64,000 bases of DNA from Fusobacterium ulcerans (GTDB taxonomy: Bacteria > Fusobacteriota > Fusobacteriia > Fusobacteriales > Fusobacteriaceae): contig NZ_CP028105.1 in the NCBI RefSeq assembly GCF_003019675.1, forward strand, positions 1,442,282 to 1,506,281, read 5' to 3'. Within the stretch, counting starts at the first letter, position 1. Each line of letters begins with the position of its first letter. Below are positions 1-64,000 of this stretch, piece after piece. The translations under genes and the position numbers were made by a program. The notes beneath the pieces are model-generated. The model worked only from the letters and a program-made list of their open reading frames with translations, was not told the DNA's origin and did not search any database.

Positions 1-113
1 TAAATTTTATATTTCTGCTTTTAAGGTCTCCTTTTTTTAATAAAGGAAGAAATTTTATGAGTATGCTAAAATAGCTAGTTAGGAGAAATGAAGAATAATT
101 TGAATAAAAAAAC
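1..113. other. Left-edge intergenic DNA
   Basis: No gene is supported here. A short open frame (start at 88) ends inside the promoter of the next gene and has no family look. The stretch is AT-rich spacer. Confidence 0.5.
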
Positions 114-142
114 TTGCAACGTTCTATTAGATATATTATAAT
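114..142 (+). promoter_or_regulatory. Promoter of the diguanylate cyclase gene
   Basis: TTGCAA at 114-119 and TATAAT at 137-142 are separated by 17 bases. The start codon lies at 332, so the transcript would have a leader of about 180 bases. I see no known c-di-GMP riboswitch core in that leader. Confidence 0.6.
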
Positions 143-331
143 GGAAATGTTCTGTTTTTAAGCTGTAAATTGTTTTTTTTATGTAGGGTAGATATAAAGA
201 TATTCATGAAGTAACTAAAAATTAATATAAAATCAGAAAATTTAAATTTAGAAGACTGTGAAGATATAGCAAGGGAGATACTGTAAAAAAGAGAATATTA
301 TATAAGATTATAGTATTTTTGGGGGAGGAGT

Positions 332-2233
332 GTGAAGAGAATAGATTTTTTAAAGAAAAAAATATTTTTTGGAGTTATTCCAATTTTTATTATATTATTT
401 GCTTTGCTTTTCATTTTAATGAAGACATTTATTTTAGAAAAACCAGTTAATAATAAAATAATTGCTAAAAATATTTTTAAAAGAACAATGATAGTAGTTG
501 CAGATATTGATTATGAACCTTATTCTTTTATAAGCGAACAGGGGTGTCCTTCAGGACATGATATTGAATTGGTAAATGCTCTTGCTAATAAAATGGAGTA
601 TAATTTAGAGATTAGATTAATGAAATGGAAAGATTGCATTGAAACAGTAATTGCTGGAAGAGCAGATATGATTCTTGGGTTAGATTATAAACCAAAAGAT
701 TTTCCAGAATTAGCTTTGTCAGCTGCTATATCAAGTGATCCTTTTGTTTGTTTTGGAAAAAAACATTATAAATCTATTCATGAACTTCATGAGAAAAAAT
801 TAGCATCCCTTGAAAATAGTGGATGTAAATCAGAATTTTTAGAGCCATATGAATTAGTAGAGAATACAAAAGAGTATGGAACTTATACAGAAGTATTACA
901 ATCAGTTATTTCTGGAGAAAATGATTATGCTCTTGTAAGATATTCAGTAGGAAGACGCATACTGGCAAAACAGGGAATTCACTCTGTCTCAGCAGTAGGA
1001 CCTAAGATGACAAATACTTCTATGTGTATAGGAGTTAGTAGGAAAAGTTCGATTTCTATTGAAGAGGTTAATAAAAATTTAAGGGAATTGATGCATAATG
1101 GAGTTGTAGAGGAACTATCAAAAAAATGGTTAGGTCATTATGTAGAGCTTATTGAATTTAAAGATTTTATAAAAGAATATTGGTATATAGGTTTTATAGC
1201 TGTGAGTTTGATATTGCTTTATTTAGCATTTTCTATGCTGTATTTCTACAGAAAAAAATCTGAAATAATACTGAATAAAAATGAAAGTATGAAAAGAGTT
1301 CAAGAGTATCAGAATTTTATGATTGATGCAACTCAGGGATTGTATGAAAATATTTATGAGCTTGATATAACTCATAACTGTGCTGGTAGTGATGAAACAA
1401 AAAGATATTTTGAACGTCTGGGAATGTCTGGAGATATTTCTTACGATGAAGCTTTATCTGAAATTGCAAGGCAACAGATAAAGGATGAGTTTGTACAAGG
1501 ATATCTGGATACCTTTAATACTAAAAATGTAATAAAATCATTTAAAGAAGGGATCAATAATCTATCATATGATTTTATGATTACTGCAAATGGAAAAGAT
1601 TATTATTGGCTTAGGATTTCAGCACGTATTTTTTATTGGAAATATGATAACTCTGTTCGTATGCTTACTTTTAGAGAAAATATTGATAAGAGAAAGAGAA
1701 TGGAATTTGAAGCAAAGATGGATGTTTTAACAGGACTTTATAATAAAAAATCATTAGAAGCTCTTATTAAAAAAAGACTTAAAGATGAAAGAAATGAGAA
1801 TAAAGAGTGTGCTTTTATTATTATTGATGTGGATCATTTTAAGTTAGCTAATGATTATTGGGGACATGCTTTTGGAGATAAAGTGCTTTTAAAGATAGCT
1901 GAAAAAATTAAAAATTACTTTAGAAATACAGATATTTTAGGGCGTTTTGGTGGAGATGAATTTGTGGTATTTGTTCAAGATTTTTCTTCTGCTGAATGGC
2001 TTAAAAGAAAATTGAATGGATTAAATGAAATTTTAATTGAAGAACTCAAGTCAGAAGGGAAGACTTGTAAAATATCAGCTAGTATAGGAGCAGCGGTCTA
2101 TCCTAAAACAGCAGCTTTATATGAAAATATGTTTGAAAAAGCTGATAAGGAACTCTACAAAGTTAAACGTAGTGGAAGAAATGGTAACAGTATTTTTATC
2201 TATAAAGAAAAAGAAAAGCAAGAGATAATTTAA
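332..2233 (+). CDS. Membrane diguanylate cyclase with periplasmic solute-binding sensor domain
   Basis: Probably makes cyclic di-GMP from two GTP in response to a small extracytoplasmic ligand. The GTG start at 332 follows a strong ribosome site (GGGGGAGGAG, 321-330). Domains in order: membrane segment (about 12-33), family 3 bacterial solute-binding domain (about 53-270), second membrane segment (about 282-305), a PAS-like stretch (about 318-450) and a GGDEF domain (about 455-625). The active site reads FGGDEF. An RxxD sequence (RNTD) sits five residues before GGDEF, which in this family is the product-inhibition I-site. Monocistronic, with its own promoter and terminator. The ligand cannot be read from sequence; amino acids are typical for this sensor fold. 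Confidence 0.88.
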   Translation: MKRIDFLKKKIFFGVIPIFIILFALLFILMKTFILEKPVNNKIIAKNIFKRTMIVVADIDYEPYSFISEQGCPSGHDIELVNALANKMEYNLEIRLMKWKDCIETVIAGRADMILGLDYKPKDFPELALSAAISSDPFVCFGKKHYKSIHELHEKKLASLENSGCKSEFLEPYELVENTKEYGTYTEVLQSVISGENDYALVRYSVGRRILAKQGIHSVSAVGPKMTNTSMCIGVSRKSSISIEEVNKNLRELMHNGVVEELSKKWLGHYVELIEFKDFIKEYWYIGFIAVSLILLYLAFSMLYFYRKKSEIILNKNESMKRVQEYQNFMIDATQGLYENIYELDITHNCAGSDETKRYFERLGMSGDISYDEALSEIARQQIKDEFVQGYLDTFNTKNVIKSFKEGINNLSYDFMITANGKDYYWLRISARIFYWKYDNSVRMLTFRENIDKRKRMEFEAKMDVLTGLYNKKSLEALIKKRLKDERNENKECAFIIIDVDHFKLANDYWGHAFGDKVLLKIAEKIKNYFRNTDILGRFGGDEFVVFVQDFSSAEWLKRKLNGLNEILIEELKSEGKTCKISASIGAAVYPKTAALYENMFEKADKELYKVKRSGRNGNSIFIYKEKEKQEII

Positions 2234-2246
2234 GGTAGGAAATATA

Positions 2247-2284
2247 AAAGCAGCATAGTTGATTTCAATTATGCTGCTTTTGAT
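2247..2284 (+). terminator. Rho-independent terminator after the diguanylate cyclase
   Basis: Arms at 2247-2258 and 2270-2281 (AAAAGCAGCATA / TATGCTGCTTTT) pair perfectly around an 11-base loop. The T-run is short, so strength is uncertain. Confidence 0.75.
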
Positions 2285-2514
2285 TTTATAAGATAAAAGA
2301 TATTGAAAATTAATAAGTAAGGGGTTGGAATTAGACCAGCAATATCAAGGGTTAGTAAAAGAATTGCCAAATTATAGGTAAATTCAGAGGAAAAAATATA
2401 TTTTTTTATAAAATGAAGATAATAGAAGGATTTTATCCAAATAACAAAATAATTCAATATAATAAGGAATAAAGTCTAATAATTCAAATTGCTTTATTGA
2501 ATAAAATGAGGTAT
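2285..2514. other. Intergenic spacer before the tRNA cluster
   Basis: No gene is supported. Two overlapping minus-strand frames of about 60 codons read as hydrophobic peptides, but they run into the terminator on one side or the tRNA on the other and have no ribosome site. Confidence 0.45.
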
Positions 2515-2520
2515 TATAAT
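2515..2520 (+). promoter_or_regulatory. Probable -10 box of the tRNA cluster
   Basis: TATAAT lies 20 bases before tRNA-Val. No good -35 box sits at 17 bases; TTGCTT at 2489-2494 has a 20-base spacer. Confidence 0.4.
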
Positions 2521-2539
2521 TAAGCACAGTTAAAGAAAT

Positions 2540-2615
2540 GGTCGCATAGCTCAGTTGGGAGAGCACCTGCCTTACAAGCAGGGGGTCATAGGTTCAAGTC
2601 CTATTGTGACCACCA
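2540..2615 (+). tRNA. tRNA-Val (TAC)
   Basis: Full cloverleaf. The anticodon loop CTTACAA is closed by CCTGC/GCAGG. The acceptor arms GGTCGCA/TGTGACC pair, and CCA is encoded. Confidence 0.95.
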
Positions 2616-2622
2616 TTATGCT

Positions 2623-2699
2623 GGGGGTGTAGCTCAGTTGGTTAGAGCGCCTGCCTGTCACGCAGGAGGTCGCGAGTTCGACCCTCGTCACTCCCGCCA
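2623..2699 (+). tRNA. tRNA-Asp (GTC)
   Basis: Anticodon loop CTGTCAC closed by CCTGC/GCAGG. Acceptor GGGGGTG/CACTCCC with one G-T pair, discriminator G, encoded CCA. Seven bases after tRNA-Val, so cotranscribed. Confidence 0.95.
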
Positions 2700-2725
2700 T
2701 TTTTATTTCTTACTGACTGTTAGAT

Positions 2726-2801
2726 GCCCAGATAGCTCAGTCGGTAGAGCAGGGGACTGAAAATCCCCGTGTCGGTGGTTCGATTCCGCCTCTGGGCACC
2801 A
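2726..2801 (+). tRNA. tRNA-Phe (GAA)
   Basis: Anticodon loop CTGAAAA closed by GGGGA/TCCCC. Acceptor GCCCAGA/TCTGGGC, discriminator A, encoded CCA. Confidence 0.95.
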
Positions 2802-2816
2802 CTAAAATTTTATAAC

Positions 2817-2890
2817 GGCGACGTCGCCAAGCGGTAAGGCAGAGGTCTGCAAAATCTCCACCACCAGTTCAAATCTGGTCGTCGCCTCCA
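2817..2890 (+). tRNA. tRNA-Cys (GCA)
   Basis: Anticodon loop CTGCAAA closed by GAGGT/ATCTC. Acceptor GGCGACG/CGTCGCC, discriminator T, encoded CCA. Last tRNA of the cluster. Confidence 0.95.
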
Positions 2891-2900
2891 AGTGAGGATA

Positions 2901-2930
2901 AAAGCAATCATAAATTGGTTGCTTTTTTTT
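2901..2930 (+). terminator. Terminator of the Val-Asp-Phe-Cys tRNA cluster
   Basis: AAGCAATC pairs with GGTTGCTT and is followed by a run of T (to 2930). Confidence 0.85.
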
Positions 2931-2998
2931 ATGTTTAAAAAAATAAAATTAGCTTTCTAAAATTCTTTCTGCTTTAAAATTAAGATTAAAGATATTTT

Positions 2999-3027
2999 TT
3001 GTCAATTAAAAAAAATTTTGATATAAT
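2999..3027 (+). promoter_or_regulatory. Promoter of the broken EAL gene
   Basis: TTGTCA at 2999-3004 and TATAAT at 3022-3027 have 17-base spacing, 47 bases before the start codon. The promoter looks intact although the gene is frame-broken. Confidence 0.65.
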
Positions 3028-3073
3028 TGAGTGAGAAAATAATAGAATATTTAATCGAACATGGAGGGGGATT

Positions 3074-4217
3074 TTGAAAGTAAAGGCTGAAACACTCTTA
3101 TTTTTGAGTATTAAAAAAATAATTTTAGGAGTGGCTGTATTAATAATTGCAATAGGAGCAACTGCAATTAAATATAATAGAAATGCTGTAAATCAAGAGA
3201 TTAGAAGGTATCTTTATGAATTATCTGTACAAGCAAAGGGAAAAGTTGATACTAGAATCATTTCGAATTTTACAATACTGGATACTATATCTAAGGATGT
3301 AAAAGAGAAACAACTTACAGTTGAAGAAATTGATAATTATGTTAAATATTTAGGATATGCTTACCCTTTTAATTGGATTGGGTATAGCGACAGTAAAGGA
3401 AATATTAAAATATCTAAAAGAAAAAAATATAGAAGATAATATGGAGCATGCACTGGAAAATAATGAGTTTATAGTATATTTTCAGCCAAAAGTTGAGTTA
3501 AAAACTAATAAAATAGCTGGAGCAGAAGCTTTAGTGCGTTGGCAAGATCCTAAAAAAGGATTGATTCCACCAGATGAGTTTATTCCAATATTTGAAAAAA
3601 ATGGATTTATAACAAAATTAGATATATATGTTTTTGAAGAAGTGTGTAAGACTATAAGAAAATGGTTAAATGAAGGAATTAATCCTATTCCTGTTTCTGT
3701 TAATTTATCTCGAATGCATTTACAAAACCCTAATTTTTTAAAAAAATATAAAGAAATTCAGGAGAAATATGAGGTTCCTGCTGATCTTTTGGAAATAGAA
3801 TTAACAGAAACCTTAGTATTTGAAAACTTTGAACAACTAAAAAAGGTTATTGATGATATACACCAAATGGGATTCAGCTGTTCTATAGATGATTTTGGGA
3901 GCGGGTATTCTTCTCTGAATCTACTTAAAGAAATACCAGTAGATATTTTAAAACTAGATAGGATATTTTTCAGCAAAAAAAATGATAAAAGAGGAAATAG
4001 TGTCATAGAATCCATTATTTCATTAGCTAAAAAATTAAATATGACAACAATATCTGAAGGGGTTGAAACAATATCACAAGTAGAATTTTTAAGGAAAGCA
4101 GATTGTGATTTGGTTCAAGGATATGTATATTCAAAACCCTTAGCTAAAGATGATTTTGAAATAACTTTCTTAAAAAATGAGAATATACAGGTGAAAAAAT
4201 ATAAAGAAAAAAAATAA
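3074..4217 (+). pseudogene. Frame-broken membrane EAL-domain c-di-GMP phosphodiesterase
   Basis: Two frames of one gene. The first (3074-3439, TTG start after GGAGGGGG) encodes a membrane segment (about residues 14-33) and the start of what looks like an extracytoplasmic sensor domain. The second (open from 3357) encodes a whole EAL domain. The join lies at an A7 run (about 3420-3426); removing one A would give one protein of about 380 residues. The expected remainder of the sensor, a second membrane segment and any GGDEF domain are missing, so an internal deletion is likely too. EAL catalytic residues look complete: EALVRW, the NLS asparagine, ELTET, DDFGSGYSS, LKLD, SEGVET and QGY. The EAL part could still be made from ATG 3441, but its ribosome site is weak. 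Degraded gene, phase-variable gene and sequencing error cannot be separated here. Confidence 0.7.
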
Positions 4218-4230
4218 GAAAATAAAGAGA

Positions 4231-4263
4231 AAGCAGTCTAAATAATTAGGTTGCTTTTTTTTT
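4231..4263 (+). terminator. Terminator after the EAL gene
   Basis: AAGCAGTCTAA pairs along its full length (with G-T pairs) with TTAGGTTGCTT, followed by a run of T. Confidence 0.85.
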
Positions 4264-4308
4264 ATTTTCGAGGGATAATTAACTAAGAAACAGTGGGAGG
4301 TACTTGAT

Positions 4309-5280
4309 ATGGATAAGAAACCCAAAGTTGTTGTTATAGGAGGAGGAAGTGGTATTTCAGTAGTATTAAGAGGATTGAAATATCTTCCAGTAGATTTGAC
4401 AGCTATAGTGACTGTGGCAGATGATGGAGGAAGTAGTGGACTTTTGAGAAAAGAGTTTGATGTTCCTGCTCCTGGAGATCTTAGAAATGTAATGGTAGCA
4501 TTAAGTGATGTAGAACCTTTGATAGAAGAGGTGTTTCAATATAGATTTAAAAAAGATAGTTTTTTAGGTGGACATCCATTAGGAAATCTTCTGATAATAG
4601 CGATGAAGGAACTTACAGGAGATATAAGAAGTGCTGTAGATAATCTCAGAAAACTATTTAATATAAAAGGAAAAATTCTTCCAGCAACAAGTGAGAAAGT
4701 TGTTCTTATGGCTGAAAAAGAAGATGGAAAGATAATAGAGGGAGAATCAAATATTCCAGTTTTAGGAGAAAAAATAAAAAGAGTATTTTATAAAGAATCA
4801 GTGGAAGCCCCAAAAGAGAATCTCGAGGCTTTGGAAGATGCTGATCTTGTAATATTTGGAATAGGAAGTCTTTATACGAGCATAATACCTAATCTTCTTT
4901 TAAATGGAATAAAAGAAAGTTTGAAGAAATGTAAAGGGAAGAGAGTATATATATGTAATGCTATGCAGCAACCAGGAGAAACAGAAGGTTATACAGTGTC
5001 AGATCATATAAAGGCTATAAATAAAAATGTTGAGGAAGGGATAATTGATGAAGTTATTGTAGATTCTAGAGAAATTCCAAAGGAAATCCTTGAAAGATAT
5101 AGAATGATGAATAGTGACAGAGTAATACTGGATAGGGATGAATTGGAAGAGTGCAAGATAAAAGTGATAGATAGAGATATTCTTGAAATAGATTCTAAAG
5201 GGATGGTAAGACATCATCCATATAAACTTGCAGCAACTATTTATTCTTTAATTGAAAATTGGGAGGAATTCTATGTATAA
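4309..5280 (+). CDS. yvcK: YvcK/CofD-like gluconeogenesis factor
   Basis: A nucleotide-sugar-binding regulatory protein needed in Firmicutes for carbon flow into the cell wall during growth on non-sugar carbon. The 323 residues match family length. The glycine-rich start (VVVIGGGSGISVVLRGL) and the VTVADDGGSSG and PGDLRN motifs are those of the YvcK branch of the CofD fold. ATG 4309 follows GGGAGGT. Its last 8 bases overlap the next gene, so the two are cotranslated. In Bacillus yvcK neighbours rapZ (yvcJ) and whiA; neither is present here. It lacks the context of F420 synthesis, so a CofD enzyme role is unlikely. Confidence 0.9.
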   Translation: MDKKPKVVVIGGGSGISVVLRGLKYLPVDLTAIVTVADDGGSSGLLRKEFDVPAPGDLRNVMVALSDVEPLIEEVFQYRFKKDSFLGGHPLGNLLIIAMKELTGDIRSAVDNLRKLFNIKGKILPATSEKVVLMAEKEDGKIIEGESNIPVLGEKIKRVFYKESVEAPKENLEALEDADLVIFGIGSLYTSIIPNLLLNGIKESLKKCKGKRVYICNAMQQPGETEGYTVSDHIKAINKNVEEGIIDEVIVDSREIPKEILERYRMMNSDRVILDRDELEECKIKVIDRDILEIDSKGMVRHHPYKLAATIYSLIENWEEFYV

Positions 5281-6121
5281 ACATGTTTTTGGACCAGTGC
5301 CATCAAGAAGATTAGGAATATCTTTGGGAGTGGACTTGGTAAAACCTAAAAGCTGTAATATGAACTGTGTATTTTGTGAATGTGGAGCAACTCCAAAACT
5401 TGCAGAGAAAAGAGAAAGCTTTAAAGACATAAGAGAAGTGGAAAATGAGATAAGATCAGTTCTAAAAGATGTTAAACCTGATTATATAACATTTTCAGGA
5501 AATGGTGAACCAACTCTTAGTAAAGATCTAGGAAAGATAATTAACTGGATAAAAGATAATACAGATGTGAAAGTATGTCTAATAACTAACAGTCTTCTTT
5601 TAAATGATGATGAAGTTATAAAGGAAGTACAAAGAGCAGACCTTATAATTCCTACATTAAATAGTGTGGATGATGAAATATTTCATAAAATAAACAGGCC
5701 TTCAAATAATATCCATATATCTATGCTTATGTCTGGATTAAAAAAACTTTCTGCTGTATATAATGGAAAAGTTTATTTAGAAACTTTTATAATAGAAGGT
5801 TTAAATGATGGAGAAGACCATATTAAAAGAATGGCTGCATTTCTAAAAACTATAAAATTTACTAAATTACAGCTTAATTCATTAGCAAGAAGAGGAGCTG
5901 AAAACTGGGTGAAACCTGCATCTATAGAAGCTCTTAATAATGTAAAAAGGCTATTTGCAGAAAATGGAATTGAAAATGTAGAAATAGTAAAAGAACTTTC
6001 AGAAAGAAAAGAAAAAATTGAAATGGAAGAAGATTTGATAGAAAATATGAAATCAATAAGAGAATATAGTGAAGAAGAAATGAAAAAAATTTTTAAAACT
6101 AAAGATAATGAAAAGCATTGA
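5273..6121 (+). CDS. Radical SAM protein (COG0731-like)
   Basis: Iron-sulfur S-adenosylmethionine enzyme of unknown substrate. The 282 residues start at ATG 5273, chosen because GGGAGGAATT lies just before it; an upstream ATG at 5252 lacks a site. The cluster motif is CNMNCVFC (CX3CX2C, about residues 28-35), preceded by FGPVPSRRLG, which marks this branch of radical SAM proteins. SGNGEPTLS is the SAM-contact GGE-like motif. It overlaps yvcK by 8 bases. Relatives are annotated only as Fe-S oxidoreductases, and I cannot name the reaction. The C-terminal 40 residues are acidic and helical. Confidence 0.85.
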   Translation: MYKHVFGPVPSRRLGISLGVDLVKPKSCNMNCVFCECGATPKLAEKRESFKDIREVENEIRSVLKDVKPDYITFSGNGEPTLSKDLGKIINWIKDNTDVKVCLITNSLLLNDDEVIKEVQRADLIIPTLNSVDDEIFHKINRPSNNIHISMLMSGLKKLSAVYNGKVYLETFIIEGLNDGEDHIKRMAAFLKTIKFTKLQLNSLARRGAENWVKPASIEALNNVKRLFAENGIENVEIVKELSERKEKIEMEEDLIENMKSIREYSEEEMKKIFKTKDNEKH

Positions 6122-6178
6122 AAATATTAAGGTTGTAGCGGTCTTTGAAAAAAAATAAAAAAAATAAGAAAAAAAAGT

Positions 6179-6207
6179 TTGACAAAAAATGAAAAATATT
6201 GTAATAT
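6179..6207 (+). promoter_or_regulatory. Strong promoter of the Thr-Glu-Tyr tRNA operon
   Basis: Consensus TTGACA at 6179-6184 and TAATAT at 6202-6207 with 17-base spacing, about 50 bases before tRNA-Thr. Confidence 0.85.
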
Positions 6208-6256
6208 AACAAATGTCCGAGAGAACAAGAAGGACACAAAAACAATGATATGAAAT

Positions 6257-6332
<76 letters not shown>

Positions 6333-6340
6333 TATATGAT

Positions 6341-6415
6341 GCCCCGTTCGTTCAGTGGTAAGGACATCAGATTTTCACTCTGGCAACAGGGGTTCGATTC
6401 CCCTACGGGGTACCA
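6341..6415 (+). tRNA. tRNA-Glu (TTC)
   Basis: Anticodon loop TTTTCAC. Acceptor GCCCCGT/ACGGGGT, discriminator A, encoded CCA. Confidence 0.94.
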
Positions 6416-6434
6416 CTACAACAATATAATAATC

Positions 6435-6519
6435 GGTGAGGTTCCCGAGCGGCCAAAGGGATCAGACTGTAAATCTGACGGCTCTGCCTTCGAAGGTTCG
6501 AATCCTTCCCTCACCACCA
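6435..6519 (+). tRNA. tRNA-Tyr (GTA)
   Basis: Class II tRNA with a long variable arm. Anticodon loop CTGTAAA closed by CAGA/TCTG. Acceptor GGTGAGG/CCTCACC, encoded CCA. Confidence 0.95.
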
Positions 6520-6525
6520 TTATTA

Positions 6526-6566
6526 CTACACTAGAATGCAAAAGCATATTGTGTGGATTTTTTTTT
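6526..6566 (+). terminator. Terminator or attenuator between tRNA-Tyr and tuf
   Basis: CTACAC (6526-6531) pairs with GTGTGG (6551-6556) and an inner ATGC/GCAT pair closes an A4 loop. Nine T follow. No clear promoter is seen between it and tuf, so partial read-through is the likely way tuf is reached. Confidence 0.65.
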
Positions 6567-6627
6567 AAATAAGTAAGGCAATATAAACTTAAAATAATAA
6601 ATGAGATATTTCGGAGGTAAGAAAAGG

Positions 6628-7812
6628 ATGGCTAAAGAGAAATTCGAAAGAAGCAAACCCCATGTAAACATTGGAACAATTGGACACGTTGACCACGGAA
6701 AAACAACTACAACAGCAGCTATTTCTAAAGTTTTATCAGACTTAGGACTAGCTAAAAAAGTTGATTTTGATAAAATTGACGTAGCTCCAGAAGAAAGAGA
6801 AAGAGGAATCACTATCAATACATCTCATATTGAGTATGAAACTGTAAAAAGACACTATGCTCACGTTGACTGTCCAGGACATGCTGACTACGTAAAAAAC
6901 ATGATCACAGGAGCAGCTCAAATGGATGGAGCTATCTTAGTTGTATCAGCAGCAGATGGACCTATGCCACAAACAAGAGAACACATTCTACTATCTAGAC
7001 AGGTTGGAGTACCTTACATAGTAGTATATTTAAATAAAGCAGATATGGTAGACGATCCAGAATTACTAGAACTAGTAGAAATGGAAGTAAGAGAATTATT
7101 AACAGAATATGGATTCCCAGGAGATGATATTCCAGTAGTAACAGGATCATCACTAGGAGCACTAAATGGAGAGCAAAAATGGGTAGATCAAATTATGGCG
7201 CTAATGAACGCAGTAGATGAGTATATCCCAACTCCAGAAAGAGCAGTAGACCAACCATTCTTGATGCCAATAGAAGACGTGTTCACAATAACAGGAAGAG
7301 GAACAGTTGTAACTGGTAGAGTAGAAAGAGGAATAGTAAAAGTAGGAGAAGAATTAGAAATAATTGGAATCAAACCTACATCAAAAACAACATGTACAGG
7401 AGTAGAAATGTTTAGAAAACTTCTTGATCAAGGTCAAGCAGGAGATAACATTGGAGCTCTATTAAGAGGAACTAAAAAAGAAGACGTAGAAAGAGGACAA
7501 GTACTAGCAAAACCAGGATCAATCCTACCACATACAGGATTCAGATCAGAAGTATACGTACTAACTAAAGAAGAGGGAGGAAGACATACTCCATTCTTCT
7601 CAGGATACAGACCACAATTCTACTTCAGAACTACAGATATAACAGGAGCAGTAACATTACCTGAGGGAGTAGAAATGGTAATGCCAGGAGACAACATTGA
7701 GATGAGAGTAGAATTAATACACCCAATCGCAATGGAAACTGGATTAAGATTCGCCATCAGAGAGGGTGGAAGAACAGTAGCTTCTGGAGTAGTTGCTGAA
7801 ATTACTAAATAA
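6628..7812 (+). CDS. tuf: Elongation factor Tu
   Basis: GTPase that delivers aminoacyl-tRNA to the ribosome. It has 394 residues, the usual length. ATG 6628 follows CGGAGGTAAG; an in-frame ATG at 6601 would add nine unrelated residues and has no site. G-domain motifs: GHVDHGKTT (P-loop), the RGITI switch I, DCPGHADY (G3), NKADM (G4). Domains 2 and 3 follow to GVVAEITK. It sits behind tRNA-Thr/Glu/Tyr, away from rpsL-rpsG-fusA, which are not in this window. Codons in the middle third (about 7000-7600) are more strictly A-ending than those at both ends. Confidence 0.98.
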
Positions 7813-7842
7813 TAGTTAGCTAAATCCAAAAATCAAAATATT

Positions 7843-7872
7843 GAGATCAGCTTTGTGCTGGTCTCTTTTTTT
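7843..7872 (+). terminator. Terminator after tuf
   Basis: GAGATCAGC (7843-7851) pairs with GCTGGTCTC (7857-7865), followed by T7. Confidence 0.9.
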
Positions 7873-7898
7873 ACAGAAATTGAAAGGAAGAAAGCTTG

Positions 7899-9230
7899 AT
7901 GGAAAAAAGAGAATATGGATTATTTACTGCTATTGCAATGATAGTAGGCATAGTTATAGGTTCGGGTATATTTTTTAAAAGTGATAATATTCTTATATAT
8001 ACTGGTGGAAGTATAATAAAGGGAGTATTAGTGTTTTCAATAGCAGCAGTTGGAATAATATTTGGAAGTCTTTCTATAAGTATATTGGCTTCTAAAACAA
8101 CAAAAGCAGGAGGGCTTATAACCTATGCTGATGAATATTCAGGAAGGAAGACAGCGTGTGCTTTTGGATGGTTTCAGGTTTTTATATATTATCCATCTTT
8201 AGTAGGAGTACTTTCATGGGTAGCAGCAGTGTATGTATGTATGCTTTTTAATATACCAAATACTTCAGAAATTCTTGGCATGATAGGAGCTTTAGCGGCA
8301 GCCTTTTGTTTTGTAATGAATATTTTATCATCGGCTATGGGAGGATATTTTCAAAATACTTCTACAATAATAAAGATGATTCCTTTAGGAGCTATAGCGA
8401 TAGCTGGATTTCTCTATGGAGATCCTCATATGGTGACAACAGCAGAAAAAACAATGGAAATAACATCTTCTGCAACATGGTTGGCAGCTCTGGCACCAGT
8501 AGCATTTTCATATGATGGATGGGTAGTTTCCACTTCTATAGCTCATGAATTGAAAAACTCTAAAAGAAATCTTCCTCTTGCATTGACAATAGGGCCAATA
8601 TTTGTTCTTGTAGCTTATATATTATATTTTGTAGGAATAAGTATAATGGTAGGTCCTGAAAATATAATGAAACAGGGAGATAATCATGTAAATATTGCAG
8701 CTATTAAAATTTTTGGAGCAAATGGAGCTAAGATAGTGCTGACGTTTATAGTTATATCAGTAATGGGCACTCTTAATGGTTTTATATTAGGCTTCATACG
8801 TCTGCCTTATTCTTTGGCATTGAGAGAGATGCTTCCAATGTCAGAGAAACTTAAAATAGTAAGTAAAAAAACTAACACTCCAGTGTATTCAGCAGGAATT
8901 GCAATAATAGTTAGTATTATTTGGAGTTGGATAAATTATATGGTCCAGAAAAACAATCTAATTCCTAATTCAGATGTGTCTGAAATTCCTATAGTAGCAA
9001 GTTATATTATATACATAATACTTTATGTCCATGTGATAAAGCTTTATAGAAAAGGTGAAGTGCAAGGGATTGTAAAAGGCGTAATAATACCTATATTAGC
9101 AATGATAGGCTCAGCCATTATTATAATAGGTGGATTGCAAAATCCTCGTACATTGATATATATAGGAATATGTGTGGCAGTTATAATAGGAGCTTTAATA
9201 TTTTTAAGGAAAAAAGATAAAATGATATAA
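7899..9230 (+). CDS. APC-family amino acid permease
   Basis: Inner-membrane amino acid transporter of the amino acid-polyamine-organocation superfamily, about 12 membrane helices in 443 residues. The first helix carries the family substrate motif GIVIGSGIFF. The stretch AFSYDGWVVSTSIAHELKNSKRNLP matches the conserved loop after helix 6, part of which reads ELKNSKRNLP. ATG 7899 follows GAAAGGAAG. It stands alone between two terminators, so it is not obviously tied to a pathway. It resembles the L-type/SteT branch (serine-threonine or other neutral amino acid exchange), but substrate cannot be set from sequence. Confidence 0.85.
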   Translation: MEKREYGLFTAIAMIVGIVIGSGIFFKSDNILIYTGGSIIKGVLVFSIAAVGIIFGSLSISILASKTTKAGGLITYADEYSGRKTACAFGWFQVFIYYPSLVGVLSWVAAVYVCMLFNIPNTSEILGMIGALAAAFCFVMNILSSAMGGYFQNTSTIIKMIPLGAIAIAGFLYGDPHMVTTAEKTMEITSSATWLAALAPVAFSYDGWVVSTSIAHELKNSKRNLPLALTIGPIFVLVAYILYFVGISIMVGPENIMKQGDNHVNIAAIKIFGANGAKIVLTFIVISVMGTLNGFILGFIRLPYSLALREMLPMSEKLKIVSKKTNTPVYSAGIAIIVSIIWSWINYMVQKNNLIPNSDVSEIPIVASYIIYIILYVHVIKLYRKGEVQGIVKGVIIPILAMIGSAIIIIGGLQNPRTLIYIGICVAVIIGALIFLRKKDKMI

Positions 9231-9236
9231 AAATAT

Positions 9237-9287
9237 AAAAAAGAGATAAAGTTAAAATTTATTTTTTGATAAATGTCTCTTTTTTTT
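9237..9287 (+). terminator. Terminator after the amino acid permease
   Basis: AGAGATA pairs with TGTCTCT across a long AT-rich loop and is followed by T8. A weaker example because of the long loop. Confidence 0.6.
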
Positions 9288-9447
9288 ATGAAAAATTAAA
9301 TCTAATATTGAAAAAAGTTAAGCTTTAAGATGGAAAAAAATAAAAAATGAAAGTAACTATTTTAAATATTACATAGATTTAGTAAAAAGTCTTTTGGATA
9401 TGGTAAAATAGGATGTTACTAAAAATAGAGATACTAGGAGGAAAAAG

Positions 9448-9846
9448 ATGAAAAAACCACTTTTAATGAGAGGAATTGGATTAATAATTGTAATAGCAGC
9501 AGTTTTAAAACTTTTAGCAGGAATAACGATTATGCTTTTTCCACTAAATATGGAGGATATTCCTGAAATAAATTTATATGGAAGGGTAATATTTTCATTG
9601 GAATATATACTAGGAAGTCTTCTATATATTATAGCAGGAGTATTTTTAATTTTAGGAAAGAAAAGAGCAAGAGAAATGTTTCTTTTTAGCATCATATTTT
9701 CTCTTGTAGTGACTCTTCTTCCGGGAATGATAATAACTATAGAAGAGATGGTAGTTTTTACTATATTTTTCATATTGCTTTGTATAGTTAAAAGTGTAAA
9801 AGAATATTTTCAAAAATTTAATATAAAATATGAAAAAAGAGGATAG
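9448..9846 (+). CDS. Small four-helix membrane protein, unknown function
   Basis: 132 residues with four predicted membrane helices (about 8-31, 49-70, 79-95, 98-115) and a basic tail. ATG 9448 follows AGGAGGAAAAAG, a good ribosome site, which is why this strand was chosen over an overlapping minus-strand frame. I do not recognise the family. It stands alone between the permease and the S10 operon. Likely an inner-membrane protein; no catalytic motif is visible. Confidence 0.7.
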   Translation: MKKPLLMRGIGLIIVIAAVLKLLAGITIMLFPLNMEDIPEINLYGRVIFSLEYILGSLLYIIAGVFLILGKKRAREMFLFSIIFSLVVTLLPGMIITIEEMVVFTIFFILLCIVKSVKEYFQKFNIKYEKRG

Positions 9847-9965
9847 ATTTTTTAAAAAAGATGTTTTTGAAGCAGAAATTTTCTGGGGAAAAATATCATG
9901 AAATTACCAATTGAACTTGTGTTAAGAAAAATATAAAAAAATATTTAAAAAATTAAAAAAAAGCT

Positions 9966-9993
9966 TTGCTTTTTCTTATAACTGTGATATAAT
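9966..9993 (+). promoter_or_regulatory. Promoter of the S10-spc operon
   Basis: TTGCTT at 9966-9971 and TATAAT at 9988-9993 with 16-base spacing, 62 bases before rpsJ. The leader holds a short hairpin (TAAGGAT/ATCCTTA, 10006-10024). Confidence 0.65.
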
Positions 9994-10055
9994 CCTTAGA
10001 GTGTATAAGGATATTTGATCCTTAAAGATGATTTTGAAGGAGGTGTAAAGAATAG

Positions 10056-10367
10056 ATGGCTTCTAACAAATTAAGAATCTACTTAAAGGCTTATGACCAC
10101 ACTTTATTAGATCAATCAGCTAAAAGAATAGCGGAGGTTGCTAAAAAGTCTGGAGCAGAGATTGCAGGACCTATGCCATTACCTACTAAAATTAAAAAGT
10201 ACACTGTTTTAAGATCAGTGCATGTAAACAAGGATTCAAGAGAACAATTTGAAATGAGAGTACACAGAAGAATGGTAGAAATTAATAATTCTACACAAAA
10301 GACAATCGCTTCGTTAACAGCAGTTAACTTGCCAGCTGGTGTCGGAATAGAAATCAAACAAATCTAA
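10056..10367 (+). CDS. rpsJ: 30S ribosomal protein S10 (NusE)
   Basis: Small-subunit head protein that also acts with NusB in transcription antitermination. The 103 residues match the family. The LKAYDH start and the loop signature [12 protein letters not shown] are plain. ATG 10056 follows AAGGAGGTG. It opens the S10-spc operon, but an unusual 189-base gap with folded RNA separates it from rplC; in most bacteria the gap is short. Confidence 0.97.
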
Positions 10368-10386
10368 TGATTGATGGTTTCTTCAA

Positions 10387-10528
10387 AAAGCACTCACGGT
10401 TTTAATTCGGGTAATTTGATTGTGCTTGATAAGATGGTTATCGAAATCCAAATTATCCTTACAGAATAATACAAGTTGACGCTTTTTTTAAAGCTAGACA
10501 GTAGAACCACGAGGTCAAGTTGTCAACC
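10387..10528 (+). promoter_or_regulatory. Candidate structured RNA between rpsJ and rplC
   Basis: Three helices can be drawn. AAGCAC (10388-10393) pairs exactly with GTGCTT (10422-10427). GGTAATTTG (10410-10418 region) pairs with CAAATTATCC (10448-10457) and encloses GATAA/TTATC; this excludes the first helix. GTTGAC (10475-10480) pairs with GTCAAC (10522-10527) and encloses GCTTT/AAAGC. The last arm ends about 13 bases before the rplC ribosome site. Competing helices suggest an attenuator or ribosomal protein binding site (inference; in gammaproteobacteria L4 controls the S10 operon by a leader). I recognise no named family. Confidence 0.5.
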
Positions 10529-10556
10529 AATATATTATTTGATGGAGGTAAAAACA

Positions 10557-11183
10557 ATGTCAGGAATTTTAGCAAAGAAAATTGGAATGACTCAAATATT
10601 TGAGGATGGAAAATTCATTCCAGTAACAGTTGTTGAAGCTGGTCCTAACTATGTTCTTCAAAAGAAGACTGTAGAAAACGACGGATATACAGCTTTACAA
10701 TTAGGATTTGATGAAAAAAAGGAAAAAAACACTACTAAACCAATTATGGGAATCTTCAAAAAAGCAGGAGTTAACCCTCAAAGATTTGTAAAAGAATTAA
10801 GAGTGGATTCTGTTGAAGGTTTTGAACTTGGACAAGAGATCAAAGCTGATGTCTTAGCTGAAGTAGAGTACGTAGATATTACTGGTACTTCAAAAGGTAA
10901 AGGAACAGCTGGGGTTATGAAAAGACATAATTTCGCTGGAAACAGAGCGTCTCACGGGGTTTCTAGAAACCACAGACTTGGAGGTTCTATCGGAATGTCA
11001 TCTTGGCCAGGAAAAGTTCTTAGAGGTAAGAAAATGGCTGGACAATACGGAAATGCAACTGTAACTGTTCAAAACTTAAAAGTAGTGAAAGTAGATGTTG
11101 AAAACAATCTACTATTGATCAAAGGTGCAGTACCTGGATCAAAAAACAGTTATATAGTAGTTAAACCAGCAGTAAAAAAATAA
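10557..11183 (+). CDS. rplC: 50S ribosomal protein L3
   Basis: Early-assembly protein near the 3' end of 23S rRNA, reaching toward the peptidyl transferase centre. 208 residues. ATG 10557 follows GATGGAGGTAAAAAC; the frame is open further upstream but without a site and with non-family residues. The signature around HNFAGNRASHGVSRNHR and the MAGQYGN motif are intact. The preceding 189-base gap probably carries control elements for this and the following genes. Confidence 0.97.
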   Translation: MSGILAKKIGMTQIFEDGKFIPVTVVEAGPNYVLQKKTVENDGYTALQLGFDEKKEKNTTKPIMGIFKKAGVNPQRFVKELRVDSVEGFELGQEIKADVLAEVEYVDITGTSKGKGTAGVMKRHNFAGNRASHGVSRNHRLGGSIGMSSWPGKVLRGKKMAGQYGNATVTVQNLKVVKVDVENNLLLIKGAVPGSKNSYIVVKPAVKK

Positions 11184-11213
11184 TAGGTTAGTAGATGTGG
11201 AAGGAGGAAAATA

Positions 11214-11846
11214 ATGGCAGTTTTAAACATATATGACTTGACAGGAACTCAAACTGGAACTGTTGAAGTTAAAGATACAGTGTTTGGGATTGAACCTAAT
11301 CAAGCAGTACTTCATGAAGTATTGACTGCAGAATTAGCAGCTGCTAGACAAGGAACTGCAGCTACTAAGACTAGAGCAATGGTTAGAGGAGGGGGAAGAA
11401 AACCTTTCAAACAAAAAGGAACTGGTAGAGCAAGACAAGGTACTATCAGAGCTCCACATATGGTAGGAGGAGGAGTTACATTTGGTCCTCACCCAAGATC
11501 ATATGAGAAAAAAGTTAACAAAAAAGTAAGAAACCTAGCTCTAAGATCAGCTTTATCAGCTAAAGTAGCTAACGGAGATATCCTTGTACTTGATGGTACA
11601 ATTGATACACCAAAAACAAAAACAATAATAGCTTTAACAAATGCAGTAAATGCAACTACAAAGCAATTATTCGTAGTAAACGATCTTGCTGAACAAGCAG
11701 ATTACAACTTATACTTATCAGTAAGAAACCTTGAAAATGCAGTTGTATTACAACCAAATGAAATTGGTGTATACTGGCTTCTAAAACAAGAAAAAGTAAT
11801 TCTTACTAAAGAGGCACTAACTACAATAGAGGAGGTGCTTGGATAA
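11214..11846 (+). CDS. rplD: 50S ribosomal protein L4
   Basis: Binds 23S rRNA and lines the exit tunnel with a long basic loop, visible here as [20 protein letters not shown] (about residues 60-79). 210 residues, normal length. ATG 11214 follows AAGGAGGAAAAT. Its stop shares one base with the rplW start, implying coupled translation. In some bacteria L4 is the S10-operon repressor, which makes it the first ligand to test for the folded segment before rplC. Confidence 0.97.
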
Positions 11847-12133
11847 TGACATCATACGATATAGTAAAGAAACCTGTAATAACTGAGAAAACTGAAACAC
11901 TTAGAAGAGAGTACAACAAGTACACTTTCGAAGTGAGCCCAAAAGCTAACAAGATTCAAATCAAAAAGGCAATTGAGGAATTATTTAATGTAAAGGTTGA
12001 AACAGTATCAACTCTTAACAGTAAACCTGTTACTAAAAGACACGGAATGAAACTTTACAAAACTCAAGCTAAAAAGAAGGCAATCGTTAAATTAGCTCAA
12101 GGAAATACAATAACTTACTTTAAAGAAGTATAA
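11846..12133 (+). CDS. rplW: 50S ribosomal protein L23
   Basis: Sits at the exit-tunnel mouth and is the docking site for trigger factor and the signal recognition particle. 95 residues, opening with YDIVKKPVITEKT, the family start. ATG overlaps the L4 stop (TAATG) and is preceded by GAGGAGGTG inside rplD. Confidence 0.97.
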   Translation: MTSYDIVKKPVITEKTETLRREYNKYTFEVSPKANKIQIKKAIEELFNVKVETVSTLNSKPVTKRHGMKLYKTQAKKKAIVKLAQGNTITYFKEV

Positions 12134-12186
12134 AAACTGTAAAACGGCTAAAGATATATATAGGTCTAAACGGAGGTTAAGCAAAA

Positions 12187-13017
12187 ATGGCTATTAGAAA
12201 AATGAAAGCAATGACTAATGGAACAAGACACATGTCTAGATTAGTCAATGAAGATTTAGATAATGTAAGACCTGAAAAGTCTTTAACTGTACCTTTAAAA
12301 TCTGCTTATGGTAGAGACAACTATGGACACAGAACTTGTAGAGACAGACAAAAAGGACACAAAAGACTTTACAGAATTATCGACTTCAAAAGAAACAAAC
12401 TTGATGTACCTGCTAGAGTAGAATCTATCGAGTACGATCCAAACAGAACTGCTAATATTGCTCTTCTATTCTATGTAGATGGAGAGAAAAGATATATACT
12501 AGCACCTAAAGGATTGAAAAAGGGCGACATGGTTATGGCAGGATCTCAAGCTGAGATTAAACCAGGAAACGCACTAAAAATAAAAGACATGCCAGTAGGG
12601 GTTCAAATTCATAATATTGAACTACAAAGAGGAAAGGGTGGACAATTAGTAAGATCCGCAGGAACAGCAGCAAGACTTGTTGCTAAAGAAGGAACTTACT
12701 GTCACATAGAGTTACCATCAGGTGAACTAAGATTAATTCACGGTGAATGTATGGCAACTATCGGAGAAGTAGGAAATTCTGAACATAGCTTAGTTCAAAT
12801 CGGTAAAGCTGGAAGAAACAGAAATATGGGTAAAAGACCTCATGTAAGAGGATCTGTAATGAACCCTGTTGATCACCCTCATGGAGGAGGAGAAGGTAAG
12901 AATCCAGTAGGTAGAAAAGCTCCTTTAACACCTTGGGGTAAACCTGCAATGGGTGTTAAAACTAGAGGTAAGAAAACTACAGATAAATTTATCGTAAGAA
13001 GAAGAAACGATAAATAA
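12187..13017 (+). CDS. rplB: 50S ribosomal protein L2
   Basis: Core 23S rRNA-binding protein needed for subunit joining and peptidyl transferase function. 276 residues, the usual length. The conserved C-terminal loop reads [13 protein letters not shown] and contains the histidine important for activity in E. coli. ATG 12187 follows CGGAGGTTAAGC. 24 bases separate it from rpsS. Confidence 0.98.
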
Positions 13018-13041
13018 TTTTCGAGAGGAGGTTAATAGGTA

Positions 13042-13320
13042 ATGGCTAGATCATTAAAAAAAGGACCTTTCTGTGACCACCACTTAATGAAGAAAGTTGA
13101 AGATGCAGTAGCAACTGAAAACTTGAAAGCAGTAATTAAAACTTGGTCAAGAAGATCGACTATATTCCCTAATTTCATTGGAATCACTTTTGGTGTGTAC
13201 AATGGTAAAAAGCACATACCTGTTCATGTAACTGAGCAAATGGTTGGACACAAACTAGGTGAGTTTGCACCAACTAGAACTTACTACGGACACGGTGTGG
13301 ATAAAAAGAAGAAAAAATAA
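13042..13320 (+). CDS. rpsS: 30S ribosomal protein S19
   Basis: Head protein that contacts S13 and A-site tRNA. 92 residues with the [13 protein letters not shown] start and the [13 protein letters not shown] signature. ATG 13042 follows GAGAGGAGG. The basic KKKKK tail is typical. Confidence 0.97.
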
Positions 13321-13372
13321 TAATATAAAATACTAAATTTTATTGATGTATGATATAAAGGAGGTTGGACTA

Positions 13373-13705
13373 GTGGAAGCTAGAGCAATAACTAGATTCG
13401 TAAGATTGTCTCCTAGAAAAGCTAGGTTAGTAGCTGACTTAGTAAGAGGAAAATCAGCGCTAGAAGCATTAGATATTCTAGAGTTTACAAACAAAAAAGC
13501 AGCTAGAATAATAAAGAAAACATTAGCATCAGCTGTTGCTAATGCAACTAACAACTTCAAGATGGATGAAGATAAGTTAGTAGTTTCAACAATAATGATC
13601 AATGATGGACCAGCTCTTAAAAGAATAATGCCTAGAGCTATGGGAAGAGCGGATATAATCAGAAAACCAACAGCTCACATTGTAGTGGCAGTTTCTGAAA
13701 AGTAG
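13373..13705 (+). CDS. rplV: 50S ribosomal protein L22
   Basis: Lines the exit tunnel by a beta-hairpin, seen as MPRAMGRADIIRKPTAHI. 110 residues from GTG 13373. This start is chosen because AAAGGAGGTTGG (13357-13369) precedes it and the protein then begins VEARAITRFVRLSPRKAR as in the family. An in-frame ATG at 13343 adds ten unrelated residues and has no site. Confidence 0.95.
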   Translation: MEARAITRFVRLSPRKARLVADLVRGKSALEALDILEFTNKKAARIIKKTLASAVANATNNFKMDEDKLVVSTIMINDGPALKRIMPRAMGRADIIRKPTAHIVVAVSEK

Positions 13706-13722
13706 TTTAAGGAGGTAAGACT

Positions 13723-14379
13723 GTGGGACAAAAAGTAGACCCTAGAGGACTAAGATTAGGAATAACAAGATCTTGGGATTCTAACTGGTATGCAGATAAG
13801 AAGGAATACGCTAAGTACTTCCATGAAGATGTAAAAATCAGAGAACTTATCAAGAAGAACTACTTCCATGCAGGGATATCGAAGGTAAAGATCGAAAGAA
13901 CTTCTCCTTCTAATGTAGTTGTTCTTGTTTATACTGCAAAAGCAGGTATAATCATAGGAAGAAAAGGTGCTGAGATAGATAATCTTAGAGTATCACTTGA
14001 GAAATTAACTGGTAAAAAAGTAACAGTTAAAGTTCAAGAAGTAAAAGAATTCAATAAAGATGCTGTACTTGTTGCAGAAAACATTGCTACTTCAATTGAG
14101 AAAAGGGTAGCATATAAAAGAGCTGTAAGCCAAGCTATTATGAGAGCTATGAGAGCTGGAGCTAAAGGAATCAAAGTTATGGTTTCTGGAAGACTAAATG
14201 GAGCAGAAATTGCCAGAGCTGAATGGGTAGTTGAAGGTAAAGTTCCTTTACATACACTAAGAGCTGATATTGATTATGCAGTAGCAACAGCTCACACTAC
14301 TTATGGAGCTCTAGGAATTAAAGTATGGGTTTTCCATGGTGAAGTTCTTCCAACTAAAAGGGAAGGAGGAGAAGCGTAG
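13723..14379 (+). CDS. rpsC: 30S ribosomal protein S3
   Basis: Head protein at the mRNA entry channel with helicase activity. 218 residues starting at GTG 13723 after AAGGAGGTAAGA. The KH domain has GRKGAEID (about residues 86-93). The C-terminal signature ends in [12 protein letters not shown]. Two bases separate it from rplP. Confidence 0.97.
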
Positions 14380-14381
14380 TC

Positions 14382-14804
14382 ATGTTAATGCCAAAAAGAA
14401 CAAAACATAGAAAAATGTTTAGAGGTAGAATGAAAGGTACTGCTCAAAGAGGAAATACTGTAGCATTCGGAGATTACGGACTACAAGCTCTTGAGCCACA
14501 TTGGATTACTAATAGACAAATAGAATCATGCAGGGTTGCTATCAACAGAACTTTCAAAAGAGAAGGAAAAACTTTTATCAGAATATTCCCAGACAAACCA
14601 ATCACAGCTAGACCAGCTGGAGTGAGAATGGGTAAAGGTAAAGGAAATGTTGAAGGTTGGGTAGCAGTTGTAAAACCTGGAAGAATCATGTTTGAAGTTT
14701 CAGGAGTAACTGAAGAAAGAGCATTAGTAGCTTTAAGAAAAGCTGCAATGAAACTTCCAATCAGTTGTAAAATCGTAAAGAAAGAGAATGGTGGTGAAAA
14801 CTAA
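14382..14804 (+). CDS. rplP: 50S ribosomal protein L16
   Basis: Binds near the A site and central protuberance. 140 residues. ATG 14382 ([11 protein letters not shown]) is preferred over ATG 14388 because the GGAAGGAGGAG site is already 11 bases from the first one and the family starts ML-PKR. Signature [17 protein letters not shown]. The stop overlaps the rpmC start by one base. Confidence 0.97.
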
Positions 14805-14986
14805 TGAGAGCTAAGGAAATAAGAGAAATGTCTACTGAAGACTTAGTTGTTAAGTGTAAAGAGCTTAAGGAAGAATTATTCAACCTAAAGTTCCAACTTT
14901 CATTAGGTCAACTTACTAACACTGCTAAAATTAGAGAAGTTAGAAGAGAAATTGCTAGAATTAACACAATCTTAAATGAAAGATAA
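14804..14986 (+). CDS. rpmC: 50S ribosomal protein L29
   Basis: Two-helix protein beside L23 at the tunnel exit. 60 residues. [14 protein letters not shown] start and [20 protein letters not shown] signature (the latter part reads [12 protein letters not shown]). Translation is coupled to rplP through a TAATG overlap. Confidence 0.96.
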
Positions 14987-15036
14987 TCTCGTTCAGTTTA
15001 TAGATGTTTGATTCTTAGGAAGAGGAGGTTAATGTC

Positions 15037-15288
15037 TTGAGAAACGAAAGAAAAGTTAGAGAAGGAATAGTTGTTTCTGACAAGATGGATAAAACAATTG
15101 TTATTGCAATAGAAACAATGACTTTGCATCCTATCTATAAAAAGAGAGTAAAAAGTACTACTAAGTTTAAAGCTCACGATGAAAATAATGTAGCTCAAAC
15201 TGGAGATAAAGTAAGAATTATGGAAACTAGACCATTATCGAGAGATAAAAGATGGAGACTAGTAGAGATTGTCGAGAAAGCTAGATAA
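15037..15288 (+). CDS. rpsQ: 30S ribosomal protein S17
   Basis: Primary 16S rRNA-binding protein with an OB fold. 83 residues. The start is TTG 15037: GAGGAGGTT precedes it, and the nearer ATG at 15032 hits a stop after one more codon. [17 protein letters not shown] is the family signature. Confidence 0.96.
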
Positions 15289-15318
15289 TTCCAATTATTG
15301 TGAGAGGAGGATATTTTA

Positions 15319-15687
15319 ATGGTACAACAACAAACTATCCTTAATGTTGCTGACAACTCTGGAGCTAAGAAACTTATGATTATAAGAGTTCTTGGTGGAT
15401 CTAAAAAAAGATTCGGAAGAATTGGTGACATCGTTGTCGCATCAGTTAAGGAAGCAATCCCTGGTGGAAACGTTAAAAAAGGTGACGTAGTAAAAGCTGT
15501 AATAGTAAGAACAAGAAAAGAATTAAGAAGAGAAGATGGATCATATATAAAATTTGATGATAACGCAGGAGTTATAATCAATACTAACAATGAACCAAAA
15601 GCAACAAGAATATTTGGACCAGTTGCAAGAGAGCTAAGAGCTAAAAACTTTATGAAAATAGTATCTCTAGCTCCTGAAGTAATTTAA
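15319..15687 (+). CDS. rplN: 50S ribosomal protein L14
   Basis: Intersubunit-bridge protein and docking site of the silencing factor RsfS. 122 residues, exact family length. [17 protein letters not shown] and [14 protein letters not shown] are the conserved blocks. ATG 15319 follows GAGAGGAGGATATTTT. Confidence 0.98.
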
Positions 15688-15708
15688 TAAGAGAGGAGGC
15701 TAATAGTC

Positions 15709-16050
15709 GTGGCTAAACCTAAGATCAAATTTGTACCTGAATCATTACATGTAAAGACTGGAGATCTAGTATATGTTATCTCTGGAAAAGACAAAGGTAA
15801 GACAGGTAAAGTTGTAAAAGTATTCCCAAATAAAGGGAAGGTAGTAGTTGAAGGAATAAACATGATTACTAAACATATGAAGCCAACTCCAATAAACCCA
15901 CAAGGTGGAGTTGTAAGTAAGGAAGCTGCTATATTCTCATCAAAAGTTATGCTTTTTGATGAAAAAGCAGGAAAACCTACAAGAGTTGGTCATAAAATAG
16001 TAGATGGTAAGAAAGTAAGATACTCTAAAGTATCTGGAGAAGTTCTATAA
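15709..16050 (+). CDS. rplX: 50S ribosomal protein L24
   Basis: Assembly initiator that binds the 5' domain of 23S rRNA. 113 residues from GTG 15709 after GAGAGGAGGC. A KOW motif covers [19 protein letters not shown] (about residues 25-43). Confidence 0.96.
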
Positions 16051-16068
16051 GAAGGGAGGAAAACGTAA

Positions 16069-16620
16069 GTGTCTAAATACGTTTCTAGATATCATAAATT
16101 GTATAACGATGTTATAATTCCAGCTCTTATGAAAGACTTAGGAATCAATAACATTATGGAATGTCCAAAACTAGAAAAAATAGTTGTAAACATGGGAGTA
16201 GGAGAAGCTACTCAAAATGTTAAATTAATAGATGCAGCTATGGGAGATTTAACTATCATCTCTGGACAAAAACCACTAGTAAGAAAAGCTAAAAAATCTG
16301 AAGCTGGATTTAAGTTAAGAGAAGGAATGCCAATCGGAGCAAAAGTTACTTTAAGAAAAGAAAGAATGTACGACTTTTTAGATAGATTAGTGAATGTAGT
16401 TCTTCCAAGAGTAAGAGACTTCGAAGGAGTTCCAGCTGACGCATTTGATGGAAGAGGAAACTACTCTCTAGGATTAAGAGATCAATTAGTTTTCCCTGAA
16501 ATTGAATTCGATAAAGTTGATAAACTTTTAGGAATGTCTATCACTATGGTTTCTTCTGCAAAAGATGACGAAGAAGGAAGAGCTTTACTTAAGGCGTTTG
16601 GAATGCCTTTCAAAAAGTAA
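16069..16620 (+). CDS. rplE: 50S ribosomal protein L5
   Basis: Binds 5S rRNA and P-site tRNA in the central protuberance. 183 residues from GTG 16069 after [25 protein letters not shown] and the [18 protein letters not shown] block are diagnostic. Confidence 0.97.
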
Positions 16621-16642
16621 TAGTGAGGAGGGTAAGGAATAG

Positions 16643-16930
16643 ATGGCAAAGAAGTCAATGATCGCTAGAGATGCGAAAAGAGCTGAACTATGTGATAAAT
16701 ATGCTGAAAAAAGAGCAGAACTTAAAAAGAGAGTTGCAGAGGGAGACATGGAAGCTATGTTTGAATTAAACAAACTTCCAAAAGACTCTTCAGCAGTTAG
16801 AAAAAGAAATAGATGTCAGTTAGACGGAAGACCAAGAGGATTCATGAGAGAATTTGGAATTTCAAGAGTAAAATTCAGACAGCTTGCAGGAGCTGGAGTT
16901 ATACCAGGAGTTAAAAAATCATCTTGGTAA
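16643..16930 (+). CDS. rpsN: 30S ribosomal protein S14, zinc-independent form
   Basis: Head protein of the small subunit. 95 residues, the longer form. The CXXC pairs of the short zinc form are absent; the core reads [23 protein letters not shown] 16643 follows GAGGAGGGTAAG. Bacteria with this form need no zinc for this protein. Confidence 0.96.
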
Positions 16931-16956
16931 TTTGATAGGAAGGAGGATTTTCGTAG

Positions 16957-17352
16957 ATGTATTTAACAGATCCAATCGCTGATATGTTGACAAGAATCAG
17001 AAATGCAAATGCAGTAATGCATGAAAAAGTAGATATACCTCATTCAACTTTAAAAGACAAAATAGCTGAAATTCTTAAAGAAGAAGGTTACATTGCAAAC
17101 TATAAAGTTGTTACTGATGGGAACAAAAAAAGTATAAGAGTGTACTTAAAATATGATGGTAAAGACAGAATTATCAAAGGAATCAAAAGAATTTCTAAAC
17201 CAGGTAGAAGAGTATATTCTTCAGTAGAAGATATGCCAAGAGTTTTATCAGGACTAGGAATTGCAATCGTATCCACTTCTAAGGGAATTGTTACTGACAG
17301 AGTAGCTAGAAGAGAAAACGTAGGTGGAGAAGTACTTGCATTTGTTTGGTAA
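16957..17352 (+). CDS. rpsH: 30S ribosomal protein S8
   Basis: 16S rRNA central-domain binder; in E. coli it also represses the spc operon. 131 residues. [16 protein letters not shown] start and [14 protein letters not shown] end block are clear. ATG 16957 follows GAAGGAGGATT. Confidence 0.97.
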
Positions 17353-17377
17353 TTAAAACTTAGGAGGTGTCTAGTAA

Positions 17378-17935
17378 ATGTCAAGAGTAGGTAAAAAACC
17401 TATTGTTGTGCCTTCTGGAGTTGAAGTTACAGTTAATGGAAATGAAGTTACTGTAAAAGGTCCTAAAGGTACTTTAAAGAAAGAATTTAACAAAGAATTA
17501 GTAATAAAACATACAAAAGAAGAAAAGCATCATGAAAGTTTGAACGAAATCGTTATTGAAAGACCTAATGATTTACCAGAAGTTAGAGCTATACACGGAA
17601 CAACTAGAGCTCTATTACACAATATGGTATTAGGAGTTTCAGAAGGATTCAAAAAAACTTTAAACCTAGTAGGGGTTGGATACAGAGCTGCTGAAAAAGG
17701 AAAAGGATTGGAATTATCTTTAGGATATTCTCATCCTGTTATCATTGATGAGATTCCTGGAATCAAATTCACTGTAGAAAAAAATACTACTATTCATATC
17801 GAAGGAATCGAGAAAGAAGTAGTAGGTCAAGTAGCAGCTAATATCAGAGCTAAAAGACCACCTGAACCATACAAAGGAAAAGGTGTTAAATATTCTGATG
17901 AAGTTATTAGAAGAAAAGAAGGTAAAAAGTCGTAA
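17378..17935 (+). CDS. rplF: 50S ribosomal protein L6
   Basis: Lies near the sarcin-ricin loop. 185 residues, a few longer than usual because of a charged insertion ([14 protein letters not shown], about residues 46-59). C-terminal [20 protein letters not shown] is diagnostic. ATG 17378 follows TAGGAGGTGTC. Confidence 0.96.
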
Positions 17936-17964
17936 GGTAGCTTAACTATAAGGAGGTAAGACAG

Positions 17965-18333
17965 TTGTTTAAGAAGGTAGATAGACAAGCTGTAAGAACA
18001 AGAAAGCATTTATCAATCAGAAATAAAATTTCTGGTACAGCTGATAGACCAAGACTTTCTGTATATAGATCAAACAACAATATCTTTGCTCAATTAATCG
18101 ACGATGTGAATGGAGTAACATTAGTTTCTGCATCTACAATAGATAAAGAATTAAAAGCAAATATTGCAAATGGTGGAAATGTTGAAGCTGCAAAAACTGT
18201 TGGTAAAGCACTTGCAGAAAGAGCAACAGGAAAAGGGATAACAGCTATAGTATTTGATAGATCTGGGTATAAATACACAGGAAGAATAGCCGCTCTTGCA
18301 GAAGCAGCTAGAGAAGCAGGATTAAGCTTCTAA
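17965..18333 (+). CDS. rplR: 50S ribosomal protein L18
   Basis: Binds 5S rRNA in the central protuberance. 122 residues from TTG 17965 after [32 protein letters not shown] and [20 protein letters not shown] blocks (ends [15 protein letters not shown]) identify it. Confidence 0.96.
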
Positions 18334-18358
18334 ATCTTTAGAGAGAGGAGGATTTCAC

Positions 18359-18862
18359 TTGTCTAAGTTAGCAAATAGAGAAGAAAAACAATATCAAGAA
18401 AAATTATTGAAAATTTCAAGAGTTTCTAAGACAACTAAAGGAGGAAGAACAATATCTTTCTCAGTTTTAGCAGCAATTGGAGATGGAGAAGGAAAGATCG
18501 GATTAGGATTAGGGAAAGCAAATGGTGTACCTGATGCTATAAAGAAAGCTATCGCTTCTGCAAAAAAGAACATGGTAGAGGTTTCTTTAAAAGGAAAAAC
18601 TATTCCTCATGAAATCACTGGAAAATGGGGTGCAACAGCTTTATGGATGGCACCTGCATATGAAGGAACTGGAGTAATTGCTGGTTCAGCAGCAAGAGAA
18701 ATATTAGAACTTGTAGGAGTTCATGATATTTTAACAAAAATCAAAGGTTCTAGAAATAAGCACAACGTAGCAAGAGCTACTGTTGAAGCATTGAAAATGT
18801 TAAGATCAGCTGAGAAAATAGCTGCTCAAAGAGGAAAAGAAGTTAAAGATATCTTAAGCTAG
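18359..18862 (+). CDS. rpsE: 30S ribosomal protein S5
   Basis: Accuracy and mRNA-entry protein. 167 residues from TTG 18359 after GAGAGGAGGATT. Conserved GKANGVPDAIKKAI and the GSRNKHNVARAT block. 12 bases before rpmD. Confidence 0.97.
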   Translation: MSKLANREEKQYQEKLLKISRVSKTTKGGRTISFSVLAAIGDGEGKIGLGLGKANGVPDAIKKAIASAKKNMVEVSLKGKTIPHEITGKWGATALWMAPAYEGTGVIAGSAAREILELVGVHDILTKIKGSRNKHNVARATVEALKMLRSAEKIAAQRGKEVKDILS

Positions 18863-18874
18863 GAGGGAATTTAG

Positions 18875-19060
18875 ATGGTAAAGCTTAGAATAGAGCTTGT
18901 GAAAAGCATAATCGGAAGAAAGCCTAACCACATAGCAACTGTAAAGTCGCTAGGGCTTAAGAAGATGAACGATGTAGTGGAGCATGTAGAAACTCCTGAG
19001 TTAAAAGGAAAACTAGCTCAAGTTTCTTACTTACTTAAAGTAGAGGAGGTGCAAGCATAA
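18875..19060 (+). CDS. rpmD: 50S ribosomal protein L30
   Basis: Small 23S rRNA-binding protein absent from some lineages. 61 residues with [23 protein letters not shown] 18875 follows AGGAGGGAATT. One base separates it from rplO. Confidence 0.96.
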
Positions 19061-19061
19061 G

Positions 19062-19541
19062 ATGAAATTAAATGAATTAATGCCTTCTGTACCTAGAAAA
19101 GCAAGAAAAAGAGTTGGAAGAGGAGAATCTTCTGGATTAGGTAAAACATCTGGAAAAGGAAGTAACGGACAAAACTCGAGAGCGGGTGGAGGAGTTAAAA
19201 CTTACTTCGAAGGTGGACAAATGCCTATCTATAGAAGAGTTCCAAAAAGAGGTTTCTCAAATGCTATATTCAAGAAAGAATATGCTTTAATAAGCTTGGA
19301 TTTATTGAATAAATTTGAAGATGGAGCAGTAGTTACTCCTGAAGTTTTATTCGAAAGTGGATTAGTAAGAGACTTAAAAGATGGAATCAAAGTGCTAGGA
19401 AATGGATCACTTGATAAAAAAGTAACTGTTAAAGCTCATAAAGTTTCTGGATCAGCTAAGGTTGCTATTGAAGCAAAAGGTGGATCTGTAGAAATACTAG
19501 AAGTTAAAACATTTGCTGATGTTGCTGGAAACAACAAATAG
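19062..19541 (+). CDS. rplO: 50S ribosomal protein L15
   Basis: Late 23S rRNA-binding protein. 159 residues, slightly longer than E. coli L15. The glycine-rich N-terminus ([20 protein letters not shown]) is typical. Start ATG 19062 follows GAGGAGGTGC, which lies inside the end of rpmD. Confidence 0.97.
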
Positions 19542-19577
19542 TTTTATTGTTAGTTTGAGAAGCGAGGTGAAGTTGTT

Positions 19578-20858
19578 TTGACTTTGATGGAAAAATTTTA
19601 TGCAAAATTGAGTAGCATTAGGAGAATTCCTGAGCTAAGAGATAGAATTATCTTCACCTTGATAATGTTCTTAGTTGCTAGAGTTGGAACATATATTCCA
19701 GCTCCTGGCATAGATGTAGATAGACTTGCAACTATGACAGCACAAAGCGATATATTGGGATACATTAATATGTTTTCAGGTGGAGCTTTTAAAAGAGTTT
19801 CTATCTTTGCTCTAGGGATTGTTCCTTATATTAACGCTTCAATCGTTTTCAGCCTTTTGGCTGTAATCATTCCTAAAATTGAAGAAATTCAAAAAGATGG
19901 AGAAGCAGGAAGAAACAGAATCAATCAATGGACGAGATACTTGACAATAGCTATTGCTGTAGTTCAAGGTTTTGGAGTATGTATGTGGCTTCAGTCTGTA
20001 GGACTGGTTACTACACCAGGAACATTATTCTTCTTGACAACAGTAGTTACACTGACTGCTGGTACTGTTTTTCTTATGTGGATAGGAGAACAGATATCAA
20101 TAAAAGGAATTGGAAATGGGGTTTCATTACTTATCTTCTTGAATGTAATATCTGGAGGACCTTCTAGTGTTGTTCAGACTATACAAACAATGAAGGGAAG
20201 TAAATTCCTTATACCAGTACTTATCCTTATAGCAGGTGCAGCGATACTTACAGTAGCAGGGATAGTAATTTTCCAATTAGGACAAAGAAAAATACCTATT
20301 CACTATGTAGGAAAAGGATTTAGTGGAAAAGGAGGTATGGGTCAAAACTCATATATACCTTTAAAACTTAACAGTGCAGGAGTAATGCCTGTTATCTTTG
20401 CATCAGTAGTTATGATGATACCATCAGTAATTATAAATGCAATACCTTCACAATATACTTTTAAAACTACATTAGCAATGGTATTTAGCCAAAAGCATCC
20501 AGTATATATGATAGTATATGCTATAGTAATTATATTTTTCTCATTCTTTTATACTGCTATAGTTTTTGATCCTGAAAAGGTTGCAGATAACTTGAAACAG
20601 GGTGGAGGAACAATTCCAGGAATAAGACCTGGGAATGAAACAGTTGAGTATTTAGAAGGTGTTGTAACAAGGATAACTTGGGGTGGTGCTTTCTTCTTAG
20701 CGATTATATCTATACTTCCATATACAATTTTTACTACTTTCAATCTTCCAGTATTCTTTGGAGGAACAGGTATAATAATCGTAGTTGGAGTTGCTATAGA
20801 TACTGTTCAGCAAATCAATGCTCATCTTGTTATGAGAGAATACAAAGGGTTTATATAA
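19578..20858 (+). CDS. secY: Protein translocase subunit SecY
   Basis: Pore subunit of the SecYEG channel in the inner membrane, ten membrane helices in 426 residues. TTG 19578 is chosen because GAGGTGA lies 7-8 bases upstream; ATG 19587 is 16 bases from it. Conserved features: plug and lateral-gate region after GVVPYINAS-like GIVPYINAS, GEQISIKGIGNG in the cytoplasmic loop, and RPG in loop C5 (GIRPGNETVEYLEGV). Last gene of the spc cluster; a terminator follows, and adk does not follow directly. Confidence 0.97.
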   Translation: MTLMEKFYAKLSSIRRIPELRDRIIFTLIMFLVARVGTYIPAPGIDVDRLATMTAQSDILGYINMFSGGAFKRVSIFALGIVPYINASIVFSLLAVIIPKIEEIQKDGEAGRNRINQWTRYLTIAIAVVQGFGVCMWLQSVGLVTTPGTLFFLTTVVTLTAGTVFLMWIGEQISIKGIGNGVSLLIFLNVISGGPSSVVQTIQTMKGSKFLIPVLILIAGAAILTVAGIVIFQLGQRKIPIHYVGKGFSGKGGMGQNSYIPLKLNSAGVMPVIFASVVMMIPSVIINAIPSQYTFKTTLAMVFSQKHPVYMIVYAIVIIFFSFFYTAIVFDPEKVADNLKQGGGTIPGIRPGNETVEYLEGVVTRITWGGAFFLAIISILPYTIFTTFNLPVFFGGTGIIIVVGVAIDTVQQINAHLVMREYKGFI

Positions 20859-20872
20859 AGCTTTATATAAAT

Positions 20873-20906
20873 AAAGACACAACTTTAAAGGTTGTGCCTT
20901 TTTTTA
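20873..20906 (+). terminator. Terminator after secY
   Basis: CACAAC pairs with GTTGTG, with AAG/CTT outside a mismatch, followed by T7. It ends the S10-spc transcript before the accessory block. Confidence 0.85.
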
Positions 20907-20918
20907 TTTTTTGAATAT

Positions 20919-20947
20919 TTGACATAAAAGGAAATTTAAAATATAAT
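20919..20947 (+). promoter_or_regulatory. Consensus promoter of the small acidic protein gene
   Basis: Perfect TTGACA (20919-20924) and perfect TATAAT (20942-20947) with 17-base spacing. One of the best promoters in the window although it serves a 74-residue unknown protein. Confidence 0.85.
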
Positions 20948-20976
20948 AAAAAAAAGATATGTGAGTGGGGTTAGAA

Positions 20977-21201
20977 ATGGTAAAATTTACAAATAAAGAT
21001 AAAGAATTTATAAACGAGAATTTTGATGAGGCTTATGATATAATTAATATGTATGATGTAGAAGAAGTTCTGATAACTATTGCCAAATTTATAGCAGCTT
21101 ATTGTTATGATGATGAATATGAACTGACAGAACTAGGAGAGATAGCTCAGGAAGTTTATACAAGAATATATGAAAATAATAGAGAAATATTAGAAAAATA
21201 A
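20977..21201 (+). CDS. Small acidic protein, unknown function
   Basis: 74 residues from ATG 20977; the weak GAGTGGGG site lies six bases upstream. The protein is rich in Glu and Asp, mostly helical by composition, with no membrane segment, cysteine pair or known motif. It has its own consensus promoter and terminator, so it is a free-standing and probably well expressed gene. First gene of the block that splits the spc and alpha clusters. I do not recognise it. Confidence 0.7.
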   Translation: MVKFTNKDKEFINENFDEAYDIINMYDVEEVLITIAKFIAAYCYDDEYELTELGEIAQEVYTRIYENNREILEK

Positions 21202-21209
21202 CTTTTGAG

Positions 21210-21246
21210 ATAGAGAGTAACTGTATAAGTTGTTCTCTCTTTTTTA
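21210..21246 (+). terminator. Terminator after the small acidic protein
   Basis: AGAGAGTAACT pairs with AGTTGTTCTCTCT (one bulge), followed by T6. Confidence 0.8.
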
Positions 21247-21248
21247 TT

Positions 21249-21668
21249 GATAGTTATATTACAGGGTGGAATATTTATTTTGAAAAGGAAGGAAGATATA
21301 TAACAACTTGGAAGTATCTTTATATCATTCCTTTTGATATTAGAAATGACTACTTCGATTTAATTAATGTAAGATTTGAAAATGATAATATTGAAGTTTT
21401 AGGCAAGGAAAGAACTTTTGTGAAAGAAGAAAAGATACAATGTAATCCTAAAAAAGATATAGCAAGTATAATAATAGGAGATCCTAAAGGAAGAAGAAAA
21501 TTTATAATTGAAAAAATAGCTGGAGGTTGTGGAAAAAAAGATGACAGCAACCCTTTTGCTCTAGAGCAGGAGAGAGAATTTAATGAGTTTATAAAACTTT
21601 ATATCTTAATTTTAAATATTGGAATATTTGGGAGAAGACTCTTTTTCTATAATATAAAAAAGGAATAG
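21249..21668 (+). pseudogene. Remnant of an unknown gene, start missing
   Basis: One frame stays open for about 140 codons and reads as a plausible soluble protein (for example WKYLYIIPFDIRNDYFDLIN, then GDPKGRRKFIIEKIAGGCGKK), but no start codon with a ribosome site exists upstream and the frame begins directly at the T-run of the previous terminator. A GTG at 21420 would leave only 82 residues. I read it as a gene that lost its 5' part. Function unknown. Confidence 0.45.
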
Positions 21669-21741
21669 GAAATTATTTACGAAAAATTCTATAAAAGAAA
21701 ATGTAACTATGACACAAATAATATAGAAAATGGAGGTAGAT

Positions 21742-22743
21742 ATGAAAATCTTATTTTATGATACAAAATCTTATGATAAAGAGTTCTTTAATAGATATAA
21801 TAAAGATTATGGATTTGATATAAAATATCTGGCAGGGAAACTTACAGAGGAAAGTGCTGATTTGGCAAAAGGATATGATGTTGTATCGATTTTTGTAAAT
21901 GATACGGTTGATAAGAAAGTAGTAGATATTCTTGTAGAATGTGGAGTAAAACTGATAGCTATGAGATGTGCAGGATACAATAATGTATCTTTGAAGGATA
22001 TAGATGGAAGAATAAAAATAGTGAGAGTTCCAGCTTATTCTCCATATTCCATTGCTGAATATACTATGGGAATGATAATGACATTAAACAGAAAAATACA
22101 TAAAGCGTATATTCGTACTAGAGAGGGGAATTTTTCTATAACAGGGCTTATGGGATATGATCTGCATGAAAAGACAGCAGGAATAATAGGAGCTGGAAAA
22201 ATTGCACAGATATTAATTAAGATATTGAAGGGATTTGGAATGAGAGTTATAGCATATGATCCATATCCAGATTATGAAAAGGCAAAAGAATTAGGATTTG
22301 AATTTACTGATTTAGATACTCTATATGAAGAATCAGATATAATATCATTAAATTGTCCTCTAACTAAGGAAACTAGATATATGATTAACAGAAACTCTAT
22401 GAATAAGATGAAAGATGGAGTTATGATAGTAAATACTGGAAGGGGAATGCTAATTGATACAGTGGATTTGATAGAAGCTTTAAAAGATAAAAAGATAGGA
22501 GCAGCAGCATTAGATGTGTATGAAGAAGAGGCAGATTACTTCTTTGAAGATCATTCAAATATGGTGATAGAAGATGATATTCTTGGAAGACTTCTTTCAT
22601 TTAATAATGTACTTGTAACATCACACCAAGCATTCTTTACAAAAGAAGCTGTAGAAGAGATAACTAGAGTAACTATGGAAAATATAAAAAGATTTCAAGA
22701 TGGAAAACCTTTAGAAAATGAAGTAAATTATATAGGAAAATAA
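21742..22743 (+). CDS. ldhA: D-lactate dehydrogenase (fermentative)
   Basis: NADH-dependent reduction of pyruvate to D-lactate, regenerating NAD in fermentation. 333 residues, family length. ATG 21742 follows TGGAGGTAGAT; ATG 21730 overlaps that site. Catalytic residues of D-2-hydroxyacid dehydrogenases are present: Arg 234 (NTGRGMLID), Glu 263 (YEEEADYFFED) and His 295 (TSHQAFFT). The nucleotide-binding loop is GAGKIA (about 150-155) with Asp 173 downstream. YEEEADYFFEDHS is typical of D-LDH rather than of hydroxyisocaproate or glycerate enzymes. Monocistronic, with a strong terminator. Confidence 0.9.
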   Translation: MKILFYDTKSYDKEFFNRYNKDYGFDIKYLAGKLTEESADLAKGYDVVSIFVNDTVDKKVVDILVECGVKLIAMRCAGYNNVSLKDIDGRIKIVRVPAYSPYSIAEYTMGMIMTLNRKIHKAYIRTREGNFSITGLMGYDLHEKTAGIIGAGKIAQILIKILKGFGMRVIAYDPYPDYEKAKELGFEFTDLDTLYEESDIISLNCPLTKETRYMINRNSMNKMKDGVMIVNTGRGMLIDTVDLIEALKDKKIGAAALDVYEEEADYFFEDHSNMVIEDDILGRLLSFNNVLVTSHQAFFTKEAVEEITRVTMENIKRFQDGKPLENEVNYIGK

Positions 22744-22757
22744 AATAAAGCTCTATG

Positions 22758-22802
22758 AAGCTTCAGAATTATTTCAATAAAATAAATTCTGAAGCTTTTT
22801 TG
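22758..22802 (+). terminator. Terminator of ldhA, probably bidirectional
   Basis: AAGCTTCAGAATT (22758-22770) pairs perfectly with AATTCTGAAGCTT (22785-22797), then T6. The convergent minus-strand pseudogene ends at 22815, so the hairpin may serve both. Confidence 0.9.
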
Positions 22803-22814
22803 TATAAAACAGTT

Positions 22815-23321
22815 TTATTTAAATTTTTTGTATATTTTTTTGTCATTATATTTCATAAATAATTCTCTGAATTCTGTTATTTCATTTATATCATTAAAGG
22901 CTCTCTTAGGAATCAAAGTATACATCTCTTTTGAATGAATTATATAGAAAAAATTTTCATTTTCCCATAATGCTTCATAAAAATTCCATTCTAATTCAGA
23001 GCTTATATCATCAGTTTTGAATAGTATTTTATTATCAATAAATTCAAGATGATACTGCTACTTAAATTTATCTATTCTATCATAAAACATTCCAGGTTGG
23101 AAAATATATAGTATTATAAGAATAGCAGAAATTATAAATAAAAGTATTGTAAGAACAATTGTTAGTGTAGAAAAGCCATTATTCATAAAAAAGTATAAAG
23201 TTAAAAGTATTAAAAATACAATTAATGCCAAGTCTAATTTTTTTATTGTCTTATTCAAAAAAAGATAGTTTCTTCGAGATTTCACATATTCATCTCTAGT
23301 ATATTTGAAGTTAAGTATCAT
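22815..23321 (-). pseudogene. YcxB-like membrane protein gene with an in-frame TAG
   Basis: Reading the minus strand from ATG 23321 (good site AAAAGGGGAGATTT) gives 87 codons, a TAG at 23060-23058, then 80 more codons in the same frame to TAA at 22815. The N-terminal part has two membrane helices; the C-terminal part has the W and IPKRAF pattern of the YcxB-like family, a PH-like membrane domain of unknown role. The full length of about 168 fits that family. A single point change (AAG TAG CAG context) therefore splits one gene. Suppression of the amber codon is possible but nothing shows it. Confidence 0.7.
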
Positions 23322-23406
23322 AAATCTCCCCTTTTATATAATATAATTATATGCTATCATATTATGAAAAATATGTATATGAATAATAATAAAAAATAAG
23401 ATTGGT

Positions 23407-23435
23407 TGAATTTACAAGAGAACTGCTATATAATT
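23407..23435 (+). promoter_or_regulatory. Promoter of the PH-like membrane protein gene
   Basis: TTGAAT at 23407-23412 and TATAAT at 23430-23435 with 17-base spacing, 23 bases before ATG 23459. Confidence 0.65.
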
Positions 23436-23458
23436 AAAAAAAAGTAAAAGGGGAGATT

Positions 23459-23938
23459 ATGGAAAATAAGAAAGAAATAAGAAGCTGTATAAATAGATTT
23501 GGATTTTTCTGGACAATGTGTTTGGGGACATGTCCATTTATACTTTTAATTTTTGGAATAAAAAGCAGAATCTGGGAAGCAGGAATTTCCATAGTGACTA
23601 AAGTTTTATTTGTAGTACTGGTAATATGGTGGATGGTCCCATTAATAAAATATTTAGAAAAATATCAGCAAATAACAATAGATGAGGAAAGTATAGAATC
23701 TGATAGAGTATTTAAAAGAAAGAAAACTACTATAAGAAAAGATAGAATATCTTCTGTAACTATTGGAAGTCTCACTATGGGAAAGAAAGTTTATAATGTA
23801 TTTACAATAAAAAGCAAGGATGGTGAAGAAATAGTACTGTCTGGATTTGAAATTAAAAACATTGGAGAATTAGCAAGAGCTATTGGTAAAAAACTGCCAT
23901 TATCAAAAATAGAAAAAGCTGAAAGAGATATAATGTAA
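23459..23938 (+). CDS. Membrane protein with PH-like C-terminal domain
   Basis: 159 residues with two membrane helices (about 17-35 and 42-60) followed by a beta-rich cytoplasmic part: ITIDEESIESDRVF, then basic KRKKTTIRKDRISSV, then VFTIKSKDGEEIVLSGF. This layout is that of bacterial PH (YdbT/YcxB-type) domain proteins. ATG 23459 follows AAAAGGGGAGATT, the same ribosome site sequence used by the divergent YcxB-like pseudogene, suggesting a related pair. Function unknown. Confidence 0.65.
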   Translation: MENKKEIRSCINRFGFFWTMCLGTCPFILLIFGIKSRIWEAGISIVTKVLFVVLVIWWMVPLIKYLEKYQQITIDEESIESDRVFKRKKTTIRKDRISSVTIGSLTMGKKVYNVFTIKSKDGEEIVLSGFEIKNIGELARAIGKKLPLSKIEKAERDIM

Positions 23939-24013
23939 AAATAGTGAACAGACAAAAATAGAATATTTTTAATATACCATACAAAGAAAATGAAGTATCT
24001 GTTTTATAAAATA

Positions 24014-24042
24014 GTGCATTTTTTGCTTAATTATTGTATAAT
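24014..24042 (+). promoter_or_regulatory. Probable promoter of the adk-rplQ cluster
   Basis: TATAAT at 24037-24042, 40 bases before the adk start. The -35 at 17 bases is GTGCAT, a poor match. Confidence 0.5.
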
Positions 24043-24081
24043 AGTAAGGTAATGAAAAAATATTTTAAGGAGATGTTGTAT

Positions 24082-24723
24082 ATGAATATTATGTTATTTG
24101 GAGCACCAGGTGCAGGAAAAGGAACACAGGCTAAGTTCCTTATTGAAAAATATGGAATCCCTCAAATTTCTACTGGAGATATCTTGAGAGCGGCTATAAA
24201 AGAAGGAACTGCTATGGGACTTGAAGCAAAAAAATTCATGGATGATGGGAAACTAGTTCCAGATTCTACAATCATTGGTATTATTAAAGACAGATTATCA
24301 GAAGATGACTGTAAAAAAGGATTTATACTTGATGGATTCCCAAGAACTCTAGCTCAAGCTGAAGCTTTGGAAGTTTTAATGAAAGAAATGAATATAAAAT
24401 TAGATAAAGTTATTTCTTTAAATGTACCAGATGAGCTTATACTTGGAAGAATTGTTGGAAGAAAAGTATGTCCAGTATGTGGAGCTTCATTCCATGTTGA
24501 ATTCAATCCGCCAAAAGTAGAAGGAAAATGTGATCTTTGCGGTGCAGATTTAATTACAAGAAAAGATGATAATGCAGAAACTGTAACAAAAAGATTGACT
24601 GAATATCACTCTCAAACAGCTCCATTATTTGACTTCTATCAATCAAGAGGAGTGCTTGTTGATATAGATGGAACTAAAAAAATGGAAGATATAACAAAAG
24701 AGATATTTGATATTCTAGGATAG
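24082..24723 (+). CDS. adk: Adenylate kinase
   Basis: Interconverts ATP + AMP and two ADP. 213 residues. ATG 24082 follows TTAAGGAGATGTTGTAT; upstream in-frame ATGs overlap or precede that site. P-loop GAPGAGKGT (7-15), DGFPRT in the nucleotide-binding core, and a LID with four cysteines (CPVCG and CDLCG, about residues 130-155), so it is the zinc-binding form common in Gram-positive bacteria. First gene of the second part of the split ribosomal cluster. Confidence 0.97.
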   Translation: MNIMLFGAPGAGKGTQAKFLIEKYGIPQISTGDILRAAIKEGTAMGLEAKKFMDDGKLVPDSTIIGIIKDRLSEDDCKKGFILDGFPRTLAQAEALEVLMKEMNIKLDKVISLNVPDELILGRIVGRKVCPVCGASFHVEFNPPKVEGKCDLCGADLITRKDDNAETVTKRLTEYHSQTAPLFDFYQSRGVLVDIDGTKKMEDITKEIFDILG

Positions 24724-24753
24724 TGTTTATTTTATTTTAGAAAGGAAGTTGAG

Positions 24754-25518
24754 ATGTCACTTATAAAAAGTTTAGATGATATAGAGCAGATAAAAAAATC
24801 TAATCAGATCATAGCAAGACTGTATAGAGATGTTCTGCCAAAATATATCAAAGCAGGTATATCTACTAGAGAAATAAATGAAATAGTAGAAGATTACATA
24901 AGATCGCAAGGAGCCAGACCTGCATGTATTGGAGTAGAAGGGTTATATACTCCATTTCCAGCAGGGACTTGTATCTCTGTCAATGAAGAGGTTGTTCATG
25001 GAATACCGGGAGATAGAATTCTTCAAGAAGGAGATATAGTAAGCATAGACACAGTTACCGAACTAAATGGATTTTATGGAGATTCAGCAATAACATTTCC
25101 AGTAGGAGAAATAGATGAAGAGTCTAAAAAACTTTTGGAAATTACAGAAAAATCAAGAGAAATTGGGATCGAAATGGCTGTAGCTGGTAATAGAATAGGA
25201 GATATCGGACATGCTGTTCAGAGTTATGTGGAGAAAAATGGATTCACAGTGGTGAAGGATTTTGCTGGACATGGAGTAGGACATGCTATGCACGAAGATC
25301 CAATAGTGGCTAACTTTGGAAGAAAAGGTAGAGGAATCAAAATTGAGAATGGAATGGTTCTTGCAATAGAGCCAATGGTTAATGTGGGTACATACAAAAT
25401 CAATGTAAAAGAGGATGGATGGACAATAGTAACTAAAGATGGAAAAAGGTCTGCGCATTTCGAACACTCAGTAGCAATCGTTGATGGAAAACCGATTATA
25501 TTAAGCGAGCTGGATTAA
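24754..25518 (+). CDS. map: Methionine aminopeptidase, type I
   Basis: Removes the N-terminal methionine from new proteins. 254 residues. The five metal ligands of the family are present: two Asp (in SIDTVTELNGFYGDS), His (HGVGHAMHEDP), Glu (AIEPM) and Glu (HFEHSVAI). ATG 24754 follows AAAGGAAGTTGAG. The position between adk and infA is the classical one. 80 bases separate it from infA, which has its own -10 box. Confidence 0.96.
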   Translation: MSLIKSLDDIEQIKKSNQIIARLYRDVLPKYIKAGISTREINEIVEDYIRSQGARPACIGVEGLYTPFPAGTCISVNEEVVHGIPGDRILQEGDIVSIDTVTELNGFYGDSAITFPVGEIDEESKKLLEITEKSREIGIEMAVAGNRIGDIGHAVQSYVEKNGFTVVKDFAGHGVGHAMHEDPIVANFGRKGRGIKIENGMVLAIEPMVNVGTYKINVKEDGWTIVTKDGKRSAHFEHSVAIVDGKPIILSELD

Positions 25519-25539
25519 GAAAAAAAGCTAAGAAAATAC

Positions 25540-25568
25540 TAGACTTTTTATATTTTTAGTGATATAAT
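25540..25568 (+). promoter_or_regulatory. Probable internal promoter before infA
   Basis: TAGACT at 25540-25545 and TATAAT at 25563-25568 with 17-base spacing, 31 bases before the infA start. Confidence 0.5.
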
Positions 25569-25598
25569 AATTTGAAGTTCTGTTCGATAGGAGGAATT

Positions 25599-25820
25599 AT
25601 GTCGAAAAAAGATGTTATCGAATTAGAAGGTACTATTTTAGAGGCCCTTCCAAATGCAATGTTTAAAGTTGAATTAGAAAATGGGCATACTATTTTAGGC
25701 CACATTTCTGGTAAGATGAGAATGAACTATATCAAAATTTTACCTGGAGATGGAGTAACTGTACAAATCTCTCCTTATGACTTGTCTAGGGGTAGAATCG
25801 TATACAGGAAAAAAAATTAA
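25599..25820 (+). CDS. infA: Translation initiation factor IF-1
   Basis: OB-fold protein that blocks the A site during initiation. 73 residues, family length. ATG 25599 follows ATAGGAGGAATT; an upstream TTG (25572) adds nine unrelated residues. [22 protein letters not shown] is the signature (core [13 protein letters not shown]). Confidence 0.97.
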
Positions 25821-25844
25821 TTAATCACGAAAGGAGGCAGATTA

Positions 25845-25958
25845 ATGAAAGTAAGAGTATCAGTTAAACCTATTTGTGACAAGTGCAAAGTTATCAAAAG
25901 ACATGGAAAAGTAAGAGTGATTTGTGACAATCCTAAACACAAACAAGTTCAAGGGTAA
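25845..25958 (+). CDS. rpmJ: 50S ribosomal protein L36
   Basis: 37-residue zinc protein of the large subunit. ATG 25845 follows AAAGGAGGCAG. It reads [15 protein letters not shown] and ends HKQVQG. The metal ligands C11, C14, C27 and H32 are all present, so it is the zinc-binding form, unlike S14 of the same organism. 24 bases after infA. Confidence 0.96.
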
Positions 25959-25988
25959 TTTTGTAAAAAGAAGAGTTTGTTTAAAAAA

Positions 25989-26062
25989 AGTACTGATAAT
26001 GGAGTGCTGTAAAGATATGGTGAGCTGTAGAGCCATCCCCAAAATAGGAATTGGGACATATC
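25989..26062 (+). promoter_or_regulatory. Candidate ribosomal protein leader RNA before rpsM
   Basis: Folds well by eye. Hairpin 1: AGTACT (25989-25994) with AGTGCT (26003-26008). Then a long-range helix GATATG (26014-26019) with CATATC (26057-26062), enclosing two hairpins: GCT/AGC around a GTAG loop (26024-26033) and CCCAA/TTGGG (26038-26042, 26051-26055). It fills the middle of a 172-base gap between rpmJ and rpsM, normally a short gap. Downstream genes encode S13, S11, S4, alpha and L17; S4 is the known repressor in E. coli. Ligand here is inference. Confidence 0.55.
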
Positions 26063-26130
26063 GAGGAAAGTATTTAGTTGGTTAATATACCAGCAAAATA
26101 TATAAATTTTCGAAAGAGGAGGAAATAATT

Positions 26131-26487
26131 TTGGCTAGAATAGCAGGAGTAGATATCCCAAGAAATAAGAGAGTTGAGATAGCTCTAACTTACATTTATG
26201 GAATTGGAAAACCAACTTCACAAAGAGTATTGACTGAAGCTGGAGTTAACTTTGACACAAGAGTTAAAGATTTAACTGAAGAAGAAGTAAATAAGATCAG
26301 AGCCATTGTAGAAACTGTTAAGGTAGAGGGAGATCTTAGAAAAGACGTAAGACTTTCTATTAAAAGACTTATGGATATCAAATGTTACAGAGGATTAAGA
26401 CACAAAATGAATCTACCTGTAAGAGGACAAAGTTCAAAAACTAATGCAAGAACTGTTAAAGGTCCTAAAAAACCAATCAAAAGATAA
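26131..26487 (+). CDS. rpsM: 30S ribosomal protein S13
   Basis: Head protein at the subunit interface. 118 residues from TTG 26131 after [38 protein letters not shown]-type start ([17 protein letters not shown]) and the C-terminal [16 protein letters not shown] 172-base folded leader precedes it. Confidence 0.97.
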
Positions 26488-26550
26488 TTAGAGCATTTTA
26501 GAAAATTATAGATTAAGTTTATAATTTATTAGCAAGGGAGGTAGCTTAAG

Positions 26551-26940
26551 TTGGCTAAAAAGAAAGTAGCTAAGATTAAAAAGAAATTGAAAAATATTCC
26601 TAACGGAGTTGCCCATATACATTCAACTTTTAACAACACAATAGTTGCTATTACTGACGCAGAAGGTAAAGTTGTAAGTTGGAGATCAGGAGGAACTTCT
26701 GGTTTCAAAGGTACTAAGAAAGGAACTCCATTTGCAGCTCAAATTGCAGCTGAACAAGCAGCAAATATAGCTATGGAAAATGGAATGAAAAAAGTAGAAG
26801 TTAAAGTGAAAGGTCCAGGTTCTGGAAGAGAAGCTTGTATCAGATCTTTACAAGCAGCTGGTTTAGAAGTAACAAAAATTACTGATGTTACTCCAGTTCC
26901 ACACAATGGTTGTAGACCACCAAAAAGAAGAAGAGTGTAG
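26551..26940 (+). CDS. rpsK: 30S ribosomal protein S11
   Basis: Platform protein near the E site. 129 residues from TTG 26551 after [33 protein letters not shown] and the C-terminal [18 protein letters not shown] identify it. Confidence 0.97.
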
Positions 26941-27003
26941 TCTCACTTTATTTTGAAAAAAAGTATTGTGGCAAATTGAATACAAAGGAGGAATATTTAA
27001 AAA

Positions 27004-27591
27004 ATGGCAAGAAATAGACAGCCTGTATTGAAGAAATGTAGAGCTCTAGGAATTGATCCAGTAGTTTTAGGAGTTAATAAATCTTCTAAAAGAGGGCCAA
27101 GACCAAACGCTAACAAAAAACCTACAGAGTACGCAATTCAATTAAGAGAAAAACAAAAAGCTAAATTTATATATAACGTAATGGAAAAACAATTTAGAAA
27201 AATATACGAGGAAGCAGCTAGAAAACTTGGAGTTACTGGTTTGACTTTAATCGAATATTTAGAGAGAAGACTTGAAAATGTAGTTTACAGACTTGGTTTT
27301 GCTAAAACTAGAAGACAAGCTAGACAAGTTGTGTCTCATGGACATGTAGCTGTAAACGGAAGAAGAGTTAACATTGCTTCTTACAGAGTAAAAGTAGGAG
27401 ATGTTGTATCTGTTATAGAAAATTCTAAAAACTTAGACATCATCAAAACTGCTGTTGAAGATTCAAGAGTTCCAGCTTGGCTAGAACTTGATAAAGCAGC
27501 ATTCTCTGGTAAAGTTATTCAAAATCCAACTAAAGATGATTTAGATTTCGATCTAAACGAATCATTAATAGTTGAATTCTACTCTAGATAA
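27004..27591 (+). CDS. rpsD: 30S ribosomal protein S4
   Basis: Primary 16S rRNA-binding protein. 195 residues, with the N-terminal CXXC zinc motif absent, and an S4 RNA-binding domain (RRLENVVYRLGFAKTRRQAR, about 91-110). ATG 27004 follows AAGGAGGAATATTT. In E. coli S4 represses the alpha operon, so it is the first candidate ligand for the rpsM leader. Confidence 0.97.
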   Translation: MARNRQPVLKKCRALGIDPVVLGVNKSSKRGPRPNANKKPTEYAIQLREKQKAKFIYNVMEKQFRKIYEEAARKLGVTGLTLIEYLERRLENVVYRLGFAKTRRQARQVVSHGHVAVNGRRVNIASYRVKVGDVVSVIENSKNLDIIKTAVEDSRVPAWLELDKAAFSGKVIQNPTKDDLDFDLNESLIVEFYSR

Positions 27592-27618
27592 TAAGCCCTT
27601 TTAATAGGAGTTGATTTA

Positions 27619-28596
27619 ATGTTAAAAATTGAAAAACATGCAAGGGGTATTAATATTACCGAAGTAAAAGAGAGTGAATTTAAAGGACAATATATTGTTG
27701 AACCTTTATATAGAGGCTATGGGCATACTGTTGGTAATGCTTTGAGAAGAGTTTTACTTTCTTCTATCCCAGGAGCTGCTATTAAAGGAGTAAGAATTGA
27801 TGGTGTTTTAAGCGAATTTTCTGTTATGGATGGAATAAAAGAAGCTGTAACTGAAATAATCCTTAATATCAAGGAAATCGTTGTTAAAGCCGAGAGTACT
27901 GGAGAGAGAAAAATGACTCTTTCTGTTAAAGGACCAAAAATAGTAACAGCCGCTGATATAATACCTGATGTAGGAATAGAAATAGTAAATCCTGAGCAAG
28001 TTATTTGTACAATAACTACAGATAGAGAACTTGACATGGAATTTTTAGTTGATACTGGAGAAGGATTTGTAGTATCAGAAGAAATAGAAAGAAAAGATTG
28101 GGCTGTAGATTATATAGCAGTTGATGCTATATATACTCCAATTAGAAAAGTTTCTTACAGTGTACAAGATACAATGGTAGGAAGAATGACTGATTTTGAT
28201 AAACTTACTTTAGACATTGAAACTGATGGAAGTATTGAAATCAGAGATGCACTATCTTATGCAGTAGAATTATTAAAATTACATTTTGATCCATTCTTAG
28301 AATTAGGAAACAAAATGGAAAATCTAAGAGTAGAAGCTGAAGAGGAAGAAGAAAATCCTGTAAGCCATGCAAAAGATGACAATATTCTTAATACAAAGAT
28401 AGAAGAACTTGATTTAACAGTTAGATCTTTCAACTGTTTAAAGAAAGCTGGAATAGAGGAAGTTAGTCAGTTGGCTAAATTGTCACTTAACGAACTTCTA
28501 AAAATTAAAAATCTGGGAAGAAAATCTTTAGATGAGATCCTAGAAAAAATGAAAGAATTAGGATATGATCTATCTCAGAATGGATCTCCTGAGTAA
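27619..28596 (+). CDS. rpoA: RNA polymerase alpha subunit
   Basis: Assembly scaffold of RNA polymerase. 325 residues. N-terminal dimer domain (about 1-230, YGHTVGNALRRVLLSSIPG block, core GNALRRVLLSSIPG), acidic linker with EEEEE, and C-terminal domain (about 255-320) with LKKAGIEEVSQL and LGRKSLDEI for DNA and activator contact. ATG 27619 follows TAGGAGTTGA. Confidence 0.98.
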   Translation: MLKIEKHARGINITEVKESEFKGQYIVEPLYRGYGHTVGNALRRVLLSSIPGAAIKGVRIDGVLSEFSVMDGIKEAVTEIILNIKEIVVKAESTGERKMTLSVKGPKIVTAADIIPDVGIEIVNPEQVICTITTDRELDMEFLVDTGEGFVVSEEIERKDWAVDYIAVDAIYTPIRKVSYSVQDTMVGRMTDFDKLTLDIETDGSIEIRDALSYAVELLKLHFDPFLELGNKMENLRVEAEEEEENPVSHAKDDNILNTKIEELDLTVRSFNCLKKAGIEEVSQLAKLSLNELLKIKNLGRKSLDEILEKMKELGYDLSQNGSPE

Positions 28597-28621
28597 TTAA
28601 GATAAGGAGGATAGCTAACTA

Positions 28622-28972
28622 ATGAATCACAATAAGTCATATAGAAAGTTAGGAAGAAGAGCTGACCACAGAAAAGCTATGCTAAAAAACTTAACTATAT
28701 CTTTACTAAGTGCTGAAAAGATAGAAACTACTGTTACTAGAGCGAAAGAATTAAGAAAATTTGCTGAAAGAATGATAACTTTTGGTAAGAAAAATACTTT
28801 AGCTTCTAGAAGAAACGCTTTTGCTTTCCTAAGAAATGAAGAAGTTGTTGCTAAAATATTCAATGAACTAGCTCCAAAATATGCTGAGAGAAATGGTGGA
28901 TACACTAGAATTATCAAAACATCTGTTAGAAAAGGTGACTCAGCTGAAATGGCTATAATTGAATTAGTTTAA
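28622..28972 (+). CDS. rplQ: 50S ribosomal protein L17
   Basis: Tunnel-exit protein. 116 residues with [20 protein letters not shown] (the family signature starts LGR). ATG 28622 follows AAGGAGGATAGC. Last gene of the alpha cluster; a terminator follows. Confidence 0.97.
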
Positions 28973-29000
28973 TAAGCAATTTATTAGATTAATAGAAATA

Positions 29001-29029
29001 AGAGGAACTATTTAAGGTTCCTCTTTTTT
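29001..29029 (+). terminator. Terminator after rplQ
   Basis: AGAGGAAC pairs with GTTCCTCT, then T6. Confidence 0.9.
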
Positions 29030-29048
29030 GCTTATGAATAAAAAGTGC

Positions 29049-29077
29049 TTGATAATATTGGATGTGTAGGGTATAAT
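29049..29077 (+). promoter_or_regulatory. Promoter of the cold-shock gene
   Basis: TTGATA at 29049-29054 and TATAAT at 29072-29077 with 17-base spacing. The start codon is 110 bases downstream, so the leader is about 100 bases and holds hairpins TAGAG/CTCTA and TTCA/TGAA. Confidence 0.8.
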
Positions 29078-29186
29078 CTAATTAATTGTTCATGGTTACT
29101 GATTGTTTAAAAATTGTAGAGCCTTCTCTATGGTTTTCTATCTTCAACGCTGAACGAGAATTTTTTGATTTTTTGGAGGTTATAAA

Positions 29187-29387
29187 ATGCTAAAAGGTAC
29201 AGTTAAATGGTTTAACAAAGAAAAAGGATTTGGATTTTTGACAAGTGAAGATGGAGCAGATTACTTTGTACACTTCACAGGAATCGTTGGAGAAGGGTTC
29301 AGAACTTTAGAAGAAGGTCAAGAAGTAACTTTTGAAGTATCAGAAGGGAAAAAAGGACCTATGGCAGTAGAGGTTTCTGCTAAATAG
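29187..29387 (+). CDS. csp: Cold-shock domain protein
   Basis: Single OB-fold nucleic acid chaperone of 66 residues. RNP1 (KGFGFL) and RNP2 (DYFVHF, usually VFVHF) motifs are present. ATG 29187 follows TTGGAGGTTATAAA. Monocistronic with its own promoter, long untranslated leader and terminator, which is the usual design of csp genes whose mRNA structure changes with temperature. Whether this copy is cold-induced cannot be read from sequence. Confidence 0.93.
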
Positions 29388-29406
29388 GTTATATCAATAT
29401 TGATCT

Positions 29407-29440
29407 GAAAAAAGAGGTCTTTTTAAAAGGCCTCTTTTTC
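29407..29440. terminator. Bidirectional terminator between csp and the TPR-like gene
   Basis: AAAGAGGTCTTT pairs with AAAGGCCTCTTT; A-run on the left and T-run on the right allow use from both strands. Confidence 0.85.
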
Positions 29441-29475
29441 TTGGTTAAATAATATGCATATAGATAATAATAAGA

Positions 29476-30348
29476 TTAGAATATATCATTATATTCTGCT
29501 AGAATATCTCTTGCTGTAATAGCTATATGGAGTTTATTTCCATTTTCAGCTGTATAAGTAAGAGATTTTTTCATATTTTCCATATCTCCAAGTTCTTCAT
29601 ACCATACTGCCTGATAATATTTGCAATATGATTTTATATATTTATTATCAGTTCTATTAAATTTTTTTTCATATAGTTCAATAGCTTCTTGATATTTTTT
29701 ATCTTTTAATTCCAAAAGGGTAATAAGTTCTTCCAGCATAATATTTATTTCTTCTATATTTTTTGTTGGAAAATATTCTGGCTGTTTTTTCTCTGAAATG
29801 TATACTACTATATTTTTTCCATCTTTAGTAACTGGAGACTTTTTAAGAAGTTCAACATAATCTTTTAATTTATTGATAAAAACTTCTGCTGTATTCCAAT
29901 GCTCTTCGCTTATATAAAATGAAGCCATGTTATATAAATAGACAATCTTTAGATAATGATTTTTCTCTATCTCATCTTCAGATATTTCTCTTGCTGTTTC
30001 TACTGCTTTATTAACATTTCCTTGAGCAAAATATCCAACAGCCATATTAAGAACCACAAAAGAATATTCATTAGTACTTTTTAAAAAAGGCTTTAGCAAA
30101 AGAGCCGCAGATTTTTCTAAAAAGAGTTGAGGATCACACTGTTCATTGAGTATAGGGAGCATATTTTTTATAATATTAGCTGTATATATTGGGCGCCATA
30201 ATTTTATTAAAAGTAAAAATGAAGCAAGTATTACTATTATATATAAGATAGTTTCAAGAGATATTTTAAAAATACTGTGGGCAATAATTACTGATAAAAC
30301 TCCGAATAGACTAGGGAAAATTTTAAAAATAATTTTGTCTTTTCTCAT
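29476..30348 (-). CDS. Membrane-anchored TPR-like protein
   Basis: 290 residues. Two membrane helices near the N-terminus (about 10-27 and 31-50), then a helical cytoplasmic part resembling tetratricopeptide repeats (pattern VVLNMAVGYFAQGNVNKAVE, YLYNMASFYISEEHWNTAEV and YCKYYQAVWYEELGDMENM). Start ATG 30348 overlaps the pncA stop by four bases (ATGA), so translation is coupled. No catalytic motif. The tie to nicotinamidase is positional only; function unknown. Confidence 0.7.
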   Translation of the reverse strand: MRKDKIIFKIFPSLFGVLSVIIAHSIFKISLETILYIIVILASFLLLIKLWRPIYTANIIKNMLPILNEQCDPQLFLEKSAALLLKPFLKSTNEYSFVVLNMAVGYFAQGNVNKAVETAREISEDEIEKNHYLKIVYLYNMASFYISEEHWNTAEVFINKLKDYVELLKKSPVTKDGKNIVVYISEKKQPEYFPTKNIEEINIMLEELITLLELKDKKYQEAIELYEKKFNRTDNKYIKSYCKYYQAVWYEELGDMENMKKSLTYTAENGNKLHIAITARDILAEYNDIF

Positions 30349-30959
30349 ACAGTTTTACTGCTAATTATAACAGCACCTCTATCTTTCATCTCGTTTACAG
30401 CTTTTTCAGAATCATCAGGAAATATGTTTACTCCTCTGCATCCATCTTCTATTAAATATACTTTATATCCTAGTTCAAGAGCATCTAGTACAGTAAATTT
30501 TACACAATAATCAGTAGCAAGTCCCATTATATATAGAGTATCTATATTGTTTTTTTTCAATAACTCATCAAGAGATGTTTTATATTTTTTACCATTATCG
30601 AAAAAAGCACTGTATGAATCAACTTCAGGATTTTCTCCTTTATATATTATACTTTCTATTGGGCGAAGCTCTACATGGAATTTAGAGCCATTTTTATTTT
30701 GAACACAATGAACAGGCCACCATACTTGAGGAAGTCCATTCAATTTACCAATTTCACCTATTTTTCCATTTGAGTTTACAGCAAAACTTTTGTGAGAAGC
30801 AGGATGCCAGTCTTTTGTTCCTATGATCATGTCTCCTTTTTCTTTAAAAACATCTATCAGTTTATTTGCAACAGGAACTACCATATCCCCATTTTTTACT
30901 TCTAAGGCTCCATTTTTACAAAAATCTTTTTGTATATCTACTAAAATTAAAGCTTTCAT
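30345..30959 (-). CDS. pncA: Nicotinamidase
   Basis: Hydrolyses nicotinamide to nicotinate for NAD salvage. 204 residues. ATG 30959 is chosen because GGGGTGAG lies just upstream; ATG 30974 would place that site inside the gene. Catalytic triad Asp 8 (LVDIQKDF), Lys 107 (IYKGENPEVDSYSAF) and Cys 152 (GLATDYCVKF). Metal ligands Asp 50, His 52 (TKDWHP) and His 84 (WPVHCVQ). Same-strand partner is the TPR-like gene. Confidence 0.92.
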   Translation of the reverse strand: MKALILVDIQKDFCKNGALEVKNGDMVVPVANKLIDVFKEKGDMIIGTKDWHPASHKSFAVNSNGKIGEIGKLNGLPQVWWPVHCVQNKNGSKFHVELRPIESIIYKGENPEVDSYSAFFDNGKKYKTSLDELLKKNNIDTLYIMGLATDYCVKFTVLDALELGYKVYLIEDGCRGVNIFPDDSEKAVNEMKDRGAVIISSKTV

Positions 30960-31075
30960 TGTCTCACCCCACATGATATCCTTTTACATATTATATTATA
31001 AAGAAGAAGATAAATAAACATAAAAATATTTTAATAGAAAAAAGGTTATTTCACCTCTTAATCTCCTTGAAAATA

Positions 31076-31104
31076 TTGACATTTATTAAAAAGTGTGATA
31101 AAAT
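31076..31104 (+). promoter_or_regulatory. Promoter of the rpsB operon
   Basis: TTGACA at 31076-31081 and TAAAAT at 31099-31104 with 17-base spacing, about 109 bases before rpsB. Confidence 0.8.
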
Positions 31105-31125
31105 AAACCGTTGTTTAAATACACA

Positions 31126-31181
31126 CACTAGTTATTTCTAGGCAGGGTGTCTTTCGAGATGGCTTAGTTTTAAGACTAGTG
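31126..31181 (+). promoter_or_regulatory. Structured leader RNA before rpsB
   Basis: CACTAGT (31126-31132) pairs exactly with ACTAGTG (31175-31181). Inside, CTAGGC (31138-31143) pairs with GCTTAG (31162-31167), and TCT/AGA closes a TTCG tetraloop (31150-31159). rpsB leaders bound by S2 are known in gammaproteobacteria; I infer a similar autogenous role but do not claim the same fold. Confidence 0.6.
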
Positions 31182-31212
31182 GAAGAAAAAAACCAAAATT
31201 TAGGAGGAAAAA

Positions 31213-31956
31213 ATGGCAGTAATAACAATGAAACAATTATTAGAAGCTGGAGTTCACTTCGGACACCAAGCAAAAAGATGGAATCCAAAAATGGCTAAAT
31301 ACATCTTCACTGAAAGAAATGGGATCCATGTAATCGATTTACACAAATCTTTAAAGAAAATTGAGGAAGCTTATGCAGTTATCAGAGAAATCGCTGAAAA
31401 CGGTGGAAAAGTTCTATTTGTAGGAACTAAAAAACAAGCTCAAGAAGCTGTAAAAGAACAAGCTGAAAGATCTGGAATGTACTATGTAAACAACAGATGG
31501 CTTGGTGGAATGTTAACTAACTTCGCTACTATCAAAACAAGAATCGAAAGATTAAAAGAATTAGAAAAAATGGAAGCAGATGGAACTTTAGATACTGCTT
31601 ACACTAAAAAAGAAGCAGCTAATTTCAGAAAAGAATTAGTAAAACTTTCTAAAAACCTTTCTGGAATCAAAGATATGAAAGATGTTCCACAAGCTATATT
31701 CATCGTGGACTGTAAAAAAGAAACTTTAGCAATCGTTGAAGCAGCTAACTTAGGAATTCCTGTATTCGCTATGATCGATACAAACGTAGATCCTGATTTA
31801 GTAACTTATCCAATCCCAGCTAACGATGACGCTATAAGATCAGTAAAACTTATCTCTTCAGTTATTGCTAACGCAATTATCGAAGGAAATCAAGGTAAAG
31901 AAGTTAAAGAAGTAGCTTCTGAAGAAATCAATGTAGAAGAAGGATCAGCTGAGTAA
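31213..31956 (+). CDS. rpsB: 30S ribosomal protein S2
   Basis: Small-subunit protein needed for S1 binding. 247 residues. [22 protein letters not shown]-type start ([17 protein letters not shown]) and [11 protein letters not shown] are diagnostic. ATG 31213 follows TAGGAGGAAAAA. Cotranscribed with tsf as in most bacteria. Confidence 0.98.
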
Positions 31957-32020
31957 TTATAATCAACTGAGATACAATTATAGAAGATTTAATAAAAACT
32001 ATTTTTATTAGGAGGAAGAC

Positions 32021-32914
32021 ATGGCAGAAATAACAGCTAGCTTAGTTAAAGAACTAAGAGAGAGAACTGGTGCTGGAATGATGGATTGTAAGAAAGCACT
32101 AATGGAAATGAATGGGGATATGGATAAAGCCATAGACTATTTAAGAGAAAAAGGAATTGCGAAAGCAGTTAAAAAAGCAGGAAGAATTGCAGCAGAAGGA
32201 TTAGTATTTGATGGTGTATCAGCTGACCACAAAATGGCAGTATTAATTGAATTCAACTCTGAAACTGACTTCGTTGCTAAAAACGTTGAATTTAAAGAAT
32301 TTGGTAAAAGATTAACTCAAATAGCTATAGATAATAGAGCAACTACTGTAGATGCTTTAAATGCAGCTGAATTTGCACCAGGAAAAACTGTTGCTGTAGC
32401 AGTAACTGATTTAATTGCTAAAATCGGAGAAAACATGAACATCAGAAGAATTCACGAAACTATCGCTAAAGATGGATTCGTTGCAACATACAGCCACCTA
32501 GGAGGAAAACTAGGAGTTATTGTTGAAATGACTGGTGAGCCTACTGAAGAAAACCTAACTAAAGCTAAGGATATAGCTATGCATGCAGCAGCTATGGACC
32601 CTAAATATTTAGATTCATCTGAAGTTACAACTACAGATTTAGAGCATGAAAAAGAAATTGCTAGAAAACAATTAGAAGCTGAAGGAAAACCAGCTCAAAT
32701 CATAGAAAAAATATTAGTTGGAAAAATGAATAAATTCTATGAAGAAAACTGTTTAGTAGATCAAATCTATGTAAGAGCAGAAAATAAAGAAACTGTTGCT
32801 AAATTTGCAGCACCTCTTAAAGTTGTATCTTTTGCTAGATATAAAGTTGGAGATGGAATCGAGAAAAAAGAAGAAGATTTCGCAGCAGAAGTTGCAGCTC
32901 AAATCAAAGGATAA
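32021..32914 (+). CDS. tsf: Elongation factor Ts
   Basis: Nucleotide exchange factor of EF-Tu. 297 residues. [16 protein letters not shown] (about 11-26) and the [12 protein letters not shown] block contacting EF-Tu. ATG 32021 follows TAGGAGGAAGAC. A strong terminator follows before pyrH. Confidence 0.98.
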
Positions 32915-32931
32915 TATCAACAAAAGCATAA

Positions 32932-32959
32932 GGGGATGCATCAGCATCCCCATTTTTTT
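32932..32959 (+). terminator. Terminator between tsf and pyrH
   Basis: GGGGATGC (32932-32939) pairs with GCATCCCC (32944-32951), then a T-run. No promoter is evident before pyrH, so this may be a partial stop inside the operon. Confidence 0.85.
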
Positions 32960-32971
32960 AAAAAAATATAA

Positions 32972-33706
<735 letters not shown>

Positions 33707-33723
33707 ATCAGGAGGGAAAAGAT

Positions 33724-34290
33724 ATGACAGGACAAGATGTAGTTAAATCGTGTAATGAAAAAATGGGAAAAGCAATAGAAGCAACAAAACATAAATTCAC
33801 TTCTATTAGAGCTGGAAGAGCTAGTGTTTCTATGCTTGATAGTGTAAAAGTTGAACAATATGGATCTGATATGCCTTTAAATCAAGTTGGATCAGTTTCT
33901 GCTCCAGAAGCTAGATTACTAGTTATTGATCCATGGGATAAATCTCTTATCTCTAAAATAGAAAAAGCTATTATGGCTGCAAATCTAGGGCTTACACCAA
34001 ACAATGATGGTAAAGTTATCAGACTTGTAATGCCTGAACTTACTGCTGAAAGAAGAAAAGAATATGTTAAAATGGCTAAAACAGAAGCTGAAAATGGAAA
34101 AGTAGCAGTAAGAAATATCAGAAAAGATGGAAATAATGATCTTAAAAAACTTTCTAAAGATAAAGAAAGTCCAATTTCTGAAGATGAAGTAAAAACTTTA
34201 GAAGCTGAAATTCAAAAATTAACTGATGCTCATATAAAAGCTATAGACGATCTTTTTGCTAAAAAAGAAAAAGAAATTACAACTGTTTAA
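33724..34290 (+). CDS. frr: Ribosome recycling factor
   Basis: With EF-G splits the post-termination ribosome. 188 residues, family length. TSIRAGRASVSMLD near the N-terminus and the C-terminal helix ending in AKKEKEITTV. ATG 33724 follows TCAGGAGGGAAAAGAT. Confidence 0.97.
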   Translation: MTGQDVVKSCNEKMGKAIEATKHKFTSIRAGRASVSMLDSVKVEQYGSDMPLNQVGSVSAPEARLLVIDPWDKSLISKIEKAIMAANLGLTPNNDGKVIRLVMPELTAERRKEYVKMAKTEAENGKVAVRNIRKDGNNDLKKLSKDKESPISEDEVKTLEAEIQKLTDAHIKAIDDLFAKKEKEITTV

Positions 34291-34314
34291 TAAAACAAAT
34301 AATTTAAAAAGTTG

Positions 34315-34346
34315 AAGAATGAGGCGGTTTTCCCTCATTCTTTTTT
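34315..34346 (+). terminator. Terminator after frr
   Basis: AGAATGAGG pairs with CTCATTCT around a short loop, then T6. Confidence 0.88.
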
Positions 34347-34413
34347 ATATTGTATAGAAAAATTTCAATAAATATGGTAAAATTTACTGAATATATCAAT
34401 GAGGTGATAGATA

Positions 34414-35106
34414 GTGGAGTCAAAAATTCCAAATCATATAGCAATAATCATGGATGGAAATGGTAGATGGGCAGAGAAAAGAGGACTGCCTAGAACACTA
34501 GGACATAAAGAAGGCGCTAATGCATTGAGGAAGATAATAACTTATGCAGGAAAGATTGGAGTTAAGTATCTTACTGTTTATGCTTTTTCGACTGAAAACT
34601 GGAAGAGAAGCAAAGATGAAGTTGATGCTTTGATGTTTCTCTTTAAAACATATTTGAAAAATGAAGAAAAAAGTATAATGAAGAATAATGTGAGATTTTT
34701 GGTATCTGGAAGAAAAGATGATGTGAGCCCTTCACTTCTGAAAGCTATAAAAAAGCTTGAAGATAAAAGCAAAAATAATACAGGTCTTACATTGAATATA
34801 GCATTTAATTATGGAGGCAGGGCTGAGATAGTAGATGCTGTAAATTCTATTCTTAAGTCAGGGATAGATAATTTAGCTGAAGAAGATTTTTCAAAATATT
34901 TGTATAATAACATACCAGATCCCGAATTATTAGTAAGGACAAGTGGAGAATTAAGAATATCAAACTTTTTATTGTGGCAGATAGCATATTCAGAAATATA
35001 TATTACTGATGCTCTATGGCCAGATTTTGATGAGAAAGAGTTAGATAAAGCTATAGAGAGTTATAATGGAAGAGACAGAAGATTTGGAGGAGTAAAAAAT
35101 GCTTAG
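34414..35106 (+). CDS. uppS: Undecaprenyl diphosphate synthase
   Basis: Makes the C55 lipid carrier for peptidoglycan and surface polymers by cis-condensation of isopentenyl diphosphate. 230 residues from GTG 34414 after GAGGTGATA. IAIIMDGNGRWA with the catalytic Asp, GHKEGA, YAFSTENW and RTSGELRISNFLLWQ are the conserved blocks. Overlaps cdsA by 8 bases. Confidence 0.96.
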   Translation: MESKIPNHIAIIMDGNGRWAEKRGLPRTLGHKEGANALRKIITYAGKIGVKYLTVYAFSTENWKRSKDEVDALMFLFKTYLKNEEKSIMKNNVRFLVSGRKDDVSPSLLKAIKKLEDKSKNNTGLTLNIAFNYGGRAEIVDAVNSILKSGIDNLAEEDFSKYLYNNIPDPELLVRTSGELRISNFLLWQIAYSEIYITDALWPDFDEKELDKAIESYNGRDRRFGGVKNA

Positions 35107-35923
35107 TAGAATAATGGTAGCCATAGTGGGGATACCACTGCTTATCTACATATTATATCATGGAGGTTTTCCTTTGCTTCTCTTTGTAAATGTGATTGTA
35201 GGTATGGGAGCTTATGAATTTTATAACATGGCAGAAATGGGAGGGAAAAAGCCTCACAAAGCAGCAGGGATAGTTGGAGCTCTTCTTATTCCTAATGTGT
35301 TGTTTTTTAATGAGTTAGGAACATTATCAATAGATGTAGCAGGGTTATTAGCTTTTTTTGTCATATTCCTTATAGGATATAGAGTACTGGAAAATAAAGT
35401 AGAAAATGCAAGTGTTGATATAGGAGAAACTATTTTAGGTGCACTATATATTTCAGTGCTTTTTTCTCATGTAATCTTAATAAGCTTCCTTCCAAATGGA
35501 GGAAAATGGCTTTTAACAGCTCAAATAATGGTTTGGGTATGTGACAGTTTTGCGTATTTTACAGGAATGGCTATTGGAAGAAAGATATTTAACAGAGGGT
35601 TCAGTAGTATAAGTCCAAAAAAATCTATTGAGGGATCAATAGGAGGAACTGTATTTACAATAATTTCTTTGTATTTTCTTGAAAAATATTTCCATCTTCT
35701 TAACAATAGAGAACTTGGAATGTCTAATATAATAATAATAGGAATATTTATCAGTGTAATAGCTCAAATTGGAGATTTAGGAGAGTCTATGTTTAAAAGA
35801 GAGTTCAAGGTAAAGGATTCAGGAACTATTCTTAAAGGACATGGAGGAATATTGGACAGATTTGACAGTATGCTTTTTGTAGCACCTACTGTATATTATC
35901 TTCTAAAATTTATAGTGTTGTAA
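35099..35923 (+). CDS. cdsA: Phosphatidate cytidylyltransferase
   Basis: Makes CDP-diacylglycerol for phospholipid synthesis in the inner membrane. 274 residues with about eight membrane helices. The C-terminal family signature begins with SPKKSIEGSIGG and continues through GDLGESMFKREFKVKDSG and LDRFDSMLF. ATG 35099 lies inside uppS after TTGGAGGAGTAAAAA. Confidence 0.95.
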   Translation: MLSRIMVAIVGIPLLIYILYHGGFPLLLFVNVIVGMGAYEFYNMAEMGGKKPHKAAGIVGALLIPNVLFFNELGTLSIDVAGLLAFFVIFLIGYRVLENKVENASVDIGETILGALYISVLFSHVILISFLPNGGKWLLTAQIMVWVCDSFAYFTGMAIGRKIFNRGFSSISPKKSIEGSIGGTVFTIISLYFLEKYFHLLNNRELGMSNIIIIGIFISVIAQIGDLGESMFKREFKVKDSGTILKGHGGILDRFDSMLFVAPTVYYLLKFIVL

Positions 35924-35932
35924 TATAATATC

Positions 35933-35970
35933 ATTGGGTGAAAGGATATTTCTATTCGCCCAATTTTTTT
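35933..35970 (+). terminator. Terminator between cdsA and dxr
   Basis: ATTGGGTGAA (35933-35942) pairs along its length with TTCGCCCAAT (35955-35964), then T6. It lies inside what is usually one operon and ends only 3 bases before the dxr ribosome site, so it may attenuate dxr-tmk-rseP. Confidence 0.85.
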
Positions 35971-35989
35971 CATAGGAGGAATTTAAAAA

Positions 35990-37141
35990 GTGAAAAGAAT
36001 AGTTGTATTAGGATCTACTGGAAGTATAGGGACTAATGCTTTGGAAGTAATAAAAAATGCAGAAGGGAAGTTTAAAGTGATAGCTCTAAGTGGGCATAGA
36101 AATCATAAACTTCTTTTGGAACAGATAAGGGAATTTACTCCAGAATGTGTAGCAGTAGGAACAGAAGAAGGATATAAAGAGATTAAAGCAGAGTTTCCTA
36201 ATATGAGGGTATATTTAGGAGATGAAGGATTAAAAGAACTTGCAATGCTGAAAGATTATGATATACTTCTTACTGCTGTCAGTGGAGCAGTAGGAATAGA
36301 AGCAACTGTTGAAGGAATAAAAAATAGTAAAAGAATAGCTCTTGCCAATAAAGAAACTATGGTAGCTGCTGGGTCGTATATAAATCGTCTTTTAACAGAG
36401 TATCCAAAATCTGAAATAATTCCTGTAGACAGTGAGCATTCAGCTATATTTCAATCTTTATTAGGTGGAAAGAAAAAAGAAGTTGAAAAGATAATAATAA
36501 CTGCTAGTGGAGGAACTTTCAGAGGAAAGAAAAAAGAAGAGCTGGAAAAAGTAAAAGTGGAAGACGCTTTAAAACATCCAAACTGGTCTATGGGTAAAAA
36601 AATAACTATAGACTCATCATCACTTGTAAATAAAGGACTTGAAGTAATAGAAGCTCATGAACTTTTTGGAGTTGATTATGATCATATAGATGTTTTAGTA
36701 CATCCTCAAAGTGTAATACATTCAATGGTACAGTTTAAAGATAAAGCTGTAATAGCACAGCTTGGAGCACCAGATATGAAGCTGCCAATACAGTATGCTT
36801 TTACATATCCAAAGAGAGAGTCAAATTCTGTATTTGAAACACTTGATTTTATGAAAATGTCTACTCTTACATTTGAAAAGGTGGATAATGAGACTTTTAA
36901 AGGGGTAGAGCTTGCTTATAGAGCAGGGAGAACTGGAAAATCTATGCCAGCTGTATTTAATGCAGCTAATGAAGTGGCAGTAGAACTGTTTATGAAAGGG
37001 AAAATAGGATTCCTTACTATATATGAAATAATAGAAGGAGCTATGGACAGGCATGAGCCAGTGGAAATCAACAGTGTAGAAACAGTTAAGACTGTAGATG
37101 GAGAAACAAGAAACTGGGTATATACAGAGTATGGAAAATAG
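35990..37141 (+). CDS. dxr: 1-deoxy-D-xylulose 5-phosphate reductoisomerase
   Basis: NADPH-dependent second step of the MEP isoprenoid pathway, feeding uppS upstream. 383 residues from GTG 35990 after [31 protein letters not shown] is the NADPH site; [23 protein letters not shown] and the SGGTFRGK loop are catalytic blocks. Its presence indicates the MEP pathway. Confidence 0.97.
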
Positions 37142-37155
37142 AAAGGAGAACTGAA

Positions 37156-37827
37156 ATGGGAAAACTTATAGTTATAGAGGGAACAGATTCCAGCGGAAAA
37201 GAAACACAAACAAAAAAGTTGTTTGAAAGACTTCTGGCAGAAAAATATAATGTAAAAAAAATATCATTTCCAAACTATGACAGCCCTGCATGTGAACCAG
37301 TGAAAATGTATCTGGCAGGAAAATTTGGAGAAGATGCAATGAAAGTAAATCCTTATCCTGTATCAATGATGTATGCCATAGATAGATATGCTTCTTATAA
37401 AATGGATTGGGAAAAGTTCTATAAAGAAGAAGGGATAATAGTAACAGACAGATATGTTACATCTAATATGGTACATCAGGCATCTAAGATAGCAACTGAA
37501 GATGAAAAGTCTGTATATTTAGATTGGCTAGATGAGTTGGAATATGACAAAATGGATATTCCAAGACCTGACCTTATTATATTTCTGAATATGCCTACAG
37601 AGATGGCATTAAAACTTATGGAAGAAAGAAATAATAAAATAACTGGAGAACAGAAAAAAGATATTCATGAAAGAGATGCAGCTTATCTGGAAAAATCTCA
37701 TGCAAATGCTTGCAGCATAGCAGAGAAATATGGATGGAAAGAGATAAAATGTACAGATGGAGACAGACTGAAAACTATTGATGAAATAGGAGAAGAGGTA
37801 TATAAATTAGTCAGAAATATCATCTGA
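37156..37827 (+). CDS. tmk: Thymidylate kinase-like enzyme
   Basis: Phosphorylates dTMP to dTDP. 223 residues. The P-loop is GTDSSGKETQ, with Glu where most P-loops have Ser or Thr; DRY (TDRYVTSNMVHQ) is the family arginine motif. The sequence is nearer to a diverged branch of the family than to E. coli Tmk, so a second canonical tmk elsewhere is possible. ATG 37156 follows AAAGGAGAACTGAA. Inserted between dxr and rseP, which are usually adjacent. Confidence 0.85.
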   Translation: MGKLIVIEGTDSSGKETQTKKLFERLLAEKYNVKKISFPNYDSPACEPVKMYLAGKFGEDAMKVNPYPVSMMYAIDRYASYKMDWEKFYKEEGIIVTDRYVTSNMVHQASKIATEDEKSVYLDWLDELEYDKMDIPRPDLIIFLNMPTEMALKLMEERNNKITGEQKKDIHERDAAYLEKSHANACSIAEKYGWKEIKCTDGDRLKTIDEIGEEVYKLVRNII

Positions 37828-37842
37828 TAGACGGAGGAAATA

Positions 37843-38862
37843 ATGAACATATTAATAGCTATTCTGGTCTTGGGGATAATAATATTTATACATGAACTTG
37901 GACATTTTCTTACAGCTAAATTTTTCAAAATGCCTGTAAGTGAATTTTCAATTGGAATGGGACCACAAGTGTACTCATACGAGACAATGAAAACAACATA
38001 TTCCTTCAGAGCTATTCCTCTTGGAGGATTTGTAAATATAGAAGGAATGGAAGTAGGAAGTGAAGTAGAAGATGGATTTAACAGCAAACCACCTTTAGCG
38101 AGATTTGTAGTGCTTTTTGCAGGAGTTTTTATGAATTTTCTTCTTGCGTTTATATTAATTTTCACTATGATTTATTCAAATGGAAAGTATATTCAGAACA
38201 AAGAACCTGTAATAGGAAATGTGCTTTCAGAAAGTAAAGGAAGCAAAGTTATTTTTCCTAAAGATAAGATATTGAAAATAGATGGAGTAAATATTAAAGA
38301 GTGGAACGATATAAGTAAGGCACTTGCTGAAAAGGATCCAAAGACACCTATACAAGTGGAGTTGGAAAGAGCAGGAGAAATAAAAAATGTAGATCTTGAA
38401 TTAACAGAAGATCCAGAGAGTAAGAGATATATAGTAGGAATACTTCCTGAATATACTATAGAAAAATATGGAGCATTGGAAGCAGCAAGAATGAGTCTTT
38501 TTAGTTTTGAAAAAATATTTTCTGATACTCTTGGAGGACTTAAACTTATTGTAAGCGGAAAAGTAAAATCAGAGGAAATAAGTGGTCCTATTGGTATAAT
38601 AAAAGTAGTAGGAGATGCATCTAAAGAAGGTGTAGGAATATTGGTATGGTTGACTGCACTTTTATCAGTAAATGTAGGAATTTTAAACCTTATGCCCTTA
38701 CCAGCTTTGGACGGTGGAAGGATACTTTTTGTTATTTTAGAACTAATAGGCATGAAAGTAAATAAAAAGTTTGAAGAAAGATTACACACTGCGGGAATGC
38801 TAATTCTTTTTGCATTTATTTTTTACATAACAGCCAATGATATTTTTAATTTGACAAGATAG
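37843..38862 (+). CDS. rseP: Site-2 metalloprotease RseP
   Basis: Intramembrane zinc protease that cleaves membrane-bound regulators or signal peptide remnants. 339 residues. HELGH in the first helix (FIHELGHFLTAKFF), a PDZ domain (about 120-200), and NLMPLPALDGGRI carrying the third metal ligand. ATG 37843 follows GACGGAGGAAATA. Ends the uppS-cdsA-dxr-tmk-rseP run. Confidence 0.95.
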   Translation: MNILIAILVLGIIIFIHELGHFLTAKFFKMPVSEFSIGMGPQVYSYETMKTTYSFRAIPLGGFVNIEGMEVGSEVEDGFNSKPPLARFVVLFAGVFMNFLLAFILIFTMIYSNGKYIQNKEPVIGNVLSESKGSKVIFPKDKILKIDGVNIKEWNDISKALAEKDPKTPIQVELERAGEIKNVDLELTEDPESKRYIVGILPEYTIEKYGALEAARMSLFSFEKIFSDTLGGLKLIVSGKVKSEEISGPIGIIKVVGDASKEGVGILVWLTALLSVNVGILNLMPLPALDGGRILFVILELIGMKVNKKFEERLHTAGMLILFAFIFYITANDIFNLTR

Positions 38863-38912
38863 CTGTAATTCAGGGGTCTAACATAATATACTATAAATTA
38901 TAAAAAATAGTC

Positions 38913-38941
38913 TTGAAAAAATACAGATTATCTATTATAAT
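38913..38941 (+). promoter_or_regulatory. Promoter of the sigma-54-type activator gene
   Basis: TTGAAA at 38913-38918 and TATAAT at 38936-38941 with 17-base spacing, 69 bases before the start codon. Confidence 0.75.
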
Positions 38942-39009
38942 ACATTATAATAGAAAATCATAAATTGTGAATTATTTTTGAAAGATATATAAAATAGGGA
39001 GGCCAAAAT

Positions 39010-40395
39010 ATGAAGAATGCTATATTAGCTATTTCAGAAAGAAAAGAAACTTTAAAACAAATAAGAAAAGAACTTTCAGAACAATATGAGATCATAACAT
39101 TCAATAATCTTCTAGATGCACTAGATATGCTGAGAGAGAGTGATTTTGATATCGTTTTATTGGACGAATATCTAACATGGTTCAATTTTGCAGAGGCAAA
39201 AAGAAAATTGAATGGAATTGGAAAAGATTTTGTTGTTGTAGGATTATTAGACGATGAAACTGAAGAAGTACTTCAAGAATTAAGAAATGCAGATATTTAC
39301 AACTATTTAATGAAACCAGTAGAATTAAGAGAAATGAACAGAATTATAATGCCAGCTCTTAAAAATCTGGAAATATTGAAGGAAAAAAGAAAACTTGAAG
39401 AGAAACTATTAAGCACAGAAGAAGAAAGTGAAATAGTAGGACAATCTTCAAGAATTAAGGATGTAAAAAATCTTATAGAAAAAGTGGCTGAAAGTGATCT
39501 TACAGTTCTTATTACAGGTGAGAACGGAATTGGAAAAGAGCTTGTAGCTAAAGAAATATACAAGAAAAGCGACAGAAGAAAAAATAACTATATAGTAGTA
39601 AGCTGTGCATCTATGCCAGAAGAAACTATGGAAAGAGAACTTTTCGGATTTGAAAGAGGGGCATTTACAGGAGCTAACTCTAGTAAAAAAGGACTATTAG
39701 AAGAAGCAGATGGAGGAACTATGTTCCTTGATGATATTTCAGCTATGGATATCAAAACTCAAGCTAAACTTTTAAGAGTAATTGAATATGGAGAATTAAG
39801 AAGAGTTGGAGGAAATAAGACTAGAAGAGTGGATGTAAGATTCATTGTAGCTAGTGATAAAGATCTTAAAGATGAGACTGAAAAAGGAAAATTCAGAAAA
39901 GATCTATACCATAGATTGACTGTATTCCCAATTGAAGTTCCACCATTAAGAGACAGAAAAGAAGATGTACCTCTTCTTGCTAACTACTTCTTAAATAAAA
40001 TAGTAAGAGAACTTCATAGAGATACTCCAGTTATTTCAGGAGAAGCTATGAAATATTTAATGGAATATTCATATCCTGGAAATATCAGAGAACTTAGAAA
40101 TATGATAGAAAGAATGGTAATTCTTTCTACTGATAAAATAATAGGTGTAGAAGATCTTCCTCTTGAAATAAAAATGAAATCTGATACAGTTGAAAATAAA
40201 ACAGTAGTAGGAGTAGGACCATTAAAAGATATTCTTGAACAAGAAATCTATAGTCTTGCAGATGTTGAGAAAGTTGTTATAGCTATAGCTCTTCAAAAAA
40301 CTAGATGGAATAAACAAGAAACTTCTAAACTTCTTGGAATTGGAAGAACTACTCTTTATGAAAAAATTAGAAAATATGGTTTAGATTTTAAATAG
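39010..40395 (+). CDS. NtrC-family transcriptional activator with atypical receiver domain
   Basis: Sigma-54-dependent enhancer-binding protein of 461 residues. N-terminal receiver-like domain (about 1-120): the Asp position (IVLLDEYL) and Lys (LMKPVEL) remain, but the acidic pair that holds magnesium is absent (LAISERKE). AAA+ domain (about 140-365): Walker [15 protein letters not shown] loop, GTMFLDDI Walker B, and an R-finger region. C-terminal Fis-type helix-turn-helix ([20 protein letters not shown]). GAFTGA implies contact with sigma-54, whose gene is not in this window. ATG 39010 follows GGGAGGCCAAAAT. No histidine kinase is adjacent; the next gene is a foldase. Confidence 0.9.
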
Positions 40396-40455
40396 AGAGC
40401 AATGAAATAGACAACAGTAAAGAACTAACTAAAAGAAGGGGGAAAATTATCAGTT

Positions 40456-42210
40456 TTGACTGGTAATACATTGATTATGGCAATTAGAAAATTTCGTAAA
40501 CAAATGAAACCTATTATCTGGTTGGTAACTATCCTTATGGTATTAGGTGGAGGATATGCTACTTTATCAAGTATCATAGGAAGCATGAGCAATGGTCATT
40601 CAAACTATGCTTTTAAGCTGAATGGAAATAAAATATCTAAATTTGAGGTAGAAAAAACAAAAGCTACTATGATTGATGGATATTCTAGATATCTAGGGGA
40701 TAAAGTGGATAGAAGTCTTATAGATATTTTAGCTTTTGATGAAGTTGTAAATAAAAATCTTACATTAGAAATGGCTGACAAATTAAAAGTTAAAGTTTCT
40801 AATGGAGATGTAAATGATCAATATGATAAAATAGAAAATTCTATAGGAAATAGAGATCAGTTTAAAAGAATGCTTCAGGTACAGGGATACACTAAGAATA
40901 CTTTCAAAAAAGAATTGAAAGATAATCTTACTGTAGAGCAAACTCTTGCAAAGATTCAAGAGGGAATTAATCCTACTGATGAAGAAATTAATAAATATTA
41001 TGAAGATAATCTATATACTAGATTTTCTGGAAAACCTTTGTCTGATGTAAAAAATGAAGTAATAACTGATTTAAAACAAACTAAGGGAATAGAAGAATAT
41101 GTTCTTCTTCTTGATAAAGCTAGAAAAAATATGAAACTGGAAAATGTTTCACAAGAATATAAAGCATATGTTGAAAGAAATGAAATGGAAGAGGATGGAT
41201 TTGCAGTATCTAATATAGAGATGGCAAAAAGAACTCTAAATAATCTTTTTATTACTAATGGTGATAGAGATAAAGCCAGAGAATTGTCTAAAGAATATTA
41301 CAGAGCTCAAATAAAATTGGCTAAAATAGCTATAGAGAGAGGAATAACAGTGGATGAAACACTTCCTCTTGATTATAAATTCGAAGAATATAAAAAAGGA
41401 CTTTTTGAAAATATAAAAAATTCATTAAATCCTAGTGATGCTCAGTTAAAAGAATACTTTGAAAAAAATAAGCTCGTTTATGATACTTTTCCAAGTTCTG
41501 ATTCATATATAGCTATTTTAAAAGTTGATGCTTCAGCAGAAGATAAAGCAGCAGCAAAAGCAAAGGCAGAAGAACTTTTAAAAACTCTTACTCCTGAAAA
41601 TTTTGCAGAGGTAGCTAAAAAGAATTCTGATGGACCAAGTTCACCAAATGGTGGAGATTTAGGATGGTTTTCTAAAAAAGACATGGTTGAACCTTTTCAA
41701 AAAGCTGTATTCTCAGGAGAAGTTGGAAAAATATATCCACAACCTGTAGAAACTATATTTGGAGAGCATTTGATATATATAGAAGATAGAAAAGATGATG
41801 AAGAAAGAGCAAAAGCAAGTCATATTCTTATTGTTCCTAAAGTATCAGAAGCAACTATTAATATCAAAAAAGCTGAAATAGAAGCAGTAAAAGAAAAACT
41901 GGCAAATGGAACAGTTAATTTTGAAACTCTTTCTAAAGAAAATAAGGATGTACTTCAAAGCAGTTTATTTTCTAAGATAGATGATACTGGGTATATTCCA
42001 GGATTGGGATATAATGAAGCACTTACAAAATTAATATTTGATGCTCCTTTAAATAAAGTTCAAACAGCTCTTATTGAGGATAAATTCTATATCTTCAAAA
42101 AAACAAATGAAGTAAAATACAAAGCAGCTGATTTTAATGAACTTAAAGACAGAGTTAAAGATGATTATCTGAATTCAAAAACTCAAGAAGAGCTTAAAAA
42201 GCTTATTTAG
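40456..42210 (+). CDS. Membrane-anchored peptidyl-prolyl isomerase (SurA/PpiD-like)
   Basis: Periplasmic folding helper for exported or outer-membrane proteins. 584 residues: one N-terminal membrane anchor (about 25-46) after a basic head (RKFRKQMK), a SurA-N-like helical chaperone domain, then two parvulin-like regions (about 350-455 with PSSPNGGDLGWFSKKDMVEPF, and one starting RAKASHILIV at about 450). TTG 40456 follows GAAGGGGG at a long spacing, so the start is less certain; ATG 40477 has no site. It follows the activator gene by 60 bases. Confidence 0.85.
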   Translation: MTGNTLIMAIRKFRKQMKPIIWLVTILMVLGGGYATLSSIIGSMSNGHSNYAFKLNGNKISKFEVEKTKATMIDGYSRYLGDKVDRSLIDILAFDEVVNKNLTLEMADKLKVKVSNGDVNDQYDKIENSIGNRDQFKRMLQVQGYTKNTFKKELKDNLTVEQTLAKIQEGINPTDEEINKYYEDNLYTRFSGKPLSDVKNEVITDLKQTKGIEEYVLLLDKARKNMKLENVSQEYKAYVERNEMEEDGFAVSNIEMAKRTLNNLFITNGDRDKARELSKEYYRAQIKLAKIAIERGITVDETLPLDYKFEEYKKGLFENIKNSLNPSDAQLKEYFEKNKLVYDTFPSSDSYIAILKVDASAEDKAAAKAKAEELLKTLTPENFAEVAKKNSDGPSSPNGGDLGWFSKKDMVEPFQKAVFSGEVGKIYPQPVETIFGEHLIYIEDRKDDEERAKASHILIVPKVSEATINIKKAEIEAVKEKLANGTVNFETLSKENKDVLQSSLFSKIDDTGYIPGLGYNEALTKLIFDAPLNKVQTALIEDKFYIFKKTNEVKYKAADFNELKDRVKDDYLNSKTQEELKKLI

Positions 42211-42223
42211 GTAATTGATATAC

Positions 42224-42270
42224 AAAAAGAGAATGACCTAAAACTTTATTTTGGGTTACTCTCTTTTTTA
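42224..42270 (+). terminator. Terminator after the foldase gene
   Basis: AAAAAGAGAATGACCTAAAA pairs with TTTTGGGTTACTCTCTTTTT (few mismatches), then further T. Confidence 0.88.
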
Positions 42271-42289
42271 TATTCTTAAGGAAAAAAAT

Positions 42290-42318
42290 TTGATTATTTC
42301 TAAAAAATGTATTATACT
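42290..42318 (+). promoter_or_regulatory. Promoter of the dnaG-rpoD cluster
   Basis: TTGATT at 42290-42295 and TATACT at 42313-42318 with 17-base spacing, about 90 bases before the short leader ORF. Confidence 0.65.
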
Positions 42319-42408
42319 AAAGAATAACGGAAAAATATTTTCTGTATTTTTAACGAATATACAACTTTTTATTTTCAGAATAAGGATATATAAAAAAGGG
42401 AGATTACC

Positions 42409-42471
42409 ATGAGGAAATTGAAAATTGAGCATAAGAATGAAAATGAAACAGTGATTACAAGTGAGATATAA
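42409..42471 (+). CDS. Short leader peptide overlapping the dnaG start
   Basis: ATG 42409 follows a strong site (AAAAAAGGGAGATTACC) and encodes 20 residues (MRKLKIEHKNENETVITSEI) to TAA 42469-42471. The stop overlaps the dnaG GTG start (42461) by 11 bases in another frame. dnaG itself has no good ribosome site, so translation is probably coupled through this ORF. Peptide function, if any, is unknown. Confidence 0.5.
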   Translation: MRKLKIEHKNENETVITSEI

Positions 42472-44236
42472 GTCTGAAGACATAGATATGCTGATAGAAA
42501 GCCTCAGAATAGAAGAGGTAGTCGGCGAATTTGTAGAACTGAAAAAATCAGGCTCAAGTTATAAGGGGCTTTGCCCTTTTCATCAAGATACCTCTCCTTC
42601 TTTTATGGTCAGCCCAAGCAAAAATATATGCAAATGTTTTGTTTGTGGAGCTGGTGGAAATCCTATAAAATTTTATTCTGAATATAAAAAGATAAGTTTT
42701 ATAGAAGCTGTTGAAGAACTTTCTAAAAAATATGGAATACCAATAAAAGGTACCAGAAATAGCAAAAAAAATAATGAGAATTATGATAAATATTATAAAA
42801 TAATGGAAGATGCCCACAATTTTTTTAAAGAATATATCTTTTCCAATGGTGGAAGAGAAGCTATGGAATATCTGGCAGCTAGAAAACTCAATCCAAAGAT
42901 CATAAAAGATAATGAACTGGGCTTTGCCCCAAATAAGTGGAATGAACTTAATGATCATCTTATCAGCAAGGGATATGAATTAAAAGATCTCATTGCATTA
43001 GGTCTTGTGAAAGAGAGTGAAAATGGGCAGTATGATGTATTCAGGAATAGGATTATATTTCCAATCTACTCTCCAACTGGAAAAATAATAGCCTTTGGAG
43101 GAAGAACTCTTGAAAATAATAAAGAGGTTCCTAAATATATAAACTCACCAGATACACCTATCTTTAAAAAAGGTAAGAATTTATATGGACTAGAACGTGG
43201 AAGCATGATTAAGAAAAAAAATTATGCTATGCTCATGGAAGGTTATATGGATGTACTGTCAGGGTATTTATATGGATTTGATGTAGCCCTGGCTCCTTTG
43301 GGAACAGCATTAACTGAGGAACAAGGAAAACTTCTAAAAAGATATACTTCTAATATAATACTTTCTTTTGATTCAGATGCAGCAGGGCAGTCAGCAACGG
43401 AAAGATCTGGAATGATACTAAAAACGTTAGGTTTTAATATCAGAGTTCTGGTTCTTGAAGGAGCGAAGGATCCTGATGAATATTTAAAGCTGTATGGAAA
43501 AGAAAGCTTTTTAAAGTGTGTGAAAAATTCTGTTGAAATATTTGATTTTTTATTTAAATATTATTCAAAAGAATACGATCTAAGCAACATGATGTCTAAG
43601 CAGAATTTTATAAACAGATTTAAAGAATTTTTTCAAAGTGTAGATACAGATCTTGAGAAAAGTTTGTACTTAGACAAATTGTCTAAACAGTTAAATATTG
43701 AAAAAGATATACTTAAAGAGACTTTGATAGATAAAAATAGAAAAAAATCAAGGAAAATAGAAGAAGTTTCAGAAAATATAAGTATATCAAGAGAAGAAGC
43801 AGCAAGTAAATTAGAAGAGCTTACACTTGGACTTATACTGGCTAAAAATGAATATTTTGAATATTTTAAAAATAAAAATATAAAAGGATCTTTGACTAGA
43901 AAAGTTTTTCAATATCTTAAAGAAAGAGATGAAGAATCAAATATAGTGAGAGAGCTTAAAGATAACGTTGAATTGACAAAAGCTGAAACAGATGAGTGGG
44001 AAATTGTAATCTGTATGGCTATAAATGATTTTTCTAGTGAAGAGAGAACAAATAAGTTATTAGAGGAGATATTTATCTCTTGGTTTAGAATAGAATTGAA
44101 AGAAAAACAAAGGAATAGAGAAAATATTAGTAAAACGATAGGGCTTAAAAGCATTGAATTAAAATTGAATGCAGCTGATGGTTTCTCAAAAATACTGGAT
44201 ATATATAAAGAATATGAAGAAATAGTTAATCTATAA
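42461..44236 (+). CDS. dnaG: DNA primase
   Basis: Makes RNA primers at the replication fork. 591 residues. N-terminal zinc-binding domain with CPFHQDTSPSF and CFVCGAGG (CHC2 type, about 38-66). TOPRIM domain: LMEGYMDVLSGY (catalytic Glu) and LSFDSDAAGQSA (Asp pair). C-terminal helicase-binding part is diverged. GTG 42461 gives the family N-terminus (EDIDMLIESLRIEEVVGEFV-like) but lacks a ribosome site; see the overlapping leader ORF. 24 bases before rpoD, as in the classical macromolecular-synthesis operon, but rpsU is not upstream. Confidence 0.95.
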   Translation: MRYKSEDIDMLIESLRIEEVVGEFVELKKSGSSYKGLCPFHQDTSPSFMVSPSKNICKCFVCGAGGNPIKFYSEYKKISFIEAVEELSKKYGIPIKGTRNSKKNNENYDKYYKIMEDAHNFFKEYIFSNGGREAMEYLAARKLNPKIIKDNELGFAPNKWNELNDHLISKGYELKDLIALGLVKESENGQYDVFRNRIIFPIYSPTGKIIAFGGRTLENNKEVPKYINSPDTPIFKKGKNLYGLERGSMIKKKNYAMLMEGYMDVLSGYLYGFDVALAPLGTALTEEQGKLLKRYTSNIILSFDSDAAGQSATERSGMILKTLGFNIRVLVLEGAKDPDEYLKLYGKESFLKCVKNSVEIFDFLFKYYSKEYDLSNMMSKQNFINRFKEFFQSVDTDLEKSLYLDKLSKQLNIEKDILKETLIDKNRKKSRKIEEVSENISISREEAASKLEELTLGLILAKNEYFEYFKNKNIKGSLTRKVFQYLKERDEESNIVRELKDNVELTKAETDEWEIVICMAINDFSSEERTNKLLEEIFISWFRIELKEKQRNRENISKTIGLKSIELKLNAADGFSKILDIYKEYEEIVNL

Positions 44237-44260
44237 TTTTTTTAGAGGAGGCTTCAAATA

Positions 44261-45517
44261 ATGAGAGAGTTTATAAAAAATGAGAAGGTTCTTTCTTTAG
44301 TCAGAAAAGCGATGGAAAATAAGTTTATAACTTATGAAGAGATAAATGAGGAATTAAAAAGTGATTTTCCAGTAGAAAAAATTGAGCAGCTGATAACAGG
44401 AATGATGGAACAAGGGATCGAGATTGTAAGACAAGAAGATCTGGAAAAAGAAAAGAAACTTGCAGCATCTTTGAAAAAAGATAAAGATAAGGACAAAGAT
44501 AAAGATGAAGAACCTATTTCAAAAACTCAAGATAAAGAGGAATTTCCTGATGAAGATGAAATAGATGACCTTTTAGAAGAGAGAACAGAAGATTTAGATG
44601 ACTTTGAACATTTCAACCCAGAAGAATTGGAGGAAATAAATGAAGATGAACTTGTAAGTGATGATTTGTTTAATCTTTCAGGGGATATGAAAGTAGATGA
44701 ACCTATTAAAATGTATCTTCGTGAAATAGGACAGATTCCACTTCTTAGTCATGATGAAGAATTAGAATATGCTAAGAGAGCATTAGAAGGAGACGACTGG
44801 GCAAGTAAACAGCTGATAGAGGCAAACCTTAGACTAGTTGTAAGTATAGCTAAAAAACATACTAATAGAGGTCTTAAACTTCTTGATCTGATTCAAGAGG
44901 GAAATATAGGGCTGATGAAAGCAGTTGAAAAATTTGAATACAGTAAAGGATATAAATTTTCTACATATGCTACTTGGTGGATAAGACAAGCTATAACAAG
45001 AGCTATTGCTGACCAGGGTAGAACAATAAGAATACCAGTACACATGATAGAAACTATCAACAAGATAAAAAAAGAAGCAAGAATTTATTTGCAAGAAACA
45101 GGTAAAGATGCTACTCCAGAAGTTTTAGGTGAAAGATTGGGAATGGAAGTAGACAAGGTAAAAGCTATTCAGGAAATGAACCAAGATCCGATATCTCTTG
45201 AAACTCCAGTAGGAAGTGAAGAAGATAGTGAATTAGGAGACTTTGTTGAAGATCATAAAATGCTTAATCCATACGAACTTACAAATAGATCTCTTCTTAG
45301 AGAGCAGCTTAATGGGGTATTAAATACTCTTAGCAGCAGAGAAGAAAGAGTATTGAGATATAGATATGGTCTAGATGATGGATCACCAAAAACTCTGGAA
45401 GAAGTAGGAAAAATATTTAAAGTAACAAGAGAGAGAATAAGACAGATAGAAGTCAAAGCCTTGAGAAAACTTAGACATCCAAGCAGAAGAAAAAAACTGG
45501 AAGACTTTAAAGTGTAA
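44261..45517 (+). CDS. rpoD: Primary sigma factor (sigma-70, RpoD)
   Basis: Directs RNA polymerase to housekeeping promoters. 418 residues. Region 1.1 (about 1-60), then a charged linker with five Lys-Asp repeats (about 73-82) and an acidic run, region 1.2 ([18 protein letters not shown]), region 2 ([28 protein letters not shown]..., DNA-reading [20 protein letters not shown]), region 3, and region 4 helix-turn-helix ([17 protein letters not shown]). ATG 44261 follows AGAGGAGGCTTCAAATA. The long non-conserved insertion of proteobacterial RpoD is absent. A terminator follows. Confidence 0.97.
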
Positions 45518-45521
45518 TAAT

Positions 45522-45574
45522 TTGAGGGAGCCCCAAAAGATAAATAAAATTTATTTGGGGATTCCCTCATTTTT
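45522..45574 (+). terminator. Terminator after rpoD
   Basis: TGAGGGAgCCCCAAA pairs with TTTGGGGaTTCCCTCA, then T5. The next gene lies 25 bases after it with no clear promoter, so read-through probably feeds it. Confidence 0.88.
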
Positions 45575-45598
45575 GACTGCAAATATTATGGAGGGAAC

Positions 45599-46453
45599 AT
45601 GCAGGTATTAAGTATCAAAGAATTAGAAAAAGATATAATAACTAATTTAAGAGAAGAAGATGATTTTAGAGAATTTTTAAATGAAAATTCAAATAAAGAG
45701 TTAAAATTTGATAATCATTATACTGGATCAAAAGAACTTGAAGAAATGGATGAATTTGCAGAAGAAACTGTTATTGATTACTTAGAAGAACTTTCTAATA
45801 TGGAAGTAATAAGTGATGAAGATGAGAATAATTATCTAAAAGATTTAAGAGAGGCTGATAAAGAAAAAGTAATAGTGAAAAATCTTAATGAAGTGGCATC
45901 TATAGCTTTTAATTATGTAAAGAATGGAATAGCGTATATGGATGTAGTGCAAGAGGGAACAGTAGGGCTTATAAAAGCTGTTGATTATTTTGATCCTGAT
46001 AGAAATGGAGATTTTAAAAATTATTCAAAATATTGGATAGCTAGAGAAATAGTTCTGTATATTGAAAATAAAGTAGCAGATATTAGAAATGAATTTAAGA
46101 ATTTTTTCAAAAATAAAAAAGAAAATTTTGGAAAAGAACATCATCATGAACATGAAGAAGAAATGCATCATGATGAAGTGTACTTGAAAGAAGAAGACCT
46201 TCTTCCTACTGTTGAAGCTATTGAAAAAAGAGAAAAAATGGTAGAAAAAAGAATAGACTTTTTCTCTTTGGAAAATAGATTGAGTGAAAGACAGATAGAA
46301 GTACTAAACTATTATTTTGGATTTGGAAAAGATAAAAGATATTCTATCTTTGAAATAGAAGATGTGTTAAAATTAGAGAGTGGACAGGGAGAAAATTTGT
46401 TTCAAAGTGCTCTTTTGATACTTTCAACAGTAGAAGGGAAGATGTTTTTATGA
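45599..46453 (+). CDS. Degenerate sigma-70-like protein downstream of rpoD
   Basis: 284 acidic residues. About 88-160 match sigma region 2: VQEGTVGLIKAVDYFDP parallels [18 protein letters not shown] of RpoD, and FKNYSKYWIARE parallels [12 protein letters not shown]. About 225-275 match region 4 (RLSERQIEVLNYYFGFGKD parallels [19 protein letters not shown]). The core-binding block is kept, but residues that read the -10 box (WWIRQAIT) and the recognition helix (TRERIRQIE) are replaced. A His-rich stretch (HHHEHEEEMHHDE, 181-193) joins the halves. ATG 45599 follows GGAGGGAAC. It overlaps the next gene by four bases. It could be a non-promoter-binding sigma relative that competes for or regulates RNA polymerase; this is inference. 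It sits where Firmicutes carry trmK between rpoD and nif3, but has no methyltransferase motif. Confidence 0.75.
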   Translation: MQVLSIKELEKDIITNLREEDDFREFLNENSNKELKFDNHYTGSKELEEMDEFAEETVIDYLEELSNMEVISDEDENNYLKDLREADKEKVIVKNLNEVASIAFNYVKNGIAYMDVVQEGTVGLIKAVDYFDPDRNGDFKNYSKYWIAREIVLYIENKVADIRNEFKNFFKNKKENFGKEHHHEHEEEMHHDEVYLKEEDLLPTVEAIEKREKMVEKRIDFFSLENRLSERQIEVLNYYFGFGKDKRYSIFEIEDVLKLESGQGENLFQSALLILSTVEGKMFL

Positions 46454-47229
46454 TAACTAAAGATATAATCAACTTTCTGGAGGAAAAATATCCTAGAAGT
46501 AATGCAGAAGAATGGGATAATGTAGGTTTGCTAGTAGGAAATAATAAAAAAGATGTAAAAAAAATACAGTTGTCTATAGATGCTACAGAAAAAGCTGTAG
46601 ATTATGCAGCTCAAAATAATGTGGATATGATAGTAACTCATCATCCTCTAATATTCAAGCCGTTAAAATCTATTGTAATGTCTGAACTTTCTGGGAGAAA
46701 AATTATTAAACTTATAGAAAATGGGCTAAATCTATATTCTATACATACTAATTTGGATTCCTCAAAAGATGGATTAAATGATTATATTCTTGAACTGTTG
46801 GAAGTAAAAAAATATAAGATAATAGACATAAATGCAAATGATGAAACAGCTGGAATAGGAAGGATGTATACACTGGAAGAAAAAATAACTATTTTGGAAT
46901 ATGCTGATTTTATTAAAACAAAAATGAAAATAAAAAATGTAAGAGTAATAAGTAATGATCTAAAGTCAAAAGTGAAAAAAATAGCTTTAATCAATGGTTC
47001 AGGAATGAGTTATTGGAGAAAAGTTAAATCTTTGGGAGCAGATCTTTTTATAACTGGAGATATAGGTTATCATGATGCTTTAGATGCTAAAGAAAGTGGA
47101 CTGCATCTTATAGATATTGGACACTTTGAAAGTGAAAATTGTTTCTCAGAACTTTTAAAAAAGAATTTAGAGGAGATAGGATTGGAAGTGTTAATATTTA
47201 ATGATGGTCCTGTTTTTGAAAATTATTAA
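46450..47229 (+). CDS. Nif3-like dinuclear metal centre protein
   Basis: NIF3/YqfO family protein of 259 residues; widespread, hexameric, with a two-metal site; a GTP cyclohydrolase I type 2 label is often given without proof. EEWDNVGLLVG at the N-terminus, THHPLIFK (metal His), HTNLDSSKDGLND, and GDIGYHDALDAKESGLHLIDIGH near the end (core DIGHFESE with metal ligands). ATG overlaps the previous stop (ATGA). It is the short form without the inserted PII-like domain of YqfO. Confidence 0.9.
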   Translation: MITKDIINFLEEKYPRSNAEEWDNVGLLVGNNKKDVKKIQLSIDATEKAVDYAAQNNVDMIVTHHPLIFKPLKSIVMSELSGRKIIKLIENGLNLYSIHTNLDSSKDGLNDYILELLEVKKYKIIDINANDETAGIGRMYTLEEKITILEYADFIKTKMKIKNVRVISNDLKSKVKKIALINGSGMSYWRKVKSLGADLFITGDIGYHDALDAKESGLHLIDIGHFESENCFSELLKKNLEEIGLEVLIFNDGPVFENY

Positions 47230-47239
47230 GGAGAAAACC

Positions 47240-47809
47240 GTGAAAAAGACTTTTTTTATAATAGGACTACTAACAATATTTAATATTTCTTTTGCCAAAC
47301 TCAATGACAATTTAAAGATTTTTTCTCAAGATGAAAAAATAAAAGTAGAAAGTAAAATAACTGAATTGGAAGATAAAAGAAAACTTCATATATATGTAAA
47401 TACACTTCCAACTGATGAGGGATTCAGTGTAGCAGATCCAGAAAAAATTATTATATTAAATATAAAAAAAGATGATTCTGGAAAGAGTAAAATTGAATTA
47501 AGTTTTTCGAAAGATATAAATGTAGAAGAATGTCAAGAAGGAATAAATCTTGTTTTAGAAAATGCTGAAAATACTCTGTCTAAAGGAGAAGCGGGAAATT
47601 ATGCTGTAGAGGTTTTAGATGGAATTGATGGAGTATTAGATAAAATTGATGTAGAAGAACCAATAGTTGTAGAAGAAGAAATTGTAGATGGAGAAAAAAA
47701 TACATTTTTTATAGGAATGGGTATTGCATTTTTTATAATATTTGCTATTATATTAAGAGTGCTCTTTGTAAAGAAAAAAAGAGATAGTCAAAAAGAAAAA
47801 TCAAAATAG
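47240..47809 (+). CDS. Secreted/membrane TPM-domain-like protein
   Basis: 189 residues. GTG 47240 follows AAGGAGAAAACC and opens a clear signal peptide (MKKTFFIIGLLTIFNISFAK). The outer part (about 20-135) resembles the TPM domain (YgcG family): helix around SQDEKIKVESKITELEDK, then KLHIYVNTLPTDEGFSVADP and IELSFSKDI. A C-terminal membrane helix (about 156-176) and a basic tail follow. TPM proteins are linked to photosystem repair or unknown envelope roles; function here is open. Last protein gene before rnpB. Confidence 0.65.
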   Translation: MKKTFFIIGLLTIFNISFAKLNDNLKIFSQDEKIKVESKITELEDKRKLHIYVNTLPTDEGFSVADPEKIIILNIKKDDSGKSKIELSFSKDINVEECQEGINLVLENAENTLSKGEAGNYAVEVLDGIDGVLDKIDVEEPIVVEEEIVDGEKNTFFIGMGIAFFIIFAIILRVLFVKKKRDSQKEKSK

Positions 47810-47825
47810 AAAACAAATTTTTTAA

Positions 47826-48160
47826 GGTATTAGAGTTGATCGCTGCTTGAGTAATCAAGGAGAGGAAAGTCCGGGCTCCGCAGAGCAAGAGGGCAGTTAA
47901 CGACTGCTAAAGGTAACTTTAAGGAAAGTGCCACAGAAAATAAACCGCCATATTTATATGGTAAGGGTGAAAAGGCGGTGTAAGAGACCACCAGTTCCTC
48001 AGGAGACTAAGGAAGCTAGGTAAACCCCCTCTGGAGCAAGGCTAAATAGGAAAGTATAAAGGGCTGCTCGTCCTCTTTCAGGGTAAGCTGCTTGATACCA
48101 TAAGTAATTATGGGGCTAGATAAATGATCATCAAATACAAAACCCGGCTTATTTAATGCC
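47826..48160 (+). ncRNA. rnpB: RNase P RNA, class A
   Basis: Catalytic RNA of tRNA 5' maturation. The conserved 5' core GAGGAAAGTCCGGGCTCC, the central ACAGAAA...AACCGCC region and the 3' core ACAAAACCCGGCTTA are present. The P1 helix closes exactly: GGTATTA (47826-47832) with TAATGCC (48154-48160). Ends follow from P1. It lies only 34 bases before the rRNA promoter. Confidence 0.95.
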
Positions 48161-48193
48161 TTAAAAATTTTTTTAAAAAAAGTAAAAAAAATG

Positions 48194-48222
48194 TTGACGG
48201 AATCTAAAAATTATGGTATTAT
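48194..48222 (+). promoter_or_regulatory. rRNA operon promoter
   Basis: TTGACG at 48194-48199 and TATTAT at 48217-48222 with 17-base spacing (TATAAT also at 48220-48225). About 130 bases of leader precede 16S. Confidence 0.75.
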
Positions 48223-48283
48223 AATTCTTGTCCACGAGAAAAGGGGACGGAAAAGAAAAACAATAAAAAAGGACATTAACAAC

Positions 48284-48300
48284 AGAATAGAGAGAGATGA
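48284..48300 (+). other. 5' arm of the 16S rRNA processing stem
   Basis: AGAATAGAGA (48284-48293) pairs exactly with TCTCTATTCT (49888-49897) in the spacer, extended by GATGA/TCAT. This is the expected RNase III cutting helix around pre-16S rRNA. Confidence 0.75.
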
Positions 48301-48359
48301 AAAAATCAACAAACAATAAATAAGTGTAAACAATCAGTTATATAACTGAGTAAATAGAT

Positions 48360-49869
<1,510 letters not shown>

Positions 49870-50040
49870 AAGGAGATCATTTCTCTTTCTCTATTCTATT
49901 GATAATGTTCTTACAGCGTATTAAGCGCTGGATAACTTATCAAATGGACATTGGAAACTATATAGTAGATTAAATACAATTTTAACTCTTGTTTATATAA
50001 ACAGAGTTAGCTGTCAATCAAATTAAACAAAAACAAAATA
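49870..50040 (+). other. 16S-23S spacer without tRNA
   Basis: 171 bases with no tRNA-Ile or tRNA-Ala. It holds the 3' arm of the 16S stem (49888-49897), a CAGCG/CGCTG hairpin near 49917-49932, and the 5' arm of the 23S stem: GAAACTATATAGTAG (49954-49968) pairs exactly over 15 bases with 52977-52991 after 23S. Confidence 0.8.
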
Positions 50041-52949
<2,909 letters not shown>

Positions 52950-53020
52950 TAAAGATTGAAAGCGCGAAAGCGTATGCTACTATATAGTTTCAAGTGTCTA
53001 TTAGAAATAATACACACACA

Positions 53021-53138
53021 GCTTGGTAAGAATAGCTGCGGGGGTACACCTGGTCCCATTCCGAACCCAGAAGTTAAGCCCGTAAACGCTGAAAGTACTT
53101 GGAGGGAAGCCTCCTGGGAGGATAGGAACTTGCCAAGC
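53021..53138 (+). rRNA. rrf: 5S ribosomal RNA
   Basis: GCTTGGTAAG (53021-53030) pairs with CTTGCCAAGC (53129-53138) as the terminal helix. The CCCATTCCGAACCCAGAAG core is standard. About 118 bases. Confidence 0.96.
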
Positions 53139-53148
53139 ACAAATGTGT

Positions 53149-53224
53149 GCTTCCTTAGCTCAGTCGGTAGAGCATGCGGCTGTTAACCGCAGTGTCAATG
53201 GTTCAAGTCCATTAGGAAGCGCCA
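53149..53224 (+). tRNA. tRNA-Asn (GTT)
   Basis: Anticodon loop CTGTTAA closed by TGCGG/CCGCA. Acceptor GCTTCCT/AGGAAGC, discriminator G, encoded CCA. Ten bases after 5S, so part of the rRNA transcript. A T7 run follows the CCA directly with no extra hairpin. Confidence 0.95.
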
Positions 53225-53323
53225 TTTTTTTATTTTTTGGAAAATTTTTTATAAAGTATAAAATAAGCTATTTCATTCAATATGATATAATATATAGAGA
53301 AATATCACAAAGGAGGAATAGTA

Positions 53324-53884
53324 ATGAGTATAATCTCTTGTATCAATGAAAGAAGAAGTATTCGTTCATATAAAGATGAACCAATATCTGAAAAAATAAT
53401 AAATGAACTTTTAGAATTAGGAACAAAAGCAGCTACAGGATCTGCTATGGAACCATGGGGTTTTGTTGTTATACAAGATAAAGAAGAAATAAAAAAATTA
53501 TCTGAAGAGATAAAAAAACATCTTGTTGAAAATTTTGATGAATTTCCATATTTGAAGCAATATAAAAACTGGGTAGAAAATCCTAAATACAATGTATTTT
53601 ATGATGCAGGAACTCTAGTAATAATATATGGGAATACAGATTCGCACTGTAATATTTATGATTGTTCCCTTGTGGCAGGAAATATAATGCTGGGCGCTTA
53701 TGAAATGGGGATAGGAAGCTGTTGGATAGGTTTTGGCGAATACATACTCAATACAAAAGAATTTAAAGAAAAATATGGAGTACCAGAGAATTATCATGTG
53801 GTTTGTCCTTTGACATTAGGTTATATGAAAATAAAACTAAAACCACCTGTAAGAAAGTCTCCTGTAATATTTAATAAAAAATAA
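53324..53884 (+). CDS. Nitroreductase-family flavoprotein
   Basis: FMN-binding NAD(P)H oxidoreductase fold of 186 residues. RRSIRSYKDEPISEKIINELLELG is the typical start (FMN phosphate contact RRSIR), with AMEPWGFVVIQD and GIGSCWIGF blocks. ATG 53324 follows AAAGGAGGAATAGTA. Has a TATAAT at 53286-53291. Natural substrate cannot be told; relatives reduce quinones, nitroaromatics or flavins. Stands alone with a terminator. Confidence 0.88.
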   Translation: MSIISCINERRSIRSYKDEPISEKIINELLELGTKAATGSAMEPWGFVVIQDKEEIKKLSEEIKKHLVENFDEFPYLKQYKNWVENPKYNVFYDAGTLVIIYGNTDSHCNIYDCSLVAGNIMLGAYEMGIGSCWIGFGEYILNTKEFKEKYGVPENYHVVCPLTLGYMKIKLKPPVRKSPVIFNKK

Positions 53885-53889
53885 ATTGA

Positions 53890-53927
53890 AAGAAGCTATC
53901 TAAAATTTTTAGACAGCTTCTTTTTTT
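53890..53927. terminator. Terminator after the nitroreductase, likely bidirectional
   Basis: GAAGCTaTCTAAAA pairs with TTTTTAGAcAGCTTC, then T7; the convergent minus-strand gene ends 3 bases later. Confidence 0.88.
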
Positions 53928-53929
53928 AG

Positions 53930-54625
53930 TTAATCACATTCTATAGAAACAAAAACCATACTTCTTGGATAATATGTAACTTTTATATCTGGAATATCCT
54001 GTATATCAAGTTCAGAAGAATAAATTGATACATCAGAATCCTCTTTAAATGATTCCAGGATCTTTTGAGTATTCCAAACAGTATTATTTATAATGAATTT
54101 TTTAGATAATGGTTCAATTAAGCGTGAATTTCTGTTTTCTAGTTTTAATATAATATAATTTGCAGAAGAATCACTTTTTAACAGCCATAGGTTAAAATAT
54201 GGTTTAGTATATATTATATGGTTGTAATTTCTTTGATAGTGTATTGAACTAAAGGAAAGAGATTCAGTAACAGGTCCTTTTATAAGGTCTGATATAGCAT
54301 GAATGGGTCCCTCTTCTTGAGTAAAAATCATTAAACACCATGGAATACAACACAGGCATCCTAATAAGGTTATAATTTTTTGTGTAAAGGATATTTTCCC
54401 GTTTTTTTCTTTTTCCTGATGTAGAAATTCATGTAATCCCAGATATACAAAAACAGTGGGGAATAATGCCATTTCAAATGGAAGAATTATTTTATTCCAA
54501 ATTAATCCCAGTATTCCAGAATAAATAGGGTATAAAAATAGAGTAATAATAATAATTCCAATAGTAAAAAACAGCAATAACCATAAAATAGTATAAACAC
54601 TTTTTTTTCTATTATTTTTTAACAT
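53930..54625 (-). CDS. Membrane protein of unknown function (three-gene minus-strand block, gene 3)
   Basis: 231 residues. Three membrane helices in the N-terminal half (about 10-35, 42-60 and 80-100), then about 120 residues of beta-rich extracytoplasmic domain rich in Tyr, Ser and Asn. ATG 54625 follows TTGGTGATACAT; an upstream in-frame TTG lies before that site. Short gap to the previous gene of the block. I do not recognise the family; a fusobacterial lineage protein is possible. Confidence 0.6.
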   Translation of the reverse strand: MLKNNRKKSVYTILWLLLFFTIGIIIITLFLYPIYSGILGLIWNKIILPFEMALFPTVFVYLGLHEFLHQEKEKNGKISFTQKIITLLGCLCCIPWCLMIFTQEEGPIHAISDLIKGPVTESLSFSSIHYQRNYNHIIYTKPYFNLWLLKSDSSANYIILKLENRNSRLIEPLSKKFIINNTVWNTQKILESFKEDSDVSIYSSELDIQDIPDIKVTYYPRSMVFVSIECD

Positions 54626-54650
54626 ATGTATCACCAAGGCTTTTTTATTT

Positions 54651-55115
54651 TTATTGTTCTTCTATAAATTCTTCGAAAATAAAGTTATTTTCCTCTGTAT
54701 CATATTTTAATATATAATTTTTTTCAGCTTCTGCTTCAACTTCTATTTTTATTGGACCAGTAGTGGTGGTAGTAGTTTTGGTAAGACCTTTTCTTGTCCA
54801 AGAAGCTTCAGCTTCTATAATATTTTTTCCAGGGCGAAGAAAATATCCTAATTTTCTCTTTGCATAGAAATGAACTGGAGCTTCATTATTAATATAGATG
54901 ATAACTAAAGCATCAGAAAGGTTGCCAAAGGCCAGTCGTGTACTTATCATCATTTTAGCTGAATCAGGATTTTCTTCTAAATAAGATTTAGCTTTTGCTT
55001 TATTTTTCTTTAGATATAACATTGTTAATGGGAGACCTATTAAAAGATATACAACACATATTATAAGAATATATCTTCCAGGTCCAGTCAGAAATGTAGA
55101 AAAAGAATTTTCCAT
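54651..55115 (-). CDS. Membrane-anchored protein of unknown function (block gene 2)
   Basis: 154 residues. One membrane helix (about 14-35) and a beta-rich outer or cytoplasmic domain (SDALVIIYINNEAPVHFYAK, then RPGKNIIEAEASWTRKG) with a threonine run (TKTTTTTTG, about 113-121) and an acidic tail. The composition recalls a single beta-sandwich domain. ATG 55115. The minus-strand neighbours share direction and membrane character, so an operon is likely. Confidence 0.6.
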   Translation of the reverse strand: MENSFSTFLTGPGRYILIICVVYLLIGLPLTMLYLKKNKAKAKSYLEENPDSAKMMISTRLAFGNLSDALVIIYINNEAPVHFYAKRKLGYFLRPGKNIIEAEASWTRKGLTKTTTTTTGPIKIEVEAEAEKNYILKYDTEENNFIFEEFIEEQ

Positions 55116-55171
55116 AAAAACCTGCCTTTCATAATTTGGTATTAAAGTTAAATTAATAAATACTAATTTTT

Positions 55172-55621
55172 TTATTTATTTCTTTTTGTTGTAGAGATAT
55201 TTACAGGTTCCTGATCATTGAAACCAAGTGCATCTAATAGTTGCAGATAACGTCCTCTTCCCAGCATACTGCAATCAATAGTTGTTCCATAATCGTTCTC
55301 ATGAGTTTTAATAGTAAGATCACAAGAACTGTCTCCAGTAGTAGAACGTATCAGAGAATGAAAAGAACATTCACTTATTGTAAAGCTATGAGTTTCCTTT
55401 TTGCCACGATAGAAAGTGAGCTTGTCACCATCTATAACAACTCTGATGTTATCAAGAACTACAGCGAAATATGTTCCCCCAAGAAACACTAATGCCCCAA
55501 GACCTTTAGAAATAGTTGGAGAAAGGAAAAAATTTGCTATAATTGCTAAAACAAAACCTGCACAAACAGCAAAGAGAACATTCTTCAAAATAACTAAAGG
55601 GTTACTTTTAAATTCTTTCAT
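55172..55621 (-). CDS. Membrane protein of unknown function (block gene 1)
   Basis: 149 residues. Two membrane helices (about 10-32 and 38-56), then a PH-like or small beta domain (DNIRVVIDGDKLTFYRGKKETHSFTISECSF). ATG 55621 follows a strong site (GGAGGTGCTGT). First gene of the three-gene block between the nitroreductase and rplS. Not recognised; the layout of two helices plus beta domain resembles the PH-like protein at 23459-23938. Confidence 0.6.
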   Translation of the reverse strand: MKEFKSNPLVILKNVLFAVCAGFVLAIIANFFLSPTISKGLGALVFLGGTYFAVVLDNIRVVIDGDKLTFYRGKKETHSFTISECSFHSLIRSTTGDSSCDLTIKTHENDYGTTIDCSMLGRGRYLQLLDALGFNDQEPVNISTTKRNK

Positions 55622-55643
55622 ACAGCACCTCCATGTTAGTATA

Positions 55644-55831
55644 ACCTAGTTAGTAGCCATTTTAGCATAAAAAAATTTCTAAAACCACAATAAAATTTTG
55701 AAAAGTATACTGTAATATGTTAACTTTATAAAGTTAAAGATATATATTGTGTTATAAAAAAATATTTTAATTAAACATAAATTCTTGATAAAATATTCAT
55801 AATAGATATTTTCAAAAAGTAAGAAATTGGA
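55644..55831. other. Intergenic region before rplS
   Basis: AT-rich spacer between divergent genes. No gene is supported. It must hold the minus-strand promoter of the three-gene block, but no convincing -35/-10 pair is visible. Confidence 0.4.
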
Positions 55832-55860
55832 TTGACATTATCCTGCTAATATGATAAACT
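55832..55860 (+). promoter_or_regulatory. Promoter of rplS
   Basis: TTGACA at 55832-55837 and TAAACT at 55855-55860 with 17-base spacing. Confidence 0.7.
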
Positions 55861-55875
55861 ATCTAAGTTAAAATG

Positions 55876-55912
55876 GATATTCCGCTTTAATCAAAATAAT
55901 TAAATGAATATC
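55876..55912 (+). promoter_or_regulatory. Hairpin leader of rplS
   Basis: GATATTC (55876-55882) pairs exactly with GAATATC (55906-55912), and inside TTTAAT (55886-55891) pairs with ATTAAA (55899-55904). The hairpin ends 3 bases before the ribosome site AAGGAGG. L19 leaders are a known class in Firmicutes; whether this one is homologous is untested. Confidence 0.55.
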
Positions 55913-55928
55913 TCAAGGAGGAGAAATA

Positions 55929-56279
55929 ATGAAAGAAAAATTAATTCAATTAGTAGAACAAAACTACTTAAGAACTGACATCCCTTCATTTAAAGCTGGA
56001 GATACTATTGCAGTATACTACAAAGTAAAAGAAGGAAACAAAGAAAGAGTTCAGTTATTTGAAGGTGTAGTTATCAGAGTAAACGGTGGAGGAATTGCAA
56101 AAACTTTCACAGTTAGAAAAGTAACTTCAGGAATAGGAATAGAAAGAATAATTCCTATGAACTCTCCAATGATCGATAAGATCGAAGTATTAAAAATCGG
56201 AAGAGTTAGAAGATCTAAACTTTATTACCTTAGAGGACTTTCTGGTAAAAAAGCTAGAATCAAAGAAATCAGAAAATAA
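55929..56279 (+). CDS. rplS: 50S ribosomal protein L19
   Basis: Subunit-interface protein. 116 residues with [20 protein letters not shown] and the end block [23 protein letters not shown] 55929 follows CAAGGAGGAGAAATA. Here it stands alone, without the usual rpsP-rimM-trmD partners. Confidence 0.97.
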
Positions 56280-56285
56280 TAACAG

Positions 56286-56313
56286 AAGCCAAGGATTTAT
56301 CCTTGGCTTTTTT
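56286..56313 (+). terminator. Terminator after rplS
   Basis: AAGCCAAGGAT pairs perfectly with ATCCTTGGCTT, then T-run. Confidence 0.92.
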
Positions 56314-56391
56314 CTTTATTTAGGTATTTTTTTTTTTAGATTTATGATAAAATGATTGTATTGGGGAAAAATAAAATTGGAGTGATTGTAG

Positions 56392-57318
56392 ATGGAGAAA
56401 AGTAAAATAATACTGAATGGTATTTTCTATGTGATACTGACAGCAATATTTGTGTATATTTTTGTTAAAGAAAAAGCTTTGACAGATACCATAAAAATAT
56501 ATAGAGATAAATTTGCTGACAAGGTCATCATGGTACTTAATATAAAAGGAAAAGTGTTGAGTAAAGGAATCAGATCAACTATAAATTTGGTAGAAACAAT
56601 AGGAACAGCTCTTATTTTAGTTCTTATCATACAAAAATTTTATCTTGGAAATTTCCTTGTACCTACAGGTTCTATGATACCAACAATAATGCCGAAAGAC
56701 AGACTTTTTGGTAATATGCTTATTTATAAATTTAGAAAACCTAAAAGAGAAGAGATTATTGTCTTTAAAGAACCTATTCAAAATAAGGTACTTTATACTA
56801 AGAGAGTAATGGGACTTCCTGGAGAAACAGTAAATATAAAAAATAACCATCTCTATGTAAATGGTGAAGAGATAACAACTAGAGAGTATACAAATATTGG
56901 AGAAATAGGAAATGAGAAATGGATAGTACCTAAAAAAGGTGACACTGTAGAGATAATTCCTGGAAAAGATTATTCAAAATTATTTAGAGAAAATATGATA
57001 AATGTTGGAGAAGTACAAAAGTACCTTGTAGATAATCCAGGAGCAGTTGGAGAGATACTTCCAGATCTTGAATTTAGAGTAAATGGAGAAAAAACAGGAA
57101 TGCTTTTGGATTTGATACATGATTCTAAATATGTAAACAGAATACTTAAAGGTGAAAATGTAGCATTAATATCAGAAAAAGATTATTACCTTGCTCTTGG
57201 AGATAATACTAATGGAAGTTATGATTCAAGAATGTGGGGATTTGTAAGTGAAGACAGGATAAAAGGAGAAGCTTTTGTAAGATTCTGGCCGTTGAACAGA
57301 ATAAAGCTTTTGAAATAG
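56392..57318 (+). CDS. lepB: Signal peptidase I
   Basis: Cleaves signal peptides from exported proteins; inner membrane, active site outside. 308 residues with two N-terminal membrane helices (about 8-25 and 65-82). Ser 94 (PTGSMIPT, box B) and Lys 137 (YTKRVMGLPGE, box D) form the dyad; box E is LGDNTNGSYDSRMWGFV. About 110 residues lie between boxes D and E, longer than in Gram-positive enzymes. ATG 56392 lies 9 bases after a weak GGAGTGATTGTAG site. Followed at 9 bases by a RimI-like gene. Confidence 0.95.
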   Translation: MEKSKIILNGIFYVILTAIFVYIFVKEKALTDTIKIYRDKFADKVIMVLNIKGKVLSKGIRSTINLVETIGTALILVLIIQKFYLGNFLVPTGSMIPTIMPKDRLFGNMLIYKFRKPKREEIIVFKEPIQNKVLYTKRVMGLPGETVNIKNNHLYVNGEEITTREYTNIGEIGNEKWIVPKKGDTVEIIPGKDYSKLFRENMINVGEVQKYLVDNPGAVGEILPDLEFRVNGEKTGMLLDLIHDSKYVNRILKGENVALISEKDYYLALGDNTNGSYDSRMWGFVSEDRIKGEAFVRFWPLNRIKLLK

Positions 57319-57327
57319 GAGTAAAAA

Positions 57328-57750
57328 TTGATAGAAAAATTAATTGATAGAAAAAATCTTTCAGAAATAGCTGAAATGGAAAAAGAGATATTTTGTAATA
57401 CAGCATTTTCAGAAAAACAACTGGAAGAGATGGAAGAAATAGATAGATATAGATTTCTTATTGTAAAAAAAGAAGAAAAAATAGCAGGTTATGTGATACT
57501 TTATGATAGTGTTGATGTGTGGGAAATAATGAAAATTGCAGTAAAAAAAGAGCATAGAAGAGAAGGTGTTGGGGAAGAACTTTTAAATTATATTTCATCT
57601 CTTGGACAGATACCTATAATGCTTGAAGTTAGAGAAAATAATACAGGAGCTATAGAATTTTACAAGAAAAATGGTTTTGAACAGATAGCTACCAGAAAAA
57701 ACTATTATACTGATACAGGGGAAGCAGCTTACATAATGGTCAAAAATTGA
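57328..57750 (+). CDS. rimI: GNAT acetyltransferase, RimI-like
   Basis: N-acetyltransferase of 140 residues; RimI acetylates the N-terminus of ribosomal protein S18. Acetyl-CoA motif reads KKEHRREGVGEELL (about 71-84), followed by LEVRENNTGAIEFYKKNGFE as in RimI (core NNTGAIEFYKKNGF). TTG 57328 follows TAGGAGTAAAAA. S18 specificity is inferred from likeness; tsaB, a frequent partner, is not adjacent. Confidence 0.8.
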   Translation: MIEKLIDRKNLSEIAEMEKEIFCNTAFSEKQLEEMEEIDRYRFLIVKKEEKIAGYVILYDSVDVWEIMKIAVKKEHRREGVGEELLNYISSLGQIPIMLEVRENNTGAIEFYKKNGFEQIATRKNYYTDTGEAAYIMVKN

Positions 57751-57832
57751 TTAATTGATGAAATAGTTTTGTATTATCAAAAATTATGAAAACAAAAACC
57801 TATAAATATATAAAAAGGATGGTAAATAAAAA

Positions 57833-59266
57833 ATGAATATGAACATTTATTCAAACCCTTTAGCAGAAAGATATAGTTCAAAGGAGATGCTTGAGAATTT
57901 TTCACCTGACAAAAAATTCTCTACTTGGAGAAAGCTTTGGATAGCTTTAGCTGAATCTGAAAAGGAACTAGGATTGCACATAACTGATGAACAGATAGAA
58001 GAAATGAAAGCTAATATCTATAATATTGATTATGAACTTGCAGCAAAAAAAGAGTCTGAATTTAGACATGATGTAATGGCACATGTACATACATTTGGGA
58101 CACAAGCTCCAAAAGCTATGCCTATAATCCACCTTGGTGCTACAAGTGCATTTGTAGGAGATAATACAGATCTTATCCAAATAAAAGATGGACTTGATAT
58201 AGTTAAAACTAAACTTGTAAATGTAATATCTGAAATGTCAAAATTTGCTGTGGAGTACAAAGATCTTCCAACATTAGGATTTACTCATTTTCAAGCAGCA
58301 CAATTAACTACAGTAGGAAAAAGAGCCACTCTATGGCTTCAAAGTCTTCTTCTTGACTTGGAAGAACTTGAATTCAGAGAAAAAACTTTAAGATTCAGAG
58401 GTGTTAAAGGAACTACTGGAACTCAAGCAAGTTTTAAAGAATTATTTAATGATGACTTTTCTAAAGTAAAAGCTTTAGATGAAAAGATAACAGAAAAAAT
58501 GGGATTTGATAAAAGATTCCTTGTTACAGGGCAAACTTATGACAGAAAAGTTGATTCAGAAGTAATGAATCTTCTTGGAAATATAGCTCAGTCAGCTCAT
58601 AAATTTACAAATGATTTAAGACTTTTACAACATTTAAAAGAAGTAGAAGAACCATTTGAAAAAAGTCAGATTGGATCATCAGCTATGGCTTATAAGAGAA
58701 ATCCAATGAGAAGTGAGAGAATATCTTCTCTTGCAAAATTTGTTATAGCCCTTCAGCAAAGTACAGCTATGACAGCAGCTACTCAATGGTTCGAAAGAAC
58801 TCTTGACGATTCAGCTAATAAAAGATTGTCACTTCCACAGGCCTTCTTAGCAATAGACGCTATATTGATAATCTGGAAAAATGTTTTAGATGGATTAGTA
58901 GTTTATCCAAAAATGATAGAAAAACGTATAATGTCTGAACTTCCATTTATGTCTACAGAGTACATTATAATGGAATGTGTAAAAAATGGTGGAGACAGAC
59001 AGGAACTTCATGAAAGAATAAGAGTTCACTCTATGGAAGCTGGAAAAATGGTGAAAATAGAAGGAAAGGAAAATGACCTTATTGAGAGAATATTAAATGA
59101 TAAATACTTTAACTTAGATAAAGATAGATTGCTGGAAATTTTATCACCTAAGAATTTTATAGGTTTTGCACCTGAGCAAACAGAAGAGTTTGTAAATGTA
59201 GAAGTAAAACCAATCTTAGAAAGATATAGTGATAAACTAGGAATGGAAGCAGCGTTAAGGGTATAA
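57833..59266 (+). CDS. purB: Adenylosuccinate lyase
   Basis: Two steps of purine synthesis: release of fumarate from SAICAR and from adenylosuccinate. 477 residues. Fumarase/aspartase superfamily signature GSSAMAYKRNPMRSE (about 283-297), HLGATSAFVGDNTD and the THFQAAQ catalytic-His block. ATG 57833 follows AAGGATGG. Three bases before the Gx transporter gene. Confidence 0.96.
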   Translation: MNMNIYSNPLAERYSSKEMLENFSPDKKFSTWRKLWIALAESEKELGLHITDEQIEEMKANIYNIDYELAAKKESEFRHDVMAHVHTFGTQAPKAMPIIHLGATSAFVGDNTDLIQIKDGLDIVKTKLVNVISEMSKFAVEYKDLPTLGFTHFQAAQLTTVGKRATLWLQSLLLDLEELEFREKTLRFRGVKGTTGTQASFKELFNDDFSKVKALDEKITEKMGFDKRFLVTGQTYDRKVDSEVMNLLGNIAQSAHKFTNDLRLLQHLKEVEEPFEKSQIGSSAMAYKRNPMRSERISSLAKFVIALQQSTAMTAATQWFERTLDDSANKRLSLPQAFLAIDAILIIWKNVLDGLVVYPKMIEKRIMSELPFMSTEYIIMECVKNGGDRQELHERIRVHSMEAGKMVKIEGKENDLIERILNDKYFNLDKDRLLEILSPKNFIGFAPEQTEEFVNVEVKPILERYSDKLGMEAALRV

Positions 59267-59269
59267 AGA

Positions 59270-59785
59270 ATGAAAGAAAATAGACGAGAGATATATTTGA
59301 CAGCATTAGTTCTACTTGCACTGTATCTTTCTCTGGCAGAAAATTTTATTCCAAAACCTTTTCCTTGGATGAAAATAGGATTATCTAATATAGCTGTTTT
59401 AATAGCTCTTGAAAAATTTGATTCTAAGCTTGCGATTGAGGTTGTACTGCTTAGAATCTTTATTCAAGCTCTTATGTTAGGAACTCTTTTCACCCCCGGT
59501 TTTATAATAAGTTTATCAGCTGGAGGAATAACTACTTTATTTATGGTTGGGCTTTATAAGTTCAGGAAATACCTTTCTCTTTTAGCAATCAGTTCTCTTT
59601 CTGCCTTTCTTCACAATATGATTCAGCTTATAGTCGTATATTTTCTGATTTTTAGAAATATCACCCTGTATTCAAAATCTATAATGATGTTTGTATGGGG
59701 CTTTTTAGCTATAGGTGTAGTGGCAGGAATAATAACAGGTTTTATTGGAGAAAAATTAAATTTAAGAAGAGGTAATGAATTATGA
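59270..59785 (+). CDS. Gx transporter family membrane protein
   Basis: 171 residues, about five membrane helices, of the family often named heptaprenyl diphosphate synthase component I. It opens ALYLSLAENFIPKPFPWMKIGLSNI, whose core PFPWMKIGLSNI is the family mark. The fold resembles the membrane-embedded substrate-binding parts of ECF-type importers, so vitamin or precursor uptake is plausible; an enzyme role is unlikely. ATG overlaps none; stop overlaps the glmM start by four bases. Confidence 0.8.
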   Translation: MKENRREIYLTALVLLALYLSLAENFIPKPFPWMKIGLSNIAVLIALEKFDSKLAIEVVLLRIFIQALMLGTLFTPGFIISLSAGGITTLFMVGLYKFRKYLSLLAISSLSAFLHNMIQLIVVYFLIFRNITLYSKSIMMFVWGFLAIGVVAGIITGFIGEKLNLRRGNEL

Positions 59786-61137
59786 GAAAATATTTTGGAA
59801 CAGACGGTATCAGAGGAGAAGCAAACAGAGACCTTACAGTAGATATAGCACTCAGATTAGGTTATGCACTGGGATATTATCTTAAACAGAAAAAAAATAA
59901 TGGTAAAATAAAAGTCATAATGGGAAGCGACACAAGAAGATCTGGATATATGTTGAGATCAGCTCTTACAGCAGGATTAAACTCTATGGGAGTGGATATA
60001 GATTTCGTAGGAGTTATATCTACACCAGCAGTGGCACATATCACTAGAACTAAGGGAGCAGATGCAGGAATAATGATTTCAGCTTCTCACAATCCAGCTA
60101 AAGATAATGGAATTAAAGTATTTGGGTCAAATGGATATAAACTTCCAGATGAAACAGAAGCAGAAATCGAAAGATTGATGGATGATTATGCTGAAATAAC
60201 TAAAGATGCCATAGCTGGAGATGAAGTAGGAAGATTTAAATATGCTGAAGATGAATATTTTCTATATAGAGATCATCTTTTGTCATGTGTAAAAGGTGAT
60301 TTTACTGGAATGAAAATAATAGTTGATACAGCTAATGGATCAGCTTACAGAATAGCCAGAGATGTATTTTTAGCATTGGGAGCAGAGGTTGTAGTAATAA
60401 ATGATGCACCTAATGGAAGAAATATTAACGTAAAATGTGGTTCTACACATCCAGAAATACTTGCAAAAGTAGTAGTAGGTTATGAGGCTGATTTGGGATT
60501 GGCATATGATGGAGATGCTGACAGACTTATGGCTGTTGACAGAAACGGAAATATAATAGATGGAGATAAAATAATAGCTGTTCTGGCTCTTCTTATGAAG
60601 AAAAAAGGACATTTAAAAGGAAACAAAGTAGTTACAACTGTAATGAGCAACATGGGTCTTGAAAATTATCTTAAAGAAAATGGAATAGAACTGTTAAGAG
60701 CAAATGTAGGAGATAGATATGTTCTTGAAAAAATGATAGCAAGTGAAGCTGCTATTGGAGGAGAACAATCAGGTCACATTATACTTTTGGAACATGCAAC
60801 TACTGGAGATGGAATACTTACATCGCTTAAATTGGTTGAAGCATTGAGAGATGAGAAAAAATATATTGATGAAATGATAAAAGATATAAAGGACTGGCCT
60901 CAAAAACTTATTAATGTAACAGTGGACAACAAGAAGAAGAATATCTGGAATCAAAATAAAAATATAACTGACTTTATAGCTTTGAAAGAAAAAGAGATGG
61001 AAGGTCTAGGAAGAGTATTGGTAAGAACATCTGGAACTGAACCGTTGGTAAGAGTAATGGTAGAAGGAAAAGATATGTCTATGGTGGAAAAAGTAGTTAA
61101 TGAAATTGCTGAAATTGTAAAAAAAGAATTAGCATAA
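59782..61137 (+). CDS. glmM: Phosphoglucosamine mutase
   Basis: Converts glucosamine-6-phosphate to glucosamine-1-phosphate for peptidoglycan and lipopolysaccharide precursors. 451 residues. FGTDGIRGEAN start, active-site serine in ISASHNPAKDNGIK (about 99-112), metal loop DGDADR, GGEQSGH sugar loop and RTSGTEPLVRVM phosphate loop. ATG overlaps the previous stop (ATGA); site GAAGAGGTAATGAATT. Confidence 0.97.
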   Translation: MRKYFGTDGIRGEANRDLTVDIALRLGYALGYYLKQKKNNGKIKVIMGSDTRRSGYMLRSALTAGLNSMGVDIDFVGVISTPAVAHITRTKGADAGIMISASHNPAKDNGIKVFGSNGYKLPDETEAEIERLMDDYAEITKDAIAGDEVGRFKYAEDEYFLYRDHLLSCVKGDFTGMKIIVDTANGSAYRIARDVFLALGAEVVVINDAPNGRNINVKCGSTHPEILAKVVVGYEADLGLAYDGDADRLMAVDRNGNIIDGDKIIAVLALLMKKKGHLKGNKVVTTVMSNMGLENYLKENGIELLRANVGDRYVLEKMIASEAAIGGEQSGHIILLEHATTGDGILTSLKLVEALRDEKKYIDEMIKDIKDWPQKLINVTVDNKKKNIWNQNKNITDFIALKEKEMEGLGRVLVRTSGTEPLVRVMVEGKDMSMVEKVVNEIAEIVKKELA

Positions 61138-61153
61138 ACAGGGTGAATATAAT

Positions 61154-61861
61154 ATGTATAAATATTTTTCTAAAATCTATGATAAATTTATGGAATATTC
61201 AGATTATGGAGCATGGGAAAAGGTAGTAGAAGGTCTTATTGCAGAAGGAAAGCCTCAGGGAAAAGCGTTGCTGGACATTGGGTGCGGAACAGGAGAATTG
61301 CTTTTAAGAATGGCTAAAAATTATAAATGCCATGGTTTAGATTTATCTGAAGGAATGCTTAAAATAGCAGACAGAAAATTAAAACATAGAGAAGTTAGAT
61401 TATTTCTTGGGGATATGGTAGATTTTAATACAGGATTTCAATATGATATAATGGTGGCTCTTTTTGATACAGTGAATCATATTCTTTCTACAGAGGAGCT
61501 TACAAGTCATTTTATAAGTGTAAAAAATTCTTTAAAAGATGAAGGAGTATATATTTTTGATGTAGTGGACAGAGAATTTATGGAAATGATGTTTCCAAAT
61601 GATCTCTTTGTTGACAATAGAAAAGATTTAACTTGTATCTGGGAACATGAAATAGAAGAAGGAATAGACTACATAGATGCTACATATTTTGTAAAAAATT
61701 CTAAGGGAACATTTGATAAAATTACAGAAAGTTATAGCAAAATGATATTTACAGAGAAAGAAATTGAGGATTCTGTAAAAGAATCTGGACTTAAACTGAT
61801 AAGAATTATAGAAAATAATGAAATTGCAGGCAAACGAAATGTTTATTTGTTAAAAAAATAA
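61154..61861 (+). CDS. SAM-dependent methyltransferase, class I
   Basis: 235 residues. LLDIGCGTGELLLRMA (about 39-54) is motif I for S-adenosylmethionine, with HGLDLSEGMLKIA as motif II and LFLGDMVDF as motif III. ATG 61154, 16 bases after glmM with site AGGGTGAATATA. Methyl acceptor unknown; the YxxxxxIYDxFM start is common in small-molecule or tRNA-modifying members of this family. Confidence 0.8.
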   Translation: MYKYFSKIYDKFMEYSDYGAWEKVVEGLIAEGKPQGKALLDIGCGTGELLLRMAKNYKCHGLDLSEGMLKIADRKLKHREVRLFLGDMVDFNTGFQYDIMVALFDTVNHILSTEELTSHFISVKNSLKDEGVYIFDVVDREFMEMMFPNDLFVDNRKDLTCIWEHEIEEGIDYIDATYFVKNSKGTFDKITESYSKMIFTEKEIEDSVKESGLKLIRIIENNEIAGKRNVYLLKK

Positions 61862-61912
61862 TACCAAAACGGTAAGTAAATGACAATTTATTTCCAGAAT
61901 AGAAATAAAACA

Positions 61913-61941
61913 TTGACTAAAAGTGAGAAACATTATAAAAT
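61913..61941 (+). promoter_or_regulatory. Promoter of the ATP synthase operon
   Basis: TTGACT at 61913-61918 and TAAAAT at 61936-61941 with 17-base spacing, 26 bases before the atpZ start. Confidence 0.7.
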
Positions 61942-61967
61942 TATACAGTATAGATGGTGAATTATTC

Positions 61968-62177
61968 ATGAAATGGATAACTAAAGAATTAATTAAGAAT
62001 TTCTCATTACTAGGGTATCTTGGCTTTTTGATAGCTGGAAATATCCTTCTTTATGTATTTATTTATAAAATGATTGAGAAATATTTTTTTAAAAGCACGA
62101 TATTATTTATTCTACTGCTTTTAATAGGTATAGTAAGCGGCTTTTACAGTGCATATAAGCTGATAATGAAAAAGTAG
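61968..62177 (+). CDS. atpZ: AtpZ-like ATP synthase accessory membrane protein
   Basis: 69 residues with two membrane helices (about 10-31 and 41-62), the AtpZ/AtpI-companion layout. ATG 61968 follows GGTGAATTATTC; an upstream GTG at 61923 lies across the promoter. In other bacteria AtpZ with AtpI forms a magnesium/calcium-linked assembly helper for the c-ring. First gene of the operon. Confidence 0.7.
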   Translation: MKWITKELIKNFSLLGYLGFLIAGNILLYVFIYKMIEKYFFKSTILFILLLLIGIVSGFYSAYKLIMKK

Positions 62178-62190
62178 AAAAGGTGATGGA

Positions 62191-62568
62191 ATGAATGATA
62201 TAAAAAGAATTTTTAAAAGAGCAGCAGTGACAACAGTCATTATTCTTATATATGGAGTGTTAGTGAAAAGTGAATATGTCTATCTGGGAATGTTTTCAGG
62301 TAGTGTGATGTCTATTTTTGTATTCTATTTACTTTGCCTTGATATAAAATCCATAGCTGCTTCTGAAAATATTTCGAGAAAAAGGGGTTTTATAGGTTAT
62401 GCAAAAAGATATGCCATTTATGGTATATATCTTGGTATAATGGCTCATTTTTTTGGGCTGCCCATGTTATTAGGTTCAGCAATAGGATTATTGAATGTAA
62501 AGGCAAATATACTTTTAATAATTCTTTCTGAAAATATATTGAAGCTTAGAGACAAATATCTAAGATGA
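62191..62568 (+). CDS. atpI: AtpI-like ATP synthase assembly protein
   Basis: 125 residues with four membrane helices. AtpI helps c-ring assembly and is found in front of atpB in many operons, which is the main reason for the call. The final helix pair GLPMLLGSAIGLLNVKANIL (core GSAIGLLNVKANI) fits the family. ATG 62191 follows AAAGGTGATGGA. 25 bases before atpB. Confidence 0.75.
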   Translation: MNDIKRIFKRAAVTTVIILIYGVLVKSEYVYLGMFSGSVMSIFVFYLLCLDIKSIAASENISRKRGFIGYAKRYAIYGIYLGIMAHFFGLPMLLGSAIGLLNVKANILLIILSENILKLRDKYLR

Positions 62569-62593
62569 CGCAATGAAAGGAGGGTTTTAACAG

Positions 62594-63400
62594 ATGAGAT
62601 TAGGAGCAATAGAGTTCGTAACACCCCCTTTGGTGGAAGGACCAAGAATTGTATTTTTTCTCCCTCTTCCTGAATTTCTTCATAAGATGCCATTTGCAAT
62701 GGAAATGGCTAATGGGGGATATGGGTTACCAGTAACTATAACAGTTGTGACCACTTGGTTTATCATTTTGGTACTGTTTATTTTATTTAAACTGGGAACT
62801 AAAAAATTGGAAATGATACCAGGAAAGGCTCAAATAATGCTTGAAAGTGTATATGACTTTTTAGATGCTATAATTGAGCAGATGCTGGGATCATGGAAGA
62901 AAAAGTATTTTTCCTACATATCAACACTTTTTTTATTTATATTCACATCTAACATAGTAACATTCTTTCCTATACCATGGTATTCAGTAGAGAATGGAGT
63001 GTTTCAGTTAGCACCGGCTTTTAGATCACCAACAGCCGATTTGAATACTACAGTAGGATTGGCACTACTTACAACGTTTGCTTTCCTAAAAGCAAATATA
63101 TCAACAAATGGTTTTGGAGGATATCTGAAAGGATTTATCGAACCAATACCTGTTATGCTTCCTCTGAACATAGTTGGAGAGTTTGCTAAACCAGTTAATA
63201 TTTCTGTCAGACTTTTCGGGAACATGTTCGCAGGTGGAGTTATCATGGGGCTTCTTTATATGGCAGCACCAGCAATAGTTCCAGCACCTTTGCACTTGTA
63301 CTTTGATCTGTTTATGGGATTGGTACAAAGTTTTGTATTCATTATGTTGAGTATGGTATATATCCAAGGCTCTTTGGGAGATGCGGAGTATACAGACTAG
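62594..63400 (+). CDS. atpB: ATP synthase subunit a
   Basis: Membrane stator half-channel of F-type ATP synthase. 268 residues, about six helices. The essential Arg lies in PVNISVRLFGNMFAG (about residue 207), next to the c-ring site. The pattern is close to sodium-translocating enzymes. ATG 62594 follows AAAGGAGGGTTTTAACAG. Confidence 0.96.
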   Translation: MRLGAIEFVTPPLVEGPRIVFFLPLPEFLHKMPFAMEMANGGYGLPVTITVVTTWFIILVLFILFKLGTKKLEMIPGKAQIMLESVYDFLDAIIEQMLGSWKKKYFSYISTLFLFIFTSNIVTFFPIPWYSVENGVFQLAPAFRSPTADLNTTVGLALLTTFAFLKANISTNGFGGYLKGFIEPIPVMLPLNIVGEFAKPVNISVRLFGNMFAGGVIMGLLYMAAPAIVPAPLHLYFDLFMGLVQSFVFIMLSMVYIQGSLGDAEYTD

Positions 63401-63433
63401 ATAAAAAAACAATAGAACTTTAGGAGGTAATAA

Positions 63434-63709
<276 letters not shown>

Positions 63710-63763
63710 TTTCTTTGAAATAAAAAGAGAAATTTATCATCATCTGGAAAGGAGGTAGAGAAT

Positions 63764-64000
63764 TTGGCGACAACAATTATGCCAGCAGTATCGATAGATG
63801 TCAATATGTTCTGGCAGATAATCAACTTTTTTATACTTGTCTTTGTATTTAACAAATATTTTAAGAAACCTTTAGGAAAAATGCTTGAGACAAGAAAAGC
63901 AAAAATAACAAGCGATTTAAATGATGCTAATGTAAATAAAGAAGCAGCAATGAAACTTCAGAAAGAAGCTGAAGAACTACTGAAGAAAGCTAAATTTCAA
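63764..64000 (+). CDS. atpF: ATP synthase subunit b, partial
   Basis: Peripheral stalk subunit, cut by the window end after 79 codons. TTG 63764 follows AAAGGAGGTAGAGAA. One membrane helix (about 14-32, MFWQIINFFILVFVFNKYF) then the charged helix (KKPLGKMLETRKAKITSDL) that forms the stalk coiled coil. Position after atpE is canonical. Confidence 0.93.
   Translation, partial: MATTIMPAVSIDVNMFWQIINFFILVFVFNKYFKKPLGKMLETRKAKITSDLNDANVNKEAAMKLQKEAEELLKKAKFQ

What the first reader, a model, noticed from the sequence alone, without database searches (positions are those of the whole stretch)
45599..46453. Sigma-70-like protein without promoter-reading residues, encoded right behind rpoD
Regions 2 and 4 of sigma-70 are recognisable by direct comparison with the neighbouring RpoD, including the QEG.GL.KAV core-binding block. 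The residues that read the -10 element and the region 4 recognition helix are replaced, and a His-rich segment (residues 181-193) joins the halves. It is cotranslated with a Nif3 gene. It may bind RNA polymerase without starting normal transcription: a decoy, an anti-sigma substitute, or a metal-sensing regulator. This is my best candidate for an undescribed system.
Basis: partly seen in the sequence, partly recalled or inferred. Interest (0 to 1): 0.75.

Follow-up and report, generated by a model that had tools for sequence, protein, structure and literature searches.

The report
Promoter-blind sigma-like protein beside rpoD
Almost every bacterium in the Fusobacterium order carries, in most cases between its main transcription-start gene and the gene nif3, a second sigma-factor gene that has kept the part that grips RNA polymerase but, in most lineages, has lost parts that read DNA, so it probably controls the polymerase in some way other than starting genes.

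Summary
ORF 45599-46453 (284 aa, "X") is a real sigma-70 family protein: Pfam Sigma70_r2 at 50.5 bits, family profile to solved SigA chains at E 3e-40, confident model. X is present in 92 of 96 Fusobacteriales genomes searched (one copy split by an IS605 element), absent in three, undetermined in one, and not seen at rpoD in two class-level outgroups. It usually sits between rpoD and nif3. Eleven members from seven basal genera are still near-complete sigma factors. The eroded forms derive from these by at least three routes. The window's clade lost region 3 and the basic recognition helix, which became an acidic G-x-G-E-x-x-F helix that is itself conserved. Leptotrichiaceae kept region 4 but lost -10-melting aromatics. 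All keep the class of the beta'-clamp contacts D403, Q406, E407. dN/dS is 0.09-0.18, like nif3, so it is not decaying. The His tract is not conserved. The best reading is an RNA-polymerase-core-binding pseudo-sigma, resembling T4 gp55+gp33 in one chain, perhaps made by read-through of a conserved terminator-like hairpin after rpoD. Core binding and non-initiation are inferred, not shown. No description was found in the papers searched.

The parts
42461..44236 (+). dnaG (primase), first gene of the macromolecular-synthesis cluster
   Evidence: orthologues in the same position in related loci
44261..45517 (+). rpoD, housekeeping sigma with regions 1.1, 1.2, 2, 3 and 4
   Evidence: Pfam r1.1/r1.2/r2/r3/r4
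45523..45574 (+). terminator-like hairpin plus U-tract after rpoD, its stem ending 29 nt before the start of X; proposed attenuator that sets the X:RpoD ratio
   Evidence: MFE -28.2 kcal/mol, z -3.84; hairpin + T-tract at this place in 34 of 52 related loci, 0.5 expected from shuffles
45590..45596 (+). Shine-Dalgarno-like GGAGGGA of X
   Evidence: sequence
45599..46453 (+). X: sigma-70-derived protein, 284 aa, net charge -29
45761..46072 (+). region 1.2 to 2.4 domain of X (residues 55-158)
   Evidence: structure match to sigma domain 2, Z up to 12.5, about 105 residues, mostly 1.7-4 A, about 32-34% identity
45929..45979 (+). region 2.2 core-binding helix of X (IAYMDVVQEGTVGLIKA, residues 111-127)
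   Evidence: class of D403, Q406, E407 kept in all 19 eroded genera; dN/dS 0.04
45992..46078 (+). altered region 2.3-2.4 (W433 to Y, Y425 to G, T429 to N, R436 to A, Q437 to R, T440 to V; Y430, F427, W434 kept)
   Evidence: net charge near 0 in the genus against +4.7 to +5.8 in RpoD and other sigmas
46139..46177 (+). His-rich linker in place of region 3 (residues 181-193)
   Evidence: disordered (pLDDT under 50); not conserved
46271..46450 (+). region 4-like domain of X (residues 225-284)
   Evidence: dN/dS 0.07
46373..46426 (+). rebuilt recognition helix (residues 259-276, LESGQGENLFQSALLILS): DNA-contact positions R584/E585/R586/R588/Q589/K593/R596/R599 replaced; new conserved G-x-G-E-x-x-F...S pattern
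46450..47229 (+). nif3 (DUF34/NIF3), start overlaps the stop of X (ATGA)
   Evidence: Pfam DUF34_NIF3 285 bits

Best explanation
X is an old copy of a primary-type sigma factor, inherited with the dnaG-rpoD-X-nif3 cluster through the Fusobacteriales, that has been rebuilt from a promoter-reading factor into an RNA-polymerase-binding regulator (a pseudo-sigma). Its domain 2 docks on the beta' clamp helices through the kept D403/Q406/E407 face, and its region 4 docks on the beta flap. Because region 3 and the DNA-reading face of region 4 are gone and region 2.3-2.4 has lost its basic charge, the complex does not recognise ordinary promoters. By occupying the sigma (and NusG) docking sites it would limit RpoD holoenzyme, steer core toward alternative sigmas, or act on paused complexes, possibly with a partner binding the new acidic region 4 face. 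Its dose would be tied to RpoD because it lies behind a terminator-like hairpin that follows rpoD. Shown: descent, retained core-contact residues, lost or changed DNA-contact residues, purifying selection, conserved hairpin. Inferred: physical core binding, inability to initiate, effect on transcription, expression by read-through.
For: Family: Pfam r2 over cut-off; profile to SigA E 3e-40 end to end; fold Z 12.5. Retention: among 19 eroded genera weighted equally, the 8-site 2.2 set keeps RpoD's residue class at 0.84 against a background of 0.41 (permutation p 0.0002), and D403, Q406 and E407 are the only charged or polar sites kept in class in all of them. Loss: the 2.4 set keeps 0.05 (p 0.008) and the 4.2 set 0.22 (p 0.057); region 4.2 charge averages -3.8 in the window's genus against +3.6 to +4.7 in RpoD, near-complete X and other sigmas of the phylum. 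Not decay: dN/dS 0.09-0.18 like nif3; new residues fixed, for example E254, F268 and S276 in 28 of 28 other eroded Fusobacteriaceae members. Convergence: near-complete forms lie outside the eroded clade in the RpoD tree, and Leptotrichiaceae and genus g14 eroded separately. Precedent: T4 gp55 binds the beta' coiled coil and gp33 the beta flap; a gp55-gp33 fusion was called a pseudo-sigma, is nearly inactive in basal transcription, and competes with sigma70-RNAP (PMC2988020).
Against: No binding or transcription data exist here. Y430 and W434 survive in most Fusobacteriaceae, so some -10 contact may remain. In Leptotrichiaceae region 4 keeps a basic helix (Pfam r4 over cut-off), so promoter blindness is not uniform. 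The hydrophobic sites kept in region 4 serve the fold and do not by themselves show flap binding. The 2.3 melting set is no worse kept than background (p 0.25). The gene has been lost or broken in a few genomes, so it is not universally needed.
Confidence: 0.45

Rival explanations
1. X is a working alternative sigma with a changed -10 specificity that needs no -35, or needs an activator, in the way SigO needs RsoA or gp55 needs the sliding clamp.
For: Basal members keep most regions with WW and a basic recognition helix, so the ancestor was probably a working sigma; Y430, F427 and W434 are kept in the genus; the F. nucleatum consensus promoter has a pronounced -10 and a weaker -35 (PMC11005410).
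Against: In the window's clade region 3 is gone, region 4.2 is acidic, region 2.3-2.4 has lost its positive charge, and region 2.4 keeps almost no RpoD residue class.
Confidence: 0.25
2. X is a sigma mimic that titrates an anti-sigma factor, as PhyR titrates NepR, rather than binding the polymerase.
For: A sigma domain used as an anti-sigma antagonist is known in Alphaproteobacteria (papers listed); the new conserved acidic region 4 face suggests a protein partner.
Against: The strictest conservation is on the beta'-facing 2.2 residues. No candidate anti-sigma gene stands out in the cluster (dnaG, rpoD, nif3, a TPM-like protein).
Confidence: 0.1
3. X is a slowly decaying relic kept in place by operon structure and translational coupling to nif3.
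For: Erosion in at least three lineages; clean loss in G018, absence in G082/G083, IS605-type insertion in G077.
Against: dN/dS 0.09-0.18, equal to nif3; open reading frame kept in every aligned member; new residues fixed across genera; X persists in L022/L023 where nif3 has left the locus.
Confidence: 0.1
4. X is a metal-sensing regulator through its His tract, linked to Nif3.
For: 5-9 His in 20 residues in most of the window's closest relatives and in L048/L053.
Against: Tract absent in most members, including several of the same genus (L015, L016, L019, L020); disordered in the model.
Confidence: 0.03

Closest known systems
Sigma-70 family, groups 1/2 (RpoD/SigA, RpoS)
   Same: Homologous along regions 1.2, 2 and 4; gene next to rpoD; basal members keep most regions including region 3
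   Different: Region 3 lost, region 4.2 acidic, -10 reading set changed, strongly acidic protein in the window's clade
Phage T4 gp55 + gp33 (split pseudo-sigma)
   Same: Works-like: domain-2 docking on the beta' coiled coil plus a flap-binding sigma4 mimic that does not read -35
   Different: X is one chain, homologous to sigma in both parts, cellular; a sliding-clamp motif was not looked for; gp33 has no sequence similarity to sigma (PMC2988020)
PhyR (sigma factor mimicry)
   Same: Sigma domain used for regulation instead of initiation
   Different: PhyR carries a response-regulator domain and targets the anti-sigma NepR; X has no receiver domain and keeps the core-binding face
Bacillus subtilis SigO-RsoA
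   Same: Sigma function divided so that one protein lacks part of DNA reading
   Different: Two proteins; X carries both halves (comparison from own knowledge; papers only listed)

Membership tests
Sigma-70 family (homology) | significant match to sigma-70 region 2 | tested here: met
   PF04542 50.5 bits, cut-off 24; profile to SigA E 3e-40
Sigma-70 family (homology) | region 4 helix-turn-helix domain | tested here: met
   no Pfam r4 hit on the window protein, but end-to-end profile alignment through region 4, HTH helices 250-256 and 263-276 in the model, Pfam r4 over cut-off in basal and Leptotrichiaceae members
Functional promoter-reading sigma factor | basic recognition helix with -35 contacts (R584, E585, R588, Q589) | tested here: not met
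   S, G, E, N in the window; helix charge -1.5 mean in the genus against +4 in RpoD
Functional promoter-reading sigma factor | -10 melting aromatics and W wedge | tested here: inconclusive
   Y430, F427, W434 kept; W433 to Y, Y425 to G
Functional promoter-reading sigma factor | initiation of transcription with core RNAP | not testable with these tools
   needs in vitro transcription
RNAP-core-binding protein (sigma domain 2 type) | beta' clamp-helix contact residues D403, Q406, E407 | tested here: met
   residue class kept in all 19 eroded genera
RNAP-core-binding protein (sigma domain 2 type) | physical binding to core | not testable with these tools
PhyR-type sigma mimic | response-regulator receiver domain fused to ECF-like domain | tested here: not met
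   no receiver domain found by Pfam or NCBIfam

The most novel reading that the evidence does not exclude
A whole bacterial order uses a one-chain, cellular pseudo-sigma, coupled to rpoD by read-through of a terminator-like hairpin, that grips RNA polymerase without reading promoters, and sigma factors have been converted into such regulators at least three times independently inside this order.
Probability: 0.4. Interest if true: 0.85.

Novelty: new variant of a known kind. Interest (0 to 1): 0.62.

Why it matters
If X binds core RNAP without starting transcription, it is a natural example of a sigma factor turned regulator, present in nearly all Fusobacteriales genomes searched, in a phylum whose transcription control is little known. 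The graded series from near-complete to eroded forms makes the steps of that conversion directly testable.

Tried and rejected
Metal-sensor reading: rejected as a family trait. Pseudogene: rejected by dN/dS and fixed new residues. Horizontal or phage origin: PHROGs gives mainly a generic sigma family, and the X tree broadly follows the RpoD tree, though deep branches are long and their placing is unsure. The search for related loci on genome contigs with the single protein found nothing; with the genus alignment it found three Fusobacteriaceae records (one named Fusobacterium mortiferum) plus four stretches outside the phylum that match only part of X, which I take to be ordinary sigma factors without having checked them, so presence outside the phylum is not excluded. 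Consensus promoter scan was uninformative (37 found, 39.7 expected). VIA-align of the Leptotrichiaceae model gave a best Z of only 8.2, not decisive alone.

Full report
Observation. The ORF 45599-46453 is real. Its region 2 matches Pfam Sigma70_r2 at 50.5 bits, cut-off 24, with no region 3 or 4 hit in Pfam. A profile of 58 orthologues aligns end to end with solved SigA chains, E 3e-40. AlphaFold gives mean pLDDT 83.7, pTM 0.83, with both sigma halves folded and residues 182-196 disordered. Domain 2 superposes on sigma domain 2 of solved holoenzymes at Z up to 12.5, about 105 residues, mostly 1.7-4 A, about 32-34% identity for the best rows. Foldseek's first 50 matches are all sigma factor chains. 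I call the protein X.

Distribution. Searching 98 genomes of the phylum and reading the loci: of 96 Fusobacteriales genomes, X is found in 92, three lack it (G018, G082, G083), and one is undetermined because rpoD lies at a contig end (G056). One of the 92 copies (G077) is split by an insertion whose 417 aa ORF is an IS605-type OrfB. In G018 rpoD is followed directly by nif3. Two class-level outgroups (G001, G097) have rpoD without X behind it. The order dnaG-rpoD-X-nif3-TPM-like gene is kept in most Fusobacteriaceae, usually with a 4-base X/nif3 overlap; in Leptotrichiaceae rpoD-X-nif3 is kept without the overlap. Exceptions: genus g14 carries about 3.7 kb between rpoD and X; some Leptotrichiaceae-family genomes show only X-nif3 in the stretch read (L100-L102, L104, L106), and L103 shows neither neighbour; two genomes (L022, L023) have lost nif3 from the locus but keep X.

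Descent and erosion. Eleven members from seven genera (332-356 aa) are near-complete sigmas. Of the five scanned with Pfam (L052, L047, L051, L063, L055), all match r2 and r4 over cut-off, three match r3 over cut-off with the other two just below, and one matches r1.2 over cut-off. All eleven keep W433, W434 and Y430, and their recognition-helix charge averages +3. On the RpoD tree these genera lie outside the clade that holds the window. Eroded forms therefore arose at least three times: in the window's clade, in genus g14, and in Leptotrichiaceae. The damage differs. In the window's clade region 3 is lost, W433 is mostly Y, F, L or I, Y425 is mostly G, and the recognition helix mostly reads K/R-G-x-G-E-x-x-F, with 4.2 charge -3.8 in the genus (RpoD +4.7). 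In most Leptotrichiaceae W433 is N and W434 is F but region 4 stays basic (+2.4). Deep branches of the X tree are long, so exact counts of events are uncertain.

What is kept. Weighting 19 eroded genera equally, the region 2.2 core set keeps RpoD's residue class at 0.84 against 0.41 background (p 0.0002), whereas region 2.4 keeps 0.05 (p 0.008) and the 4.2 DNA set 0.22 (p 0.057). The melting set (0.33) is not distinguishable from background (p 0.25). D403, Q406 and E407 are the only charged or polar sites kept in class in every eroded genus; the other fully kept sites are hydrophobic. The functional assignment of these residues is from established sigma-70 work (own knowledge).

Selection. Among the four closest species dN/dS for X is 0.09-0.18, for nif3 0.15-0.20, for rpoD 0.01-0.03. 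Within X it is 0.04 in region 2.2 and 0.07 in region 4. Residues of region 4 that differ from RpoD and from all near-complete forms are fixed in the clade: E254, F268 and S276 in 28 of 28 other eroded Fusobacteriaceae members, G264 and G280 in 93%, E265 in 89%. Region 4 has thus been rebuilt and then frozen, which argues for a new partner rather than decay.

Expression. After rpoD lies a strong hairpin with a U-tract (MFE -28.2, z -3.84). Related loci have a terminator-like hairpin in the same place, with different sequence, in 34 of 52 cases against 0.5 expected from shuffles (mononucleotide shuffles, my own scan); it usually ends about 30 nt before X, in some loci 2 nt or more than 60 nt before it. 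In the short gaps there is little room for a separate promoter, so read-through from rpoD is the likely source of X. This is inference; a promoter inside rpoD or overlapping the hairpin is possible.

Mechanism. The best reading is a core-binding pseudo-sigma. T4 offers a tested parallel: gp55 docks on the beta' coiled coil, gp33 on the flap, and a gp55-gp33 fusion was almost inactive in basal transcription and competed with sigma70-RNAP (PMC2988020). X would be a single-chain, cellular counterpart. It could lower RpoD holoenzyme, help alternative sigmas, or compete with NusG at the clamp helices (shared docking site: own knowledge). Which of these holds is open. The main rival is an alternative sigma that needs an activator; it cannot be excluded because Y430, F427 and W434 remain in the window protein.

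The anatomy is confirmed, the metal idea is not.

Noticed in passing
window 45523-45574 and the same place in L009-L059: Terminator-like hairpin directly after rpoD, recurring in structure but not in sequence across Fusobacteriaceae, typically about 30 nt before the X start codon.
   Followed up: partly
L113 2808-4061 (G077): IS605-type OrfB (Cas12f1-like TNB domain) ORF lies inside X in one Leptotrichiaceae genome, splitting it after about residue 71.
   Followed up: yes
L022, L023: nif3 is missing between X and the TPM-like gene in two genomes of a sister genus while X stays.
   Followed up: no
L107 587-2700 (G018): Clean loss of X: rpoD is followed directly by nif3, although two other genomes of the same genus keep a very divergent X.
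   Followed up: yes
L047-L059, L063, L064: In the basal genera Nif3 is longer (326-366 aa) than in Fusobacterium (259 aa), suggesting an inserted domain that the window's clade lacks, much as it lacks region 3 of X.
   Followed up: no
window 47201-47809: Gene after nif3 resembles a TPM-domain protein (PF04536, just under cut-off) with a hydrophobic C-terminal segment; travels with the cluster.
   Followed up: no
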